A DNA stretch of 64,000 bases from an uncultured Pelagibacteraceae bacterium (lineage in GTDB: Bacteria; Pseudomonadota; Alphaproteobacteria; Pelagibacterales; Pelagibacteraceae): positions 226,525 to 290,524 of the forward strand of contig CACFQR010000001.1 in assembly GCA_902568465.1 (NCBI GenBank), read 5' to 3'. The notes under the pieces are model-generated. The model made no database searches and was not told the DNA's origin. It saw only the letters and a list, made by a program, of their open reading frames with translations. Position numbers and translations under genes: made by a program. This document shows positions 1 through 64,000 of the stretch, piece after piece (position 1 is the first letter of the stretch; the number at the start of each line of letters is the position of its first letter).

Positions 1-215
1 AGTCTACAGCCACTAATCCCCCTTTTTTTTAGTGTATCTAAAAGAATTTCAGATAATGCCTGTATATGTCTTGAAGAGCTCCCACTAGCAACAATCATGA
101 AATCTGCAATTGAGGTCTTGTCTTTTAAGTTTATCGACCTAACTTCTATTGCTTTATTATCATTTAAAATACTTTCAATTTCTTTTTTTAATTTATTGAT
201 TTCATTAATTTGCAT
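1..215 (-). CDS. rsfS: Ribosomal silencing factor RsfS (partial, 3' end outside window)
   Basis: The first 71 codons of an Iojap/RsfS protein are visible, and the gene runs off the left edge. RsfS binds ribosomal protein L14 on the large subunit and blocks subunit joining when nutrients are short. The start ATG at 213-215 is followed by a helical N-terminus and the family block DFMIVASGSSSRH near residues 39-51, then a helix leading to RGISG. It is the last visible gene of the minus-strand run from rplU and begins 11 nt after the nadD stop. The nadD-rsfS pairing is widespread in bacteria, which supports the call. The missing part should hold the rest of the small alpha/beta domain. The identity is fairly certain because the signature block is intact. 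Confidence 0.88.
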   Translation of the reverse strand, partial: MQINEINKLKKEIESILNDNKAIEVRSINLKDKTSIADFMIVASGSSSRHIQALSEILLDTLKKRGISGCR

Positions 216-226
216 CAGATTTTATG

Positions 227-751
227 TTACCAAAATTTTCTAATTAATGAAGAAGAAATATTGACCTTTTTGCAACTTACGTAAATTAAGTTATTTTTGA
301 GGATTTTAGGTAGAATAGAATTCATTGATTTAACAGGATAATTTTGTCTAGGAAAAACTACTATTTTAGCAAGTTTGGGTATTTTTTTCCAATTTTGCCA
401 TTTATTAAATTTTACCAGGTTGTCAGCACCTAATAAAAAATAGATTTCTTTCTTTTGATTTTTATTTTTCATGTATTTTAACAAATTAAATGTTTTAGTA
501 GATTTGATTTTTTTATCAAGGTATTGCACTAAAATTTTTTTTTCTTTTATTGCTACTTTTTTTGATAATTTAATTCGGGTTTTTAAATTTAAAAGAGGTT
601 TTTTTTTTAATGGGTTTTTTTTTGTAACAACCCAAATTAATTTATCTAATTTAAGTTTTTTTATACCAACTCTAGATATATGCAAGTGTCCTTTGTGAGG
701 TGGATCAAATGTTCCTCCTAAAATACCAATTTTATTATTTTTTTTTTTCAA
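227..751 (-). CDS. nadD: Nicotinate-nucleotide adenylyltransferase
   Basis: This enzyme adenylates nicotinate mononucleotide to deamido-NAD with ATP, the penultimate step of NAD synthesis in the cytosol. The nucleotidyltransferase signature GGTFDPPHKGH lies at residues 12-22, with the two histidines that bind the ATP phosphates. The second family motif ISSSLIR is at residues 165-171, close to the C-terminus. The 174-residue length is slightly short for NadD (about 190-215) but both motifs are present. The start is only 4 nt after the proA stop and rsfS follows within 11 nt, so it is almost certainly cotranscribed with proB-proA and rsfS. Lysine content is very high, as expected in an AT-rich genome. 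NadD is preferred over the related CoaD because of the nadD-rsfS context. Confidence 0.93.
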   Translation of the reverse strand: MKKKNNKIGILGGTFDPPHKGHLHISRVGIKKLKLDKLIWVVTKKNPLKKKPLLNLKTRIKLSKKVAIKEKKILVQYLDKKIKSTKTFNLLKYMKNKNQKKEIYFLLGADNLVKFNKWQNWKKIPKLAKIVVFPRQNYPVKSMNSILPKILKNNLIYVSCKKVNISSSLIRKFW

Positions 752-755
752 AAGA

Positions 756-2018
756 TTATTTCCTAGTTTGTCCTTTACCTTCTAAAATATATTTATATGT
801 GGTGAGTTGAGAAAGTCCGATTGGGCCGCGTGGATGTAGTTTTCCAGTCGATATACCAACTTCAGCACCAAAACCAAATTCACCACCATCAGCGAACTGA
901 GTCGAAGCATTGTGGACCGCTATAACACTGTTAACATTAGAAAGAAATGTTTTTGCCGTTTTTTTATTTTTTGTAACAATCGAATCTGTATGAGAAGAAC
1001 CATACTTATTTATATGATGTACTGCATCATAAACTCCATTTACAACTTTTACAGAAATTACAGGAGATAGATACTCTGTTTTCCAATCTTTATTTTTAGC
1101 AACTTTAATTTTACCAGTAACAAACTTTTTTATAAGCTTATCCCCCACTATTGAGCATCCTAGTTTTTTTAATTCATCTAATATAGGTTTACAATGAGTT
1201 TTTAGACATTTCTTATCTAATAACAAAGTTTCGGCAGCCCCACATATGCTAACATTTCTCATTTTAGAATTTCTAACAACTTTTATTGCCATATCCAAGT
1301 TTGCATCTCTATCTATATAAACGTGGCATATGCCTTCATAGTGACCAATAGTTGCAATTGTAGACTTTTTTAAAACTTTTTTTACTAAACTTTTTCCACC
1401 TCTTGGAATTATTACGTCTATGTAATTTTTCATGTTTGATAACAAATAATCTACATGCTTTCTGTTTTTACTTTGAACAAACTGGACACAATTCTCGTCA
1501 CATTTTTTCTTTTTTAGTGCTTTTTTGAAAAGATTGGCTAAAATTTTATTCGAATGAAATGCTTCTGATCCACCACGCAAAATTACTGTATTTCCGGTTT
1601 TAAAACACAAGGCAGCTACATCCGAGGTAACATTTGGTCTACTTTCATAAATAACACCAATTATCCCAATAGGTATTGATACCCTTTTTATAATTAATCC
1701 ATTAGGTCTTTTCCAAGAAGAAAGAGTTTTACCAATAGGGTCTTTAAACTTTATTATTTCTTTTATAGAATTTCGTATTTGCAAAATCTTTTTACTATCT
1801 AATCTAAGTCTATCGATCATGCTGTCATTAATTTTTTTTGATTTTGCAAAGAATATATCTTTTTTATTTTCTTTCAGAATTAAGTTTGTATTGATTTTCA
1901 AATATTGGTTAAACTGACTCAGTACAGAATTTTTTTTATGAATACTCAAAGTACCCAAGTGAAAAGAAGCAATTTTTGCTTTTTCACCCATTTTTTCCAT
2001 ATAAGAATTTTTAGACAT
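756..2018 (-). CDS. proA: Gamma-glutamyl phosphate reductase
   Basis: ProA reduces gamma-glutamyl phosphate with NADPH to glutamate semialdehyde, the second step of proline synthesis from glutamate. The 420-residue length is normal. The aldehyde-dehydrogenase-type fold is shown by GVIYESRPNVTSDVAALCFKTGN in the nucleotide-binding half and by the catalytic cysteine block NVSICGAAETLLLD around residue 258. The C-terminal GEFGFGAEVGISTGKLHPRGP block is typical of the family. It sits one base after proB, and the two enzymes are thought to channel the unstable acyl phosphate, so tight coupling makes sense. nadD follows after 4 nt. No sign of damage or transfer was seen. Confidence 0.97.
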   Translation of the reverse strand: MSKNSYMEKMGEKAKIASFHLGTLSIHKKNSVLSQFNQYLKINTNLILKENKKDIFFAKSKKINDSMIDRLRLDSKKILQIRNSIKEIIKFKDPIGKTLSSWKRPNGLIIKRVSIPIGIIGVIYESRPNVTSDVAALCFKTGNTVILRGGSEAFHSNKILANLFKKALKKKKCDENCVQFVQSKNRKHVDYLLSNMKNYIDVIIPRGGKSLVKKVLKKSTIATIGHYEGICHVYIDRDANLDMAIKVVRNSKMRNVSICGAAETLLLDKKCLKTHCKPILDELKKLGCSIVGDKLIKKFVTGKIKVAKNKDWKTEYLSPVISVKVVNGVYDAVHHINKYGSSHTDSIVTKNKKTAKTFLSNVNSVIAVHNASTQFADGGEFGFGAEVGISTGKLHPRGPIGLSQLTTYKYILEGKGQTRK

Positions 2019-2019
2019 A

Positions 2020-4108
<2,089 letters not shown>

Positions 4109-4140
4109 CTAATAAAAATTAATTTGAAAGTTTTAAGGTA

Positions 4141-4395
4141 TTAGCTGGGGATTACAGAAACAAATGTTCTGTTTAGTTTAGATGTTTTGAACTGAACTTT
4201 TCCTTTTACTAAAGAAAATATAGAGTGATCTCTTCCCATACCTACATGATTGCCAGGATGTATTTTTGTTCCCCTTTGCCTTACAATAATGTTTCCAGGT
4301 AAAACTAACTGACCTCCATATCTTTTAACTCCGAGACGTCTTCCAGCACTATCTCGGCCGTTACGAGATGATCCACCTGCTTTTTTTGTTGCCAT
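4141..4395 (-). CDS. rpmA: 50S ribosomal protein L27
   Basis: L27 is a large-subunit protein whose flexible N-terminus reaches toward the peptidyl transferase centre. The 84-residue length is typical, and the start [20 protein letters not shown] followed by [22 protein letters not shown] is diagnostic. The N-terminus begins directly at the mature-type sequence, with no cleavable Firmicutes-type extension. It follows rplU after 25 nt and precedes obg after 41 nt with no terminator visible between them, so the three genes probably share a transcript starting upstream of rplU. Confidence 0.98.
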
Positions 4396-4420
4396 ATCTT
4401 AATATCCTATTTTAATACTA

Positions 4421-4948
4421 TCACTTTTTCTTTGTTGTTAAAGGCTTCTTTTTAATTTCTTTTTTTTTAATATCTTCAGTAGCTTGTTTTGCTTTCGCTT
4501 GCATTTTCTTTATTGGTTTTTCACTTTGATCTTGCTTAGCTTTTATTATTTGTTTTTCTCTCTGCTTTTCACCTTTTTTTATTTCCTTAGTTAATTTCTT
4601 TTGGGGTTCAGCTTCTGCAATTACTTTTCCCTCTTTGGAAAATATTTTTGTTATTCTAATTAAAGATACCGGCTGTCTGTGACCATATTTTTTTCTTGAG
4701 TTTTTTCTTCTTCTCTTTTTAAAAACTAAAATAGTTTTATTTTTTGTATTTTTTAAAATAGTTGCCTCGACTTTGGCACCTTTTATGTTTGGGTTTCCAA
4801 TTTCAGTGGATTTGTCGTCATTTAAAAATAAAACGTTTTTAAACTCTACAGTTTTTCCTTCAGAATTTTCGAGTCTTTCAACTTTAAGGATTTCACTTGC
4901 TGAAACTTTATATTGTTTGCCACCTGTTTGTATAACTGCAAAAGACAT
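4421..4948 (-). CDS. rplU: 50S ribosomal protein L21 with Lys-rich C-terminal extension
   Basis: L21 binds 23S rRNA in the large subunit. Residues 1 to about 103 are the canonical protein: MSFAVIQTGGKQYKVSASEI at the N-terminus, the KKRRRKNSRKKYGHRQP loop, then LIRITKI. Beyond that runs a tail of about 70 residues rich in Lys, Gln and Glu, giving 175 residues against the usual 103 or so. The tail is low complexity and probably helical or disordered. Some alphaproteobacterial L21 proteins also have C-terminal extensions, so the extension itself is not unique. The promoter for the rplU-rpmA-obg-proBA-nadD-rsfS run should lie in the 71 nt between this gene and gloB, but I could not pick a convincing one. 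Confidence 0.96.
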   Translation of the reverse strand: MSFAVIQTGGKQYKVSASEILKVERLENSEGKTVEFKNVLFLNDDKSTEIGNPNIKGAKVEATILKNTKNKTILVFKKRRRKNSRKKYGHRQPVSLIRITKIFSKEGKVIAEAEPQKKLTKEIKKGEKQREKQIIKAKQDQSEKPIKKMQAKAKQATEDIKKKEIKKKPLTTKKK

Positions 4949-5019
4949 TGTTTTACTTTCATATTTTGAAATATGGGCAATATAACTCTCTAACTTAACA
5001 TGTCAAGTTATAACATTAA

Positions 5020-5781
5020 CTAAAAACTGTCTTTTAAATCTCTAACTTTCCTAAAAACTTCCAAATCTTCCTGATTTTTCATATTTAGTTTAACTTTTAA
5101 CTCTCTTTGATCACATCTTAAAAAAATATTTGATCTCAATTCTTCGTCCAAGCTCGAAGGTATTGTAGGCAAATTTTGTGATCGCAATTTTTTAATTTTT
5201 TCGAACTTATTTTTTAAATCAATATTATCAACGTCATGCTCCAAACAAAATTCTGCATTTTTGTAAGTATATTCATGACCGCAATAAATTTTTGTCTCTT
5301 TAGGAAGCTTTTTAATTTTGTTTAAGGAATTTAACATTTGTTTATGATCTCCTTCAAAAATTCTACCACAACCTAGAGAAAATAATGTATCTCCTGTAAA
5401 TATAATTTTTTCCTTTTCAAAAAAAAAACATATATGACCCAAAGTATGTCCAGGGATGTGAAATATTTTAATAGTTGTGCTTCCAAAGTTCCACATTTCG
5501 TTGTCTTTAACAGTTATATCAATACCTGGAATTCTATTTTTGTCATTTTCAAAGCCAACTACTTTTGCGTTATATTTTTTTTTTAATTCAATGTTACCCC
5601 CTATATGGTCGAAATGATGGTGAGTATTTAGTATATAATTTAATTTTAAATTTTTCTTTTCTAAAAAAGAAATTACCGGCTTACTCTCTGAAGGATCCAC
5701 CACACCTGTTGTTTTGGAATTATTGTCATAAATAACGTAAGCATAGTTATCTGCAAGGCAAGATATTGGAGTTATTAACAT
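5020..5781 (-). CDS. gloB: Hydroxyacylglutathione hydrolase (glyoxalase II)
   Basis: GloB hydrolyses S-lactoylglutathione to lactate and glutathione, the second step of methylglyoxal detoxification. The metallo-beta-lactamase metal motif THHHFDHIGG sits at residues 53-62. The further ligands HIPGHTLGH, FTGDTLF and CGHEYT follow in order, and the protein ends with the short helical glyoxalase II C-terminus. The 253-residue length matches the family. It lies 6 nt downstream of metW and probably belongs to the metX-metW transcript, which would place it under the SAM-II riboswitch as well. The metal ligands all look intact. Confidence 0.95.
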   Translation of the reverse strand: MLITPISCLADNYAYVIYDNNSKTTGVVDPSESKPVISFLEKKNLKLNYILNTHHHFDHIGGNIELKKKYNAKVVGFENDKNRIPGIDITVKDNEMWNFGSTTIKIFHIPGHTLGHICFFFEKEKIIFTGDTLFSLGCGRIFEGDHKQMLNSLNKIKKLPKETKIYCGHEYTYKNAEFCLEHDVDNIDLKNKFEKIKKLRSQNLPTIPSSLDEELRSNIFLRCDQRELKVKLNMKNQEDLEVFRKVRDLKDSF

Positions 5782-5787
5782 AGTTTT

Positions 5788-6381
5788 TTATTCTATTAGA
5801 AATATACCAAGCTGTGAAAAAATATTTTTATAAAACATATTTTTATTAGTAATTTCTGAAATTTTTTCATCAGTCAGGCACATTGATTTATCAATTTTTA
5901 TTTTTTTTTTATTACAAAAATTAACAAAATCTTTAATTGTACACATATGTAAGTTCGGGGTATTATACCATTCATTTGGTAAATTTTTAGTTACAGGCAT
6001 AGTTCCTTTAAATAATAAATGAAAGCGAACTTTCCAATAACCAAAATTTGGAATTGTAACAATTGTTTGTTTTCCAATTCTGAGAAGTTCTTCAAGAACT
6101 TTTTCTGGATTAATAAAAGCTTGAAGAGTTTGACTTAAAATAACATAATCAAATGATTTTTTTGGAAATTGCAACAAATCTTTTTCAGCATCACCCTCGA
6201 TAACAGGAAGACCTTTTGATATACATTTTTGGGCAAGATTCTTTTGTGGCTCCAGACCCCTAACATCATTTTTTTGATATTTTTTTAGATACTCCATTAA
6301 AGTGCCATCTCCACAGCCAACATCCAATACTCTTTTATTATTTTTTATAATTTTAGATATTGCTTCAAATTCTTTTTTCAT
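5788..6381 (-). CDS. metW: Methionine biosynthesis protein MetW
   Basis: MetW is a methyltransferase-fold protein that pairs with MetX in many proteobacteria and is needed for full homoserine acyltransferase function. The SAM-binding motif [17 protein letters not shown] lies near residue 19. The family blocks [23 protein letters not shown] and the [17 protein letters not shown] region follow. The 197-residue length is standard. The ATG overlaps the end of metX by 4 bp, which fits translational coupling. It is probably controlled by the same SAM-II leader as metX. Whether it methylates anything is not settled for the family, so no reaction is assigned. Confidence 0.95.
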
Positions 6382-7490
6382 TTTTTTATTTCATTATAAG
6401 TTGAGCTGATAAATTCACTTACTGTTTTTAAAAATTCTGGCACATTCAGTAAAAAAGAATCATGACCTTTGTCAGAATTAATTTCTACAAAACTAACATT
6501 TGCACCACAAGCGTTTAAAGCTATAACTATTTCTTTATTTTCGATTGTAGGATAAAGCCAATCAGAGGAGAATGATATTACACAAAATTTTGATTTATTA
6601 TCTTTAAAGGCAAGAGATAAATTATTATTGAACTGTTTTTCCAAATCAAAATAATCCATTGCTCTGGTTATATATAAATAGCTATTTGCATCAAATCTAT
6701 CAACAAAAGTTGCACCCTGATAACGTAAGTAGCTTTCTATTTGAAAATCTGCATCAAAACTAAATTTTAAACTTCCTTTATCTTGTAGTTTTCTTCCAAA
6801 TTTTTCCTCTAATCCTTTTTTGGATAGGTAGGTAATATGAGCGGCCATTCTTGCTACAGCTAAACCTTTATCAGGAGAAGAATTTTCTTTTTTCCAATTT
6901 GGATCAGCCATAATAGCTTGTCGACCCAATTCATTTAGAGCAATATTTTGTGCTGAATGGCTAGCACTACACGCTATTGGAATTGAAGAATATGTTAAGT
7001 TTGGATATAGAGCAGAAAACTGCAAAACTTGCATTCCGCCCATTGAGCCACCTATTATCGAAAGTAATTTTTTAATACCCAAATAATCTAATAAAAATTT
7101 TTGAGCTCGAACCATGTCTCTTATTGTTATTACTGGAAAAGTTGTTCCAAATAATTTACTAGTTTCAGGATTTATTTCCTTGGGGCCATATGAACCCATA
7201 CACCCTCCCAAGACATTTGCACAAATTACAAAATATTTATTGGTATCAATTGCTTTTCCTGGTCCCACAGCAAACGTCCACCAACCTTCTCTTTTAGTTA
7301 TAGGATTAATATTTGTGCAAAATTGATCTCCCGTTAAAGCATGAAAGGCAAGTATGGCATTGTTTTTATCTTTATTTAAAGTCCCGTAGGTTTCGTAAGC
7401 AAGAGGGAAATTTTTAATAATTTTTCCGCAATCAAGTTCGAGAGATTGACTGATAATTAATTTTTTTATATTTTTTAGCTCACTATTCAT
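6378..7490 (-). CDS. metX: Homoserine O-acetyltransferase
   Basis: MetX acylates homoserine, committing it to methionine synthesis by direct sulfhydrylation. The alpha/beta-hydrolase fold is shown by [12 protein letters not shown], the nucleophile elbow [11 protein letters not shown] and the late catalytic histidine in KGHDSFLL. The frame is open upstream of 7490, but I take the ATG at 7488-7490 (MNSELKN, 370 residues). The upstream extension would translate through the intrinsic terminator, and the chosen start lies 17 nt below it. No good Shine-Dalgarno is visible. The gene is preceded by a SAM-II riboswitch and a terminator, so S-adenosylmethionine should repress it. The acyl donor (acetyl- or succinyl-CoA) cannot be decided by eye. 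Confidence 0.95.
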
Positions 7491-7496
7491 AATCAA

Positions 7497-7524
7497 ACAA
7501 AAAAAAAGCCCAGCTAAGCTGGGC
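7497..7524 (-). terminator. Intrinsic terminator in the metX leader
   Basis: Read on the minus strand, GCCCAGC-TTA-GCTGGGC (7508-7524) forms a 7 bp GC-rich hairpin with a short loop. It is followed at once by nine U residues (7499-7507). This is a textbook intrinsic terminator placed between the SAM-II aptamer and the metX ATG, so it fits a transcription attenuator. Its 3' arm contains TAGCTG, the exact complement of CAGCTA in the 3' end of the aptamer, which would allow an alternative antiterminator pairing. Confidence 0.88.
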
Positions 7525-7529
7525 AAAAA

Positions 7530-7583
7530 CCTTTTTTAGCTGTTTTTTTAATGCGCTCGCAATTCAAGTTAAATCAGCGCGCT
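7530..7583 (-). promoter_or_regulatory. SAM-II riboswitch aptamer upstream of metX
   Basis: On the minus strand the segment begins GCGCGCTGATTTAAC, then TTGAATTGCGAGCGC, an A-rich stretch and CAGCTAAAAAAGG. GCGCT pairs with AGCGC to form P1. The loop GATTTAAC and the 3' GCTAAAAAAGG are the conserved pseudoknot elements of the SAM-II (metA motif) family. From memory it is nearly identical to the Sargasso Sea metX SAM-II RNA used for the crystal structure. SAM binding folds the H-type pseudoknot and turns off methionine genes. Here the last aptamer bases are only 5 nt from an intrinsic terminator, which suggests transcriptional control. Confidence 0.93.
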
Positions 7584-7586
7584 TTT

Positions 7587-7615
7587 CTTGTACTAAAAAT
7601 CATATCTTTTGTCAA
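7587..7615 (-). promoter_or_regulatory. Candidate sigma-70 promoter for metX-metW-gloB
   Basis: On the minus strand TTGACA (7610-7615) is followed after 17 nt by TACAAG (7587-7592), a four-of-six match to TATAAT. A start 6-7 nt further on would fall at about 7580, exactly at the 5' edge of the SAM-II aptamer. The coincidence of a consensus -35, correct spacing and a start at the aptamer supports the call. The -10 is imperfect. Confidence 0.5.
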
Positions 7616-7632
7616 ATTAGGTTGTATTTATT

Positions 7633-7661
7633 TTGCCACAAAGCTGCATATATAGTATTTA
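7633..7661 (+). promoter_or_regulatory. Candidate promoter for hisC-tyrA
   Basis: TTGCCA (7633-7638) is followed after 17 nt by TATTTA (7656-7661), about 27 nt before the hisC ATG. A TATATA run overlaps the spacer and could be an alternative -10. It is arranged back to back with the metX promoter in the same 198 nt divergent spacer. Confidence is modest because AT-rich DNA produces many -10-like hexamers. Confidence 0.35.
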
Positions 7662-7688
7662 CCGATACGATTTATATATAAAATAATT

Positions 7689-8768
7689 ATGAATTTACCA
7701 AAGCCAATAAAATTTGAAGTTGAAAGATATGTCGGAGGATTATCTCAATTTAAAAAAATTGAAAATCCAATAAAATTATCTGCAAATGAATCTGCTCTAG
7801 GAGCAAGCCCCAAAGCAATTAAAACATTTGAAAAAGAAAAAAACAAAGTTTTTAAATACCCTGAAGACGATTCAAATTCTTTGAGGGAAGTTTTGTCTAA
7901 TGAATTTAAAATAGATTCCAAAAGAATTATTTGCGGCTCGGGCTCAGACCAAATATTTGATCTAACTTGTCGTCTGTTTCTTAATCCAGGAGATGAAGTA
8001 ATTGTTACGGAGTTTGGTTTTATTATGTATAAAATCTATGCTTCGCTCAGCAAAGCAAAAGTTTTATTAGCTAAAGAAAAAAATTTTAAAGCATCAGTAG
8101 AAGAGATAATAAAAAAGGTTTCTAAAAAAACAAAAATTGTATTTGTGGCTAATCCTAACAATCCCACAGGGACTTATTTATCTAAAAATGAAATGCTTGA
8201 TTTAAGGAAAAAACTTAGAAGTGATATTCTTTTAGTTGTGGATGATGCTTATTTTGAATTTATGAACTCTGATAACTTTTCTTCAGGACTAGACCTTTTT
8301 AAGGATTCTGCCAATGTGCTAGTTACTAGAACTTTTTCCAAAATTTATGGTTTGGCTGGTCTAAGATTAGGTTGGGGTTATGCTTCTAAAGAAATTATTG
8401 AAAGCATGTACAAGATAAAACCTCCTTTTAATGTTAATAGATCCGCTCTGGCTGCAGGGATAGAGGCCATCAAAGATCGTGAATGGACAAATCGAGCAAT
8501 TGATCATAATACATTATGGGCAAAAAAAATATTCTCTGCTTTGAAAGAATGCAATATTAAAACAAATGAACCAGGAGCAAATTTTTTTTTGATGAATTTT
8601 AATGAAGCAAAAATTAATTCAGATGAAGCTTTCGAAAAGTTGGCAGCAAATAAATTGATTGTAAGAAAAATGACACAGTATAATATTTCAAATTCTTTAA
8701 GATTAACCATTGGGAATAAAGAAGCTAATGAAAGTTTAATAAAATCTATGAGGAGTATTTTAAAATAA
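7689..8768 (+). CDS. hisC: Histidinol-phosphate aminotransferase (HisC family)
   Basis: This is a PLP-dependent fold-type I aminotransferase that converts imidazole acetol phosphate to histidinol phosphate. In alphaproteobacteria it often also transaminates aromatic keto acids. The N-terminus has the HisC pattern KLSANESALGASPKA. PNNPTGTYL, DDAYFEF and the PLP-lysine block TRTFSKIYGLAGLRLGWG follow in order. The 359-residue length is typical. It overlaps tyrA by one base (TAATG) and faces metX-metW, an arrangement known in rhizobia and Caulobacter. The tyrA partner makes a role in tyrosine or phenylalanine synthesis (an aromatic HisC2) quite possible. No other his gene is in the window. Confidence 0.9.
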   Translation: MNLPKPIKFEVERYVGGLSQFKKIENPIKLSANESALGASPKAIKTFEKEKNKVFKYPEDDSNSLREVLSNEFKIDSKRIICGSGSDQIFDLTCRLFLNPGDEVIVTEFGFIMYKIYASLSKAKVLLAKEKNFKASVEEIIKKVSKKTKIVFVANPNNPTGTYLSKNEMLDLRKKLRSDILLVVDDAYFEFMNSDNFSSGLDLFKDSANVLVTRTFSKIYGLAGLRLGWGYASKEIIESMYKIKPPFNVNRSALAAGIEAIKDREWTNRAIDHNTLWAKKIFSALKECNIKTNEPGANFFLMNFNEAKINSDEAFEKLAANKLIVRKMTQYNISNSLRLTIGNKEANESLIKSMRSILK

Positions 8769-9673
8769 TGTTTAAAAAAGTATGTATAATTGGATGTGGT
8801 TTGATTGGCTCCTCTATTGCTAGAGCAATAAAAAAAAATAAGCTTGCTCGTAAAGTGGTTTCTTCAAATAGATCTAATACTACTAATAAAAAAATAATTA
8901 AATTAAATATAGTAGATGAAGCCAGCCCAGATACTAGAAAGATAGTTACTGGGTCTGATCTAATTATAATTGCTAGTCCTTTAAGCAGTTATAAAAATAT
9001 AATTTTTAAAATAAAAAATTCCTTAAAAAATGGAGCTATATTAACCGATGTCGGTTCTGTAAAAAAAAATGTGATTCAATTAATTGAAAAAAATATTCCT
9101 AACAATGTATCTTGGATTTCATCACACCCCATAGCTGGCACAGAAGAAAGTGGTCCTGAATCGGGATTTTCTGAACTTTTTAAAAATAAATGGTGCATTT
9201 TAACTCCTAGCAAGAAATCAAAAAATAAAGATATCAAATTACTAGAAAAGTTTTGGAGAAGAATTGGAAGTGTAGTTGATGTAATGAGTGCTAAGGAACA
9301 TGATTATATTTTATCTATCACAAGTCATATGCCGCATTTAATAGCGTACAATATTGTAAACACGACTCTCAAAATTAAAAAGAAAAGAGATCGTAATATT
9401 GTTAAGTACAGCGCTGGTGGATTAAGAGATTTTACGAGAATTGCAGCATCCAATCCGATTATGTGGAGAGATATTTTTATTCAAAATAGAGAAAATACAG
9501 CAAAAATGATTGATAAATTTATAAAAAATCTAAGAGATTTAAAAAAAGCGATTAAAAGCAAAAATGAAAAAAAACTAGAGAAAATTTTTACAAAAACAAA
9601 AAAAATTAGAAAAGAAATTATAAAAGCAGGTCAAGATATTAATAAACCTGATTTTGGAAGAAAACAAAACTAA
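8768..9673 (+). CDS. tyrA: Prephenate/arogenate dehydrogenase
   Basis: This enzyme oxidatively decarboxylates prephenate (or arogenate) in tyrosine synthesis, using NAD(P). The N-terminal Rossmann motif IIGCGLIGSSIARAI is at residues 6-20. TDVGSVK and the prephenate-binding SSHPIAGTEESGPESGF follow, then the helical block SITSHMPHLIAY and GGLRDFTRIAASNP. The 301-residue length fits the monofunctional enzyme with no chorismate mutase domain. It is coupled to hisC by a TAATG overlap. The C-terminal 35 residues are very lysine-rich. Its end overlaps the convergent acyltransferase gene by 4 bp. Substrate preference cannot be told from the sequence. Confidence 0.93.
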   Translation: MFKKVCIIGCGLIGSSIARAIKKNKLARKVVSSNRSNTTNKKIIKLNIVDEASPDTRKIVTGSDLIIIASPLSSYKNIIFKIKNSLKNGAILTDVGSVKKNVIQLIEKNIPNNVSWISSHPIAGTEESGPESGFSELFKNKWCILTPSKKSKNKDIKLLEKFWRRIGSVVDVMSAKEHDYILSITSHMPHLIAYNIVNTTLKIKKKRDRNIVKYSAGGLRDFTRIAASNPIMWRDIFIQNRENTAKMIDKFIKNLRDLKKAIKSKNEKKLEKIFTKTKKIRKEIIKAGQDINKPDFGRKQN

Positions 9674-10377
9674 GAAATATTCTTAATTTCATCATAGATT
9701 TTTACCTCTAAGCTTTTTAAAAATTCATCTCTATTTAGTCCAGGTTTTATAGGTTTCAAGAAAGATATTGTTATTCTTCCAGGATATTTTATCAATCCAT
9801 TTTTTGGCCACACAGATCCAGAATTTAGTGCAATTGGTACGCAGGTTATGTTTAATGCCTCATAAATTCTACCCACTCCTTTTTTGAATGGAACTCTTTC
9901 TTCGGGTTTTATTCTTGTGCCTTGTGGAAATATTAAAAGTGGTCTTTTTTCATTTTTAATAATTGAGGCTACTTTATCAAAGAAATTTAAGTTATCTTTT
10001 GTAATGGTGTCTCTTGTAATTTCAATTGATTTTATTTTTTTTAAATAAAGTCCAAATAGAGGAATTTTTAAAAGTTCTTTTTTTAATATAAAAACTGGAT
10101 AATCAAGCACACTTTGCAAAGCAAATGTTTCAAACATCGATTGATGGGCCGAAGCAACAAAATACTTTTCATTATTAGGTATATTATTTAATCCTTTAAA
10201 TTCCACTTTTGTGTTTAAAAAAAATCTAACTATGAATATTACATAATGACCTAAAAATTTTCCAAATATCGAAGTTATTTTCGAAGGCAGAAATAAAGCT
10301 GGTATTGCAAGTAAAAAAACAATTGTAATTCCTGAATATAAAAAAACATTAAATATTAAAGATCTTAATAATAGCAT
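9670..10377 (-). CDS. plsC: 1-acyl-sn-glycerol-3-phosphate acyltransferase (PlsC family)
   Basis: PlsC acylates lysophosphatidic acid to phosphatidic acid at the inner membrane. Two hydrophobic N-terminal stretches (about residues 5-30 and 42-55) anchor the protein. Motif I reads AHQSMFET, so the usual Asp of HxxxxD is Glu here. Motif III reads FPQGTR in place of FPEGTR, and VPIALNSG provides motif IV. The length is 235 residues. The same conservative changes occur, as far as I recall, in other alphaproteobacterial members, so activity is still expected. It follows lysA by 17 nt. Another lysophospholipid or ornithine-lipid acyltransferase role cannot be excluded. Confidence 0.85.
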   Translation of the reverse strand: MLLLRSLIFNVFLYSGITIVFLLAIPALFLPSKITSIFGKFLGHYVIFIVRFFLNTKVEFKGLNNIPNNEKYFVASAHQSMFETFALQSVLDYPVFILKKELLKIPLFGLYLKKIKSIEITRDTITKDNLNFFDKVASIIKNEKRPLLIFPQGTRIKPEERVPFKKGVGRIYEALNITCVPIALNSGSVWPKNGLIKYPGRITISFLKPIKPGLNRDEFLKSLEVKIYDEIKNIS

Positions 10378-10394
10378 TTATTTAAAATATTAAT

Positions 10395-11624
10395 TTAATT
10401 TTTAATTAAATTTTCTAAAGTTTGTCTTTTTCTTATTTGTTTATGAGTTGAACCATAAACCATAATTTCCGCAACAGTTGGCCTCATATTATAGTTAGAA
10501 GATAAAGTCATTCCATAGGCCCCTACGTGAGTTATTCCAACAAAATCACCCTCAATTATTTTTGGAAAATTTTTTTTATTTAAAAATTTATCAGAACTTT
10601 CGCAAATAGGACCAACAAACTCAAAATTTCCTTTTATTAATTTTTTATTTTTTTTAATGGGCAAAATTTGATGTTTGGCATCATAAAGAGCGGGCCTCAT
10701 CAAATCATTCATGCCAGCATCTAACACAATAAAATTTTTATTTGCACTTTTTTTAATATAAATAATTTTCGTTATAAGAATAGCTGTGTTAGCTACAATG
10801 AATCTACCAGGTTCAAAAATAATTTTAAAATTTCTTTTTTTGGTAAAATTTTTTACTGCTTTGGAATATTCTTTTAGATTTAGTTGATTTTCTTTCTCTT
10901 TATAGGATATTCCCATACCACCGCCAAGATCTATAAATTTGAAATTTATTTTAGTTTTTTTAATTATTTTATTTAATATAAACAGCACTTTTTTAAATGG
11001 CCCAACATTTGTAATTTGACTACCTATATGTACACTTAGACCTTCCAATTTCATATTTTTCATTTTTTTAATTTTTCTACATAGATTTATGCAATCATTA
11101 ATAGCTAAACCAAATTTTTCATCTTTGCCGCCTGTAGAAATTTTTTTGTGAGTTTGACCAGTAATATTAGGATTTAACCTTATTCCGACTGATATCTTTT
11201 TAGACATTTTTTTTAATATTTTGTTAATCAGCAATGCCTCACTATCAGATTCAATATTTATTAGGAGAACTTTATTTTTAATTGCAGCAACTATTTCTTC
11301 TTCTGTTTTTCCTACACCAGAAAAGACAATTTTGTTGCTAGGAATCCCAGCTTTTTTGGCTTTAAGGAGCTCTCCAATTGATACAACATCAGCACCAGAG
11401 CCTAATCTTTTTAATTCTTTGAGTATTGCTAAATTGGCATTTGATTTTACAGAAAAACAAATTATTGGTTTAATTTTTTTGAAATCATTTTTAAATTTAT
11501 AAAAATTGTTTCTTAATTGAGACAAAGAATAACAATAAAATGGTGTTTTATAAGTTTTGATAAGTTTTTGTGCTGTTATTCTTTCAATGCAAAGATTATT
11601 TTTTCTTACTCTAATGTAATTCAT
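10395..11624 (-). CDS. lysA: Diaminopimelate decarboxylase
   Basis: LysA decarboxylates meso-diaminopimelate to lysine, the last step of the pathway. It is a PLP enzyme of fold type III. The PLP lysine is K60 in CFSVKSNAN. SVHIGSQI, DLGGGMGISY, FEPGRFIVANTA, the second-subunit active-site block GPICESSD and the final GAYGMTLSSNYNMRP are all present. The 409-residue length is normal. It starts just after a 38-codon lipoprotein gene that itself overlaps argH, giving the order argH-lptM-lysA that is common in proteobacteria. The gene set probably forms one transcript with the acyltransferase downstream. Confidence 0.97.
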   Translation of the reverse strand: MNYIRVRKNNLCIERITAQKLIKTYKTPFYCYSLSQLRNNFYKFKNDFKKIKPIICFSVKSNANLAILKELKRLGSGADVVSIGELLKAKKAGIPSNKIVFSGVGKTEEEIVAAIKNKVLLINIESDSEALLINKILKKMSKKISVGIRLNPNITGQTHKKISTGGKDEKFGLAINDCINLCRKIKKMKNMKLEGLSVHIGSQITNVGPFKKVLFILNKIIKKTKINFKFIDLGGGMGISYKEKENQLNLKEYSKAVKNFTKKRNFKIIFEPGRFIVANTAILITKIIYIKKSANKNFIVLDAGMNDLMRPALYDAKHQILPIKKNKKLIKGNFEFVGPICESSDKFLNKKNFPKIIEGDFVGITHVGAYGMTLSSNYNMRPTVAEIMVYGSTHKQIRKRQTLENLIKN

Positions 11625-11626
11625 TT

Positions 11627-11743
11627 TTAAATTAAATATATATTTTTAATATAACTTCTTTGAGATTTATACTCAGGATCATTCTTTACCCCGCAAGATG
11701 TACAAAATAAACATATAACAGTTATTAAAAAAATTTTTTTCAT
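11627..11743 (-). CDS. Small LptM-like lipoprotein (38 aa)
   Basis: A 38-codon frame between argH and lysA starts with ATG overlapping the argH stop (TAATG) and ends 2 nt before the lysA ATG. It encodes a lysine-tipped hydrophobic signal (MKKIFLITVICLF), a lipobox-like CTSC with Cys17 as the modified residue, then GVKNDPEYKS. The pattern Cys-Gly-x-Lys followed by Pro and Tyr resembles the LptM/YifL lipoprotein. That protein is encoded at the same argH/lysA-linked position in proteobacteria and helps mature the LptD translocon in enterobacteria. The -3 residue is Cys and not the usual Leu, so lipidation is likely but not certain. Position, coupling and lipobox make it a real gene. Confidence 0.75.
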   Translation of the reverse strand: MKKIFLITVICLFCTSCGVKNDPEYKSQRSYIKNIYLI

Positions 11744-13131
11744 TATTTAAATTCCTTTTTTAGTCTAGATATCATCTTTTTAATATTTTTTATAGCTGTT
11801 CCACCGTACGAGGTTTTTAAATTTACAGAGTTTTTAACATTAAATACTTTCATTACATTCTTATTTAAGTTTTTATTCATTTTTTTTAATTCTTTAAAAT
11901 TCAGTTGGTTTAAATTCTTTTTATTTTTCTCAGCATAATTTACTAATTTGGCTGAGATTTTATAAGCCTCTCTAAACGAAAGATTGTTATTTTGCACTAA
12001 ATAATCTGCAAAATCTGTTGCAGTAGTATACCCCTCATTAGCCAAAGACAGCATTCTTTCTTTATTTGGTTTTAAATTAATAATAAGTTCATTTGTTATA
12101 TGAATTGACTCCAAAAGGGTGTCGAAGCTATTAAAAACAAGAGCTTTATCTTCCTGCATATCTTTATAATAAGAAAGAGGTAGGCCCTTCATAGTAGTTA
12201 ACATTGCTTGCAATGATCCAAAATTTTTACCAGCTCTACCTCTAATTAATTCAGCAGGATCTGGATTTTTCTTTTGAGGCATAATTGAAGATCCAGTTAA
12301 AACTTTGTCATTGAGCTTTATAAGTTTAAATATATCTGAATTCCAAATAATTAATTCTTCAGCAAATCTTGAAATATGCATTGCACAAATTGAAGCAGAT
12401 GACAAAAAATCTAGAGCAAAATCTCTATCCGATACAGTGTCTATTGAGTTACTAGTTGGCTTTTTAAAACCTAATTTTTTTGATGTAAAATTTCTGTCAA
12501 TTTTATACGAAGTTCCAGTTAACGCACCAACTCCCAACGGACATTCATCTATATATTTAATATTACTATTGAATCTATTTTTATCTCTTTTAAACATTTC
12601 TACATAAGCTAATAAGTAATGAGCAAAAGAAATTGGTTGTGCATTTTTTAAATGAGTGAATCCAGGCATGATAGTTTCAACAGTCATTTCTGATTTTTTT
12701 AGAAAACTTTTAATTAATATATTAAGATTTTTAATGATTTCCTCAGAGGCTTTTTTGACCCATAATTTAAAGTCAGTAATTACCTGATCATTTCTTGATC
12801 TTGCTATATGTAAGAATCCAGCGTCATTTCCTATAATATCAAAAAGTCTTTTTTCAATATTTAAATGTATATCTTCATATTTTCTATTAAAAATGAATTT
12901 TTTGCTTTTAATTTCTACTCTGATTTTTTTTAAACCTTTTATTATTTTTTTTCCTATTTTTTTGTTAATTATTTTTTGTTTAACTAACATTTGAGCATGA
13001 ACTATAGATCCATGAATATCTTCCTCATATAGTCTTTTATCAACATCAATAGAAGAACCAATTTTTTCAAAAAGTTTTGATGTTGTGTTGCTAAATCTAG
13101 TACCCCAAACAGCTTTATTTTTATGTGCCAT
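11743..13131 (-). CDS. argH: Argininosuccinate lyase
   Basis: ArgH splits argininosuccinate into arginine and fumarate, the last step of arginine synthesis. The signature loop GSSIMPQKKNPD is present around residue 281. ARSRNDQVITDFKLW, TVETIMPGFTHLKNAQP and PLGVGALTGTSYKIDR are also present. The 462-residue length is standard, and the protein belongs to the fumarase/aspartase superfamily. The next gene, a small lipoprotein, overlaps its stop by one base. A TlpA-like thioredoxin gene lies divergently upstream, with only 21-27 nt between the starts, an arrangement also found in rhizobia. Confidence 0.97.
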   Translation of the reverse strand: MAHKNKAVWGTRFSNTTSKLFEKIGSSIDVDKRLYEEDIHGSIVHAQMLVKQKIINKKIGKKIIKGLKKIRVEIKSKKFIFNRKYEDIHLNIEKRLFDIIGNDAGFLHIARSRNDQVITDFKLWVKKASEEIIKNLNILIKSFLKKSEMTVETIMPGFTHLKNAQPISFAHYLLAYVEMFKRDKNRFNSNIKYIDECPLGVGALTGTSYKIDRNFTSKKLGFKKPTSNSIDTVSDRDFALDFLSSASICAMHISRFAEELIIWNSDIFKLIKLNDKVLTGSSIMPQKKNPDPAELIRGRAGKNFGSLQAMLTTMKGLPLSYYKDMQEDKALVFNSFDTLLESIHITNELIINLKPNKERMLSLANEGYTTATDFADYLVQNNNLSFREAYKISAKLVNYAEKNKKNLNQLNFKELKKMNKNLNKNVMKVFNVKNSVNLKTSYGGTAIKNIKKMISRLKKEFK

Positions 13132-13158
13132 ATGTTAAGTTCTTATTTTTTTATGCTC

Positions 13159-13692
13159 ATGAACCTAAAAATTTTTAAGTTTTCAATTTTACTATTTTCT
13201 TTTAGTATTTTTTCGACAATATCGCAAACAAATGAGGATATTCCTTTCAATAATATAGCAATAAATGAAATTCCGAAGCCAATTTCATCAATCATATTTG
13301 AAGATTTTTCTGGTAATAAAATTAACTTAAAGGAATATAAGGGTAACTTAATAATTATCAATTTTTGGGCAACATGGTGCTCCCCATGCAAGAAGGAAAT
13401 GCCATCACTAGATGCACTTTCAGTTAACAGAGATTTTAAAAATTTAAAAATTTTTCCTGTTAATATGGAAAAACCGAATGTTATAAAAACTGGTAAATTT
13501 TTTGATGATCTTAATATTAAAAATTTAAAAATTTTCTTTGATCATAAATTAAATTTTGTTAAAGAATTTAAGTTAAGAGGTGTTCCAACAACAATTTTAG
13601 TAAATAAAAATGGAGAAGAATTTGCTAGAATTATTGGAGATATTAATTTTCAGGATAAAAAATTTGTTAAATGGTTATTAAAATATGATTAA
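13159..13692 (+). CDS. TlpA/ResA-type thioredoxin-like protein, membrane-anchored
   Basis: This is a periplasmic thiol-disulfide oxidoreductase of the TlpA/ResA type, of the kind that keeps cytochrome c or oxidase assembly factors reduced. A hydrophobic N-terminus (FSILLFSFSIFSTI) looks like a signal anchor. The thioredoxin domain starts at ISSIIFEDFSGNKINL and has the active site WATWCSPCKKEMPS. RGVPTTILVNKNG contains the cis-proline. The frame is open back to 13123. I prefer the ATG at 13159 (MNLKIFK, 177 residues), because earlier starts place Cys and His before the signal. An ATG at 13153 is equally possible. It overlaps the next gene by 8 bp. Confidence 0.88.
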   Translation: MNLKIFKFSILLFSFSIFSTISQTNEDIPFNNIAINEIPKPISSIIFEDFSGNKINLKEYKGNLIIINFWATWCSPCKKEMPSLDALSVNRDFKNLKIFPVNMEKPNVIKTGKFFDDLNIKNLKIFFDHKLNFVKEFKLRGVPTTILVNKNGEEFARIIGDINFQDKKFVKWLLKYD

Positions 13693-14341
13693 TTACTCTT
13701 TAGAAACAACTTCTATTTTACCTTTGTCAAAAGATAAACCAAAAGAAATAGTGGTTTTGTGTCATGGTTATGGCGGTGACGGAAAAGATATAAGTATGCT
13801 AGCGGTGAATTGGCAAAGATTTTTACCTAATTCTATTTTTTTGTGTCCAAATGCCCCTGAAAAATGCAGTGTTAACCCTCAAGGCTACCAATGGTTTGAC
13901 CTAACTTCTGAAGACGAAGAGGTAATTTTAGAAAAATCTTTAGTTGCAGAAAAAAAATTAAATTTATTTTTGGACCAAGTTTTAGATAACTATCAACTTA
14001 AACCAAAAAAAATGGCTTTGGTGGGTTTTAGCCAAGGATCTATGATGATTATGCAAGCTGGCCTTAAAAAAAAAGATGAAATCAATTGTTTAATTAGTTA
14101 TTCTGGTAAAATAATAAATCAAGAGCATTTATCTAATAATATTAATTCAAAACCAAAAATATTATTAATGCATGGTGATAAAGATAGCATTGTTTCACCA
14201 ACACATCTTTTAGAGGCAAGAGAATATTTAAAAAAACATGATATTAATGTTAAAACTAAAATTTTTAATAATTGTGAACATAAAATACCAGTAGAGGGTA
14301 CAAGTCTCGGCCTAGATTTTTTAAAAAAAAATCTTTTATAA
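13685..14341 (+). CDS. Alpha/beta-hydrolase, carboxylesterase/lysophospholipase family
   Basis: The protein belongs to the phospholipase/carboxylesterase (YpfH-like) family of serine hydrolases. The oxyanion region VLCHGYGGDGKD, the nucleophile elbow VGFSQGSMM, the acidic residue in MHGDKDSIVSP and the late histidine in NCEHKIPVEG give a full catalytic triad. The length is 218 residues and no signal peptide is present, so it is cytosolic. The ATG lies 8 bp inside the end of the upstream tlpA-like gene, suggesting coupling. The natural substrate is unknown; members hydrolyse short acyl esters or lysophospholipids. Confidence 0.88.
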   Translation: MINYSLETTSILPLSKDKPKEIVVLCHGYGGDGKDISMLAVNWQRFLPNSIFLCPNAPEKCSVNPQGYQWFDLTSEDEEVILEKSLVAEKKLNLFLDQVLDNYQLKPKKMALVGFSQGSMMIMQAGLKKKDEINCLISYSGKIINQEHLSNNINSKPKILLMHGDKDSIVSPTHLLEAREYLKKHDINVKTKIFNNCEHKIPVEGTSLGLDFLKKNLL

Positions 14342-14404
14342 TTAAAACATTTTTTTAACAAACTACTTCTTGCAAAATTTACGTTAATCCGCTAACTTAC
14401 TATT

Positions 14405-14974
14405 ATGATTATACCTTCTTCAGAAAAGGTACCTTTGGAAAAATGTCCAGCGTTAGTTTTAAATGCTGATTTTAGACCTTTGAGTTATTATCCTCTTTCC
14501 CTTTGGTGCTGGCAGGATTCTGTTAAATCTGTTTTTCTTAATAGAGTAAGTATAGTTTCTAACTATGAAAGAAAGATCAGAAGTCCTTCTTTTGAAATGA
14601 AATTGCCAAGTGTTATTGCTTTAAAAAATTTTATACAGCCTTCAAATCACCCTAATTTTACAAGGTTCAATGTTTTTCTTAGAGATAAATTTACCTGTCA
14701 ATACTGTGGTGATAGTAAAGATCTGACCTTTGACCATTTGCTGCCAAAATCTAAAGGTGGGTTAACAAACTGGGAAAATGTTGTAACAGCTTGCTCAACT
14801 TGTAATGTTAAAAAAGGGGGAAGACTGTATTCTAAATCTAATATGCGATTATTTAGAAAACCTTTTGTGCCGACAGTCGATGATTTGCATCAAAACGGTA
14901 GAAATTTCCCTCCGAATTTTTTACATGAAAGCTGGATGGACTACCTATATTGGGATGTCGAACTTTTACCGTAA
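14405..14974 (+). CDS. HNH endonuclease family protein
   Basis: This is a 189-residue HNH nuclease-like protein. The zinc-binding and catalytic region reads FTCQYCGDSKDLTFDHLLPK, then GGLTNWENVVTACSTCN. Two CxxC pairs and the DH...N...H-type beta-beta-alpha core are intact. The N-terminal half (LVLNADFRPLSYYPLSLWCWQ) is conserved in a stand-alone HNH family found throughout alphaproteobacteria and is unlike mobile-intron endonucleases. It faces coq7 and follows the esterase by 63 nt. No restriction-modification partner is nearby. Its biological role is not established, although a DNA-repair or DNA-processing function is often assumed. Confidence 0.88.
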   Translation: MIIPSSEKVPLEKCPALVLNADFRPLSYYPLSLWCWQDSVKSVFLNRVSIVSNYERKIRSPSFEMKLPSVIALKNFIQPSNHPNFTRFNVFLRDKFTCQYCGDSKDLTFDHLLPKSKGGLTNWENVVTACSTCNVKKGGRLYSKSNMRLFRKPFVPTVDDLHQNGRNFPPNFLHESWMDYLYWDVELLP

Positions 14975-14979
14975 TTAAT

Positions 14980-15513
14980 TTATATCTTTTCCGAAATAGT
15001 AATTGCTATTTTTGATCCTGTTTTAATCACTTTGTCCATTAATGAATAAATTCCCTTACTAGAAGCACCTTCATTATATGCAATATTTTTATGATTAGTT
15101 TCATCTTCTTGGAATTTTTCAATTTTTGCTTTTAACTTCATCTCATCGTTACCCAGCTTCTTTAATTGATTTTTATAGTGATCTTCAATTACTTCTTCCA
15201 CAGAAGCTGTGCATAGCATAGCTGCTTTTTTACCCATTAATGCAGTTCCAAAACCTAAAGTGACACCCATCAAGTCCCAAAGGGGTAAAAATAATGTAGG
15301 TTTTATTTTTCTTCTTTGAATCTCTTTTTCAAAATATTCTAAGTGTTCCTGTTCATGTTCTTTCATCTCTTCGATTGTATTTCTAAGATTTTTGTCTTCT
15401 TTAATTGTTTTTAGCGCCAGTAATTGTCCCTCATAGATTTTAATAGCACCTCTTTCACCGGCATGATCTACCCTTATTATTTCTTCAATAATTTTAGAAT
15501 TAGTTTTTTTCAT
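14980..15513 (-). CDS. coq7: Demethoxyubiquinone hydroxylase Coq7
   Basis: Coq7 is a di-iron monooxygenase that hydroxylates 2-polyprenyl-3-methyl-6-methoxybenzoquinone in ubiquinone synthesis, at the inner membrane. The carboxylate-bridged iron ligands are visible in DHAGERGAIKIYEGQ, EHEQEHLEYFE, CTASVEEVIEDHY and FQEDETNHKNIA. The 177-residue length matches the compact alphaproteobacterial enzyme. The start overlaps the end of dsbB by 14 bp. The protein lacks a mitochondrial-type N-terminal extension. All metal ligands look intact. Confidence 0.95.
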   Translation of the reverse strand: MKKTNSKIIEEIIRVDHAGERGAIKIYEGQLLALKTIKEDKNLRNTIEEMKEHEQEHLEYFEKEIQRRKIKPTLFLPLWDLMGVTLGFGTALMGKKAAMLCTASVEEVIEDHYKNQLKKLGNDEMKLKAKIEKFQEDETNHKNIAYNEGASSKGIYSLMDKVIKTGSKIAITISEKI

Positions 15514-15982
15514 AATTTAAATAAAGTTTTATAAATATAACACTTAAAATAATAGAAAAAATGGTATTAATTGAAGCAAGGGAAAAACCAAATATTTTAA
15601 AACTAACATCTTTACAACTTATACTATTTATTTTTAACTGTTCTAAAAGTTGTTCTTTTGATAAATTTTCTGTCTGATTTTTAGCCTCACAAATTAATGT
15701 TTCACTAAAAAAACCCTGCTCTATACCGAAATGATAAAAAGCAAGAATTGAGCTAGCAACAAATATAAAAAATAGTATTAGCAAAATGATTTTTTCATAA
15801 CCATTAAAAAATAAAAGTTTGGCAATAAGTAAAATTGAAAGAAAGTAAGGGATGCGTTCATAGAGACATAGACTACAGGGTTTGTGGCCCAATATATATT
15901 CTATAAAGTACGCAAATATTAAAATTAAAAAGATAAAAACTAATATAAGTAGTAAAATTTTTTTATTATTTTGTTTTATCAT
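15500..15982 (-). CDS. dsbB: Disulfide bond formation protein DsbB
   Basis: DsbB is an inner-membrane quinone reductase that reoxidises DsbA. Four hydrophobic segments are visible (about residues 8-30, 42-60, 64-84 and 132-155). The first cysteine pair is in HKPCSLCLYERIPYF (CxxC). The second pair is in the periplasmic loop between segments 3 and 4 (LICEAKN and ISCKDV). The 160-residue length is normal. It uses ubiquinone, the pathway of its overlapping neighbour coq7. It follows a DedA-type gene by 6 nt, so the three minus-strand genes form one run. Confidence 0.92.
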   Translation of the reverse strand: MIKQNNKKILLLILVFIFLILIFAYFIEYILGHKPCSLCLYERIPYFLSILLIAKLLFFNGYEKIILLILFFIFVASSILAFYHFGIEQGFFSETLICEAKNQTENLSKEQLLEQLKINSISCKDVSFKIFGFSLASINTIFSIILSVIFIKLYLNYEKN

Positions 15983-15988
15983 GTTACT

Positions 15989-16579
15989 TTATAATAAAAA
16001 GTAAATTATAAATGCAATTATAACTATTATTCCCGCAATAATAATACTCCATCTAGCACCATGTTTATCTAAAAGAGGCCCAATTTTTTCTCCAAATTTA
16101 TATGTTAGGTATGCTACTAAAAAAAATCTAAGTCCTCTTGTTATAATGCATATAAAAATAAATGATATTAGATTAAAATGAATTATTCCACTCGAGATAG
16201 TTAAGAGTTTAAATGGTAAAGGGGTAAATCCTGCTGTGAATAGTATTCCTAGCCAAGTTAAAAATCCACCCTCAGATTGAAATTTAATTTTTATTTCATC
16301 AGAATATTCGTAGCCATAAAACTCAATAATTTGTGTGGCAATATCATTTAAAGAGTAACCAATATAGTAACCAAACAATGCACCCAATACTGAAAAAATT
16401 GTTGCTATTAATGCTATCTTAATAAATTCTTTTTTTTTGGATATTACCATAGGGATAATCATTACATCCGGAGGTATAGGAAAAAAGGAACTTTCTATAA
16501 ATGCTTCGAAAGCCAAAAGTTGTTTAGCATATCTGTATCCAGCCCATTTAACACATTTATCGTATAATTTTTTAATCAT
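15989..16579 (-). CDS. DedA/YqaA-type VTT-domain membrane protein
   Basis: This is a 196-residue membrane protein of the DedA/SNARE-associated (VTT) family, YqaA-like branch. The diagnostic start KWAGYRYAKQLLAFEAFIESSFFPIPPDV contains the family's (F/Y)xxR-type and E-x-PIPPD region. LGALFGYYIGYSLN and GFTPLPFKLLTISSG follow, and several transmembrane stretches cover the rest. Family members have been linked to undecaprenyl phosphate or phosphatidylethanolamine flipping and to envelope homeostasis. Which of these applies here is not known. It heads the run with dsbB and coq7. Confidence 0.88.
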   Translation of the reverse strand: MIKKLYDKCVKWAGYRYAKQLLAFEAFIESSFFPIPPDVMIIPMVISKKKEFIKIALIATIFSVLGALFGYYIGYSLNDIATQIIEFYGYEYSDEIKIKFQSEGGFLTWLGILFTAGFTPLPFKLLTISSGIIHFNLISFIFICIITRGLRFFLVAYLTYKFGEKIGPLLDKHGARWSIIIAGIIVIIAFIIYFLL

Positions 16580-16651
16580 ATTTAATTATTATAATTATTA
16601 TAGTAGAAAATAATAATATAAATTTCTTATTAAATCTCTATACTAACATAT

Positions 16652-17503
16652 ATGAATATAGTGACTGATATAGTTTTACCTCTAGCTTTAGCGTTTATAA
16701 TGTTTGTCTTAGGGTTAGGTTTGACACTTTCTGATTTTATTAGAGTAGTAAAAAAACCCAAAGATTTTTTTGTAGGGGCTGTGTCACAAATTATTGTACT
16801 CCCAATTATTGCATTTATTCTTGTTACAGTTTGGCCACTATCGCCTGAATTGGCTATTGGTGTAATGATTATTGCAGCTGCCCCCGGGGGTGTAACTTCC
16901 AATTTACTAACATCTTTTGCTAAAGGTGATGTTGCTTTATCTATATCACTCACTGCAATAATTAGTTTGATGTGTGTTTTTACTATTCCTTTTATAATAT
17001 TGACAAGCGCAAGTTTGCTAGGAGACTACAATGTAGATCAAAATATATCTTTGTACAGCATGTCTAAAAACATGTTTTTAATCGTAACTGTTCCTGTTTT
17101 ACTAGGTATGTTGCTCAAAAGATTTTTTTCAGTGATGGCTTTGAAATTTGAGCCGATAGCAAAAAAAATATCAATGTTCCTTTTTGCATTAGTTTTAATT
17201 GGCGCTATCGTAGCAGAAAAAGAAAATGTTATTTCTTATTTTGCTCAGGCTGGATTGATAACTTTAGTACTTAATGTTGTTATGATGCTAATCGCCTATA
17301 CTATAGCTAAGTTATTTGCATCAGGAGCTGAACAAAAAAGATGTATTACAATCGAATGTGGATTACAAAATGGTACTCTTGCCATATTTGTTGCCACATC
17401 AATTTTTGGTGGGGGTTTATACGTTATTCCGGCAGCGACTTATAGTCTAATAATGTTCGTCACGTCTCTATCATTTATATATTTTGTTAGAAAAGAAACT
17501 TAA
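16652..17503 (+). CDS. Bile acid:sodium symporter family (BASS) transporter
   Basis: This is a 283-residue membrane protein with about nine hydrophobic segments in the BASS/SBF family. AFIMFVLGLGLTLSDF, AAAPGGVTSNLLTSFAKGDVALS and CGLQNGTLAIFVATSIFGG mark the two sodium-binding crossover regions. Bacterial members use sodium to import organic anions such as pantoate, keto acids or bile-acid-like compounds. The substrate cannot be deduced here. The gene stands alone on the plus strand between a DedA-type gene (divergent) and a CoA-binding protein gene (convergent, 6 nt apart). Confidence 0.9.
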   Translation: MNIVTDIVLPLALAFIMFVLGLGLTLSDFIRVVKKPKDFFVGAVSQIIVLPIIAFILVTVWPLSPELAIGVMIIAAAPGGVTSNLLTSFAKGDVALSISLTAIISLMCVFTIPFIILTSASLLGDYNVDQNISLYSMSKNMFLIVTVPVLLGMLLKRFFSVMALKFEPIAKKISMFLFALVLIGAIVAEKENVISYFAQAGLITLVLNVVMMLIAYTIAKLFASGAEQKRCITIECGLQNGTLAIFVATSIFGGGLYVIPAATYSLIMFVTSLSFIYFVRKET

Positions 17504-17509
17504 AAATTA

Positions 17510-17989
17510 TTATTTTTTTAAAGCTGGAAAAACAGGATTAACTTTTAAAAACAATCTTTGGTATTCCTGCTTAATACATTTATTTTCAATATAAACAATA
17601 TTTTTTGATTCAACAATTTTTTTTGCTTCTTCATTTTTTATACCATACTGCAACCAAAATACCTTTGCTCCTATCTTGATAGTTTGTTCAGCAATTGGCG
17701 GAGTTTCTCCTGAGGGTCTAAAAACATTAACTATATCTATTGGTTCAGAAATGTCTTCTAATTTTTCAAACACTATCTCACCATTTATTTTTTTTCCTGC
17801 TGCAAAAGGATTTACTGGAATTACTTTGTACCCAAATTCCTGAAGATAATTCATAACAATAATTGACGGCCTTCTTACTAGATTTTTTGAGTCTTCCTTT
17901 TTAATGGAGCTTACTCCAACCATAGCAACAACTTTAGAAGAGTTAAGTGTTTTTTTAATTATGTTATCGTCTGCAATTAAATTTGTCAT
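17510..17989 (-). CDS. CoA-binding domain protein (YccU-like)
   Basis: This is a 159-residue protein made of one CoA-binding Rossmann-like domain, the same fold as the alpha subunit of succinyl-CoA synthetase. VAMVGVSSIKKEDSKNLVRRPSIIVMNYL is the nucleotide-binding loop. GYKVIPVNP, VFRPSGETPPIAEQ, VFWLQYGI and the cysteine in VYIENKCIKQEY follow, as in YccU/YneT-type proteins. The start overlaps the enoyl-CoA hydratase stop by 4 bp, so the two acyl-CoA-related genes are coupled. The molecular role is unknown, and structural homologues bind CoA. Confidence 0.88.
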   Translation of the reverse strand: MTNLIADDNIIKKTLNSSKVVAMVGVSSIKKEDSKNLVRRPSIIVMNYLQEFGYKVIPVNPFAAGKKINGEIVFEKLEDISEPIDIVNVFRPSGETPPIAEQTIKIGAKVFWLQYGIKNEEAKKIVESKNIVYIENKCIKQEYQRLFLKVNPVFPALKK

Positions 17990-18771
17990 TTATTTTTCCA
18001 CTGAGGAGTTCTTTTTTCTAAGAAAGCAGAAATACCTTCGTGAGCATCCATTGCCATCATATTTTCTGTCATTATTTTACTTGTATATTTATAAGCTTTT
18101 CTCAAAGGCATTTCTAATTGTTTATAAAAACCTTTTTTTCCAATTTTAATAGTGAGATTAGATTTTGATGCAATTTTTTTAGCCAATTTAAGAACCTCAC
18201 CTTCCAGTTTGTGCGCAGGGTAATGATCATTGATTAAACCAATTTCTTTTGCATATTTTGCACCAACAGGTTCCCCCGTTAATAACATCTTCATTGTTTT
18301 TTTTCTGCTTACTTTTCTACTTACAGCAACCATTGGAGTGCTACAGAAAAGTCCTATATTTACTCCAGGAGTTGCAAATATTGCTTTATCTGAACTTATC
18401 GCTAAATCACAACTAGCAACTAGTTGACATCCCGCAGCAAAAGCGGCCCCGTGCACTTTAGCAATAACAGGTTTTTTTCCCTCTACAATTTCGAGCATTA
18501 ATTTTGAACATAAATTAAATAACTTTGTGTATTTAGATTTTTTTTTTAATTTTTTAACTTCTTTTAAATTGTGACCTGCACTGAAACCTTTGCCAGAACC
18601 TTCAATAATTATTACTTTTGTTTTTTGGTCTGCATTTAAAAATTGTAAATTCTTAATTAGCAATTTGAGCGTGCTTGAAGATAAGGCGTTATATGTACTT
18701 GGTTCATTTAGTATAATCCTAGCTACCCCATTTTTTGGCGAGCGGACTATCACGTTTGTTTTTTTTTCCAT
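17986..18771 (-). CDS. Enoyl-CoA hydratase/isomerase family protein
   Basis: A crotonase-superfamily protein that hydrates or isomerises acyl-CoA thioesters. The oxyanion-hole regions are GKGFSAGHNLKEVKK and AKVHGAAFAAGCQLVASCDLAIS, and FATPGVNIGLFCSTPM follows. The second glutamate that serves as base in true hydratases (E in the EA-x-x-GL type motif) is hard to identify here; AKEIGLINDHYP occupies that zone. The set resembles the ECHDC3-like branch. The frame is open to 18780, and I favour the ATG at 18769-18771 (MEKKTNV, 261 residues). It is coupled to the CoA-binding protein. The exact reaction is not assigned. Confidence 0.87.
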   Translation of the reverse strand: MEKKTNVIVRSPKNGVARIILNEPSTYNALSSSTLKLLIKNLQFLNADQKTKVIIIEGSGKGFSAGHNLKEVKKLKKKSKYTKLFNLCSKLMLEIVEGKKPVIAKVHGAAFAAGCQLVASCDLAISSDKAIFATPGVNIGLFCSTPMVAVSRKVSRKKTMKMLLTGEPVGAKYAKEIGLINDHYPAHKLEGEVLKLAKKIASKSNLTIKIGKKGFYKQLEMPLRKAYKYTSKIMTENMMAMDAHEGISAFLEKRTPQWKNK

Positions 18772-18840
18772 CAGTTGCAATTGTATATTTTTTTTATAAT
18801 TAGTAAAATGATAGAAATTTTAAAAAAACCCCATATTTAA

Positions 18841-18945
18841 AAAAGTTCTCAGATAAATGTATATCGTGGCTCAGAGATTCAAGGGGGATCTGAGGCCGAA
18901 ATTACAACAAGATTACTACTTTTTTGTTGCTTCCTTGATAAATTA
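18841..18945. other. Possible structured RNA or attenuator in the spacer before tRNA-Leu
   Basis: This spacer is much less AT-rich than others nearby and contains overlapping complementary segments. CTCAGAT (18848-18854) is fully complementary to ATCTGAG (18888-18894). GGCTCAGA (18868-18875) can pair with TCTGAGGCC in the same place, with one bulge, so the two pairings are mutually exclusive. A further CAACAA/TTGTTG hairpin covers about 18904-18930. On the minus strand the first pairing is followed by AACTTTTTT, which looks terminator-like. I recognise no known RNA family. The rest of the 18781-18988 spacer is plain AT-rich sequence. Confidence 0.3.
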
Positions 18946-18988
18946 AAAAGATAATATTATTTAAATATAAAATTAACGAAAGGCAAAA

Positions 18989-19075
18989 GGGCGAATGGCG
19001 GAACTGGTAGACGCGCAGGACTCAAAATCCTGTAGTAGCAATACTGTGAGAGTTCGAGTCTCTCTTTGCCCACCA
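18989..19075 (+). tRNA. tRNA-Leu (anticodon CAA)
   Basis: The acceptor stem GGGCGAA pairs with TTTGCCC, including one G-U. TGGCGGAACTGGTAGACGC is the leucine-type D arm. The anticodon loop CTCAAAA is flanked by GGA/TCC and carries CAA. A long variable arm (TGTAGTAGCAATACTGT region) and GTTCGAGTC complete a class II tRNA. The CCA end is encoded at 19073-19075. The fadD-like ATG lies only 7 nt downstream. Confidence 0.96.
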
Positions 19076-19082
19076 ATGCTAT

Positions 19083-20801
19083 ATGAAACCAACAGAATTT
19101 AACAATTTAACAGATTTATTTTTTCATCAATTAAAAAACCAGGATCAAAAAGGTATTTTTTTAGAATGGCTTAATAAAGTCAATAGAAAAAAATTTACTT
19201 GGGGTGAAACTTCGGAAAGTATCTATAAGCTTTCAAAAGTTATAAAAAATCATATAAATGAGGGAGATAGAGTACTTTTGGTTTCAGAAAATAGACCTGA
19301 ATGGCTCATAAGTGATTTGTCTATAATGCTATCAGACGCAATCACTGTTCCTGCGTATACTACGTATACAGAAGGCGACTATGAATATCTAATTGAAGAC
19401 TGCAAACCAAAAATTGTAATAGTTTCCAATAATATAATTCACAAAAAATTAGAAAATATTATTCAAGAAAAAGAATACATTAAAACTGTTATTGCTTTTG
19501 ATATGGTGACAAGGCAACACAATAAAAAAAAATATTTTCAATTTGAATCAATACTTAAAACAAAATTATCAGAACAAGATATAAAAATAAAAACTAATCA
19601 AAAAAGAAATTCTCCAGCTTGTATAATTTACACTTCAGGCACAGGCGGAAATCCAAAAGGAGTTATTTTAAGCCATGGTGGAATATTAAATAATTTGGAA
19701 GGTGCTAACGAAATATTAAATCCAATAATTGATAAAAAACCAATTTTTCTGACATGGTTACCACTATCTCACTCTTATGAGCATACCGTACAATTTGTGC
19801 AAATTTTAGTTGGGGCTAAAATATTCTATGCTGAAAAAATTGAAAAACTTCTAGAAAACATTTCCGAGTCTAAACCAACAATAATGACTGCAGTTCCAAG
19901 GTTTTATCAAAATCTTTATAATAAAATAAATATAAATATAAAAAAGGCAAGCGGCCTTAAACGTCAATTAGTTAACATGACTATAAAATTAGGAAAAAAA
20001 AGTTTGCTAAAAAAAGATATGAATTTTTTCGAAAAATTCCTAAATTTTTTGTTAGGGATTTTAGTTAGAAAAAAAATCAAAAAACAATTTGGCGGTAGAT
20101 TAAAAGCTTTCGTATCTGGAGGCGGCGCTCTCGATCAAGAAATCGGCGAATTTTTAAATGCTCTTGGTTTACCAACGCTGCAGGGTTATGGTTTAACAGA
20201 AACTTCACCAGTAGTGAGCTGTAATCCTATTGAGAAAATTAAGATAGAAACTGTTGGTCCTCCTTTCAAAGGAAATCAAGTAAAAATAGCAGAAGATGGA
20301 GAAATATTAGTTAAGGGTGAAAATGTAATGCTGGGTTATTGGAATAACGAGGAAGAGACAAGAAAAGTAATTAAAGATGGGTGGCTCCACACTGGAGATA
20401 TCGGAGAAATTAATTCTGAAGATGGTTATTTAAAAATTACTGATAGAAAAAAAGATATAATAGTAACAGCTGGAGGGGATAATATTTCTCCTGCAAAAAT
20501 TGAAAACCTTCTATCCAACTCTGAAGCTATAGACCAATGTATGATATATGGGGATAAAAAAAATTATTTAGTAGCACTTATCGTTCCAGCTAAAGAATTT
20601 AAAGGTAATAAAAATAAAATAAATATAATTATAGATAGCATGAATAAAAAACTAACTTTAATAGAAAAGATTAAAAAATTTTATTTAATCGATGAAAGTT
20701 TTTCAATAGAAAATGGTTTATTAACACCCACAATGAAAGTAAAAAGAAATAAAGTTAGAGAAAAATATAAAGACATATTAGAGACACTTTATAAAAAATA
20801 A
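19083..20801 (+). CDS. Long-chain fatty-acid-CoA ligase (AMP-forming)
   Basis: This adenylate-forming enzyme activates fatty acids to acyl-CoA. The AMP-binding P-loop reads YTSGTGGNPKGVILSHGG. LPLSHSYEHTVQF, LQGYGLTETSPVVSCNP, GWLHTGDIGEI and the hinge TDRKKDIIVTAGGDNISPAKIE follow, giving a complete ANL core. The 572-residue length is typical of the FACL/FadD15-like branch. The N-terminus (FNNLTDLFFHQLKNQ) aligns in style with family starts, so the ATG at 19083 is probably right, although it leaves just 7 nt after the tRNA-Leu CCA. The message may therefore be almost leaderless after tRNA processing. Chain-length preference is unknown. Confidence 0.92.
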   Translation: MKPTEFNNLTDLFFHQLKNQDQKGIFLEWLNKVNRKKFTWGETSESIYKLSKVIKNHINEGDRVLLVSENRPEWLISDLSIMLSDAITVPAYTTYTEGDYEYLIEDCKPKIVIVSNNIIHKKLENIIQEKEYIKTVIAFDMVTRQHNKKKYFQFESILKTKLSEQDIKIKTNQKRNSPACIIYTSGTGGNPKGVILSHGGILNNLEGANEILNPIIDKKPIFLTWLPLSHSYEHTVQFVQILVGAKIFYAEKIEKLLENISESKPTIMTAVPRFYQNLYNKININIKKASGLKRQLVNMTIKLGKKSLLKKDMNFFEKFLNFLLGILVRKKIKKQFGGRLKAFVSGGGALDQEIGEFLNALGLPTLQGYGLTETSPVVSCNPIEKIKIETVGPPFKGNQVKIAEDGEILVKGENVMLGYWNNEEETRKVIKDGWLHTGDIGEINSEDGYLKITDRKKDIIVTAGGDNISPAKIENLLSNSEAIDQCMIYGDKKNYLVALIVPAKEFKGNKNKINIIIDSMNKKLTLIEKIKKFYLIDESFSIENGLLTPTMKVKRNKVREKYKDILETLYKK

Positions 20802-20903
20802 TAAATCTTTTTTAACGTTAAATTGTTCAAAAAACATTGTTATTACTAGTTTTTTATAATTTTTTTTAAAAATTATTTTGTTTAATTTTTTTTTACAAAA
20901 AAT

Positions 20904-20927
20904 TGTCAACATAATTTATGTTTGACA
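20904..20927. promoter_or_regulatory. Inverted repeat overlapping a TTGACA box
   Basis: TGTCAACATAA and TTATGTTTGACA (20904-20927) are near-perfect inverted copies separated by one base, with one extra T in the right arm. The loop is too small for a good RNA hairpin, so a protein-binding operator is more likely. The right arm ends in TTGACA (20922-20927), a consensus -35 hexamer, though no -10 at 17 nt is obvious. TAAAAT lies 22 nt downstream. It lies about 80 nt before the 22-codon basic gene. The rest of the 204 nt spacer is T-rich and featureless. Confidence 0.4.
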
Positions 20928-21005
20928 TGTAAAAAAATATAAATAAGACTAAAATATCAAACGAATCATTTGATTTGTTTTAATTAAAACAAAAGGGAGC
21001 TGAAA

Positions 21006-21074
21006 ATGGCTAAACGTAGAAAAAAGAAAAAAGGTAAGAAAAAAGCTAAGAAAAGAAGAAGAAGAAGAAGATAA
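21006..21074 (+). CDS. Extremely basic 22-residue peptide
   Basis: A 22-codon frame starts MAKRRKKKK and ends in six consecutive arginines (all AGA); 18 of 22 residues are Lys or Arg, and the others are Met, Gly and two Ala. It has a strong Shine-Dalgarno (AAGGGAGC, 20993-21000) 5 nt before the ATG, an unusually good one for this window. A 15 bp GC-containing intrinsic terminator starts 22 nt after the stop, so it is a monocistronic unit. It is too short and too repetitive for homology. The composition implies nucleic acid or ribosome binding, like bTHX-type micro-ribosomal proteins or protamine-like peptides; this is inference. Codon regularity alone could suggest chance, but the SD and terminator argue against that. 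Confidence 0.7.
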   Translation: MAKRRKKKKGKKKAKKRRRRRR

Positions 21075-21096
21075 GTAAAAACTTTTTTTAGTTAAT

Positions 21097-21136
21097 ACGC
21101 CCTTCTTATTTAAAAAATAAGAAGGGCGTTTTTTTT
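21097..21136 (+). terminator. Strong intrinsic terminator after the 22-codon gene
   Basis: ACGCCCTTCTTATTT (21097-21111) pairs perfectly with AAATAAGAAGGGCGT (21115-21129) around an AAA loop. An eight-U tract follows (21129-21136). It ends the plus-strand basic-peptide transcript. The carD stop lies at 21135-21137, so the same hairpin may also serve the convergent minus-strand transcript, although the U tract on that side is poor. Confidence 0.93.
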
Positions 21137-21791
21137 ATTGCGGTTGAATTTCTTTTTCTTGAATAGGTATTTCTACTCGTTTTAATGCTTTATCCATTTT
21201 TTGTTGGGCTTTATCTAGCAGGACAACTTCAAACTCTGATTTTAATCTTTCATATGCTTTTTCAAACAATTGTCTCTCACTATATGATTGTTCAGCTATT
21301 ACATCAGTTTTTTTATTTAAGTCTCTAACCACCTCTGCTAATTCATACAATTTACCAGAATTAATTTTTTGATCATATTCTTGAGCTCTCCTGCTCCACA
21401 TAGTTCTTTTTATTTTTGGTTTGCTTTTTAAAATAGAAATAGCTCTATTGATTTGATTAATGCTTGAGACCGGACGTAGGTATGACTGTTGGTTTAAAGG
21501 AATACTTAATGTAAGCTTTTCTTTTTCTATAAGGACTTTGTAAAAAGTTATATCAATATCACCAATTTTAGCTTTGTTAATAGAAACAATTTTACCAACG
21601 CCATGTTTTGGATAAACTACATAATCTTTAATATTGTATATTTTTTTTTCAGTTGGTTGTTTTTTAATTTTTTTAATTTCAACTTTTTCCTCGTTGGGTT
21701 TAAAAGTATTTTGTCCGGCAGCTTTTTTTGGTGAAACTTTTATTTTACTTTTTTTTACTTTATTAATTTTTTTTGTTTTTTTTCTTTTCAT
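21135..21791 (-). CDS. CarD/CdnL family transcriptional regulator
   Basis: CarD-type proteins bind the RNA polymerase beta subunit and stabilise open promoter complexes, often at rRNA promoters. The RNAP-interacting Tudor-like domain begins at YNIKDYVVYPKHGVGKIVSI (about residue 51). LTLSIPLNQQSYLRPVSS follows, and then the DNA-binding helical domain with MWSRRAQEYDQKINSG, the conserved tryptophan region. About 50 extra residues at the N-terminus are extremely lysine-rich. The length is 218 residues against about 165-170 for many relatives. fdxA lies 3 nt upstream, the standard alphaproteobacterial fdxA-carD pair. It converges with the 22-residue basic gene. Confidence 0.93.
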   Translation of the reverse strand: MKRKKTKKINKVKKSKIKVSPKKAAGQNTFKPNEEKVEIKKIKKQPTEKKIYNIKDYVVYPKHGVGKIVSINKAKIGDIDITFYKVLIEKEKLTLSIPLNQQSYLRPVSSINQINRAISILKSKPKIKRTMWSRRAQEYDQKINSGKLYELAEVVRDLNKKTDVIAEQSYSERQLFEKAYERLKSEFEVVLLDKAQQKMDKALKRVEIPIQEKEIQPQ

Positions 21792-21794
21792 TTT

Positions 21795-22136
21795 TTAATC
21801 CCCTTTCCCTGGTTTTTCGCTTAGATATTTAATTTTATTTTCTACGCCTCTCCATTTTTCCTGGTCTTTGGGTACATCATCCAATCTTTTTTTTGTAATA
21901 TTTGGCCACAAGTTACTATATTTTGTATTAAGCTCAACCCATTTACTAGTATTAGCGTTTGTATCAGGCTCAATAGCGTCTACAGGGCATTCTGGTTCAC
22001 AAACTCCACAATCTATACATTCATCAGGTTTGATGGCAAGCATATTCTCACCTTCATAAAAACAATCCACGGGGCACACTTCGACGCAGTCCATTAATTT
22101 GCACTTAATACACTTATCGTTGACGATGTAAGTCAT
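21795..22136 (-). CDS. fdxA: 7Fe ferredoxin FdxA
   Basis: This is a small electron carrier with one [3Fe-4S] and one [4Fe-4S] cluster. The cluster ligands are in [18 protein letters not shown] (residues 8-25) and [16 protein letters not shown]. The first motif has the spacing of the 7Fe type. A C-terminal region with [16 protein letters not shown] is characteristic of the FdxA family. The length is 113 residues. The start overlaps the end of the TerB-like gene by 4 bp, and carD follows after 3 nt. Its redox partner is not evident from the neighbours. Confidence 0.95.
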
Positions 22137-22561
22137 ACTTTATTTAAATTTTTAACTTTCATTTTAATTAATCCACTATCTTTATCTGATACGTATAACA
22201 AGCCACAGACTCTTCTGATTAAATTTGACTCATAGCTATCATTAGTGCTGTCTGAATATACAATTTTCCAAAGTATTTCAATTATTTTGAGTCTGAATTC
22301 CATTGATTTTTTTTTAATATTACTTGTAAATTCAACTAGTTGATTTGATTCTTTTTCTTTTTTCTCAGCTTCAACCATAATTTTGTCTGCATCATTTTCT
22401 GAAAGAGAACTTAAGTTAATTAATGATTTTTTAATTATATTTTTTTCAATCTCAGTATAATTATCATCAATTTTAGCCGCATGTATTAATAACGCTCCAA
22501 TCATTACATTATCATTTCCGTCACTTTTTTTTTCTTTTTTCTTAAAAATTTTTTTAAACAT
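22133..22561 (-). CDS. TerB-like (tellurite-resistance B domain) protein
   Basis: A 142-residue acidic-helical protein with the TerB/DjlA N-terminal fold. The stretch [24 protein letters not shown] resembles the TerB start, where a DG-type loop follows a small-residue helix. The second half, [31 protein letters not shown], resembles the repeated half of the domain. Stand-alone TerB proteins are widespread and mostly have no tie to tellurite. Here it sits between the helicase gene (no gap) and fdxA (4 bp overlap). In many alphaproteobacteria an S4-domain gene occupies this position, as I recall. Function unknown. Confidence 0.8.
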
Positions 22562-25051
22562 TTATCGAAATCTTAATTCAGATAGTTTGTCAAACGGACT
22601 ACTCTTATCAAGCTTTTTTGTCGATCTTTCTTTATTTTTTACATATTTTGGCTGATAAACAAAATATTCCTTTTTTTCTTTTTCACTTATTTTACGTTTG
22701 TATTGCATCAATTTAAGTAATTTAAAAAAATCTTCTTTGTTACTTCCGATTAAGTTTATCATATCTGAATTAACATAAAACATACCTTCTTTTGTATTTT
22801 CAATGACTTTTAAAAAAAATCTTTCAAGAATATCAACTCTGACATAATATTTTTCAAAATTTTCAAATCCACAGACTAAAAGAAATTTTTTACTAATATT
22901 ACTTTCAGTTTTAAAAAAGTTTAATCCAAATTTAGGAATAATATTTTTTTTATCTTCTGAAAAATATAACTTCCACAATTTAACTCTAATTTGTACAGCG
23001 TTCGGCTTAAGCATCTTTGGAAGGAAAATGTGATATCTTCCTATTTTAACACCAGCCTTTTTTAATTTTAATCTTTCTTCTTTAGAAATATTTTTTACTA
23101 TATTATTAACTATTTCTCTCTTCATTACGCCATTATTTTCAAAAAGCTGATAACATAAAGCCCTCACATAACTATTTTCAAACTTTGATTGACTTAAATT
23201 TACAAGATCGGATAGTTCAGTTCTAATTAAGCTAGAAAGTTTTGATTCTAAATTAGTTTTTAATTTCTCCTTAGAATCTTGGTCAATTGCCTCATCTACT
23301 ATTAATTCTAATTTAGGATTTAAATAGTTTTGACCAGGAGTTAAGTATGCAATTGGATACTCCGACCAATATATTTTATGGTCATCTTCTAATCTCAAAA
23401 CATCACTTTTTATAATTTTATTAGCTCTTCTCATAAGCTCAGGAGCTATAGCTTGTCTCGCGGCTTTTCTGAGAGATTTAATGTCATTTTTTAATGATCC
23501 AGATTTAAGATCCAATTCTAACTTCATCCCTTTTAGTCGTCCTATATATTGTCCATCAATAATTACTTCATTTTCATTTTTTATTTCTGTTCCTAGCACT
23601 ATGTCCTGCTTTAGGCTTCTAGATAATATACTCATCCTTTTATCTACAAAACTTTTGGTCAATTCATCATGGAGTTTATCAGATAATTTATCTTCTATAC
23701 TTTTTGTTCTTTCAATCCAAAAATCAGAATTTTCAGTCCAACCCTTTTTATTTGTTACATATGACCATGTTCTTATATTTGAAATTCTATTAGTCAATGT
23801 ATCAATATTTCCATCATATTTATCTAGATGCTTGAGTTGAGTCTTCATGAAATCATTTGTAACTTTGCCACCCTTAGATTTTAAAAATTCAAAAACCTTA
23901 ATGACCACATCCATATGATTACCATAAGCTTTTTTTGAAAAATCTGGTATTTGGCAGCATTCCCAAAGTGTTTGAATATAATTTTTTGAAATATTTTTTA
24001 CTATATCATGATTACTTTTCGTTAAAAATTTTAATACTTTTTCATCTTCGGAGTCATTAATTCTTTTTAAATATTTATTATTGGATTTTTTTTCTAATGA
24101 ATTAATTAAACTTTCTAAACTTTCAAAGTTAAGTTCAGAATTTCTCCAATAAACTATATTAATATTATTCAACTCATGGCTTTCAAGTTTTGTTACTTCG
24201 TCAGCAGATAAATTTTCACATTTTCCAGTAATTCCAAAGCTACCATCATTTATATGTCTGCCGGCTCGTCCAGCAATTTGAGAAATTTCACTTAAATTTA
24301 AGCGCCTGGTTTTCTTACCATCAAATTTTTTTAGACTACTAAAGCTTACATTATTAATATCCATATTGATTCCCATTCCAATTGCGTCCGTAGCAACTAA
24401 AAAATTAGCATCTCCTGATTGATAAAGTTCTACCTGAGCGTTTCTAGTCTTAGGACTCAAAGATCCCATTATTACAGCAGTTCCACCTTTTTGCCTTCTT
24501 ACTAATTCTGCTATTGCATAAACTTCATCCAAAGAAAAAGCTATCAGTGCAGTTTTTGGATTTAATCTAGATATTTTTTTATAACCACTATAAGTTAATT
24601 TTGAGTAACGCGATCTATTAACAAATTCTACGCTATTAATTAAAGATTTTATTAAATTTTTTATAGTGTGTGAACCAAGAAACATCGTGAGTTTAGCGCC
24701 TCGAGCATTAAGAAGTCTGTCAGTAAATATATGACCTCTCTCTTGATCGATACACATTTGTATTTCGTCAACTCCAACAAAATCTACTTCAATGTCTTGA
24801 GGCATAGACTCAACGGTACAAATATAATATTTAGGTGATTTTGGGATTATTTTTTCTTCACCAGTAATTAGAGCAACTTTTTCTTTTCCTATTTTAACTA
24901 CACACTTGTCATATACTTCTCTTGCAAGGAGTCTAAGAGGAAATCCAATTATTCCATTTTTATACTCTAGCATTGTATCGACGGCTAAATGTGTTTTACC
25001 CGTATTCGTTGGTCCTAAAACTGCAGTTATCCTATTTAAGTTGTTTTCCAT
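22562..25051 (-). CDS. Superfamily II RNA/DNA helicase (SUV3-like)
   Basis: An 829-residue DExH-type helicase. Walker A is GPTNTGKTHLAVD at residues 13-25, and motif II reads VDEIQM. The C-terminal RecA-like domain ends in ISQIAGRAGRHINDGSFG (motif VI). ATDAIGMGINMDINNVSF is motif V. The order and spacing match SUV3-like helicases. The remaining 500 residues are a charged helical region of unknown structure, as in the alphaproteobacterial helicase located upstream of fdxA-carD. SUV3 proteins unwind RNA for degradation; whether this one does so is inferred. It starts the four-gene helicase-terB-fdxA-carD run. Confidence 0.88.
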   Translation of the reverse strand: MENNLNRITAVLGPTNTGKTHLAVDTMLEYKNGIIGFPLRLLAREVYDKCVVKIGKEKVALITGEEKIIPKSPKYYICTVESMPQDIEVDFVGVDEIQMCIDQERGHIFTDRLLNARGAKLTMFLGSHTIKNLIKSLINSVEFVNRSRYSKLTYSGYKKISRLNPKTALIAFSLDEVYAIAELVRRQKGGTAVIMGSLSPKTRNAQVELYQSGDANFLVATDAIGMGINMDINNVSFSSLKKFDGKKTRRLNLSEISQIAGRAGRHINDGSFGITGKCENLSADEVTKLESHELNNINIVYWRNSELNFESLESLINSLEKKSNNKYLKRINDSEDEKVLKFLTKSNHDIVKNISKNYIQTLWECCQIPDFSKKAYGNHMDVVIKVFEFLKSKGGKVTNDFMKTQLKHLDKYDGNIDTLTNRISNIRTWSYVTNKKGWTENSDFWIERTKSIEDKLSDKLHDELTKSFVDKRMSILSRSLKQDIVLGTEIKNENEVIIDGQYIGRLKGMKLELDLKSGSLKNDIKSLRKAARQAIAPELMRRANKIIKSDVLRLEDDHKIYWSEYPIAYLTPGQNYLNPKLELIVDEAIDQDSKEKLKTNLESKLSSLIRTELSDLVNLSQSKFENSYVRALCYQLFENNGVMKREIVNNIVKNISKEERLKLKKAGVKIGRYHIFLPKMLKPNAVQIRVKLWKLYFSEDKKNIIPKFGLNFFKTESNISKKFLLVCGFENFEKYYVRVDILERFFLKVIENTKEGMFYVNSDMINLIGSNKEDFFKLLKLMQYKRKISEKEKKEYFVYQPKYVKNKERSTKKLDKSSPFDKLSELRFR

Positions 25052-25225
25052 AAATTGTGCTTAATAATGATCGACACACTACATTTAGATTTTAACTCGG
25101 AACAAAAGAAGATTAAAACATGACCGAATCATCTTAACAAAAGTTCTCCTTTTCAATAATTGAAAAATAAGTTTAGCATAATATTAAAGAATTCAATATT
25201 AAATTTTTTTGGCATAATTAGCTTA

Positions 25226-27184
25226 ATGAAAACCTATCTCTGGAAAATTAACGAAAAAAAATTAAATAAAACAAATCTAGCTTTATATTCTAGCTTTATT
25301 CAACGCAATTATAAAATAAATTTAGGGTATGATTTTAACAAAATTTGGAAATGGTCAGTCGATAACCCAAAGGATTTTTGGAAATCAATTTGGGAATTTA
25401 CGAAAGTAAAAGGAAAACCAGGAAATATTATATTAAAAGAATCTAAAACTTTTTTTAAAAACAAATTTTTTCCTGATGCGAAATTAAATTATGCAGAAAA
25501 TCTATTAAAAAAAAATAATGAAGAAGCAGCTATTATATTTCAAAGTGAAAATAAATATAAAACTATTTTATCTTGGGAAAAGTTAAATCAAAATGTTTTT
25601 CAAATAGTACATTGGATGAAATTTCAAGGTTTAAAAAAAGGCGATAGGGTTGCAGCATATTTACCAAACATACCGGAAACTGTTACAGCATATATAGCCA
25701 CTACCGCAGTAGGAGGAATTTGGTCCTCTTGCTCACCTGATTTTGGAACTGCTGGAGTCATAGATAGATTTTCACAAATCAGTCCTAAAATTTTATTTAT
25801 TGGAGATAAATATTTTTACAATGGAAAAACGATAAATATTCTAGAAAGATTAAACGATATCATCAAAAAAATTCCATCAATTAAAAAAATTGTTATCGTT
25901 CCATATCCGGGAACAGAAATTAGAAAAAAACCTAATGCTAAAATAGATACTTATTATTTCGCGGACTTAATAAAATTAAAAAATAAAAATAAAATTGATT
26001 TTGTCATATCAAACTTTAACGATCCTTTAGCAATTCTTTATTCTAGCGGCACAACAGGAAAACCAAAATGCATTTGCCATGGAACTGGCGGTGTTCTTCT
26101 TCAACATAACAAAGAACTACAAATACATTCTGATATAAAAGAAGGTGACAAAGTTTTTTATTTTACAACTTGCGGATGGATGATGTGGAATTGGCTAGTT
26201 GGAGCGCTTTCATCTGGTGCTACTATCTTACTTTTTGATGGATTTCCAATGTATAAAAAAGATGATTTACTATTTGAATTTGCTAGCAAAGAAAAAGCAA
26301 CACTTTTTGGAATAAGTGCAAAATATATTGATGCAATAAACAATAATAAAGTTGTACCAAAAAACGATCATGATCTCTCCAATCTAAGAACTATTTGCTC
26401 AACAGGATCCCCTTTATCCAAAGAAGGTTTTGATTATATTTACAAAAATATAAAAAGAGATGTTCATTTAGCTTCAATATCAGGCGGCACAGATATAGTT
26501 TCATGTTTCGTTTTAGGAAATCTTATGCAGCCAGTTTACTCTGGTGAAATTCAAAACAAAGGGTTAGGTATGGCTGTTGATGTATTTAATGAAAAAGGTC
26601 TACCTGTAAAAAATTTAAAAGGAGAATTGGTTTGTAAAAAACCTTTTCCTTCAATGCCACTAAAATTTTGGAATGATAAAGGAGACAAGAAATATAGAGC
26701 AGCATATTTTGAAAAATACAAAAACATATGGCACCACGGAGACTTTGCAAAAATTACTAACAACGATGGCTTTATAATATTTGGTAGATCTGACACTACA
26801 TTAAATCCTGGAGGAGTTAGATTAGGTACCGCCGAAATATATAGCGTAGTCGAAAAACTTGAGGAAGTTCAAGAGTCTCTGGTTGTAGGACAGTCGTGGA
26901 ATAATGATATAAGAATTATACTATTTTTAGTGCTTAATAAAAATTATAAATTAACAAATGAGGTAAAAGATAAAATTAAAAAAGTAATTAGACTTGATGC
27001 ATCTCCTAGACACGTCCCAGCAAAAATAATTTCAATTGCTGAAATACCAAAAACAAAAAATGGGAAGTTAGTAGAATTGGCAGTTAAACAAAGCATTGAA
27101 GGGGTGGCAATTAAAAACTTGGAAGCTTTAGCTAATCCGGATAGTTTAAAACAATTTACAAATATAAAAGAATTAAATGAATAA
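25226..27184 (+). CDS. Acetoacetyl-CoA synthetase
   Basis: This AMP-forming ligase activates acetoacetate to acetoacetyl-CoA, letting the cell use ketone bodies or recycle acetoacetate. ANL core motifs are YSSGTTGKPKCICHGTGG, the family block TTCGWMMWNWLVGALSSGA, SISGGTDIVSCF, IWHHGDFAKI and the hinge GRSDTTLNPGGVRLGTAEIYSVVE. The late KTKNGK motif carries the catalytic lysine. FFPDAKLNYAENLL near the N-terminus is typical of acetoacetyl-CoA synthetases and distinguishes it from acetyl-CoA synthetase. The frame extends to a TTG at 25160, but the ATG at 25226 gives a normal 652-residue protein. It overlaps the aminotransferase gene by 8 bp. Confidence 0.92.
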   Translation: MKTYLWKINEKKLNKTNLALYSSFIQRNYKINLGYDFNKIWKWSVDNPKDFWKSIWEFTKVKGKPGNIILKESKTFFKNKFFPDAKLNYAENLLKKNNEEAAIIFQSENKYKTILSWEKLNQNVFQIVHWMKFQGLKKGDRVAAYLPNIPETVTAYIATTAVGGIWSSCSPDFGTAGVIDRFSQISPKILFIGDKYFYNGKTINILERLNDIIKKIPSIKKIVIVPYPGTEIRKKPNAKIDTYYFADLIKLKNKNKIDFVISNFNDPLAILYSSGTTGKPKCICHGTGGVLLQHNKELQIHSDIKEGDKVFYFTTCGWMMWNWLVGALSSGATILLFDGFPMYKKDDLLFEFASKEKATLFGISAKYIDAINNNKVVPKNDHDLSNLRTICSTGSPLSKEGFDYIYKNIKRDVHLASISGGTDIVSCFVLGNLMQPVYSGEIQNKGLGMAVDVFNEKGLPVKNLKGELVCKKPFPSMPLKFWNDKGDKKYRAAYFEKYKNIWHHGDFAKITNNDGFIIFGRSDTTLNPGGVRLGTAEIYSVVEKLEEVQESLVVGQSWNNDIRIILFLVLNKNYKLTNEVKDKIKKVIRLDASPRHVPAKIISIAEIPKTKNGKLVELAVKQSIEGVAIKNLEALANPDSLKQFTNIKELNE

Positions 27185-28412
27185 AATAACTAAAAATCAA
27201 ATAGAACAATTAAAACCTTCTGCTACTTTAGCTATAAATGAAAAATCTAAAATATTAGAAAAAGGAGGAAAAAAAATTTATAGGTTTGGCTTTGGACAAT
27301 CTCCTTTCCCTGTTCCGGAGGCTATAGTTTCATCTTTAAAAAAAAATTCCAATAAACACCAGTATTTGCCAATGCAAGGTCTAGAAGAATTAAGATTAGA
27401 AATAGCTAATTATTTAAACAAAAATAATAATAACAATTTTACCAAAGAAAATATTGTAATAGGCCCAGGTACAAAGGAACTAATGTTTCATACTCAAATT
27501 GCTTTTGCAGGAGAGGTATTACTTCCGGCTCCTAGTTGGGTTTCATATCAACCTCAGGCAGTGGTTGCTCAAAATAAAGTGCATTGGCTTCAAACTAATA
27601 GAGACACTAACTGGTTTCCTGCCGCAGACCTTTTAGAGGAAAAAATAAAAAAAATAAAAGAAAAAAAATTATTACTTTTAATGAATTCGCCAAATAATCC
27701 CTCAGGTAAAGTTTGTAAAAATTTAAAAGAAATTGCTGAAGTTGCAAAAAAACACAAACTAATAATACTTTCTGACGAAATTTATTCTCAACTTACTTTT
27801 AACAATGATTACAAATCTATTTCTAATTTTTATCCCGAAGGAACAATCGTAAGCTCAGGATTAAGTAAATGGTGTGGAGCAGGAGGTTGGAGACTTGGTT
27901 TTTTTGCTATTCCAAACGAACTTGATGAATTAAAAAAAAGTTTAATAAAATTGTGTAGTGAATCTTTTACCTCGGTGAGTGCTCCTATACAATATGCAGC
28001 TATTGAAGCTTACAAGGGAGATCACTCAAGCTATATAGACAATGTGAGAAAAATTTTATCATGTGTAGGTAATTATGTTTATGAAAATTTAAACTCAAAT
28101 AAAATTATCTTAGATAAACCTGACGGAGGCTTTTACTTGTTTCCTGAATTTTTAAACGCAAAGTTTTCATCATCCTCTGAAATGTGTGAAGATATACTTA
28201 AAAAAACTGGAGTAGCATTACTTCCAGGTAGTGATTTTGGCCTTGAGAATCATAAAATGATTGCAAGATTAAGCTATACAGACTTTGATGGAGGTGCTTT
28301 TTTAAGCCATACGTCAGGTAGTAAAAAACTAGATGATGCAGATTTAAGGAAATATGCCCCAAATATAGTTGATGGTGTATCTAAATTAAAAGAATGGTCT
28401 AATTTACTTTAG
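27177..28412 (+). CDS. Class I/II pyridoxal-phosphate aminotransferase
   Basis: A fold-type I aminotransferase of 411 residues, in the aspartate aminotransferase-like superfamily. FGQSPFPVPEAI, GPGTKELMF, the NSPNNPSGKV substrate loop, LSDEIYSQLTF and the PLP lysine in SGLSKWCGAGGWRLGFF are all present. The C-terminal arginine that binds the substrate carboxylate is probably in ARLSYTDFDGG. The amino acid used cannot be told from sequence. It is translationally coupled to acetoacetyl-CoA synthetase (8 bp overlap), and a TAXI-type substrate-binding protein gene follows 59 nt later, so the three may act on one imported compound. Confidence 0.88.
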   Translation: MNKITKNQIEQLKPSATLAINEKSKILEKGGKKIYRFGFGQSPFPVPEAIVSSLKKNSNKHQYLPMQGLEELRLEIANYLNKNNNNNFTKENIVIGPGTKELMFHTQIAFAGEVLLPAPSWVSYQPQAVVAQNKVHWLQTNRDTNWFPAADLLEEKIKKIKEKKLLLLMNSPNNPSGKVCKNLKEIAEVAKKHKLIILSDEIYSQLTFNNDYKSISNFYPEGTIVSSGLSKWCGAGGWRLGFFAIPNELDELKKSLIKLCSESFTSVSAPIQYAAIEAYKGDHSSYIDNVRKILSCVGNYVYENLNSNKIILDKPDGGFYLFPEFLNAKFSSSSEMCEDILKKTGVALLPGSDFGLENHKMIARLSYTDFDGGAFLSHTSGSKKLDDADLRKYAPNIVDGVSKLKEWSNLL

Positions 28413-28471
28413 AATCATTTTAAAATTGGTATCCTTAATCTTATTTAAGTTAATAAACTAATGGGGGGAAA

Positions 28472-29476
28472 ATGAGAAAATTTATTTCCACTATTGCAGG
28501 AGCACTGATGATGTTTGCTCTATCAACGCCTTTGGCTACGATAGCAAAGTCAGCAGAGTTTTTTACAATAGGAACAGGCGGACCAACTGGAGTTTATTTC
28601 CAAACTGGTAACGCAATATGTAAAATGATGCACAAGTTTGCAATAAGTGCAGATCACGGAAGAAAAAAAGGTACAAATAAAGCATACAGATGTACTGCTC
28701 CGTCAACTGGAGGTTCTAACTATAATATTGGACAAATCAAAGAAGGCGAATTCCAATTTGGTGTAGCTCAGTCTGACTGGCAATTTCATGCTGTCAACGG
28801 TTCAAGCAAATGGGAAGGAAAAAAGTTCGGTAATTTAAGAGCTGTTTTTTCAGTTCATAACGAACCTTTCCAAATTTGGGCTAGAAAAAAAGCAAAAGTA
28901 AAAGACTTCAAAGGTCTTAAAGGCAAAACAGTTAACATAGGTAATCCAGGTTCAGGTCAAAGAGGAACTATGGAAGAACTTATGAAAGCAATGGGAGTTG
29001 ATAACAGTTACTTTAAAGGAGTAACAGAATTAACTTCATCAGAACAAGTAAAAGCATTATGCGATGGTAAAATAGATGCATTTGGTTATTCAGTAGGATT
29101 CCCAAATGGTGCTATGGAACAAGCAGCTACTTGTGGAGCAAAAGCTCTACCAATTAATCTTACAGGCGGACCTGTACAAGGTTTAATTGATGGTGCAGAT
29201 TACTATGCAGCAGCAACAATACCAGCAGGTACTTACACAGGACAAAAGAAAGATGTAACTACTTTTGGTGTTAAAGCTACTGTTGTAACTAGCGCAGATG
29301 TTCCTGAAGAGCTAGTATACTTAGTAACAAAAGCTGTTTTTGAAAACTTTGATGCTTTCAGAGCACAACATCCTGCTTTTGGACCACTGGAAAAGAAAAA
29401 CATGATAGCTGATGGTTTATCAGCTCCATTACATCCAGGTGCAATCAAATACTATAAAGAAGCTGGATTAATGTAA
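28472..29476 (+). CDS. TRAP transporter TAXI-family solute receptor
   Basis: This is the periplasmic substrate-binding protein of a TRAP transporter of the TAXI type, 334 residues. A clear signal peptide (MRKFISTIAGALMMFALSTPL, cleavage after about residue 28) precedes FFTIGTGGPTGVYFQTGNAIC, the TAXI hallmark. STGGSNYNIGQI, FGVAQSDWQFHA and GNPGSGQRGTMEEL follow. The gene has a G-rich Shine-Dalgarno (GGGGGG at about 28462-28467) and is less lysine-rich than its neighbours, as expected for an abundant exported protein. A strong terminator follows, so it is probably made in excess over the permease. The ligand is unknown; characterised TAXI proteins bind glutamate, 2-oxoglutarate or other organic acids. 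Confidence 0.95.
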   Translation: MRKFISTIAGALMMFALSTPLATIAKSAEFFTIGTGGPTGVYFQTGNAICKMMHKFAISADHGRKKGTNKAYRCTAPSTGGSNYNIGQIKEGEFQFGVAQSDWQFHAVNGSSKWEGKKFGNLRAVFSVHNEPFQIWARKKAKVKDFKGLKGKTVNIGNPGSGQRGTMEELMKAMGVDNSYFKGVTELTSSEQVKALCDGKIDAFGYSVGFPNGAMEQAATCGAKALPINLTGGPVQGLIDGADYYAAATIPAGTYTGQKKDVTTFGVKATVVTSADVPEELVYLVTKAVFENFDAFRAQHPAFGPLEKKNMIADGLSAPLHPGAIKYYKEAGLM

Positions 29477-29500
29477 TCCAAAAAAGTAATTAAATTAAAA

Positions 29501-29532
29501 AGGCCCAATATATTTATTGGGCCTTTTTTTTA
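29501..29532 (+). terminator. Intrinsic terminator between receptor and permease genes
   Basis: AGGCCCAATA (29501-29510) pairs with TATTGGGCCT (29515-29524) around a TATT loop, with a run of U residues at 29523-29531. It sits between the abundant binding-protein gene and the permease gene, which begins only 20 nt later. Partial read-through would set the receptor-to-permease ratio, a common arrangement for binding-protein transporters. Confidence 0.92.
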
Positions 29533-29552
29533 TAGTACAGTATCTTTTATAA

Positions 29553-31886
29553 ATGGATCAAAAAACTGATACAAAAATTGAAAGTAAAATTCACGAAGAT
29601 TTATCGCCAACTAGAAATCTTACAGGATTACATTTAAAAATTGTTGCCGCTATAGCCATCATTTGGTCTTTGTTTCAACTTTGGTACGCTTCTCCATTTC
29701 CTTTTATATTTAATATTGGAATGTTTAAAGGTTTACCTGCCAGAGCAATTCATTTGGGTTTTGCTCTGTTGTTAGCATTTTTAATATTTCCGATTTCACG
29801 AAATAAAAAAATTTCAATTTTCGACATTTTAATAAGTATAGTTGCATCTTTTTGTTGTCTATATATTTATTTTTTTTATGATCAACTTATAGATAGAGGA
29901 GGAGTTCTTTTAAACATTTCTATAGGAGAAATTAATATACCAATCGAATTAATTATTGGAGCAATTGGAATTTTAATTTTACTTGAAGCAACCAGAAGAG
30001 TAATAGGAAAACCTTTAGCAATAATAGCAATAATTTTTTTATTATTTTCTTATTTTGGTCAATATGCCCCGGATATAATTTCTCATGGCGGACTATCATT
30101 AAAGAGACTTGTTGGATTTCAATGGTTTGATCAAGAGGCTATATTCGGAATTCCTATAGGGGTGTCGGTAGATTTTATATTTTTATTTGTTTTATTTGGT
30201 GCACTTTTAGAAACAGCAGGTGGTGGTAAATATTTTCTGGATTTAGCTTTTGCTATGGTTGGGAAAATGAGAGGAGGGCCTGCTAAGGCAGCCATTTTGG
30301 GATCTGGTATGACAGGTATGATATCTGGTTCTTCAGTTGCGAATACAGTTACTACAGGGACCTTCACTATCCCGATTATGAAAAAAACAGGATTTTCAAA
30401 AGAAAAAGCAGGAGCAATTGAAGTATCATCCTCAGTTAATGGACAAATAATGCCTCCTGTTATGGGAGCGGCAGCTTTTGTGATGGCAAGTTTTATAGGA
30501 GTTACTTATTTCGAAGTCGTAAAACATGCATTTTTACCAGCAATAATATCCTACATAGCTTTGTTTTATATTTCACACCTTGAAGCCTTGAAATTAAATT
30601 TAAAAGGAATGGAGGAAAAAGATGTGCCACATCTAAAAAAAACTTTTTTGGCAGGTTTACATTTTTTAATTCCAATTTTTGTTTTAATATATTTATTGGT
30701 TGTTCTTCGTTTCACAGCATCTTATTCAATATTTTATGCAACGATAGCATTAGTTTTAGTTAATCTTATAAACAAATTATTTAAATCAAGAAAAGAATCA
30801 AATTTTAAAGAAGCTTTAAAGATTTGGTTTAATCAAACTATAGTAGGGTTTCAAAAGGGAGCAATAAATATGGTGGCAGTCGGTATTGCTATTGCAACTG
30901 CTGGAGTAATAGTTGGAGCAGTAGGCTCTACGGGATTAAGCACAAATTTAATTATAGTGATAGAATCTATAGCTAAAGACAATGTAGTGATTTTAATATT
31001 ATTAACCATAGTCTTATGTTTGTTGTTGGGAATGGGTCTTCCAACGACCGCGAATTATGTAGTTGTGGCATCATTAATGTCCATGGTCTTAGTAGATGTT
31101 GGAAATGCCTCCGGATATATATTTCCGCTTATAGCTGTTCATTTATTCGTATTTTATTTTGGATTAATGGCAGATGTAACTCCTCCGGTAGGTCTCGCCT
31201 CATATGCGGCCGCAGGAATTTCTGGAGGAGATCCTCTTAGAACCGGAGTGCAAGCTTTTTGGTATAGCTTAAGAACAGCTATTCTTCCTATAGTGTTCTT
31301 GTTTAATCATGAACTTCTTTTAATTGGCATAGAAAATATTTGGCATGCTTTGTTAGTAATTATAACTTCTTTAATTGGTATACTAGTTTTTACCGCAGCT
31401 ACTCAGGCGTGGTTTGTTAATAAGATGAAGTGGTATGAAATAGTTGTTTTTCTATTAATTTCATTATCATTTTTAAGACCTGATTATGTTATGGATAAAT
31501 TTTACCCAAAATTCGAGTACTCTACTTTACAAATAAATAATTTAGAAATGGTTACTTTAAAACCAGACCATGATGTTCATATAAAAGTAACAAGAAACAC
31601 TGACTATGGAGAAAGATACAAACTTTTTGTAATTGAAAAGAAAAGCTTTGATCAAAACTACTCTTTAAAGGATTATGGTATTAGTTTGATTGATCAAGAC
31701 GGCAAAACCATAATAGATACACTTGATTGGAAAGGTCTTGCAAAAAAAGATGGAATAGAAATGGGTGATATAATTACCGAATTTAAAATTGAAAATTTAG
31801 ATAGACCAAGCAAGGCAATCGTATACCCTTTTGCTCTAATTTTACTAATTGGTTTTGGATTTAATAATTATAGAAGACAAGCATAA
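29553..31886 (+). CDS. TRAP transporter fused permease (DctQM type, TAXI system)
   Basis: This is the fused small-plus-large membrane subunit of a sodium-driven TRAP transporter, 777 residues with some 18-20 hydrophobic segments. The first 150 residues are the DctQ-like part. The DctM-like part begins near residue 190 and carries the conserved GALLETAGGGKYFLDLAFAMVGKMRGGPAKAAILGSGMTGMISGSSVANTVTTG block and, later, LLLGMGLPTTANY. After the last membrane spans, a soluble C-terminal region of about 110 residues (KLFVIEKKSFDQNY) resembles the DUF3394-type tail of TAXI permeases. It pairs with the receptor upstream. A 33-codon membrane peptide gene starts 3 nt after the stop. Confidence 0.94.
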   Translation: MDQKTDTKIESKIHEDLSPTRNLTGLHLKIVAAIAIIWSLFQLWYASPFPFIFNIGMFKGLPARAIHLGFALLLAFLIFPISRNKKISIFDILISIVASFCCLYIYFFYDQLIDRGGVLLNISIGEINIPIELIIGAIGILILLEATRRVIGKPLAIIAIIFLLFSYFGQYAPDIISHGGLSLKRLVGFQWFDQEAIFGIPIGVSVDFIFLFVLFGALLETAGGGKYFLDLAFAMVGKMRGGPAKAAILGSGMTGMISGSSVANTVTTGTFTIPIMKKTGFSKEKAGAIEVSSSVNGQIMPPVMGAAAFVMASFIGVTYFEVVKHAFLPAIISYIALFYISHLEALKLNLKGMEEKDVPHLKKTFLAGLHFLIPIFVLIYLLVVLRFTASYSIFYATIALVLVNLINKLFKSRKESNFKEALKIWFNQTIVGFQKGAINMVAVGIAIATAGVIVGAVGSTGLSTNLIIVIESIAKDNVVILILLTIVLCLLLGMGLPTTANYVVVASLMSMVLVDVGNASGYIFPLIAVHLFVFYFGLMADVTPPVGLASYAAAGISGGDPLRTGVQAFWYSLRTAILPIVFLFNHELLLIGIENIWHALLVIITSLIGILVFTAATQAWFVNKMKWYEIVVFLLISLSFLRPDYVMDKFYPKFEYSTLQINNLEMVTLKPDHDVHIKVTRNTDYGERYKLFVIEKKSFDQNYSLKDYGISLIDQDGKTIIDTLDWKGLAKKDGIEMGDIITEFKIENLDRPSKAIVYPFALILLIGFGFNNYRRQA

Positions 31887-31889
31887 TTT

Positions 31890-31991
31890 ATGAAATTAAA
31901 TAAAAAGATAATTTTTTTTGTAATTATTATCTTAATAATAGAAGCTTCTGGCCATGGTATTTTGGCATCTTTATTTAGACTTTTAGGTTAA
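31890..31991 (+). CDS. 33-residue single-pass membrane peptide after the TRAP permease
   Basis: ATG at 31890 lies 3 nt after the TRAP permease stop and the frame runs 33 codons to TAA at 31989-31991. The sequence has a basic N-terminus (MKLNKK), one hydrophobic segment of about 13 residues (IIFFVIIILIIEA) and a short tail with SGHGILASLF. It has no recognisable homologue by eye. Close spacing to the permease gene suggests cotranslation, and a small subunit or stabiliser of the transporter is possible. A chance frame cannot be excluded, but AT-rich spacers here rarely stay open with a start at coupling distance. Confidence 0.55.
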   Translation: MKLNKKIIFFVIIILIIEASGHGILASLFRLLG

Positions 31992-32012
31992 GTTAATTTA
32001 AAGCTGACTTTA

Positions 32013-32432
32013 CTAACCACCAGGACCTGCACCAGGTAATCTTAAAATTTTCCATACTCCAGATGCTGTAGCTACGATTTTATCAGAGGCTCGTAATTCG
32101 CACGTTAAAAAAACCATTGATTTAGTTTTTTTTTGTATTTTAGTTGTTCCTATCAATTCTTGGTTAATTTTCACTGCAGAAATAAATTTTAATTCCAAGG
32201 AGATAGTTACACATGGGCTATTACTAGCAGCTCTATGTGCCGCAGTTCCTGCTCCTGCATCAACCACAGCTGCTATAAAACCTCCATGAGTAATGCCAGC
32301 TGCATTTAGATGATTTTCTGTTATAGTAGTTTTAAATTGATACTCAGTTTCTGAAATATTTCTAAATAAGAGTCCTCCGTTGTGTTTCATAAAACCTGGT
32401 TTAATACTAATTTGCTCAAACTCTTTTTTCAT
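32013..32432 (-). CDS. PaaI-type hotdog-fold thioesterase
   Basis: This is a 139-residue single hotdog-domain protein of the PaaI/acyl-CoA thioesterase family, which hydrolyses acyl-CoA esters. The active-site region reads NAAGITHGGFIAAVVDAGAGTAAH. The conserved H-G-G and the acidic residue of the helix (VVDAG) are present, and the C-terminal TASGVWKILR strand completes the fold. The tail LPGAGPGG is short and glycine-rich. A hydrophobic 25-codon frame ends 4 nt upstream, and tRNA-Arg lies beyond that. The substrate is unknown. Confidence 0.9.
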   Translation of the reverse strand: MKKEFEQISIKPGFMKHNGGLLFRNISETEYQFKTTITENHLNAAGITHGGFIAAVVDAGAGTAAHRAASNSPCVTISLELKFISAVKINQELIGTTKIQKKTKSMVFLTCELRASDKIVATASGVWKILRLPGAGPGG

Positions 32433-32436
32433 ATGA

Positions 32437-32514
32437 TTAAAATATAAAAGTTAAAACTAGTACGAATATGGCTATTAATATAAAAAAAAATACAACAGCT
32501 TTTTGTAATGGCAT
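32437..32514 (-). CDS. Possible 25-residue hydrophobic peptide
   Basis: A minus-strand frame of 25 codons starts at ATG 32514 (MPLQKAVVFFF) and consists almost wholly of Ile, Val, Leu and Phe after Lys5, so it would form a single membrane span. The stop is 4 nt before the thioesterase ATG, which would fit translational coupling. No Shine-Dalgarno is evident. T-rich DNA on this strand naturally encodes hydrophobic residues, so chance is a real alternative. Confidence 0.35.
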   Translation of the reverse strand: MPLQKAVVFFFILIAIFVLVLTFIF

Positions 32515-32545
32515 ATTTATTGTCCACTTAATTATAACACCTATT

Positions 32546-32622
32546 TGGCGCGCCTGCTAGGAGTCGAACCCAGAACCTCCTGGTCCGTAGCCAAGCGCTC
32601 TATCCAATTGAGCTACAGGCGC
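32546..32622 (-). tRNA. tRNA-Arg (anticodon ACG)
   Basis: On the minus strand GCGCCTG pairs with CAGGCGC in the acceptor stem. TA then GCTCAATTGGATAGAGC forms the D arm, and CTTGG-CTACGGA-CCAGG the anticodon arm with ACG. GTTCGACTC is the T loop, the discriminator is G, and CCA is encoded. The A34 is expected to be modified to inosine by TadA, to read CGU, CGC and CGA. Confidence 0.96.
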
Positions 32623-32735
32623 CTAATATTTATTTATCAAAGAATATGTCTTATTTAAAGCTACTTTCTGTGTGTTAATTTAATATATTGTTATTAATTC
32701 ATTTTATTTTATCATTTATTAAACTAAATAAAGTT

Positions 32736-33900
32736 ATGAATTCAAAAAAAAAAAATGTTGTTATAACATCGGCTTTACGGACTGCTATAGGTTCATTTAA
32801 TGGGTCTTTAAAGAACATGCAGGCACACGATATTGGGTCAATTGTGATTAAAGAAGTCATAGCAAAATCAAATTTGAAATCTAAAGATATTGATGATTTA
32901 ATTATGGGACAAGTTTTAACTGCAGGAACAGGACAAAACCCTGCGAGACAAGCAGGAATTAAAGCTGGTTTAGCAGTTGAAAAACCTGCCTATATTATAA
33001 ACCAAGTTTGTGGATCTGGTTTAAGATCAATTGCTGCTGGCTACCAATCTATTATTTCTAACGATGCAGTTATAGTAGTTTCAGGTGGGCAGGAAAGTAT
33101 GAGCAATGCACCTCATGCAATCAATTTTCGTAATAGTAAAAAATTGGATCAGTCAAAACTTGTAGATACAATGATCAAAGATGGGCTTTGGGATGCTTTT
33201 AACGGTTATCATATGGGCATGACAGCCGAAAATGTTGCTGAAAAATTTAGTATAACAAGACAAGATCAAGATAATTTTGCTTTTTCTTCACAGATTAAAA
33301 CGGAAAAAGCGCAAAAAGAAGAAAAATTTAAAAATGAAATTGTACCAATAGAAAAATTTTCAATTGATGAACATCCAAGAAGTGGAATGACAATTGAAAG
33401 ATTAGAAAAATTAAAACCATCATTTAAAGATAATGGAACAGTTACACCTGGAAATGCATCAGGAATTAATGATGGGGCCGCAGCTGTTGTTTTAATGGAA
33501 GAAAATGAATCAGAAAAAAGAGGCCTAGAACCTTTAGCTAGAATTGTTTCTTGGGCTACATGTGGCGTGGATCCATCCTTGATGGGCACAGGACCAATTC
33601 CTGCATCAAAAAAAGCTTTAGAAAAAGCTGGTTGGACAGTTAAGGATTTAGATCTAATCGAGTCCAACGAAGCTTTTGCTGCTCAAAGCTTAGCAGTTAT
33701 TAAAGATTTAGGTTTGCCTAAAGATAAAGTTAATGTAAATGGTGGAGCCATTGCTTTAGGACATCCAATAGGAGCTTCTGGAACTAGAATAATCGTTACA
33801 CTTATTCATGAAATGTCAAAAAGATCAGCAAAAAAAAGGTTTAGCTACTCTTTGTATTGGTGGAGGGATGGGCATAGCGATGTGTATTGAAAGAAAATGA
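32736..33900 (+). CDS. Acetyl-CoA C-acetyltransferase, C-terminus shifted by one extra base
   Basis: This is a biosynthetic-type thiolase that condenses or cleaves acetoacetyl-CoA. The start MNSKKKNVVITSALRTAIGSF and the nucleophile Cys in NQVCGSGLRSIAAGYQ are intact, as is the His block GGAIALGHPIGASGTR. At 33830-33837 there are eight A residues where seven would keep frame. As written, the frame misreads the last residues and stops at 33890. Removing one A gives the family C-terminus with CIGGGMG, which carries the second catalytic cysteine, and a stop at 33898-33900 (387 residues). The restored stop also overlaps the next ATG (ATGA). This may be a sequence error, a real mutation or slippage. 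An upstream in-frame start at 32688 is less likely. Confidence 0.9.
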
Positions 33901-34037
33901 AAATAGCAAAACCAGTAAAAAATCTCAAAAATAGAAGATTAAAAAAAATGCCATTTACCGTCAGAGGATACAAAATTTATTATGGAATAATAATATTAAT
34001 TGTACTTTTTATAGGTTTTAGTCAAACGCTTTTTTAG
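33897..34037 (+). CDS. 46-residue single-pass membrane protein
   Basis: A 46-codon frame starts at ATG 33897, overlapping the restored thiolase stop in ATGA. The N-terminal half is strongly basic (MKIAKPVKNLKNRRLKKM). It is followed by a single membrane span (YYGIIILIVLFIGF) and ends at TAG 34035-34037. The charge distribution predicts an N-in orientation with a cytosolic basic tail. No homologue is recognised. The overlap with the frame-corrected thiolase gene is the best evidence that both this gene and the corrected thiolase end are real. Confidence 0.6.
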   Translation: MKIAKPVKNLKNRRLKKMPFTVRGYKIYYGIIILIVLFIGFSQTLF

Positions 34038-34052
34038 CAAAATCTTTTGTAC

Positions 34053-34108
34053 CCAAAATTTTGCATCCAAATTTTTATATTTTGGTTCAAATAATTTTCC
34101 CAAATTTT
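34053..34108. repeat. Three CCAAA(A)TTTT direct repeats upstream of aceE
   Basis: CCAAAATTTT (34053-34062), CCAAATTTTT (34067-34076) and CCAAATTTT (34100-34108) occur in a 56 bp stretch before the pyruvate dehydrogenase operon, with an inverted ATTTTGG between the last two. The regular motif could be an operator array. AT-rich DNA makes short A/T runs common, so only the repeated CCAAA starts carry information. The surrounding 34038-34190 spacer contains no terminator that I can see. Confidence 0.3.
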
Positions 34109-34190
34109 CTAAAATTAACGTCATAGCTGTAGTTTAAATATTTACATGGCTGAAAAAGGATCAAATTGTGGTATAAATAAAACATTAAAT

Positions 34191-37100
34191 ATGGCAACTA
34201 AAATAACTGTCCCAGATATTGGTGATTTTGAGAATGTTGAAATAATTGAAATTTTAACAAAGGTTGGCGATACAATAAAAAAAAACGATCCAATCGTGAC
34301 TCTAGAAAGTGATAAATCTAGTGTCGAAGTTCCATCTCCCTTTTCAGGAAAGATTTCATCATTAAATGTTAAAATTGGAGACAAAGTTTCAAAAGGGAGC
34401 GTTCTGGCCACTATCGATAGCGAGAAACCAGAAGTTTCCAAAAATGTTACAGAAATAGAGAAGCCAATTCAAGATGAACAAAAAAAAGAAAAATCTTTAT
34501 TATTAAAAGATGATGAGGTTTTGCCAGAAACTGAAAAAATCATTAAACAAGCAGAATCTATAATACCGCAGAAAGTTGAGAGAAAAGTAATAAAAAAAAT
34601 TCCTGCACGTTTAAATGGTGCTGACATTGATCCTACAGAAACACAAGAATGGATGGACTCTTTATCCGCGGTTATTTCAAAAGATGGTTCAGACAGAGCA
34701 CATTTTCTTTTAAAAAAATTAATAGATGAAACTTATAAAGAAGGAATTAATAAGCCATTAACAAGAAATACACCTTATATAAATACAATATCACCAGAAA
34801 ATGAAATTAAATCTCCGGGAGATCAAAATATTGAGAGAAAAATAAGATCATTAATAAGATGGAATGCTGCAGCAATGGTTGTTAAAGCAAATAAGAAAAA
34901 TCCAGAATTAGGCGGACATATAGGGACATTTGCTTCAGCAGCCACTCTTTATGACGTGGGAATGAATCATTTCTGGAGAGCAAAAAATAATAAATTTGGA
35001 GGAGATTTAATTTATTTTCAAGGTCACAGTGCTCCAGGAATGTATGCTAGAGCTTTTTTAGAAGGAAGACTTACCGCAAATCAATTAAGTAATTTTAGAC
35101 AAGAAGTGGGTGTTAATGGACTTTCGTCTTATCCTCATCCTTGGCTGATGCCGAAGTTTTGGCAATTCCCCACAGTATCAATGGGCCTTGGTCCAATTTT
35201 ATCTATCTATCAGGCTAGATTTACAAAATATTTAATTAATAGGGGTTTATTAAAGAATGAAGATAGAAAAATTTGGGCTTTTCTTGGTGACGGAGAAATG
35301 GATGAGCCAGAATCTTTAGGAGCTATTGGATTAGCAGCACGAGAAAAATTAGATAATTTAGTATTTGTTATTAATTGTAACCTACAAAGATTAGATGGAC
35401 CTGTTAGGGGTAATGGAAAAATCATTCAAGAATTAGAAGGCATTTTTAGAGGAGCAGGTTGGAATGTAATAAAAGTAATTTGGGGTTCTTATTGGGACCC
35501 TTTAATAGCAAAAGATAAAAGTGGTTTATTAGTAAAAAGAATGAACGAGTGTGTAGATGGGGAGTACCAAGCTTTTAAAGCCAAAGGAGGAGCTTATGTA
35601 AGAGAGAAATTTTTTGGCAAATATCCTGAGTTAAAAGATTTAGTATCATCTATGACCGACAGAGATGTATGGAAACTTAACAGAGGTGGGCATGACCCTC
35701 ACAAGGTTTATGCCGCATATGATATGGCTATGAAAACTAAAGGTCAACCAACAGTTATTTTAGCCAAAACAATTAAAGGCTATGGCATGGGTAAATCTGG
35801 AGAAAGCACTAATACTACTCATCAACAAAAAAAATTAGGAGAAGAAGATCTTCTTTATTATAGAGATCGATTTGATATCCCACTTACTGATAAACAAGTT
35901 AAAAATATTGAATTCTACAAACCAGGAGAAAAATCGGAAGAAATAAAATATATCAAAGAAAGAAGAATGAAGCTTGGAGGAAATTTACCAGAAAGAACGT
36001 CTTATGCGAAACCTATAAAAAAACCTTCTAAAGATATTTTCGAAAACATGCTTAAATCTTCGGGAGATCGTGAAATGTCTACTACAATGGCTCTTGTAAG
36101 AATGTTAACTAGTTTATTAAGAGATAAAAATATTGCTTCAAGATTGGTGCCAATCATTCCAGATGAGGCTAGAACCTTTGGAATGGAAGGTTTTTTTCAA
36201 AAGATTGGTATTTATGCACATGAAGGACAGAAATATGAACCCGAAGACTCGGAACAGCTTAGTTCTTATAAAGAAGACAAAAAGGGTCAAGTTTTAGAAG
36301 AAGGAATTACAGAATCAGGGTCTATATCATCATGGATTGCGGCAGGAACATCTTACACCAATCACGATTTAGAAATGATACCGATTTATACTTTTTACTC
36401 CATGTTTGGTTTTCAAAGAGTTATGGATCTTATTTGGGCAGCTGGAGATTCTCAAACAAGAGGATTCCTAATAGGAGCAACAGCAGGAAGAACAACTTTA
36501 GCAGGTGAAGGGCTACAACACCAAGACGGACACAGTCATTTACTTGCATCAACAATTCCAAATTGTGTTAGCTACGATCCTACCTTTGCTTATGAGCTAG
36601 CAGTGATTTTAAAAGAAGGGCTAACCAGAATGCATGATAAACAAGAAAATATTTTTTATTATGTAACTGTAATGAATGAAAATTATAAGCACCCGTCAAT
36701 TCCAAGAGATTGTGAAAAAGGTATACTAAAAGGGATGTATTTACTTAAAGAATTTAATAATAAAGGAAAAACTAAAATTCAATTACTAGGGTGTGGAACA
36801 ATATTGAGAGAGATGTTAGCTGCAGCAGAAGTTCTAAGTAAAGATTACGGTGTTGATAGCGATGTATGGAGCGTAACAAGTTTTAATGAATTAAGAAGAG
36901 AGGGAATGGAAACAGAAAGAAAAAACCTACTTAACCCTGGAGAAAAACCAGAAAAATCATATGTGCAAAAATGCTTAAACAAAAGAGATGGACCAATTAT
37001 AGCAGCTTCCGATTATATGAGAAGTTATGCGGATCAAATAAGACCTTATCTTTCAAAAGCATTTTATTCATTTGGAACTGATGGATATGGAAGAAGTGAC

Positions 37101-37265
37101 AGTAGAAAAAAGTTAAGAAAATTTTTTGAAGTTGATAAAGAGCATATTGTTACATATACATTGAGTGCACTGGCCAAAGAACAGCTTATCCCATCAAAGC
37201 ATGCTGAGCAGGCAATGAAGAAATATAATATTGATAAAGAAAAACCTATTCCTACAGAGTTATAA
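34191..37265 (+). CDS. aceE: Pyruvate dehydrogenase E1 (homodimeric) with N-terminal lipoyl domain
   Basis: AceE decarboxylates pyruvate with thiamine diphosphate and reductively acetylates a lipoyl group. Residues 1 to about 80 form a complete lipoyl domain: ITVPDIGDFENVEIIEIL, the lipoyl-lysine hairpin LESDKSSVEVPSP (Lys42) and GDKVSKGSVLATI. A charged linker to about residue 145 leads into a normal AceE: DPTETQEWMDSL, GGHIGTFASAATLYDVG, the ThDP motif GDGEMDEPESLG...NCNLQRLDGPV, and TAGRTTLAGEGLQHQDGHSHL. I start at ATG 34191 (1024 residues); an earlier ATG at 34146 adds 15 residues. E. coli AceE has no lipoyl domain. The following E2 gene lacks one, so the arm appears to have moved to E1. 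Confidence 0.93.
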   Translation: MATKITVPDIGDFENVEIIEILTKVGDTIKKNDPIVTLESDKSSVEVPSPFSGKISSLNVKIGDKVSKGSVLATIDSEKPEVSKNVTEIEKPIQDEQKKEKSLLLKDDEVLPETEKIIKQAESIIPQKVERKVIKKIPARLNGADIDPTETQEWMDSLSAVISKDGSDRAHFLLKKLIDETYKEGINKPLTRNTPYINTISPENEIKSPGDQNIERKIRSLIRWNAAAMVVKANKKNPELGGHIGTFASAATLYDVGMNHFWRAKNNKFGGDLIYFQGHSAPGMYARAFLEGRLTANQLSNFRQEVGVNGLSSYPHPWLMPKFWQFPTVSMGLGPILSIYQARFTKYLINRGLLKNEDRKIWAFLGDGEMDEPESLGAIGLAAREKLDNLVFVINCNLQRLDGPVRGNGKIIQELEGIFRGAGWNVIKVIWGSYWDPLIAKDKSGLLVKRMNECVDGEYQAFKAKGGAYVREKFFGKYPELKDLVSSMTDRDVWKLNRGGHDPHKVYAAYDMAMKTKGQPTVILAKTIKGYGMGKSGESTNTTHQQKKLGEEDLLYYRDRFDIPLTDKQVKNIEFYKPGEKSEEIKYIKERRMKLGGNLPERTSYAKPIKKPSKDIFENMLKSSGDREMSTTMALVRMLTSLLRDKNIASRLVPIIPDEARTFGMEGFFQKIGIYAHEGQKYEPEDSEQLSSYKEDKKGQVLEEGITESGSISSWIAAGTSYTNHDLEMIPIYTFYSMFGFQRVMDLIWAAGDSQTRGFLIGATAGRTTLAGEGLQHQDGHSHLLASTIPNCVSYDPTFAYELAVILKEGLTRMHDKQENIFYYVTVMNENYKHPSIPRDCEKGILKGMYLLKEFNNKGKTKIQLLGCGTILREMLAAAEVLSKDYGVDSDVWSVTSFNELRREGMETERKNLLNPGEKPEKSYVQKCLNKRDGPIIAASDYMRSYADQIRPYLSKAFYSFGTDGYGRSDSRKKLRKFFEVDKEHIVTYTLSALAKEQLIPSKHAEQAMKKYNIDKEKPIPTEL

Positions 37266-37266
37266 A

Positions 37267-38178
37267 ATGCTGGATGAAAAAAAAATAGTTAGCGCAAGTC
37301 CAAAAGTCAGAAAATTAGCTAGAGAGTTTGGAGCAGATATATATCAAATACAAGGCTCTCAAAGAGAAGGAAGAGTTTCAGAAGAAGATGTAAAATCATT
37401 TGTCAAAGAATCAATTTCTGGGAAAGTAGAAAAAAAACGAGACACAACTCCATTACAGTATGAACATTCTGAATTTGGCGCAGTTGAAACCAAACCTATC
37501 CCACGACTTAAAAAAATTGCAGGTCCACATTTAGAAAAATCTTGGAATGAAATTCCACATGTTACGCAACATGATGAAGCAGATATTACTGAAATGGAAA
37601 AGTTTAGAAAATCTTTGAGAGACCTTTACACTGGTGAAAAACTCTCGATTACTCCTTTGCCTTTTATTATAAGAGCTGTAGTAAAAGCTTTAAAAGATTA
37701 TCCTAATTTTAATTCTTCTTTAGATTTAAAAAAGGAAAAACTTATATATAAAAAATATTTTCACGTAGGTATAGCAATGGATACGCCGCACGGTTTAATG
37801 GTCCCAAAAATTAGAGATGCGGATAAAAAGGATATAACCGAGCTAGGGCTAGAAATTAAAAAAATTGCTAAACTTTGCAAAGATCTAAAAATTAATAAAA
37901 AAGAGTTTTTTGGTGGATCAATGACAATCTCAAGTCTAGGAAGCATTGGAGGAAGCTTCTTTACTCCTATAATTAACCAGCCTGAAGTAGCTATTTTAGG
38001 TATAGGTAGAGCTGAAACCAAGCAAGTTTTTGTTGGCGACAAATACGAAAGTAAAATAATGCTTCCTTTATCTTTGTCCTATGATCACAGGGTTATAGAC
38101 GGCGCAGAAGGAGCACGTTTTTGTGCTCATTTACGGGAAAGTTTAGGAAAAGATTTTGCCTATAAATTAGCGGTATAG
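37267..38178 (+). CDS. aceF: Pyruvate dehydrogenase E2 lacking a lipoyl domain
   Basis: This is dihydrolipoamide acetyltransferase, the E2 core that transfers acetyl groups from lipoamide to CoA. Starting at ATG 37267 (303 residues), the protein opens directly with the peripheral-subunit-binding domain (SASPKVRKLAREFGADIYQI through VSEEDVKSFVKE). After a linker comes the catalytic domain, RLKKIAGPHLEKSWNEIPHVTQHDEADIT to the active-site SYDHRVIDGAEGARF. No lipoyl domain precedes it; the usual E2 has one to three. One base separates it from aceE. The frame open to 37231 lies inside aceE and adds no domain. The lipoyl domain on AceE is the likely replacement. The E3 gene is not in the window. 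Confidence 0.93.
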   Translation: MLDEKKIVSASPKVRKLAREFGADIYQIQGSQREGRVSEEDVKSFVKESISGKVEKKRDTTPLQYEHSEFGAVETKPIPRLKKIAGPHLEKSWNEIPHVTQHDEADITEMEKFRKSLRDLYTGEKLSITPLPFIIRAVVKALKDYPNFNSSLDLKKEKLIYKKYFHVGIAMDTPHGLMVPKIRDADKKDITELGLEIKKIAKLCKDLKINKKEFFGGSMTISSLGSIGGSFFTPIINQPEVAILGIGRAETKQVFVGDKYESKIMLPLSLSYDHRVIDGAEGARFCAHLRESLGKDFAYKLAV

Positions 38179-38186
38179 TTTTATTT

Positions 38187-39080
38187 ATGAAAAAAGCTAT
38201 ATCGTTTACCTGTTTAGTTGTTTGTACATTAATTTGGGGGACTACTTTTATAGCTCAAGATCAGGGCATGGATAATATAGGCCCTTTTACCTTTAACAGT
38301 GTAAGATTTTATGTTGGCTTTTTAGCTGTAGCACCTTTTGTTTTTTTATTTGAGAAAAAAAAAATAAAACATCAAATCAATAATAAAATATCTGAATTTA
38401 CAAAACTTATAATTCCAGTAGGAATATTTTTGACTTTAGGATGTATTTTTCAACAAGTTTCTTTGCTTTATACAGATGTTGCAAATTCTGCTTTTTTCAC
38501 AATATTTTACGTGCCAATGGTTCCCATCATTGTTTATTTTTTATTTTCTGAAAAGCTACATTGGTCAATATGGCCATCCGTATTTGCATGTGTAATTGGA
38601 GGTTATTTTTTAAGTGATATTAATAATGTTGAAGTTAGATTTGGTGATGCGTTAGTTTTAATCGGTGCTATATTTTGGGCACTACATATTATTTATATTG
38701 GTAAAATTATTCAGAAATTTGACTTACCTTTTTTTATTGCTTTGATGCAAAATCTAATAGTAGCGACCCTATCTTTTGTGCTTGTTATAATATTTGAGGA
38801 AGTGGATTTTTCGAAAATTAAATTAGAAACAATAGAAATTTTATATGCGGGAATTTTATCGGGCGGAGCTGCGTTTGCTTTACAAATATTTGGACAAAAA
38901 AATATTTCTGCTGCGCCAGCAGCAATAGTTATGTCACTCGAGGGAGTAGTTGCTGCTATAGCTGCTTGGGTGATTTTAAATCAATTTTTAGGAATAAATA
39001 ATATAATTGGCTGCACACTAATTCTTAGTGGTGTTTTGTTGTCTCAACTGGCTCCAATTTATGAAAAAAATTATAAGTAA
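38187..39080 (+). CDS. EamA/DMT-superfamily transporter
   Basis: This is a 297-residue drug/metabolite transporter with ten predicted membrane spans and two EamA repeats. The first repeat has CTLIWGTTFIAQDQG and FNSVRFYVGFLAV. The second begins near GDALVLIGAIFWALHIIYIGKI and ends with ISAAPAAIVMSLEGVVAAIAAWVILN, the diagnostic EamA block. Such proteins export amino acids, purines or other small metabolites; the substrate is unknown. It follows the E2 stop by 8 nt and probably rides on the pyruvate dehydrogenase transcript. Its end overlaps the convergent uppP gene by 10 bp. Confidence 0.9.
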   Translation: MKKAISFTCLVVCTLIWGTTFIAQDQGMDNIGPFTFNSVRFYVGFLAVAPFVFLFEKKKIKHQINNKISEFTKLIIPVGIFLTLGCIFQQVSLLYTDVANSAFFTIFYVPMVPIIVYFLFSEKLHWSIWPSVFACVIGGYFLSDINNVEVRFGDALVLIGAIFWALHIIYIGKIIQKFDLPFFIALMQNLIVATLSFVLVIIFEEVDFSKIKLETIEILYAGILSGGAAFALQIFGQKNISAAPAAIVMSLEGVVAAIAAWVILNQFLGINNIIGCTLILSGVLLSQLAPIYEKNYK

Positions 39081-39838
39081 ACTACACTTAAAATTAAGAT
39101 CGATAAAATTATTCTATAAATTACAAAAACATTTAAACTAAATTTTTTAACAAAATTCAAAAAAAGTGCAATTGTTAAGTAAGAAAAGATGAATGAAAAA
39201 ATTACAGCAATAATTGCCAAAAAATTTAATTCTGTACTACCTTCTTTATATATATTAAATATACCAAGTATACTCGCAGCAGCTAATGTTGGGATTGATA
39301 AGAAAAAAGAAATTTTAGCAGAATCATATCTACTAAAACCTAACATTCTGCCTGAAGAAATCGTTATACCTGATCTACTTACACCAGGAATTAAAGAAAT
39401 TACTTGAAATATTCCAATAAAAATAGCTGATTTATTATTAAAATTTTCGTTAATTTTTTTTGATATTTTTGACTTATCGCTTAGATATAACACTATTGCA
39501 AATACTAAAGTCATCCACCCAATAACTTCTAAATTTCTTAATTGATCAATCAGTCCTGTTTGGTAAAAAATATAACCTATAGGAATTATTGGAATAGTTC
39601 CGACCAAAATCTTTATTAAAAAGTTAATATTTTTAATCAAATCAAAAAAATCTTTTCTAAAGTAAAATGTAATTGCTAATAAAGATCCAAGATGCAAACA
39701 AATATCAATTAACAAATTTTGACTAGTGAATGAATAATAGTTCGAAACTAAAACTAAATGTGCCGCTGAACTTACTGGTAAAAATTCTGAAACGCCTTGT
39801 ATGATTGATAGAATTAAAATTTCAACGGATGAAAGCAT
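39071..39838 (-). CDS. uppP: Undecaprenyl-diphosphatase
   Basis: UppP (BacA) is an integral membrane phosphatase that recycles undecaprenyl diphosphate to the monophosphate carrier for peptidoglycan synthesis. The two signature regions are IQGVSEFLPVSSAAHLVLV near the N-terminus and PGVSRSGITISSGRMLGFSRYDSAKISFFLSIP. About eight hydrophobic segments are present. The frame stays open to 39868, but I start at ATG 39838 (MLSSVEILIL, 255 residues). The longer form would translate a palindrome and give an odd MHNCYAIIKN leader. Confidence 0.95.
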   Translation of the reverse strand: MLSSVEILILSIIQGVSEFLPVSSAAHLVLVSNYYSFTSQNLLIDICLHLGSLLAITFYFRKDFFDLIKNINFLIKILVGTIPIIPIGYIFYQTGLIDQLRNLEVIGWMTLVFAIVLYLSDKSKISKKINENFNNKSAIFIGIFQVISLIPGVSRSGITISSGRMLGFSRYDSAKISFFLSIPTLAAASILGIFNIYKEGSTELNFLAIIAVIFSFIFSYLTIALFLNFVKKFSLNVFVIYRIILSILILSVVYL

Positions 39839-39847
39839 ATTTTTAAT

Positions 39848-39870
39848 TATTGCATAGCAGTTATGCAATA
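39848..39870. promoter_or_regulatory. Perfect 9 bp inverted repeat upstream of uppP
   Basis: TATTGCATA (39848-39856) and TATGCAATA (39862-39870) form a perfect inverted repeat with a 5 nt spacer, ending 10 nt upstream of the uppP start. As DNA it could be an operator; as RNA it would be an 9 bp hairpin near the ribosome-binding region. No U tract follows on the minus strand, so it is not a terminator. The remaining spacer to gltD (39871-39979) shows nothing else I can support. Confidence 0.4.
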
Positions 39871-39979
39871 TAAATCATTAATTTTACTTGATTTTTTAAA
39901 TTATAGGTCAATTTTACTGTCCTAAAAATGCTTTTAGCCAGGTTTATATTGTTATAAAAGCTTATGAAAAGTAAAGCAT

Positions 39980-41419
39980 ATGACAGACAAAATGTTAAAA
40001 TTTGTAAATATTGATCAACAAAATCCTAACAAAAGGAAAGTTAATAAAAGGATAGATGATTTCAAAGAGATTTACGATGAATTTATTCATGACAAAGCAA
40101 AAGAACAGTCCAGCAGATGTTCTCAGTGCGGTGTGCCTTTCTGCCAAATTCATTGCCCATTACATAACAACATTCCTGATTGGCTTAAACTTTCCGCAGA
40201 GGGAAGACTTCAAGAGGCAAGCGAGCTTGCTCATAGCACAAACAATATGCCAGAAATTTGTGGAAGAATTTGTCCTCAAGACCGTCTGTGTGAAGGAAAC
40301 TGCGTTATAGAAAAGTCAGGTCATGGAACTGTTACTATAGGTTCTATTGAAAAGTATATAACAGATACAGCTTGGGAAAAAAATTGGATCAAACCAATTA
40401 AAGTTATAAAAGAGGAGGATCAGTCAGTTGGAATTATTGGAGCTGGACCGGCTGGGTTAGCATGCGCTGAGCAACTTAGAAAAGTTGGATATAAAATAAC
40501 AATTTATGATCGCTATGACAGACCAGGCGGTTTACTAATATATGGAATACCTAATTTTAAATTAGAAAAATTTGTTGTTGAAAGAAGAACAAATCTTTTA
40601 AAGGAAAGTGGAATTGAATTTCAACAAAACGTAGATGTAGGAAAAAATTTTACCCTTGAAGAGTTACAAAAAAATCACGATGCTATATTAATTGCAACTG
40701 GTGTTTATAAACCAAGGGAAATTAACTTGCCCGGACATAACTTAAAAAATATTTTTCCAGCAATGGATTTTTTAACTGCATCAAATCGTAAAGGATTGGG
40801 TGATAAAGTTGAAGATTTTGATAATGGAACACTAAATGCTGGCGGTAAAAATATTATTGTTATCGGTGGTGGTGATACTGCAATGGACTGTGTAAGAACT
40901 GCAGTTAGACAAAACGCAAAGTCTGTTAAATGCATTTATAGAAGAGACAAAGAAAATATGCCAGGTTCTGCTCGAGAAGTGCATAACGCGGAAGAAGAAG
41001 GTGTAGAGTTTATTTGGTTATCATCGCCAAAAAAATTTATTGGTAAAGAAGAAGTCGCTTCAGTATTGATTGAGAAAATGAAATTAGACAAGGAAGACTC
41101 TTCCGGAAGAAAAAAACCTGTCTCCATTCCAAATTCTGATTTTGAAATAAAAGCAGATTTAGTAATCAAAGCTTTAGGGTTTGATCCAGAAGATTTACCT
41201 AAATTATTTAATAATTCAAATCTGGCTGTCTCTAGTTGGGGAACAATAAAAATTAATTTAAAATCTATGGAAACTAATATTCCAGGTATTTTTGCAGCAG
41301 GAGACATAGTAAGAGGAGCATCTTTAGTTGTGTGGGCAATTCGAGATGGAAGAGATGCAGCAATAGAGATTCAAAAATATTTAGAACTAAAAAAATTCAA
41401 AAAAGTTAAGGCTGCATAA
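39980..41419 (+). CDS. gltD: Glutamate synthase small (beta) subunit
   Basis: GltD is the FAD/NADPH subunit of glutamate synthase and passes electrons through Fe-S clusters to GltB. The N-terminal cysteine region SRCSQCGVPFCQIHCPLHNNIPDW and CGRICPQDRLCEGNCVIE carries the cluster ligands. Two dinucleotide-binding motifs follow: GIIGAGPAGLACAEQL (FAD) and IIVIGGGDTAMDCVRTAVR (NADPH). GIFAAGDIVRGASLVVWAIRDGR closes the FAD site. The length is 479 residues. It is encoded before gltB with a 1 nt gap, the reverse of the common gltB-gltD order. An internal ATG four codons in is an alternative start. Confidence 0.95.
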   Translation: MTDKMLKFVNIDQQNPNKRKVNKRIDDFKEIYDEFIHDKAKEQSSRCSQCGVPFCQIHCPLHNNIPDWLKLSAEGRLQEASELAHSTNNMPEICGRICPQDRLCEGNCVIEKSGHGTVTIGSIEKYITDTAWEKNWIKPIKVIKEEDQSVGIIGAGPAGLACAEQLRKVGYKITIYDRYDRPGGLLIYGIPNFKLEKFVVERRTNLLKESGIEFQQNVDVGKNFTLEELQKNHDAILIATGVYKPREINLPGHNLKNIFPAMDFLTASNRKGLGDKVEDFDNGTLNAGGKNIIVIGGGDTAMDCVRTAVRQNAKSVKCIYRRDKENMPGSAREVHNAEEEGVEFIWLSSPKKFIGKEEVASVLIEKMKLDKEDSSGRKKPVSIPNSDFEIKADLVIKALGFDPEDLPKLFNNSNLAVSSWGTIKINLKSMETNIPGIFAAGDIVRGASLVVWAIRDGRDAAIEIQKYLELKKFKKVKAA

Positions 41420-41420
41420 A

Positions 41421-44400
41421 ATGAAATTATATAAAAAAAATTTAAATAAGCTAATCAAAGGTAACGTTTATAATCCAAATCAAGAACATGATGCTTGCGG
41501 AGTAGGTTTTGTAGCTTCAACTGATGGTACAAGATCTAGAAAAGTTGTTGATTATGCTATTCAAGCACTTAAAGCTGTTTGGCACCGTGGGGCAGTTGAT
41601 GCCGATGGTAAAACGGGAGATGGGGCCGGAATACATATAGAAATTCCTAAAGACTTTTTTATCGAAAGAATTAAAAATGCAGGTCGACAGCATAAAGAAG
41701 GAACTATTTGTGTTGGAATGATTTTTCTTCCGAGAAATGATTATCCTGCACAAGAAAAATGCAAAACTATTGTTGAAAATGAGTTATTAAGTAAAAATTA
41801 TTATATTTATAGGTGGAGACAAGTTCCGGTTAACACAGAAGTTCTTGGGCTAAAAGCAGAAAGAAATAGACCAGAGATCGTTCAAATAATTTTTAAGTCC
41901 AACAATCCACATTTAAAAGATGATGATCTAGAGAGGGATTTATTTGTTGTAAGAAAAAAAATTGAAAAAAAATCCAACTTATCTGGACTAAGTGATTTTT
42001 ACATATGTTCATTTAGCTCTAGATCTTTGATTTACAAAGGAATGTTTCTAGCCGAAGCACTGTCAGAATTTTATCCAGATTTAGTAGATCAAAGATTTAT
42101 TTCAAAATTTGCAATTTTTCATCAAAGATATTCTACAAACACATTTCCTAGCTGGGATTTAGCACAACCATTTAGAACACTGGCTCACAATGGTGAGATT
42201 AATACAATTAAAGGAAATATAAATTGGATGAAAATTCATGAACAAGATATGAGTAGCAAATTATTTTCTGATATTGAGTCTTTAAAACCAGTTATTGGAT
42301 CAGGTAATTCAGATTCAGCCGCTTTAGATAATGTATTCGAATTACTTGTAAGATCTGGCAAATCAGTTCCTCTTACAAAACTTATGCTAATACCTGACGC
42401 GTGGTCAAAAAGAAGAAAAACAGTTTCAAAGTCGAATCAGCAATTATTTAATTTTTTAAATAGCACTATTGAACCTTGGGATGGTCCAGCAGCAATTTCA
42501 GCTACTGATGGAAAATGGATTATTGCAGCACAAGATAGAAATGGATTAAGACCTTTAAGATATACTATCACATCAGATAAACTTTTGTTTGCTGGCTCTG
42601 AAACTGGGATGATTCCTTTTGAAGATAAAAAAATTACTTTTAAGGGAAGGTTGGGACCTGGCCAAGCAATAGCAGTAGATCTTGATAAAGGACAAATTTA
42701 CGATAGCAAAAGTCTTAAAAATAAAATTTCTAAAGATTATAAAAAATATAATAAGCAAATAATAGACTTGGATAAAAAATTTGGATCTACAAAAGAAAAA
42801 TCTATTTATAAAGCTGAAGAATTAAGGAGAAGACAATTTTTGGCAGGAATGAATATTGAAGACCTAGAACTTATATTACAGCCAATGGTAGAAGAAGCAA
42901 AAGAAGCTGTTGGTTCTATGGGCGACGACACTCCAATAGCAGTTCTATCTGACAGATATAGACCACTATCACATTTTTTTAGACAAAACTTTAGCCAGGT
43001 AACAAATCCGCCTATAGATTCTTTAAGGGAAAATGAGGTAATGAGTTTAAAAACTCGTTTTGGAAACACAGGTAATATTCTTGATTTTGAAAATTTAACT
43101 AAGGATAATATTTATGTCTTAGAAAGCCCTGTTTTATCGAACGCACAATTTGAAAAATTTTCAGATTTTTTTAAAAAAAATATTAGAGTTTTAGACTGTA
43201 CTTTTAATATTAATCAAAGTTTGAAAGAAAGATTGGATGAATTAAGATTAGAAGCAGAAATTGCTATTCGTGAGGGTGGAAAGCATTTAATTTTAAGTGA
43301 TAAGGCAGTTAAGGAAAATAAAGTTTCAATTCCAATGGCACTTGCAACTGGGGCAGTAAATTCCAGACTTGTAAATTTAGGAATAAGAGGATTTGCCTCA
43401 ATAAATGTGCAATCAGGGGAGGTTTTAGATACTCACTCGTTTGCAGTTTTATTAGGTGTTGGCGCAACAACAATAAATTCTTACATTGCTTTTGACTCGA
43501 TATACCAAAGATATGAAAAGGGCTTATTTGGTAAGCTTTCATTTGAAGAATGCATTAAACGTTACATAAAATCTATTGATAACGGTTTATTAAAAATAAT
43601 GTCAAAAATGGGAATTTCAGTACTAAGTGCATATAGAGGTGGATGCAATTTTGAGGCTGTTGGACTAAGCAGATCAGTTGTTGCAGAGTATTTCCCTGGG
43701 ATGATATCCAGAATTTCGGGTATTGGGATTGCAGGTATAGAGAAAAAAATTAGGGGGTTACATAAAAAAGCTTTTCAAAAAAATGTATCTATCCTTCCAA
43801 TTGGTGGAATTTACAAGTACAGAAAAAATGGAGAAACTCACCAATATCAAGGCAATTTAATTCATATGTTGCAAAATGCAGTGAATTCTAATTCTTATAA
43901 TACTTATAAAAAATATTCTCAGGGTATTTATGAATTAGATATAATTAATTTAAGAGACCTTTTGGATTTTAAAAAATTAGGTGAGCCAGTTGATATTAAG
44001 GAAGTTGAAAAAGTTGAAAGTATAAGAAAAAGATTTGGTAGCGGAAGTATGTCGCATGGAGCTTTATCTGCTGAAGCCCACGAAACTTTAGCTATTGGCA
44101 TGAACAGAATTGGAGCTGCATCTTGCAGCGGAGAAGGCGGAGAAGATTCTAGAAGATTTATTAAAAAAGAAAATGGAGATAGTGCGAATTCTAAGATTAA
44201 GCAAATTGCTTCTGCAAGATTTGGAGTAACAATTGAATATTTGAATAATTGTAAAGAGATTGAAATAAAAATTGCCCAAGGGGCAAAACCAGGAGAAGGA
44301 GGTCAGTTACCTGGATTTAAAGTGTCCGAAGAGATTGCAAGACTAAGACATTCTACTCCTGGTGTAACACTAATATCTCCTCCACCGCATCATGATATTT

Positions 44401-45920
44401 ACTCCATCGAAGATTTGGCTCAACTTATTTATGATCTTAAACAATCTAATCCTGCAGCTAGAGTGGGAGTAAAATTAGTAGCCTCGACTGGAGTTGGAAC
44501 TATTGCAGCAGGGGTCGCTAAAGCAAAAGCAGATATTATTTTAATTTCGGGCCATTCTGGCGGAACAGGAGCCAGCCCACAGACTAGTGTAAAGTATGTT
44601 GGTATACCATGGGAGATGGGACTCACGGAAGTAAACCAAGTTTTAACCCTAAATAGTTTAAGACATAAAGTAACTTTAAGGACTGATGGGGGATTAAAAA
44701 CAGGAAGAGATGTTGTTATTGCAGCTATGATGGGCGCTGAGGAATTTGGTATTGGCACTGCCTCTCTAGTAGCCATGGGCTGCATAATGGTTAGACAATG
44801 TCATTCTAATACTTGCCCAGTAGGAGTTTGTACGCAAGATGAAAATTTAAGAAAAAAATTTACTGGCACACCAGAAAAAGTTGTAAACCTATTTACTTTT
44901 ATCGCGGAAGAAGTAAGAGAGATTTTAGCAGGCTTAGGTTTTAAAAGTTTAAAGGAACTAGTAGGTAGAACAGATCTTTTAAAACAAGTTAGTAGAGGTT
45001 CAAGTGATTTAGATGATTTAGACTTAAGCCCGTTACTTGTTCAAGCAGACCCAGGTAAAAATAATAGGTATGGCTCAGCAGATCTAATAAATGAAGTGCC
45101 ACCAACAATAGATGAAAAAATTTTTAACGAAATAAAAAATCAGCTAGATAAAAATAAAAAAATTAAAGCTAATTATAAAATAAAAAACACTTTTAGGGCT
45201 ATAGGTACGCGTTTATCTCATTATATTTACAAAAAATTTCAAAAAAAGAAAATCGAAGAAAATTCTATTGAAATTAATTTATCAGGTTCGGCAGGACAAT
45301 CTTTAGGAGCATTTGCAATAAAGGGATTAAAGTTAAATGTTGTTGGTGACGCAAACGATTATGTAGGGAAAGGTCTGTCAGGTGCTACTATAGTTGTGAA
45401 ACCACCAGAGGAAAGCAATTTAAAAAGTAATGAGAATACAATTATAGGTAATACAGTGCTTTACGGAGCGACTTCAGGAAAACTTTTTGCAGCCGGGCAA
45501 TCTGGAGAAAGGTTTGCAGTTAGAAATTCAGGAGCAGAAGCAGTAATTGAAGGTTGCGACTCAAATGGATGTGAGTATATGACTGGAGGTTGTGTTGTAA
45601 TCTTAGGTAAAGTCGGTGACAACTTTGGAGCCGGAATGACTGGTGGGATGGCTTTTATATATGATCCACATGAAGAATTTGAAAATTTTGTAAATGCAAA
45701 CTCCATTATTTGGCAAAAACCAGAAACAGATTATTGGAAGAGTTATTTAAGGAATTTAATTAATGAACACTTTAAAGAAACAGAATCTAAAATTTCTCAG
45801 CACATATTAGAAAATTTTGAAAATGAAGTCAGGTCATTTAAACAAGTATGTCCAAAAGAAATGTTAGATAAGTTATCTCATCCAATTTCATTGAATACTA
45901 AAGTATCAAAAGCTGTTTAG
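41421..45920 (+). CDS. gltB: Glutamate synthase large (alpha) subunit
   Basis: GltB hydrolyses glutamine and adds the ammonia to 2-oxoglutarate on FMN, making two glutamates. The 1499-residue protein starts with a 25-residue propeptide. The N-terminal nucleophile follows at Cys26 ([10 protein letters not shown]). The glutaminase domain has [30 protein letters not shown]. The FMN-binding synthase domain contains [23 protein letters not shown] and the 3Fe-4S ligands in [20 protein letters not shown]. The C-terminal GXGXG beta-helix has [16 protein letters not shown]-type repeats. It is the central nitrogen-assimilation enzyme and forms one transcript with gltD. The stop overlaps the convergent hydrolase stop. 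Confidence 0.97.
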   Translation: [1499 protein letters not shown]

Positions 45921-46681
45921 TCTTTTTTGGATATAATATTATTTAGCTCACTACATATTTTTTTTAAATCGCGTTTCCTAGACAAACTATGATTGCCATC
46001 CTTAATCTTAATTAACTTACGATTAGAATTTGGAAAAATTTTAAAAATCATTTTTGAAAATTTTAAAGGTACGACTTCATCTCTTAAACTATGAAAAAGA
46101 GTAACGCGAATTCTAAAAAGAATTTTTTTGTTTAAAATTTTATTTTTTCTACCATCCCAAATAAGTTGTTTAGTTAAAGGATAAACCGAGTTACTCATGT
46201 GCAAATTATAAAATTTTTCCTTGATAATTTTTTTTTTTATTTTTTTATTAAATTTTCTCCACATTAATCTATCTAGAAATTCAGGTGCAGAAGAAATACC
46301 TATGAACCCATTAATTTTTTTTTTAAATTTTTTAATTAATTTAAGAGCAACCCAGCTTCCCATACTTGAACCTACAAAGATCAAATTGCTATCCTTTTTA
46401 ACTTTTGCTTTGATCAACTGCTTTGCATCATTTGTCCATTTAGAAATATTTCCTTCGGTAAACTTACCTGATGATTTTCCATGCCCTGAGTATTCGAATT
46501 TTAGGAAATTTAATTTATGTTTACTGCAAAATCTTTGAATTGCCTTGGGTTTTGCCCCAATCATATCTGACATAAAACCATGAAAAAAAACTACAGTAAT
46601 TTTACTTTTGTTATTAAGAATAAAATGTTTGATTTTTCTTTTATTTGAAGTTGTAAAATATTTAGATCTTTTATAACTCAT
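45917..46681 (-). CDS. Alpha/beta-hydrolase family protein
   Basis: A 254-residue serine hydrolase of the alpha/beta fold. VVFFHGFMSDMIGAKPKAI holds the oxyanion-side HG motif. FEYSGHGKSSGKF follows, then the nucleophile elbow FVGSSMGSWVAL (GxSxG), the acidic region FHSLRDEVVPLKFS and the final histidine in IKDGNHSLSRK. The triad Ser-Asp-His is complete. It resembles short-chain esterases or thioesterases of the YheT/BAAT-like group, but no substrate can be assigned. It is the only minus-strand gene between gltB and the glycosyltransferase. Confidence 0.88.
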   Translation of the reverse strand: MSYKRSKYFTTSNKRKIKHFILNNKSKITVVFFHGFMSDMIGAKPKAIQRFCSKHKLNFLKFEYSGHGKSSGKFTEGNISKWTNDAKQLIKAKVKKDSNLIFVGSSMGSWVALKLIKKFKKKINGFIGISSAPEFLDRLMWRKFNKKIKKKIIKEKFYNLHMSNSVYPLTKQLIWDGRKNKILNKKILFRIRVTLFHSLRDEVVPLKFSKMIFKIFPNSNRKLIKIKDGNHSLSRKRDLKKICSELNNIISKKD

Positions 46682-46707
46682 ATATCGTAATATAATATTC
46701 CAAATAA

Positions 46708-47874
46708 ATGAAAAAGAAAATTAAAGTGTTACAGGTAATACCTTCTCTAGGCTACGGTGGAGCAGAAACAGGTTGTTATGATATAGCTCATTTTTTGTCA
46801 GAGCAAGGTTGCAAGTCTTATATTATTACTAGTGGAGGCGAATTACTAAAGTTTATAAAAAAAGAAAAAGTTAAAGTATTTAGATTGCCCGTCCATTCCA
46901 AAAATCCTATTTTAATATTATTTAATTCTATAATAATTTCTTTAATTATTTTTTTTTATAATATTAATATCATTCATGCACGAAGTCGCGCTCCTGCCTG
47001 GTCTTGCTTAATAGCAACTAAGATTACGAGAAGAAAATTTGTGACAACGTTTCATGGCACTTATAATTTTAACAATAAATTTAAAAAATTTTATAATTCT
47101 GTAATGGTAAGATCTGATCTAGTTATTGCAGGCTCAAATTTTATTTTTTCACATATACAAGAAAATTATGGTGATTTTTTTAAAAATAAATCAAGAAAAC
47201 TTTTAGTAATTTTTAGAGGCATAAATACAAATTATTTTAACGCAGAAAAAATTATGCCCTCTAAAGTAGAGAAATTTTCAAAAAATTTCAGTATTGATAG
47301 GAATAAATTTATCATTCTTTTTCCTGGAAGATTGACACATTGGAAAGGTCAAAAAATATTTATAGAAGCTATTAAAATATTAAGTCAAAAGGATAATATT
47401 CAGCCATTTGAATCAATTATTTTAGGAAGCGACCAAGGAAGAAATGTTTATAAAAAGCAGCTTACTGGATTAGTGCAGCAGCATAGATTAAATAAAATTA
47501 TTAAATTTATAGACAGATGCGAAGAAATGCCTGTCGCTTATAGAATTTCAAATTTAGTTTGCTCCTGCTCTATTGAACCTGAAGCTTTTGGAAGAGTTTC
47601 TGTTGAGGCTCAATCTATGGAGGTGCCAGTAATAGCAAGTAATATCGGCGGCTCCACAGAAACAATAGTAAAAGATAAAACAGGTTTTTTATTTAAAAGT
47701 GGCGACCCTCTTGAGTTAGCCAACTTAATTCAATTGATTATGCAAAAAGATTATAATTCGTTGAAATCTATAGGATTTGAAGGTAGAAAAAACGTGTTAA
47801 AAAAATTTGATGTTGATAAAATGTGTAACAGTACCTTTACTGAATATAAAAAATTGATAGAGTTATCTCAATAA
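46708..47874 (+). CDS. Glycosyltransferase family 4 (GT-B fold)
   Basis: A 388-residue retaining GT-B glycosyltransferase, probably for lipopolysaccharide or another surface glycan. The donor-side N-terminal motif is PSLGYGGAETGCYDIAHFL. An internal hydrophobic stretch (residues 68-90) may touch the membrane. LFPGRLTHWKGQKIFIEA opens the C-terminal domain. PEAFGRVSVEAQSMEVPVIASNIGGSTE contains the E-x7-E nucleotide-sugar motif. The donor and acceptor sugars are unknown. The stop is directly followed by the thrS ATG, so this surface-glycan gene leads the translation operon. Confidence 0.9.
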   Translation: MKKKIKVLQVIPSLGYGGAETGCYDIAHFLSEQGCKSYIITSGGELLKFIKKEKVKVFRLPVHSKNPILILFNSIIISLIIFFYNINIIHARSRAPAWSCLIATKITRRKFVTTFHGTYNFNNKFKKFYNSVMVRSDLVIAGSNFIFSHIQENYGDFFKNKSRKLLVIFRGINTNYFNAEKIMPSKVEKFSKNFSIDRNKFIILFPGRLTHWKGQKIFIEAIKILSQKDNIQPFESIILGSDQGRNVYKKQLTGLVQQHRLNKIIKFIDRCEEMPVAYRISNLVCSCSIEPEAFGRVSVEAQSMEVPVIASNIGGSTETIVKDKTGFLFKSGDPLELANLIQLIMQKDYNSLKSIGFEGRKNVLKKFDVDKMCNSTFTEYKKLIELSQ

Positions 47875-49791
47875 ATGCCAGATATAAAATTGCCAGATGG
47901 TAAAAAAATTCCATTTTCAAAAAAAATTAATGGTTTTGAAATAGCAAATAAAATCAGCAAATCATTATCTAAACAAGCGCTGATAATGAGCGTTGACAAT
48001 GAATTAAAAGATTTATCTTTCGAAATAGAAAAAAATTCTTCAGTAAAAATAATTACCCAAAAAGATAAAGAAGGCCTTGAGGTTATGAGACATGATGCAG
48101 CTCATGTATTGGCAATGGCTGTGCAAGAATTATTCACAAATACGCAAGTTACAATCGGACCAGTAATTGAAAATGGTTTTTATTATGATTTTTCAAGAAA
48201 AGAACCATTTACTGATGAAGATTTAATAAAAATTGAAAAAAAAATGAAAGATATAGTTGATCGTGATGAGAAAACAAAAAAAGAGATTTGGAAAAGAGAT
48301 GAGGCAATTAATCATTTTAAAAAAATAGGAGAACATTATAAGGCTGAGATAATAAAAGATATTCCCGAAAAAGAGGAGATTTCAATCTATCACCATGGTA
48401 AATGGCACGATCTATGTAGAGGGCCACACTTACCTTCAACTGGAAAAGTAGGGAAAGCTTTTAAATTAATGAAAGTGTCCGGAGCATACTGGAGAGGTGA
48501 TTCAAATAATGAAATGTTACAAAGAATTTATGGAACTTCTTGGCCATCACAAAAAGAACTTGATGAATATTTAAAAAGAATAGAAGAAGCTGAAAAAAGA
48601 GACCATAGAAAACTGGGTAAAGAAATGGACTTATTTCATTTTAGGGAAGAAAGCCCAGGCGCAGTCTTTTGGCATCATAAAGGCTGGACTTTATTTCAAA
48701 AACTTGTTGGTTATATGAGGCAAAAACAAAAAATTGCTGGTTACAAAGAGATTAACACTCCAGAAATATTAGATAAATCTTTATGGGAACAGTCTGGTCA
48801 TTGGGAAAAGTTTGGAGAAAATATGTTTACTTCGGACACACCAGATGAAAAAACTTTTGCCATTAAGCCCATGAATTGCCCTGGCTGTATTCAAGTATTT
48901 AACCAAGGACTTAAAAGCTACAGAGATCTTCCTCTTAAACTTTCTGAATTTGGTAAAGTGCATAGATACGAGCCGTCCGGTGCTTTACATGGTTTATTAA
49001 GAGTAAGGGCTTTTACACAAGATGATGCTCATATTTTTTGTACTGAAGATCAAATTACCGACGAATGCTTAAGTGTAACTAATTTAATATTAGAAATTTA
49101 TAAAGATCTTGGATTTGAAAATGTTTTGTTGCAATTTTCAGATAGACCTCAAAAACGAGTAGGTGATGATAAAATCTGGGACAAAGCAGAATCTGCGTTA
49201 TTAAAAGCAATAAAACAATCAAAATTAGAATATGAAATAAATAAGGGCGAGGGTGCATTCTATGGTCCAAAAATAGATTTTGTGCTTAGAGACACTATTG
49301 GACGTGATTGGCAATGCGGAACTCTACAAGTAGATTTAAATCTACCATCACGACTTGGAGCATCCTACATCTCTAAAGATGGATCAAAAAAAATTCCAGT
49401 TATGCTTCATCGAGCATTATTCGGTTCTCTTGAGAGATTTATTGGAATTTTAATCGAACATTATGCAGGAAAATTACCATTATGGTTAGCTCCTTTACAA
49501 GTTGTTGTACTTCCAATAGCATCAGAATTTGATGATTATGCAAAAAAAATATTTGAACAATTTACCAAAGTGGGTATAAACACCGAAGTGGATTTAAAAA
49601 ACCAAAAGATAAACTATAAAATTAGAGAACATTCTTTATCTAAAGTGCCACTTCTTTTAATTTGTGGAAACAAAGAGTTAAAAGATCAAAGTGTCACTAT
49701 AAGAAGATTAGGATCTGAAAAACAAGAAACTTTACCGTTAGCTAAAGCGATCGAAATGATATCTAAAAAAAATAAATTTCCTATAAATTAA
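47875..49791 (+). CDS. thrS: Threonyl-tRNA synthetase
   Basis: ThrS charges tRNA-Thr. Domain order in the 638-residue protein: a short TGS domain (residues 1-60, KLPDGKKIPFSKKINGFEIA), the editing domain with HDAAHVLAMAVQELF and the CRGPHLPSTGKV zinc-like motif, then the class II core. The core has motif 2 (GKVHRYEPSGALHGLLRVRAFTQDDAHIF), the zinc ligand MNCPGC and motif 3 (HRALFGSLERFIGILIEHYAG). The C-terminal anticodon-binding domain starts near LPLWLAPLQVVVLP. The gene begins immediately after the glycosyltransferase stop and infC follows with no gap, the usual thrS-infC-rpmI-rplT order. Confidence 0.97.
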   Translation: MPDIKLPDGKKIPFSKKINGFEIANKISKSLSKQALIMSVDNELKDLSFEIEKNSSVKIITQKDKEGLEVMRHDAAHVLAMAVQELFTNTQVTIGPVIENGFYYDFSRKEPFTDEDLIKIEKKMKDIVDRDEKTKKEIWKRDEAINHFKKIGEHYKAEIIKDIPEKEEISIYHHGKWHDLCRGPHLPSTGKVGKAFKLMKVSGAYWRGDSNNEMLQRIYGTSWPSQKELDEYLKRIEEAEKRDHRKLGKEMDLFHFREESPGAVFWHHKGWTLFQKLVGYMRQKQKIAGYKEINTPEILDKSLWEQSGHWEKFGENMFTSDTPDEKTFAIKPMNCPGCIQVFNQGLKSYRDLPLKLSEFGKVHRYEPSGALHGLLRVRAFTQDDAHIFCTEDQITDECLSVTNLILEIYKDLGFENVLLQFSDRPQKRVGDDKIWDKAESALLKAIKQSKLEYEINKGEGAFYGPKIDFVLRDTIGRDWQCGTLQVDLNLPSRLGASYISKDGSKKIPVMLHRALFGSLERFIGILIEHYAGKLPLWLAPLQVVVLPIASEFDDYAKKIFEQFTKVGINTEVDLKNQKINYKIREHSLSKVPLLLICGNKELKDQSVTIRRLGSEKQETLPLAKAIEMISKKNKFPIN

Positions 49792-50334
49792 GTGCCTTAT
49801 AACCAAAATTATTTTCAAAAAAGAACTAAACCAAAAGGACCGCGCACAAATGATAGGATACGTGCGCTTGAAGTACAAGTAATTAGCAGTGATGGAAAAA
49901 ATCTTGGTAGCCATGCCATAAGAGATGCTATTGAAATGGCAAAAAATGAAGGCTTAGATCTAATAGAAATTTCTCCAAACGCCAATCCTCCAGTTTGTAA
50001 AATTATTGATATAGGAAAATATAAATACGATTTGCAAAAAAAAGCAAATAAAGCTAAAAAAAAACAAAAAGTAATAAACCTAAAAGAAATTAAGCTTAGA
50101 CCTGTAACTGAAATTCATGATTATAATTTTAAAATTAAAAATGCTAAAAGATTTCTAGAAAAAGGAGACAAAGTTAAATTCACAGTTAAATTCAAAGGGA
50201 GAGAAATGCAACACAAACATTTAGGTATGGAATTAATGAATAGAATAATAAATGATACGGCCAGCCTAGGAAAAGTCGAGTCAGAGGCTAAATTTGAAGG
50301 AAAACAGATTAGTATGATAATTCAGCCTATATAA
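49792..50334 (+). CDS. infC: Translation initiation factor IF-3
   Basis: IF-3 binds the 30S subunit, checks the start codon and prevents premature subunit joining. The N-terminal domain has NDRIRALEVQVISSDGKNLG. The linker and C-terminal domain show CKIIDIGKYKYDLQKKANKAKKKQKVINLKEIKLRP and KVKFTVKFKGREMQHKHLG. The length is 180 residues. The start is GTG at 49792, directly after the thrS TAA. infC genes often use rare start codons so that IF-3 can regulate its own translation, and GTG fits that. No ATG lies near the expected N-terminus. Confidence 0.95.
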   Translation: MPYNQNYFQKRTKPKGPRTNDRIRALEVQVISSDGKNLGSHAIRDAIEMAKNEGLDLIEISPNANPPVCKIIDIGKYKYDLQKKANKAKKKQKVINLKEIKLRPVTEIHDYNFKIKNAKRFLEKGDKVKFTVKFKGREMQHKHLGMELMNRIINDTASLGKVESEAKFEGKQISMIIQPI

Positions 50335-50379
50335 TTTTATTGTAAATTAAATAGAATGTCGTATAACTTCCGATATTTT

Positions 50380-50586
50380 ATGCCTAAACTAAAAACTAAA
50401 AGTTCTGCAAAAAAAAGGTTTAAACTAACTGCCAGAGGTAAAGTTAAAATGCCACAAGCAGGTAAAAGACACGGTATGATTAAAAGAACTAATTCACAAA
50501 TCAGAAAACAAAGGGGAACTACTATTATGTCAAAACAGGATTCTAAGATTGTTAAGTCATACATGCCCTATAGTTTGAGAGGTTAA
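50380..50586 (+). CDS. rpmI: 50S ribosomal protein L35
   Basis: L35 is a small large-subunit protein. The ATG at 50380 gives [23 protein letters not shown], the normal N-terminus, and 68 residues in total. A longer frame from 50356 adds MSYNFRYF, which has no counterpart in the family and is rejected. [17 protein letters not shown] in the middle is typical. The rplT gene follows one base after the stop. The 45 nt leader after infC has no clear terminator. Confidence 0.96.
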
Positions 50587-50587
50587 A

Positions 50588-50944
50588 ATGGCAAGAGTAA
50601 AAAGAGGTGTTACTAGTCACGCTAGACATAAAAAGGTTTTAAAGCAGGTTAAAGGTCAGTTCGGAAGAAGAAAAAATACAATTCGTATCGCTAAGCAAGC
50701 ACTAGAAAAATCTATGCAATATGCTTACAGAGATAGACGAGCAAAGAAAAGAGAATTTAGGTCATTGTGGATACAAAGAATAAATGCTGGAGTCAGAGCA
50801 GAGGGAATAACCTATTCGAAGTTTATAAATGGGCTTAATAAGTCAGGAATTAAGCTTGATAGAAAAGTTTTAGCAGATATCGCATATAATGACCCTGAAG
50901 TATTCAAAACTATTGTAAAAAAAGTACAATCCTCCCTTAACTAA
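50588..50944 (+). CDS. rplT: 50S ribosomal protein L20
   Basis: L20 binds 23S rRNA and is needed early in 50S assembly. The 118-residue protein starts [19 protein letters not shown] and includes the diagnostic [21 protein letters not shown] block. In E. coli L20 represses rpmI-rplT translation through a leader that mimics its rRNA site; no such structure was identified here. It directly follows rpmI, and pheS begins 54 nt downstream in the common order. Confidence 0.97.
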
Positions 50945-50998
50945 TAAGACTATTTCTATTATCTTAAATAAAGTAGAGAATCAGTAAAAAAATTTGAT

Positions 50999-52066
50999 AT
51001 GGAAAATTTAGAAAGAATTCAATCTGATATTTTAGACAAAATTAAAAACGTAAGTGATCGCAATTCCTATGAAAAAATTAAAACTGAAATTTTTGGTAAA
51101 AAGGGAATTATAACTGAACTTTTTAAAAAAATAGGTACTTTAGAACAAAACGAAAGAAAAGAATATGCTTCGAAACTTAATTTTTTAAAAACAAAAGTAA
51201 ATGAAATTCTTGAAAAAAAAATTGAAAGTTTTGATCAGTCAGAAATTAATAAAAAACTTAAAAATGAAAAGATAGATATAACTTTGCCAGGCAGAAGTTA
51301 TTTTTCAGGAAAAATTCACCCAGTTTCTCAAGTGATAGATGAAGTAACTTCTATTTTTTCTGAAATAGGTTTTTCTGTTGAGGAAGGGCCAGATATCGAA
51401 AATGAGTATTATAATTTTTCTGCTTTAAACACACCAGAAAATCACCCAGCAAGAGATATGCATGATACCTTTTATCTTGATCATTCTAAAGATTTACTTT
51501 TAAGAACGCATACATCCCCCGTACAAATTAGAACAATGATAAAGAGTAAACCTCCATTTAAAATAATTGCCCCCGGAAGAACCTATAGGCATGATAGCGA
51601 TCAAACCCACTCACCAATGTTTCATCAGTTGGAAGGTTTACACATAGATAAGAATATAAATATGGGACACCTTAAGGGTTGCCTGTATTATTTTGTAAAA
51701 AAATTTTTTGAAGTCGAAAAAGTTAAAATAAGATTTAGACCTAGTCACTTTCCTTTTACCGAACCATCCGCAGAAGTAGACATTGGATATAAAATTGAAG
51801 ATGGGAAAATTAAAATCGGAGATGGTGATAAGTGGTTAGAAATTCTTGGTTGCGGAATGGTGCACCCCAATGTTTTGAAAAACGCAAAAGTAAATCCTCA
51901 AAAATATCAAGGTTACGCATTTGGGGTAGGTATTGATCGTTTGGCGATGTTAAAATATGGAATTAATGATCTAAGAGCTTTTTTTGAAAGTGATATTAGG
52001 TGGTTAGAATTTTATGGATTCGATCCACTTGATGTACCAACAAATTATAGAGGACTAAGCAGATGA
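50999..52066 (+). CDS. pheS: Phenylalanyl-tRNA synthetase alpha subunit
   Basis: PheS carries the class II catalytic core of the heterotetrameric PheRS. The first 90 residues form the tRNA-binding coiled coil ([17 protein letters not shown]). [22 protein letters not shown] begins the core, with motif 2 in [24 protein letters not shown] and motif 3 in [29 protein letters not shown] forms part of the Phe pocket. The length is 355 residues. The stop overlaps the pheT start by 4 bp, ensuring balanced subunit synthesis. Confidence 0.97.
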
Positions 52067-54465
52067 TAACATCTTTATCATGGTTAAAAAATCATCTATC
52101 AACCAAAGCTAATTTAAATCAAATTTCAGAACGTTTAACAGAAATTGGTCTCGAGGTAGAAAATATAAAATCATCAAATGAAAACCTAGATAATTTTATT
52201 GTTTGCAAAATTGTAAAAGCCCAAAAGCATCCAAATGCAGACAAATTAAAAATTTGTGATGTTGATACAGGTTCTGAAAATTTAGTAAAAGTTGTTTGTG
52301 GAGCTCAGAATGCTAGAGATGGGTTGTTCACAGTTTATGCTCCTCCAGGGGCAGTAATTCCAAAAAATAACATGAAACTAAAAACAGCAAAAATTAGAGG
52401 AATAGAATCTCACGGCATGCTTTGTTCAGGTCATGAACTAGAGCAATCGTCAGACAAAGAGGGAATTATTGAATTAGTAAAAAAAGAAAAAAATATTGGC
52501 GATAAGTATTTTAAAAACTCAGGTGAAAAAACTTTAGATATTGCAATCACTCCTAACCGACCAGATTGTTTGGGTGCAAGGGGTATTGCGAGAGATTTGG
52601 CCGCTTCAGGTTTAGGTCAATTAAAAAAACAACCTTCTATAAAGATCAGCCAAAAATTTAAAAGTCCAATTAAAGTTTCTATAAAAAAAGAAAAAAATCA
52701 GGGATGCGCTATCTTTGGAAGCGTATATATTAAAAATGTTCAAAACAAAGAAAGCCCAGATTGGCTTAAAAAAAGAATTGTATCTTTAGGTCTAAAACCT
52801 ATTTCCGCAATAGTAGATGCAACGAATTATGTAATGTTTGATTTAAACCGACCTCTACACGCATATGATGCTGACAAAATCAATGAAGAGATTATTGTCA
52901 GAAACTCAAAAAAAGGAGAATCTTTCGAAGCATTAGATAACAAAAAATATTTACTTCAAAACAACATGTGCACAATTACTGATAAAACAGGGGTTCTCGG
53001 CCTTGGAGGAATTATTGGAGGAACTAGATCAGGTACAGAATTTTCTACTAAAAATATTTTATTAGAATCTGCATATTTTTATCCATCTCGAATTAGAAAA
53101 ACTTCTAAAATTTTAAATATTGATACTGATGCTAAGTATAGATTTGAACGAGGTATAGATCCAAATTCTATAAAATTGGGTTTAGAGCTTGGAATGTGCA
53201 TAATTTTAGATATTTGTGGAGGCGAAGCTAGCAAGTTTTCAATTGTAGGAAAAATAAAAGATGAAAGAAAAACTATTGAGTTGGATCCAAAAAAATTTTA
53301 CCAAACAATTGGATTATCAATCACTAGCGCAGAAATTAAGAAAATTTTATTATCTCTAGGGTGCGTTATAAAAATGAGTGGTAACAAAATAAAGGTTTTA
53401 CCTCCTACCTGGAGACCAGATATTAAGCAAGATATAGATCTCATTGAAGAATTAATTAGAATCAAGGGTTATGATAAAGTGCCTTTAATAAATCCTGAAA
53501 AAGAAAATATCAAAGATACTTTAAATCATAAACAAAAACTTTTTCATTTTGCCCAAAGATCAGTAGCTTCAAAAGGTTATATTGAGTCAGTTACATGGTC
53601 ATTTACAGACTCAAAAATTGATAATCATTTTTCAGAATTAAAAAATGAAATTAGATTATCTAACCCAATCTCATCAGATCTAAATGTATTAAGAACATCT
53701 CTTTATTCAAATTTAATAATTAGTGCAAAAAAAAATATTCATAGAAATTTTGAAGATCTAATGTTATTTGAAATAGGACCTGTATTTAATGGTAAAGAAC
53801 CTGGGGCCCAGTCAACAATGATTGGTGCAGTAAAAACAGGCAAACACTCTAGAAAAAATTGGATAGAGAAAGAAAGAAATTTTGATGTTTTTGATATAAA
53901 AAATGACGCCATAAGAACTCTTAATGAAATTGGTATCAGCTCTTCAAATATTTCAGTAAGCAATAAAAGTAAAAAATGGTATCATCCAGGAAGATCAGGT
54001 CTACTTTCATTAGGATCTCCAAGCGGTCCAGAACTAGCATATTTTGGTGAAATTCATCCATCTGTTGTTAAAAAAATGGATTTAAGAATTGAGAACGTTT
54101 TGGGTTTTGAAATCTTTTTAGATAACATACCGGAAACAAGAAAAAAAATAAGAGAAAAGAAACCTCAATTTGTTATTTCGGATTACCAAAAAGTGGTTAG
54201 AGATTTTGCTTTCGTTATTGATGAAAAATATAGTTCTGGAGAAATTATTAATTTAGTTAAAAAAGTAGATGATAAATTAATCAAACATGTAAAAATTTTT
54301 GATGTTTATCAAGGAGATAATATTACCCAAGGGAAGAAATCTATTGCATTTAATGTAACTTTAGAACCTAAAGATAAAACTTTAAGTGAAAAAGATATCG
54401 ATCAAGTAAGCAAAAAAATTATATCTAAAGTTCAAGAAATAACTGGCGCTACCTTAAGGTCCTAA
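52063..54465 (+). CDS. pheT: Phenylalanyl-tRNA synthetase beta subunit
   Basis: PheT provides the tRNA-recognition and editing domains of PheRS. The 800-residue protein starts [12 protein letters not shown]. It then has the EMAP-like tRNA-binding domain ([21 protein letters not shown]), the B3/B4 editing region ([17 protein letters not shown]) and the B5 domain. The C-terminal anticodon-binding FDX-ACB domain runs from [21 protein letters not shown] to the end. It is coupled to pheS by 4 bp and to lepA by a one-base TAATG overlap. Confidence 0.97.
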
Positions 54466-56273
54466 TGTCCAACAATGAAAATATTCGCAATTTCTCTATA
54501 ATTGCGCACATAGATCACGGAAAATCTACTATTGCCGATAGATTGATTCATAAGTGTGGAGGTTTGACCGAAAGAGAAATGAAAGAACAAGTTTTAGACT
54601 CCATGGACATTGAAAGAGAAAGAGGAATTACAATAAAAGCGCAAACCGTTAGACTAAATTATACAGCTAAAAATGGAAAAAATTATATTTTAAATATAAT
54701 TGATACTCCTGGTCATGTTGATTTTAGTTATGAAGTGAGTCGTTCTTTATCTGCATGCGAGGGTTCAATTTTGATAGTAGACAGCTCCCAAGGGGTTGAA
54801 GCTCAAACTTTGGCTAATGTTTACCAAGCTCTTGATAATAATCATGAAATTATTCCTGTACTAAATAAAATTGATTTGCCTGCATCAGATACAGAAAAAG
54901 TTAAAAAACAAATAGAAGATGTTATAGGAATAGATACTACCAGCTCGATTAATTGCTCTGGAAAAACTGGAGAAGGAACAGATGATATTTTAGAGTCTAT
55001 AGTCAAAAATTTACCAGCCCCTAAAGGAAATATTAATGAACCCCTTAAATCCCTTCTAGTAGATAGTTGGTATGATAGTTATTTGGGGGTTGTAATATTA
55101 GTAAGAGTTATTGATGGGAATTTAAAAAAAGGGATAAAAGTTAGAATGATGTCAAACAATACAGAACATACTATTGAAAAAGTTGGAGTGTTTACACCTA
55201 AGCCCAAAGATGTAGACAAAATTTCATCAGGAGAAATTGGTTTTATAATCACTGGAATAAAAAACTTATCTGATACAAAAGTAGGAGACACAATATGTGA
55301 TGTTGCAAATCCTATTGATAAACCGCTACCAGGTTTTAAACCAAGTAAGCCTGTTGTTTTTTGTGGTTTATTTCCTGTAGATAATTCTGAATATCAAAAA
55401 TTGAAAGATGGAATAGCAAAACTTAAGCTTAATGATTCTAGTTTTTCGTACGAACCAGAGGCGTCAAGCGCGCTTGGGTTAGGTTTTAGATGTGGTTTTT
55501 TAGGATTGCTTCATTTAGAAATAATAACTCAAAGGTTAGAAAGAGAGTTTGATATTAATTTGATCACAACTACACCTGGCGTTATTTATAAGTTAAATAA
55601 AAGAGATGGGTCTATACAAGAGTTGCAAAACCCTACAGAAATGCCAGATCCTACACAAATTAATTCTGTAGAAGAACCTTGGATTAAAGCAACAATAATA
55701 ACACCAGACCAATATTTAGGTTCAATAATAAAAATTTGCCAAGACAAAAGAGGAATACAACAAAATTTAACTTATTCCGGTAGTCGGGCTGTTTTAATTT
55801 ACGAATTACCTTTGAACGAAGTTGTTTTTGATTTTTATGATCGCCTTAAGTCTATTTCAAGTGGATATGCTAGTTTTGACTATGAGATCACAGGATACAA
55901 GGAGGGCAATTTAGTTAAAATGGGAATTTTAGTTAATACAGAACAAGTGGATGCTTTATCAATGATTATTCATAAGGATTTTGCACAATCTCAAGGAAGG
56001 TTAGTTTGTGAAAAATTAAAAGAATTAATTCCAAGGCATAACTTTCATATACCTGTGCAAGCAGCTATAGGTGGAAAAATAATAGCAAGAGAAACTATAA
56101 AAGGTTTTAGAAAAGATGTTCTTACCAAAATTCATGGTGGTGGGGCTAGAGATAGAAAAAGAAAGCTTTTGGATAAGCAAAGAAAAGGAAAATCAAAAGC
56201 TAAACAATTCGGGAGAGTAGAAATTCCCCAAGAGGCGTTTATTGGAGTTTTAAAAATTAATAAGGAAACTTAA
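54465..56273 (+). CDS. lepA: Elongation factor 4 (LepA)
   Basis: LepA is a ribosome-associated GTPase proposed to back-translocate stalled ribosomes and help initiation or 30S assembly. The G motifs are [30 protein letters not shown] and NKIDLP. The [12 protein letters not shown] switch block is present. The C-terminal CTD typical of LepA ([35 protein letters not shown]) distinguishes it from EF-G. The length is 602 residues. It begins at the pheT stop (TAATG). Its presence in this operon is not the usual lepA-lepB arrangement. A sulfotransferase-like cassette follows 28 nt later. Confidence 0.97.
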
Positions 56274-56301
56274 AATTTTTTTGTCACTATAATATAAAAA
56301 A

Positions 56302-57645
56302 ATGAACTTTGAAAAAATAATATTTAAAAAAGTCTCTTTGTGGATTTTTTTATTAACTATAATTTTTTTTATCATTTTTACAATTTGGTTTGCTAATTTA
56401 GCTCTAAGAAGTTCTACTGCAAAAAAAATAGCTTTAATACCTGAAAATTTAAAAGCAATTTTTTCTGATCAAAAAGAGGATTTTAAAGTTGGTATTAACA
56501 AATCAAAAATTATTGGTTTAAAAAAAATTAATCTTAATCCAGAAAATTATAAAGATTACATACTAATATCTAGATACGATGCAGACAAAAATAGATCTGT
56601 AGTAGAAATACTAGATTTGTCAAACAACACAATAGTACATACTTGGGAACCTGATATAACAAAAATTAATAGCTTTTCTAAACTACCAAAAGATTTAAAT
56701 TTAAAAAGAGATCACAATATAAAAAGGTATAGAATTAATCACCCTTTGCTTATGGCAAATGGAGATCTAATAATTCACTCTACAATGTCGCCGCTAGTTA
56801 AAATAGATGCTTGTTCTAAAGTTAAATGGATTGTAGATAAACCCTTTCACCACTCTACAGAATTAGATAGTGAAGGAAATATTTGGGTACCAGGAATACA
56901 ATACCCACCTAAGTTTAAAGGTATTGATGCTGATTTGAGCAGAAGGGATGAAAAATTTTTTTACCAAGACACACTTGAAAAAATATCACAAAAAGGGGAA
57001 GTGCTTTTTTCAAAATCATTAATCGAAATATTTGTGGAAAACAATCTTGAACATTTAGTTTTTCCAGGCGGTGAGAGTTTTGATCCTTTTCATTTAAACG
57101 ATATTCAACCAGCATTGTACGATAGTAAATATTGGAAAAAAGGAGATCTCTTTCTTAGTTTAAGGGAAAATTCAGCAATAGTTTTATATAGACCCTCAAA
57201 CAATAAAGTGATTTGGATGAAACAAGGGCCTTGGACAGCACAACACGATGTGGATATTTTAAATGAAACTCAAATTGCTGTATTTAATAATAATTTAGAT
57301 AAACTTACAAAAAAATTTATTAAAGATAATGAAGCTAATGAAACTTTAATTTATGATTTTTATGAGAAAAAAGTTTTTTCTCCATATAGAAATGCTTACT
57401 TGAAAAATAAAATAAGAACAGCCTCGGAAGGGCTTTCAAGAATTTTTTCTAATAATAATATTTTTGTAGAAGATCAAAATCATGGAAAACTAATAACAAT
57501 GTCCGAAGACGGAAAAGTAGTTTGGCAGTATATAAATGCCGCAAAAGATGGAAACATTTATCTCCTTAATTGGTCAAGGTATCTTGAAAAGTCAAAATAT
57601 AAAAATACAATAGATTATTTAAAAACAACAAAATGTAATGAATAA
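56302..57645 (+). CDS. Membrane-anchored arylsulfotransferase-like (ASST) beta-propeller protein
   Basis: This is a 447-residue protein with one N-terminal membrane anchor (VSLWIFLLTIIFFIIFTIWF, about residues 10-30). It is followed by a large periplasmic domain with the repeat style of the ASST/arylsulfotransferase family. DLSNNTIVHTWEPD, HPLLMANGDLIIHS, HHSTELDSEGNIWVPG, GPWTAQHDVDILNETQIAVFNNN and DGKVVWQYINA are the blade-like repeats with conserved His residues. Characterised ASST enzymes transfer sulfate between phenols in the periplasm; activity here is not proven. The C-terminus overlaps the next gene by 8 bp, and a PAPS-type sulfotransferase lies two genes on, so a joint role in sulfated surface molecules is possible. 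Confidence 0.72.
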   Translation: MNFEKIIFKKVSLWIFLLTIIFFIIFTIWFANLALRSSTAKKIALIPENLKAIFSDQKEDFKVGINKSKIIGLKKINLNPENYKDYILISRYDADKNRSVVEILDLSNNTIVHTWEPDITKINSFSKLPKDLNLKRDHNIKRYRINHPLLMANGDLIIHSTMSPLVKIDACSKVKWIVDKPFHHSTELDSEGNIWVPGIQYPPKFKGIDADLSRRDEKFFYQDTLEKISQKGEVLFSKSLIEIFVENNLEHLVFPGGESFDPFHLNDIQPALYDSKYWKKGDLFLSLRENSAIVLYRPSNNKVIWMKQGPWTAQHDVDILNETQIAVFNNNLDKLTKKFIKDNEANETLIYDFYEKKVFSPYRNAYLKNKIRTASEGLSRIFSNNNIFVEDQNHGKLITMSEDGKVVWQYINAAKDGNIYLLNWSRYLEKSKYKNTIDYLKTTKCNE

Positions 57646-57859
57646 AAAATTTAAATTAATTATTTCTTCTTTAGTATTATTTTTACTAACACCATCATTT
57701 GCTAATGCATATATTGGCCCAGGTATAGCGCTAGGTACAATAGTTTTGACAATTAGCATTCTTTTAATCTTAATATTAGCAATCATTGCAATTTTATATT
57801 ATCCAATAAAAAAAATGATAAAAAAATCAAAATTAAAGAAACTTAAAAATGATAAATAA
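57638..57859 (+). CDS. Small membrane protein with AYIGPG motif
   Basis: A 73-residue protein with an N-terminal signal-like stretch (MNKKFKLIISSLVLFLLTPSFANA, plausible cleavage after ANA). The sequence YIGPGIALGT follows, then a second hydrophobic span and a highly basic tail (KKMIKKSKLKKLKNDK). The motif AYxGPG just after a signal peptide recurs in small proteins next to sulfotransferase or surface-polysaccharide genes, as far as I recall, but no function is known. It overlaps the ASST-like gene by 8 bp and the sulfotransferase gene by one base, so the three are coupled. Confidence 0.8.
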   Translation: MNKKFKLIISSLVLFLLTPSFANAYIGPGIALGTIVLTISILLILILAIIAILYYPIKKMIKKSKLKKLKNDK

Positions 57860-58908
57860 TGTATAAAGACAAAGACTATTCTTTCCTTTCAAAAATATTA
57901 CATCATTTAGCTTTAAGAAGTAATTTTATACCTGAGTTTCTACACGATGTTGAATTATTTATTTTTAAAAAAAAATTAAAAATTGATAATTCAAAACAGC
58001 ATTTATTTATTTGTGGCTTACCCCGTTCAGGTACAACAATACTTATGAGAGCTCTTTACGAAACAAAAAAATTTGCTTCACTAACCTATAGAGATATGCC
58101 TTTTGTTTTTATGCCTAATATTTGGTCTAAAGTATCCAGTAGAATTAAATCTAGTGCTGAAAGAAAAAGAATACATGACGATAATATCTCAATAAACATT
58201 GACAGCCCAGAAGCTTTAGAAGAAGTTTTTTGGAGAATAAAACTTCAAAATCAATACATTTATTCTGACAAATTGAAAACTCATAAGGTTGATTCTTTTA
58301 CTTTAAGCGAATTTAGAAATTTTATATCTTTAATACTGCATAAGTACAAAAAGACAAATTACCTTTCAAAAAATAATAATAATATATTAAGGATTGAAAG
58401 TTTAATTGAGTGCTTTCCCGAATCTACAATAATTATTCCATTTAGAGACCCACTTCAACATGCTAATTCATTATTAAGGCAACATAAAAATTTTACAAAA
58501 ATTCAGAAAGAAAATAAATTTATTAAAAACTATATGTCGTATTTGAGCCATTACGAGTTTGGTATTATTCATAGACCTTATTTTTTTTCGGAGGAAAAGA
58601 GCTTTGATTTTGATAAAAATTCCTTGGAGTATTGGCTTAATTTATGGATTAATGTTTATAAAAATCTTTTAGAAAAAAAAATTTCAGCTAAAAAAAATAT
58701 TTTTTATCTGAACTACGAATACTTTTGTAATAATTCAAAGATAGTAATTGAAAATATATTAAATAAAATTAGTTTGAATAGTTTGCCTGCAGATTATAAA
58801 TTCGAAGTTAAGCCACCAATGAATAAGGAAGTTTACACTGATGATGAAAAGATGTTGGAAGAAGCAAAAAAAGTTTTTAACGATCTTAAGTTATTAGGTA
58901 AAATGTAA
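57859..58908 (+). CDS. Sulfotransferase family protein
   Basis: A 349-residue cytosolic-type sulfotransferase that would move sulfate from PAPS to an acceptor. The 5'-phosphosulfate-binding loop is FICGLPRSGTTILMRAL (residues 50-66). The 3'-phosphate-binding region is IIPFRDPLQHANSLLRQH. The spacing is typical of the large bacterial sulfotransferase family (Sulfotransfer_3-like). The acceptor is unknown and could be a glycan, a lipid or a small molecule. It shares a transcript with the ASST-like and AYIGPG genes, and its stop lies 3 nt before tRNA-Ser, so the tRNA is probably released from the same transcript. Confidence 0.85.
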   Translation: MYKDKDYSFLSKILHHLALRSNFIPEFLHDVELFIFKKKLKIDNSKQHLFICGLPRSGTTILMRALYETKKFASLTYRDMPFVFMPNIWSKVSSRIKSSAERKRIHDDNISINIDSPEALEEVFWRIKLQNQYIYSDKLKTHKVDSFTLSEFRNFISLILHKYKKTNYLSKNNNNILRIESLIECFPESTIIIPFRDPLQHANSLLRQHKNFTKIQKENKFIKNYMSYLSHYEFGIIHRPYFFSEEKSFDFDKNSLEYWLNLWINVYKNLLEKKISAKKNIFYLNYEYFCNNSKIVIENILNKISLNSLPADYKFEVKPPMNKEVYTDDEKMLEEAKKVFNDLKLLGKM

Positions 58909-58911
58909 TAT

Positions 58912-59001
58912 GGAGAGATGGCCGAGTGGTTTAAGGCGCAGGCTTGGAAAGCTTGTGTACTGTCAAAGGTACCGTGGGTTCGAATCCCACTCTCTCCGCC
59001 A
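58912..59001 (+). tRNA. tRNA-Ser (anticodon GGA)
   Basis: The acceptor GGAGAGA pairs with TCTCTCC. TGGCCGAGTGGTTTAAGGC is the serine-type D arm. CAGGC-TTGGAAA-GCTTG is the anticodon arm with GGA. A long variable arm (TGTACTGTCAAAGGTACC) and GTTCGAATC complete a class II tRNA. The discriminator is G and CCA is encoded. It starts 3 nt after the sulfotransferase stop. Confidence 0.97.
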
Positions 59002-59094
59002 TTAATTTAACCTTTTAATTGAATTCATTTTTTAACCTAGATTTTTTTATCTCGAAGACTATTATGTAAAATATTAATTAAAAGGAGCAAATAA

Positions 59095-59145
59095 ATGATA
59101 TACGTAGCAGGCGCATTAGTTTTATTTTGGCTAATTAATCAGTAA
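59095..59145 (+). CDS. Possible 16-residue hydrophobic peptide with strong Shine-Dalgarno
   Basis: A consensus AAAGGAG (59081-59087) sits 7 nt before ATG 59095, one of the best ribosome-binding sites in this window. It opens a frame of 16 codons: MIYVAGALVLFWLINQ, then TAA. The peptide would be a single membrane-inserting helix. It lies between tRNA-Ser and the convergent MORN-repeat gene, with no downstream gene on its strand, so it is not a leader peptide for another gene. The strong SD in a genome where most genes lack one is the main evidence. The rest of the spacer (59002-59151) holds nothing else. Confidence 0.5.
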   Translation: MIYVAGALVLFWLINQ

Positions 59146-59151
59146 AACTTT

Positions 59152-60432
59152 TTATTTACATTCGACTACGCCAACAATTCCTATCTTAAGCTTAGGTTCT
59201 AAACCAAAAGCAGGGGTTTCGTCTATCTCAATTACCTCTAATTTTTTTTCTAAAACTTCCATTTTTTTATTTTCCGAACAAATTGTTGAAGCTTCTGTAT
59301 CAAAGTTCTCTCTTAACTGATTTACGATTTTTCCTCCTTTTCCAGATTCTGTTTCATAATCACTAAGTTTAATCCATTTTTTTGAAGTAAAAGATATATT
59401 ATGAGTATCTCTGCCAGTTGAACTTATATCTTTTTTACAATCAACATTTTTTCCATTTTCATCGAAGCAAGTTCCTTGACCATGTTCTTCACCATCGATA
59501 AATTGACCTAGGTATGCACTTCCATCAGGATATGTAATATTTCCCTTTCCATGTCTTTTTCCATTTTTAAATTCACCTGAATAAATTGTTCCATCAGAAA
59601 ATTCAAATGTACCTTTTCCATTAGGTAAATCATTTTTAAATTCACCTTTATATTTATTACCATCACTCCATTTTTTTGTACCTGTTCCTTCAGCCTTACC
59701 GTTTATCCAATATCCAAAATACAACGATCCATCCGAATAATTAAAAATACCTTGTCCATGTGGCTTATAATTTTTAAAATCCCCTTCGTATTTTGCATTT
59801 CCGGGATATAAAGCTAGTCCCTTTATAATTTCTCCATCTTTAAATTTTCCAATATATTTAACTTTATTCACGTCAATATGGATACCTTTACAATTATTCC
59901 ATTTTGTAGGGTCACTCCCTGGACATTTTACAGCAGAAGTTAACTTTTCAAGTTCTTTCCTTAAAATTTTCTCCTGGGTTTCTTGCATTTCCTTTTTCTC
60001 TTTATCATCAGTAGATTTTTCTATTTTTTTCAAATTCCAATCAGCTTTAATTTTTTTACATAAAATTTTTTTTTTGTTACCAGTAGGTCTTAATATACCA
60101 TCACCTTTTTTCTGATATGCTTGTCTGACAACAGATTTAGATTTTATATCTAAATAATATTGAACGTAAAAATTTTTAATTTTTTTACTTTCAATTATTT
60201 CACTTATAACTCTATTGTCCTCAACAATTTTAATTTTATCGGTAAACTTTTGAATTATTTCGTTATTTTGTACTAAAACAACATTTATTTCTTTTTTAGA
60301 TATATCAATTATATAGTTTTCGTAACTTTTATTATCTAATTCACAATTTTTAAAATAATAAGTCTCAGCTTTAGCAAAATTGCTAATAAATAAGCTAAAA
60401 AGAATTGCGCATGTAAGTTTTTTAATATTCAT
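59152..60432 (-). CDS. Exported MORN-repeat protein
   Basis: A 426-residue protein with a signal peptide (MNIKKLTCAILFSLFISNFAKA) and then a domain of about 180 residues. At least five MORN repeats follow between about residues 195 and 325: YEGDFKNYKPHGQGIFNY, YFGYWINGKAEGTGTKKW, YKGEFKNDLPNGKGTFEF, YSGEFKNGKRHGKGNITY and YLGQFIDGEEHGQGTCF. Bacterial MORN proteins are usually envelope-associated, and the repeats may bind lipids or proteins. The last 100 residues contain three cysteines (ICSE, VECK at the very end and an internal one), which may form disulfides. The gene is separate from the NlpC/P60 gene by 45 nt. Function unknown. Confidence 0.88.
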   Translation of the reverse strand: MNIKKLTCAILFSLFISNFAKAETYYFKNCELDNKSYENYIIDISKKEINVVLVQNNEIIQKFTDKIKIVEDNRVISEIIESKKIKNFYVQYYLDIKSKSVVRQAYQKKGDGILRPTGNKKKILCKKIKADWNLKKIEKSTDDKEKKEMQETQEKILRKELEKLTSAVKCPGSDPTKWNNCKGIHIDVNKVKYIGKFKDGEIIKGLALYPGNAKYEGDFKNYKPHGQGIFNYSDGSLYFGYWINGKAEGTGTKKWSDGNKYKGEFKNDLPNGKGTFEFSDGTIYSGEFKNGKRHGKGNITYPDGSAYLGQFIDGEEHGQGTCFDENGKNVDCKKDISSTGRDTHNISFTSKKWIKLSDYETESGKGGKIVNQLRENFDTEASTICSENKKMEVLEKKLEVIEIDETPAFGLEPKLKIGIVGVVECK

Positions 60433-60477
60433 TTAATTTTTTTATTTAACCATAAAATTGATTTTAAAAACAAGTAT

Positions 60478-61204
60478 TTAGGATATTCTTCGAATTCCTA
60501 TTACTTTTAAACTTGCTGTTTTTTGAATTTTGCGAATAGTTTGTCCAATCGGCATGATTACTGTCTTTTTTAAAGGACCATATGCATGAATTAACTTTTC
60601 TTTGGATAAAGCGATTGCAACATGACCTTTCCAGAAAATTAGGTCATTTTTTTTTATGTTATTCAATTTAACCTTTTTCTTAAAATATTTAATTTGATCT
60701 TTGGTATCTCTCGGACAGAATTTATTATTAAAATTAAGTGATAGCTGTACTAACGCAGAACAGTCAATTCCACTATAATGTTTGCCCCCCCCATCTATAT
60801 TTGGCATTTACAAATTTTTTCGTACATTTAAATACATCTCTAGATTTATAATTTATTGGTTTTAAATCTTTTTTTTTTATCCAAAAATTTTCAAATTTAA
60901 AAAAATTATTTTTTTTCTTCGTAACTTTTATTTTTGATCCAAAACTAATTTTTTTTTTTATTTTAACGTTTGGTTTTTTATATAAATTTGCAAATAGATT
61001 AAAAACTTTGTGAGTACTTTTTTCATTTTTTGGAAAAAATTTTTTTTTTATAAAACCTTTATAATTATCTGAATGATTTTTTATTTTTAGCCAAGAACCT
61101 TCTTTTTTAACTTTTGTAAAGGTGTCTCCATATAGAAGTTGCGTTACTATTTCAGATTTGTTTTTTTTTTTATAAACGTTTATAAACGATAAATTATTTC
61201 TCAC
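60478..61204 (-). pseudogene. SH3-NlpC/P60 peptidase, frame broken by an eight-G tract
   Basis: Two overlapping frames together encode one SH3b-NlpC/P60 cell-wall hydrolase. The 5' part (60773-61204) has two SH3-like regions (YGDTFTKVKKEGSWLKIK; KKISFGSKIKVTK) and reaches KFVNAKYRWGG. It then stops after QTL. The 3' part (60478-60807) carries the catalytic cysteine in SGIDCSALVQ, the His in GHVAIAL and HAYG. Eight C on the plus strand (60785-60792) encode eight G, and seven would join the frames as WGGKHYSGIDC, giving 241 residues. So there is one extra base. It may be a sequence error, a dead gene or a switchable tract. The 5' end overlaps the stop of the AmpG-like gene by 4 bp. Confidence 0.85.
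60785..60792 (-). repeat. Eight-G homopolymer inside the NlpC/P60 gene
   Basis: This is the longest G/C homopolymer noticed in the window, in a genome near 30% GC. It lies between the SH3 and catalytic regions of the peptidase, and its length decides whether the active site is translated. Runs of this type are known switching tracts in other bacteria such as Campylobacter. Assembly or basecalling error is an equally good explanation. Confidence 0.8.
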
Positions 61205-62571
61205 TGAAATTTAATTTTGTTTCTAATTGTCCATAGGCAGATCAAGGAAGGAATGACCATTACTGCAGTGATGACAAAAAATATTCCCCAATCACCATTT
61301 AGCCAGTCCACCATAGCCCCAGATGAAGCTGCTAAAGTAGTTCTTCCGGCTGTCCCAATAGAAGCAAGTAGTGCGTATTGTGTGGCTGTATAAGTTCTGT
61401 CTACTAGCAATGATATAAAAGCAACAAAAGCCACCGTAGCAAAAGCAGCTGCCATATCATCAAAAATTACAGCTACAGCAAAAAGCCATTCTGATTTTCC
61501 AGACCATGCAAGCACAGAAAATAAAAGATTTGTCGAAGCCATAAGAATTCCAGAAATAAACATCGCTTTTATTACTCCAGACCTAATAGCAAACAAACCT
61601 CCTAAAAGAGTAAAAACAACAGTCGTTATCCATCCCAAGCCTTTTGAATAAAGAGCAATATCTCCTTTAGAAAAACCTATTTCTTTATAAAATATTATAG
61701 ACATTCGACCAAGGAATGCTTCTCCAATTTTAAAAAGAAATACAAAACCCAGAATACCCAAAGCAATTTTAAATCCATTTTTTTTAAAGAAACTTATTAT
61801 TGGCCCACCAATTGTGCCACTAACCCAAGCAACGGTTTTTGTAGCAATGTTTGATGCTCCTAGTTTTTCTTGAATCATTTGATCAGTTCTTTTTTGAGAC
61901 TCTTGTCTTTCAGTTTGTTGAGGCTCATGTACAAACATTAATCCAATATTACAGGCAATGATAACAATGCCAAGTACAAGAAAAGTAATTTGCCAATAAT
62001 TTTCGAATCCCATTTGTTGAAAATATTCTGCTGAATTTAATGCAATAACTCCTCCTAGCTTATAGCCAGTCCACCAACCGACAACTGCTACAGCGGCACC
62101 TGCTTGCATTGATTTTCCTTCGTTTTGCCCAATTTGCTCAATTCTCAAAGCATCTACAGTGATATCTTGAGTAGCTGATGCAACAGCAATAATTAAACCA
62201 ACCGTTATTACCAACGCTAAATTTGTTGTTGGATCTACCACATTCCAGCATATTAAACTTACTAAAATAATAAACTGCATCGTCACAATCCAACCACGTC
62301 GGTGACCAATTTTATTCGTTAACCAAGGAATGCGAATTCTATCTATTAAAGGAGCCCAAAGATAATTAAATGCATACACAGCAAATATTAGTCCTGCCCA
62401 TCCAATAGTACTTCTACTTAAACCATCTTCTTTAAGCCAAAGACTTAAACTGCTACCAATCAGGACCCAAGGAAATCCACTAATTATACCTAACAAAAGA
62501 ATTCGAATCATTCTTTTATCAAAATAAACAGCAAAGGTTTCCGATAAACTCTGTTTTTTATATATTTCCAT
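61201..62571 (-). CDS. AmpG-like MFS permease (muropeptide transporter family)
   Basis: A 456-residue permease with about 12-14 membrane spans. The AmpG family blocks are IRILLLGIISGFPWVLIGSSLSLWLKEDGLSRSTIGW, WAPLIDRIRIPWLTNKIGHRRGWI and ASATQDITVDALRIEQ. AmpG imports anhydro-muropeptides from the periplasm for peptidoglycan recycling. The NlpC/P60 hydrolase gene overlaps its end by 4 bp, which supports a peptidoglycan-recycling pair. A long hydrophilic loop lies in the middle (QTERQESQKRTDQ). Substrate assignment rests on family similarity and context. It follows trkH by 15 nt. Confidence 0.88.
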   Translation of the reverse strand: MEIYKKQSLSETFAVYFDKRMIRILLLGIISGFPWVLIGSSLSLWLKEDGLSRSTIGWAGLIFAVYAFNYLWAPLIDRIRIPWLTNKIGHRRGWIVTMQFIILVSLICWNVVDPTTNLALVITVGLIIAVASATQDITVDALRIEQIGQNEGKSMQAGAAVAVVGWWTGYKLGGVIALNSAEYFQQMGFENYWQITFLVLGIVIIACNIGLMFVHEPQQTERQESQKRTDQMIQEKLGASNIATKTVAWVSGTIGGPIISFFKKNGFKIALGILGFVFLFKIGEAFLGRMSIIFYKEIGFSKGDIALYSKGLGWITTVVFTLLGGLFAIRSGVIKAMFISGILMASTNLLFSVLAWSGKSEWLFAVAVIFDDMAAAFATVAFVAFISLLVDRTYTATQYALLASIGTAGRTTLAASSGAMVDWLNGDWGIFFVITAVMVIPSLICLWTIRNKIKFQ

Positions 62572-62586
62572 AAAACAAAAGCATTT

Positions 62587-64000
62587 TTAACTTTTCCAAA
62601 ACGACGGAAAAAACAAAACTAGCACAGCAAAGAGTTCGAGCCTACCAAGAAGCATGCCTAAACACAAACTTAATTTAGAAAAATTAGGTAAATCACCAAA
62701 ATTACCATTGGGCCCAATTATATCACCTAAACCTGGGCCAACATTCGATATTGCAGAGGCCGCTCCAGAAATTGCTGTAATAAAGTCTAAACCATCTAGG
62801 GACAAAATTGTTGCTAAAATAAAAAAAATGAAAAAATAAAGAAAAATAAATGTTATTATTGAATATATAAATGTATTACTAATTTTTTCATTATTATACT
62901 TAATTGTAAATACACCATGAGGATAAACCAACTTTTTAATTTGATTTAAAATAAAGTGACCAAGAATTTGAAATCTGAAAATTTTAATACCGCAAGTAGT
63001 GGAGCCAGCACAACCACCAATAAACATTAAAAAAAGAAAAAATATCAAAGGAAATTTTCCCCATGAACTAAAGTCTGACGTAACATAACCGGTGCCTGAC
63101 AGAATAGAAACAACATTAAAAGTAGATATTCTTAAATTTTCAAGAAAACTATAATTTTCGTTATTTATCATTAAGTAAAAGAACATTAATAAAATAGAAA
63201 ATATTAAAATATAAATTAAACCTTTAATTTGACTGTCTTTAAAGAAAATATTTCTTTCTCCTTTTACAAATTTTAAATAAGCAATAAAAGGTATACTTCC
63301 CATTATTATGAAAATTATTGAAATTATTTCTATCCTCGGATTTTCAAAATAACCAATCGAAGTGCTATAGGTTGAGAACCCTCCTGTTGCAATTGTGGTC
63401 ATTGCGTGAGCGATCCCATCAAACAAGTTCATCCCAGCAAAAAAATAAGCTAATGCGCAAACAAAAGTTAAAGTAATATAAATTACTGAAATTATAATAG
63501 TAACTTCATGTGTTCTAGGTAAAATTTTCTCGCTTGCATCTGAGGGTTGATCTTTTTTAAATAATTGCATTCCACCAACGTTCAATAAAGGGAGTATTGT
63601 TATAGCCATTACAATTACACCTATGCCACCAAGCCACTGAAGAATGGCTCTCCATATAAGAATACTTTTAGGGGCATCATCGAGATTATTAATAATTGTT
63701 GCGCCTGTAGTTGTAATTCCTGACATGCTTTCAAAAAAAGCATCAATAAATGATAAATTTAAATCAGATAATAAAAGGGGTACACATCCAAAAATTGCGA
63801 TACTCAGCCATGCAAGCGTGGTTAACAGAAAAGCCTGTTGAAGATTTAATTTTCTGTTTTCTTCAAGATTGGTAAGAACTAACAGTATTCCAATAAAAAC
63901 AGTAACTGAGGCCGATACAAGAAAAGTGCTATTTTCCTCATCATATATAAATTGTAGGAAAAATGGTATAAGCATGAATGCTCCCAATATTATTAAAAGC
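62587..64000 (-). CDS. trkH: TrkH-type potassium uptake protein (partial, 5' end outside window)
   Basis: This is a potassium-conducting membrane subunit of the Trk system. The frame is open through the right edge (LLIILGAFMLIP at the end), so the true start is outside; a TTG at 63987 is not the real start. The four selectivity-filter-like loops are present: SGITTTGATII, IATGGFSTYS, GGCAGSTTCGIK and ISNVGPGLGDI. Many hydrophobic segments cover the 470 or so visible residues. It would work with a TrkA regulatory protein, which is not in this window. It leads the transcript with the AmpG-like and NlpC/P60 genes. Confidence 0.94.
   Translation of the reverse strand, partial: LLIILGAFMLIPFFLQFIYDEENSTFLVSASVTVFIGILLVLTNLEENRKLNLQQAFLLTTLAWLSIAIFGCVPLLLSDLNLSFIDAFFESMSGITTTGATIINNLDDAPKSILIWRAILQWLGGIGVIVMAITILPLLNVGGMQLFKKDQPSDASEKILPRTHEVTIIISVIYITLTFVCALAYFFAGMNLFDGIAHAMTTIATGGFSTYSTSIGYFENPRIEIISIIFIIMGSIPFIAYLKFVKGERNIFFKDSQIKGLIYILIFSILLMFFYLMINNENYSFLENLRISTFNVVSILSGTGYVTSDFSSWGKFPLIFFLFLMFIGGCAGSTTCGIKIFRFQILGHFILNQIKKLVYPHGVFTIKYNNEKISNTFIYSIITFIFLYFFIFFILATILSLDGLDFITAISGAASAISNVGPGLGDIIGPNGNFGDLPNFSKLSLCLGMLLGRLELFAVLVLFFPSFWKS

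Follow-up and report, generated by a model that had tools for sequence, protein, structure and literature searches.

Among SAM-II riboswitches, an aptamer followed by a terminator is the commonest arrangement predicted for the class (PMC1273637, PMC2258182, PMC9481103). A SAM-II aptamer ahead of metX is known in 'Ca. Pelagibacter ubique' (PMC2704228), and a study from 2016 had entered the metX SAM-II riboswitch among those acting on transcription (PMC5069961). Much of the structural and single-molecule work on SAM-II uses a 52-nt metX aptamer, with hiding of the Shine-Dalgarno (SD) sequence as its premise. The sequence of this crystallised element is printed in PMC8494917; two further articles present it as one of the rare SAM-II switches acting on translation (PMC6061858) and as a case of direct SD occlusion (PMC10907184). 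As far as the accessible portions of these published accounts extend, they make no mention of a downstream terminator or antiterminator. A preliminary description of the DNA analysed here regarded SAM-II as chiefly translational; this fits the crystallised metX case only, whereas surveys predict mostly terminators (PMC2258182, PMC1273637).

Several described systems resemble the locus reported here in part. The alphaproteobacterial metA element (RF00521; S. meliloti metZ) likewise combines a SAM-II aptamer with a terminator before the open reading frame and is predicted to be an OFF switch. At S. meliloti metA, an SD lies within the aptamer and a terminator hairpin separates it from the start codon in use, as in our locus, but an antiterminator was not found there (PMC9373788), whereas one is predicted here. 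The tandem SAM-II/SAM-V arrangement at bhmT of 'Ca. Pelagibacter ubique' also places a terminator after the SAM-II aptamer; our metX locus differs from it in having a single aptamer, no SAM-V and another terminator stem. The crystallised metX element is of the same class, precedes the same gene and comes from the same type of marine source as ours.

The metX leader lies on the minus strand of the 64,000-nucleotide stretch of DNA that we analysed (the window). A predicted promoter at 7615-7587 consists of TTGACA (7615-7610), a 17-nt spacer and TACAAG (7592-7587). The TTGACA-N17-TAnnnn pattern keeps its position across the metX leaders of aptamer-bearing SAR11 genera, and from this position transcription would begin at or near the first base of aptamer stem P1. 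The aptamer, assigned from its Rfam matches, its likeness to the crystallised 52-mer and its conservation in relatives, spans 7582-7530: the minus-strand DNA reads GCGCGCTGATTTAACTTGAATTGCGAGCGC (7582-7553), a spacer, CAGCTAAAAAAGG (7542-7530) and then TTTTT. Within it, P1 is formed by GCGCU and AGCGC (7580-7576 with 7557-7553), L1 is GAUUUAAC, and the 3' strand is CAGCUAAAAAAGG (7542-7530).

Downstream of the aptamer, after a gap of 5 nt, a terminator scan detects an intrinsic terminator at 7524-7499, GCCCAGC-UUA-GCUGGGC (7524-7508) followed by U9 (7507-7499). Its stem has 7 bp, 6 of them GC, and leads into a U-tract; the preliminary description had noted a GC-rich intrinsic terminator and both spacings. 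In the DNA, GCCCAGC-TTA-GCTGGGC and T9 are followed by GTTTGATT and the ATG of metX at 7490, 17 nt from the terminator stem. The controlled gene, metX (7490-6378), encodes a homoserine O-acetyltransferase of 370 aa (NCBIfam PRK00175.1, 491 bits against a cut-off of 331). It is overlapped at its 3' end by metW (6381-5788; TIGR02081, 235 bits, cut-off 189.5), which is presumably co-transcribed. An open frame runs from TTG 7526 through the terminator to ATG 7490, and some relatives have an ATG at the corresponding place, so the hairpin could in principle belong to a longer metX coding region translated from that TTG. We rejected this highly improbable reading because the frame is not conserved: of 48 distinct leaders, only 21 have a start codon in frame further upstream, and in some leaders stops stand there.

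Both SAM-II covariance models match this strand below their gathering cut-offs, RF01726 at 34.0 bits (E 7e-5; cut-off 44) and RF00521 at 25 bits (E 1e-3; cut-off 36). As a consequence, a default Rfam scan misses the aptamer, and at the gathering cut-off there is no match at the metX leader site. The same is true of a SAR11 leader (locus L080) that bears the exact crystallised 52-mer, indicating that for SAR11 members the cut-offs are set too high; the low score is a shortfall of search convention and does not exclude membership. Aligned to the 52-mer, the window copy has the P1 stem, the UGAUUUAA loop, UUGC and the 3' strand AGCUAAA of the crystallised member, and it precedes metX and then metW, a methionine/SAM biosynthesis context. 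From its sequence, then, 7582-7530 is a SAM-II aptamer, as first described, and we infer that it binds SAM. A permissive Rfam scan also returned RprA, PrrF and similar sRNAs at this site; we set these aside as chance matches that merely reflect the terminator.

The aptamer and the terminator overlap through complementary bases. CAGCTA (7542-7537) is the exact complement of TAGCTG (7516-7511), as originally reported, and the match extends to 7 bp, CAGCTAA with TTAGCTG. TAGCTG had been placed in the 3' arm of the terminator, which is right for most of its bases, but U7516 and A7515 are loop bases. The putative antiterminator pairs CAGCUAA (7542-7536, part of the P2 3' strand of the aptamer) and the following GG with UUAGCUG in the terminator loop and 3' arm (7517-7511) and with CC of the 5' arm, the inner pairs being G7531-C7522 and G7530-C7523. 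It thus shares strands with both the terminator and aptamer P2 and is mutually exclusive with them, both by sequence and in folding models in which the aptamer strand was either left free or blocked.

We propose that this SAM-II riboswitch turns metX, and with it metW, off by transcription attenuation, a reading to which we assign a probability of about 0.8. Without SAM, CAGCUAA and GG would pair with UUAGCUG and CC, and this antiterminator would block the terminator hairpin, allowing polymerase to read into metX. With SAM bound, the same strand would be held in the P2 pseudoknot, the terminator would form, and an RNA of about 80 nt would be released. We infer both this direction of control and that the competition is decided during transcription. 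The preliminary description had likewise suggested a transcriptional switch in which SAM frees the terminator, and computation, through sequence comparison and folding models, lends this support: the terminator is kept in five genera together with the complementary strand and its two loop bases, the energies of the two hairpins are near-equal, the same design recurs at bhmT, and it is absent from sister hairpins that lack a U-tract. If correct, the metX switch could be tested in one transcription assay.

The energies of the two structures are close. Their means over 43 distinct leaders are -12.9 kcal/mol for the antiterminator and -11.6 kcal/mol for the terminator; in the window they are -11.6 and -12.2 kcal/mol, respectively, or -13.4 kcal/mol for the terminator with its U tail. 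Only three terminators in the 64 kb pass a strict definition, the other two yielding -3.2 and -2.2 against -11.6, and because these are too few, shuffled hairpins served as the null. Shuffled 7-bp arms of the same composition gave a mean of -4.3 and reached -11.6 in 0.06% of 5000 trials, while random triloops on the real stem reached the observed antiterminator energy in 1.4%. The antiterminator complementarity exceeds chance.

Folding of the growing RNA, a calculation that leaves out the pseudoknot, magnesium, polymerase speed and NusA, points the same way. With the aptamer strand free, the leaders of genome G094, of genus g2 and of bhmT fold into the antiterminator at every length, and with the strand blocked, as a stand-in for SAM, the terminator arises in every folded leader. 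For the window it is the antiterminator that appears first, as the 3' arm emerges, and the terminator is slightly favoured once the stem is complete. Since the finished terminator is slightly the more stable, the ON state can only be kinetic or leaky, and the window switch is expected from these models to be kinetic and to lean to OFF.

A second element in the window's own genome repeats the design with another stem. At L001:1501-1680, a tandem SAM-II (with terminator) and SAM-V precede a bhmT-like gene, which we take from its sequence to be bhmT (RF00521, 34.8 bits; RF01826 SAM-V, 50.8 bits, the latter passing its Rfam cut-off). Its terminator is ACCACCG-CUUUAGC-CGGUGGU followed by U9, and the loop region CGCUUUAGC is the exact complement of GCUAAAGCG in the aptamer. 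The resulting antiterminator of 9 bp plus 2 has an energy of -14.6 kcal/mol compared with -10.0 kcal/mol for the terminator (null 0.002). Elements of the bhmT type also occur in g2 and, before another gene, in g9. In the latter (L204, genome G039), a SAM-II aptamer and the bhmT-type terminator CCACCGCTTTAGCCGGTGG-T9 precede a metF-like ORF that begins MKNELKFSFEFFP.

These observations bear on whether the metX terminator is coupled to SAM at all. A constitutive terminator might limit metX expression or yield a leader sRNA; at S. meliloti metA a terminator was validated for which no riboswitch-driven antiterminator could be predicted (PMC9373788), and in the window the finished terminator is favoured. 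We nevertheless regard an uncoupled terminator as unlikely, given that the antiterminator complement lies far beyond chance, tracks the U-tract and is seen again, on another stem, at bhmT.

The SAR11 arrangement also differs from that in other Alphaproteobacteria. At 14 other alphaproteobacterial loci whose terminator is clear, the bases that follow the aptamer core (GGUCGG type) pair strongly with its 5' arm (-6.6 to -17.5). In SAR11 that pairing amounts to only -2.3 to -6.1, and it is the ligand-binding core itself, GCUAA(A), that is complementary to the loop and 3' arm. Pairing of the ligand-binding core with the loop and 3' arm appears to be new. If the terminator competes for the ligand-contacting GCUAAA, published folding rates should be weighed against the time that polymerase needs to cross the hairpin.

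To compare relatives, we located them by a search with the MetX protein and then compared their leaders; genera are denoted g1, g2 and so on, g1 being the window's own. In g1, g2, g4, g6 and g8, every one of the 42 metX loci has the aptamer and, after it, the same hairpin with a tract of U8-U9 (40 scored automatically, and L147 and L158 by direct reading because the aptamer pattern was too strict for both). Retention of the terminator in relatives had been proposed as a check, and it holds in these five genera. The layout of aptamer and terminator occurs at none of the 42 metX loci of g3, g7, g9 and g12, and in g5 no SAM-II lies ahead of metX. Among the matches listed from a genome-wide scan with the pattern, most are Pelagibacteraceae, with scattered others, many of them Firmicutes MAGs.

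Hairpin positions 9-16, UAGCUGGG, are identical in all 31 distinct leader tails gathered via the MetX protein alone; positions 1, 5 and 7 (5' arm), 8 (loop) and 17 vary. A conservation count over 43 leaders is partly biased, since loci L064-L093 were collected by a pattern that contains the terminator itself. The terminator helix is paired in 100% of cases and shows a compensatory change from GC to AU at the closing pair. Covariation of the CAGCTA/TAGCTG pairing, the other check proposed, is absent: in the antiterminator alignment 89% of cells are paired (18-60% when one strand is slid), and no two-sided change occurs because the core columns are invariant on both sides. Such an invariant core is expected if SAM binding fixes one side. 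Tolerated wobble changes number about five on the 5' side of the terminator and one on the 3' side, and the constancy of the 3' arm is partly to be expected on this basis; G-U wobble rules alone would produce a five-fold excess of changes on the 5' arm, so the asymmetry carries no weight. The invariant loop bases U9 and A10 are a better sign, because the terminator does not need them.

The lack of a visible SD, previously offered as support for transcriptional control, is uninformative. SAR11 genes mostly do without an SD (40 of the 46 long ORFs in the window lack an SD-like motif), and an SD-like AAGG lies inside the aptamer, leaving room for translational control too. This AAGG is 39 nt upstream of ATG 7490, or about 22 nt with the hairpin removed, which is beyond working distance; across the terminator-bearing genera the latter value is 13-34 nt.

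The leaders of g7, g9 and g12 illustrate another arrangement, in which the aptamer is followed by hairpins of other sequence without a U-tract. The alternative pairing between these hairpins and the aptamer strand reaches 0 to -3.9 kcal/mol at best, whereas the hairpins themselves are at -5 to -8 kcal/mol, so complementarity to the aptamer strand goes with the U-tract. In these leaders (L124-L129, L131, L132, L134-L136, L138, L139 and L143) the aptamer ends in an SD-like (A/G)AGG, the hairpin follows at once, and 5-8 nt separate it from the ATG; the stem sequence is replaced between genera yet stays paired. With only 5-8 nt, the hairpin may bring the SD and the start codon together, and we consider these leaders, on sequence grounds, candidates for a bridged SD under SAM-II control.

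A similar bridge could be imagined for the window, with AAGG recruiting the ribosome, the hairpin folding out, SAM hiding the SD and the U-tract incidental. The g7, g9 and g12 leaders, with (A/G)AGG and a U-tract-less hairpin 5-8 nt from the ATG, lend this some plausibility, as does the SAM-II at S. meliloti metA, where the SD in use lies 74 nt before the start with a terminator hairpin in between (PMC9373788). But the remaining gap is about 22 nt in the window and 13-34 nt in the terminator genera, not 5-8 nt; a strict GC stem with U9 is unnecessary for bridging; the GG is lost in two g6 members; and g8 has a separate AAAGGA just before the ATG, downstream of the terminator. We therefore find purely translational control by bridging improbable. 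The g8 motif, seen at L023 (genome G008) directly before the metX ATG and 3' of the terminator, makes SD occlusion by the aptamer unlikely in that genus.

A version in which SAM both triggers termination and, through the pseudoknot, hides the SD in read-through mRNA is a tentative possibility, and its likelihood overlaps that of attenuation because both include termination. Most terminator-bearing leaders keep GG(G), and the two levels of control are combined at S. meliloti metA (PMC9373788) and, within SAR11, at the tandem SAM-II/SAM-V of bhmT (PMC9481103). GG(G), however, also belongs to the P2 strand and to the inner pairs of the antiterminator, so no ribosome need be invoked for its conservation, and most genes in the window do without an SD.

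The attenuator reading extends to the crystallised element. The 52-mer matches the metX leader of SAR11 genome G094 (L080) at 52 of 52 nt, and there it is followed by GATGCCCAGUUUAGCUGGGC-U9-GG-AUG, that is, by the same terminator directly downstream. We take the 52-nt sequence to be the 2QWY construct. In G094 the switch with the exact crystallised aptamer is predicted, from its context in that genome, to be transcriptional; the original element comes from a Sargasso Sea metagenomic read.

The g3 leaders (L028-L035, L164-L183) depart from both arrangements: after the aptamer come G, U7-9 and then a conserved element, CUCACAAUUCA (or CUCUCAAUUCA). At about 10 of 11 positions this element is the complement of UGAAUUGCGAG in the same aptamer and, together with A7-C/G-U7, it yields a long alternative hairpin with an energy of -10 to -13 kcal/mol; no GC hairpin is present. 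The MetX tree places g3 as sister to g1/g6/g8 (0.99) within a clade that also holds g2/g4 (1.0), and g7/g9/g12 lie outside. That the hairpin is nearly identical in the lineages to either side of g3 points to a single gain, followed by loss in g3.

On balance we lean towards a joint reading in which the crystallised 'translational' SAM-II is a natural transcription attenuator and the orthologous metX aptamer has three expression platforms within one family. These would be a terminator/antiterminator in g1, g2, g4, g6 and g8; an SD with a bridging hairpin and no U-tract in g7, g9 and g12; and, in g3, U7-9 with an element complementary to the aptamer and no hairpin. Such platform turnover among SAR11 genera appears to be new. 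SAR11 offers a natural series in which one aptamer carries a changed platform between sister genera, making riboswitch platform evolution directly testable. In g5, a SAM-II aptamer precedes a gene other than metX (L206, genome G019) and is followed by the AT-only hairpin AAAAAAATTATTAATTAATAATTTTTTTT.
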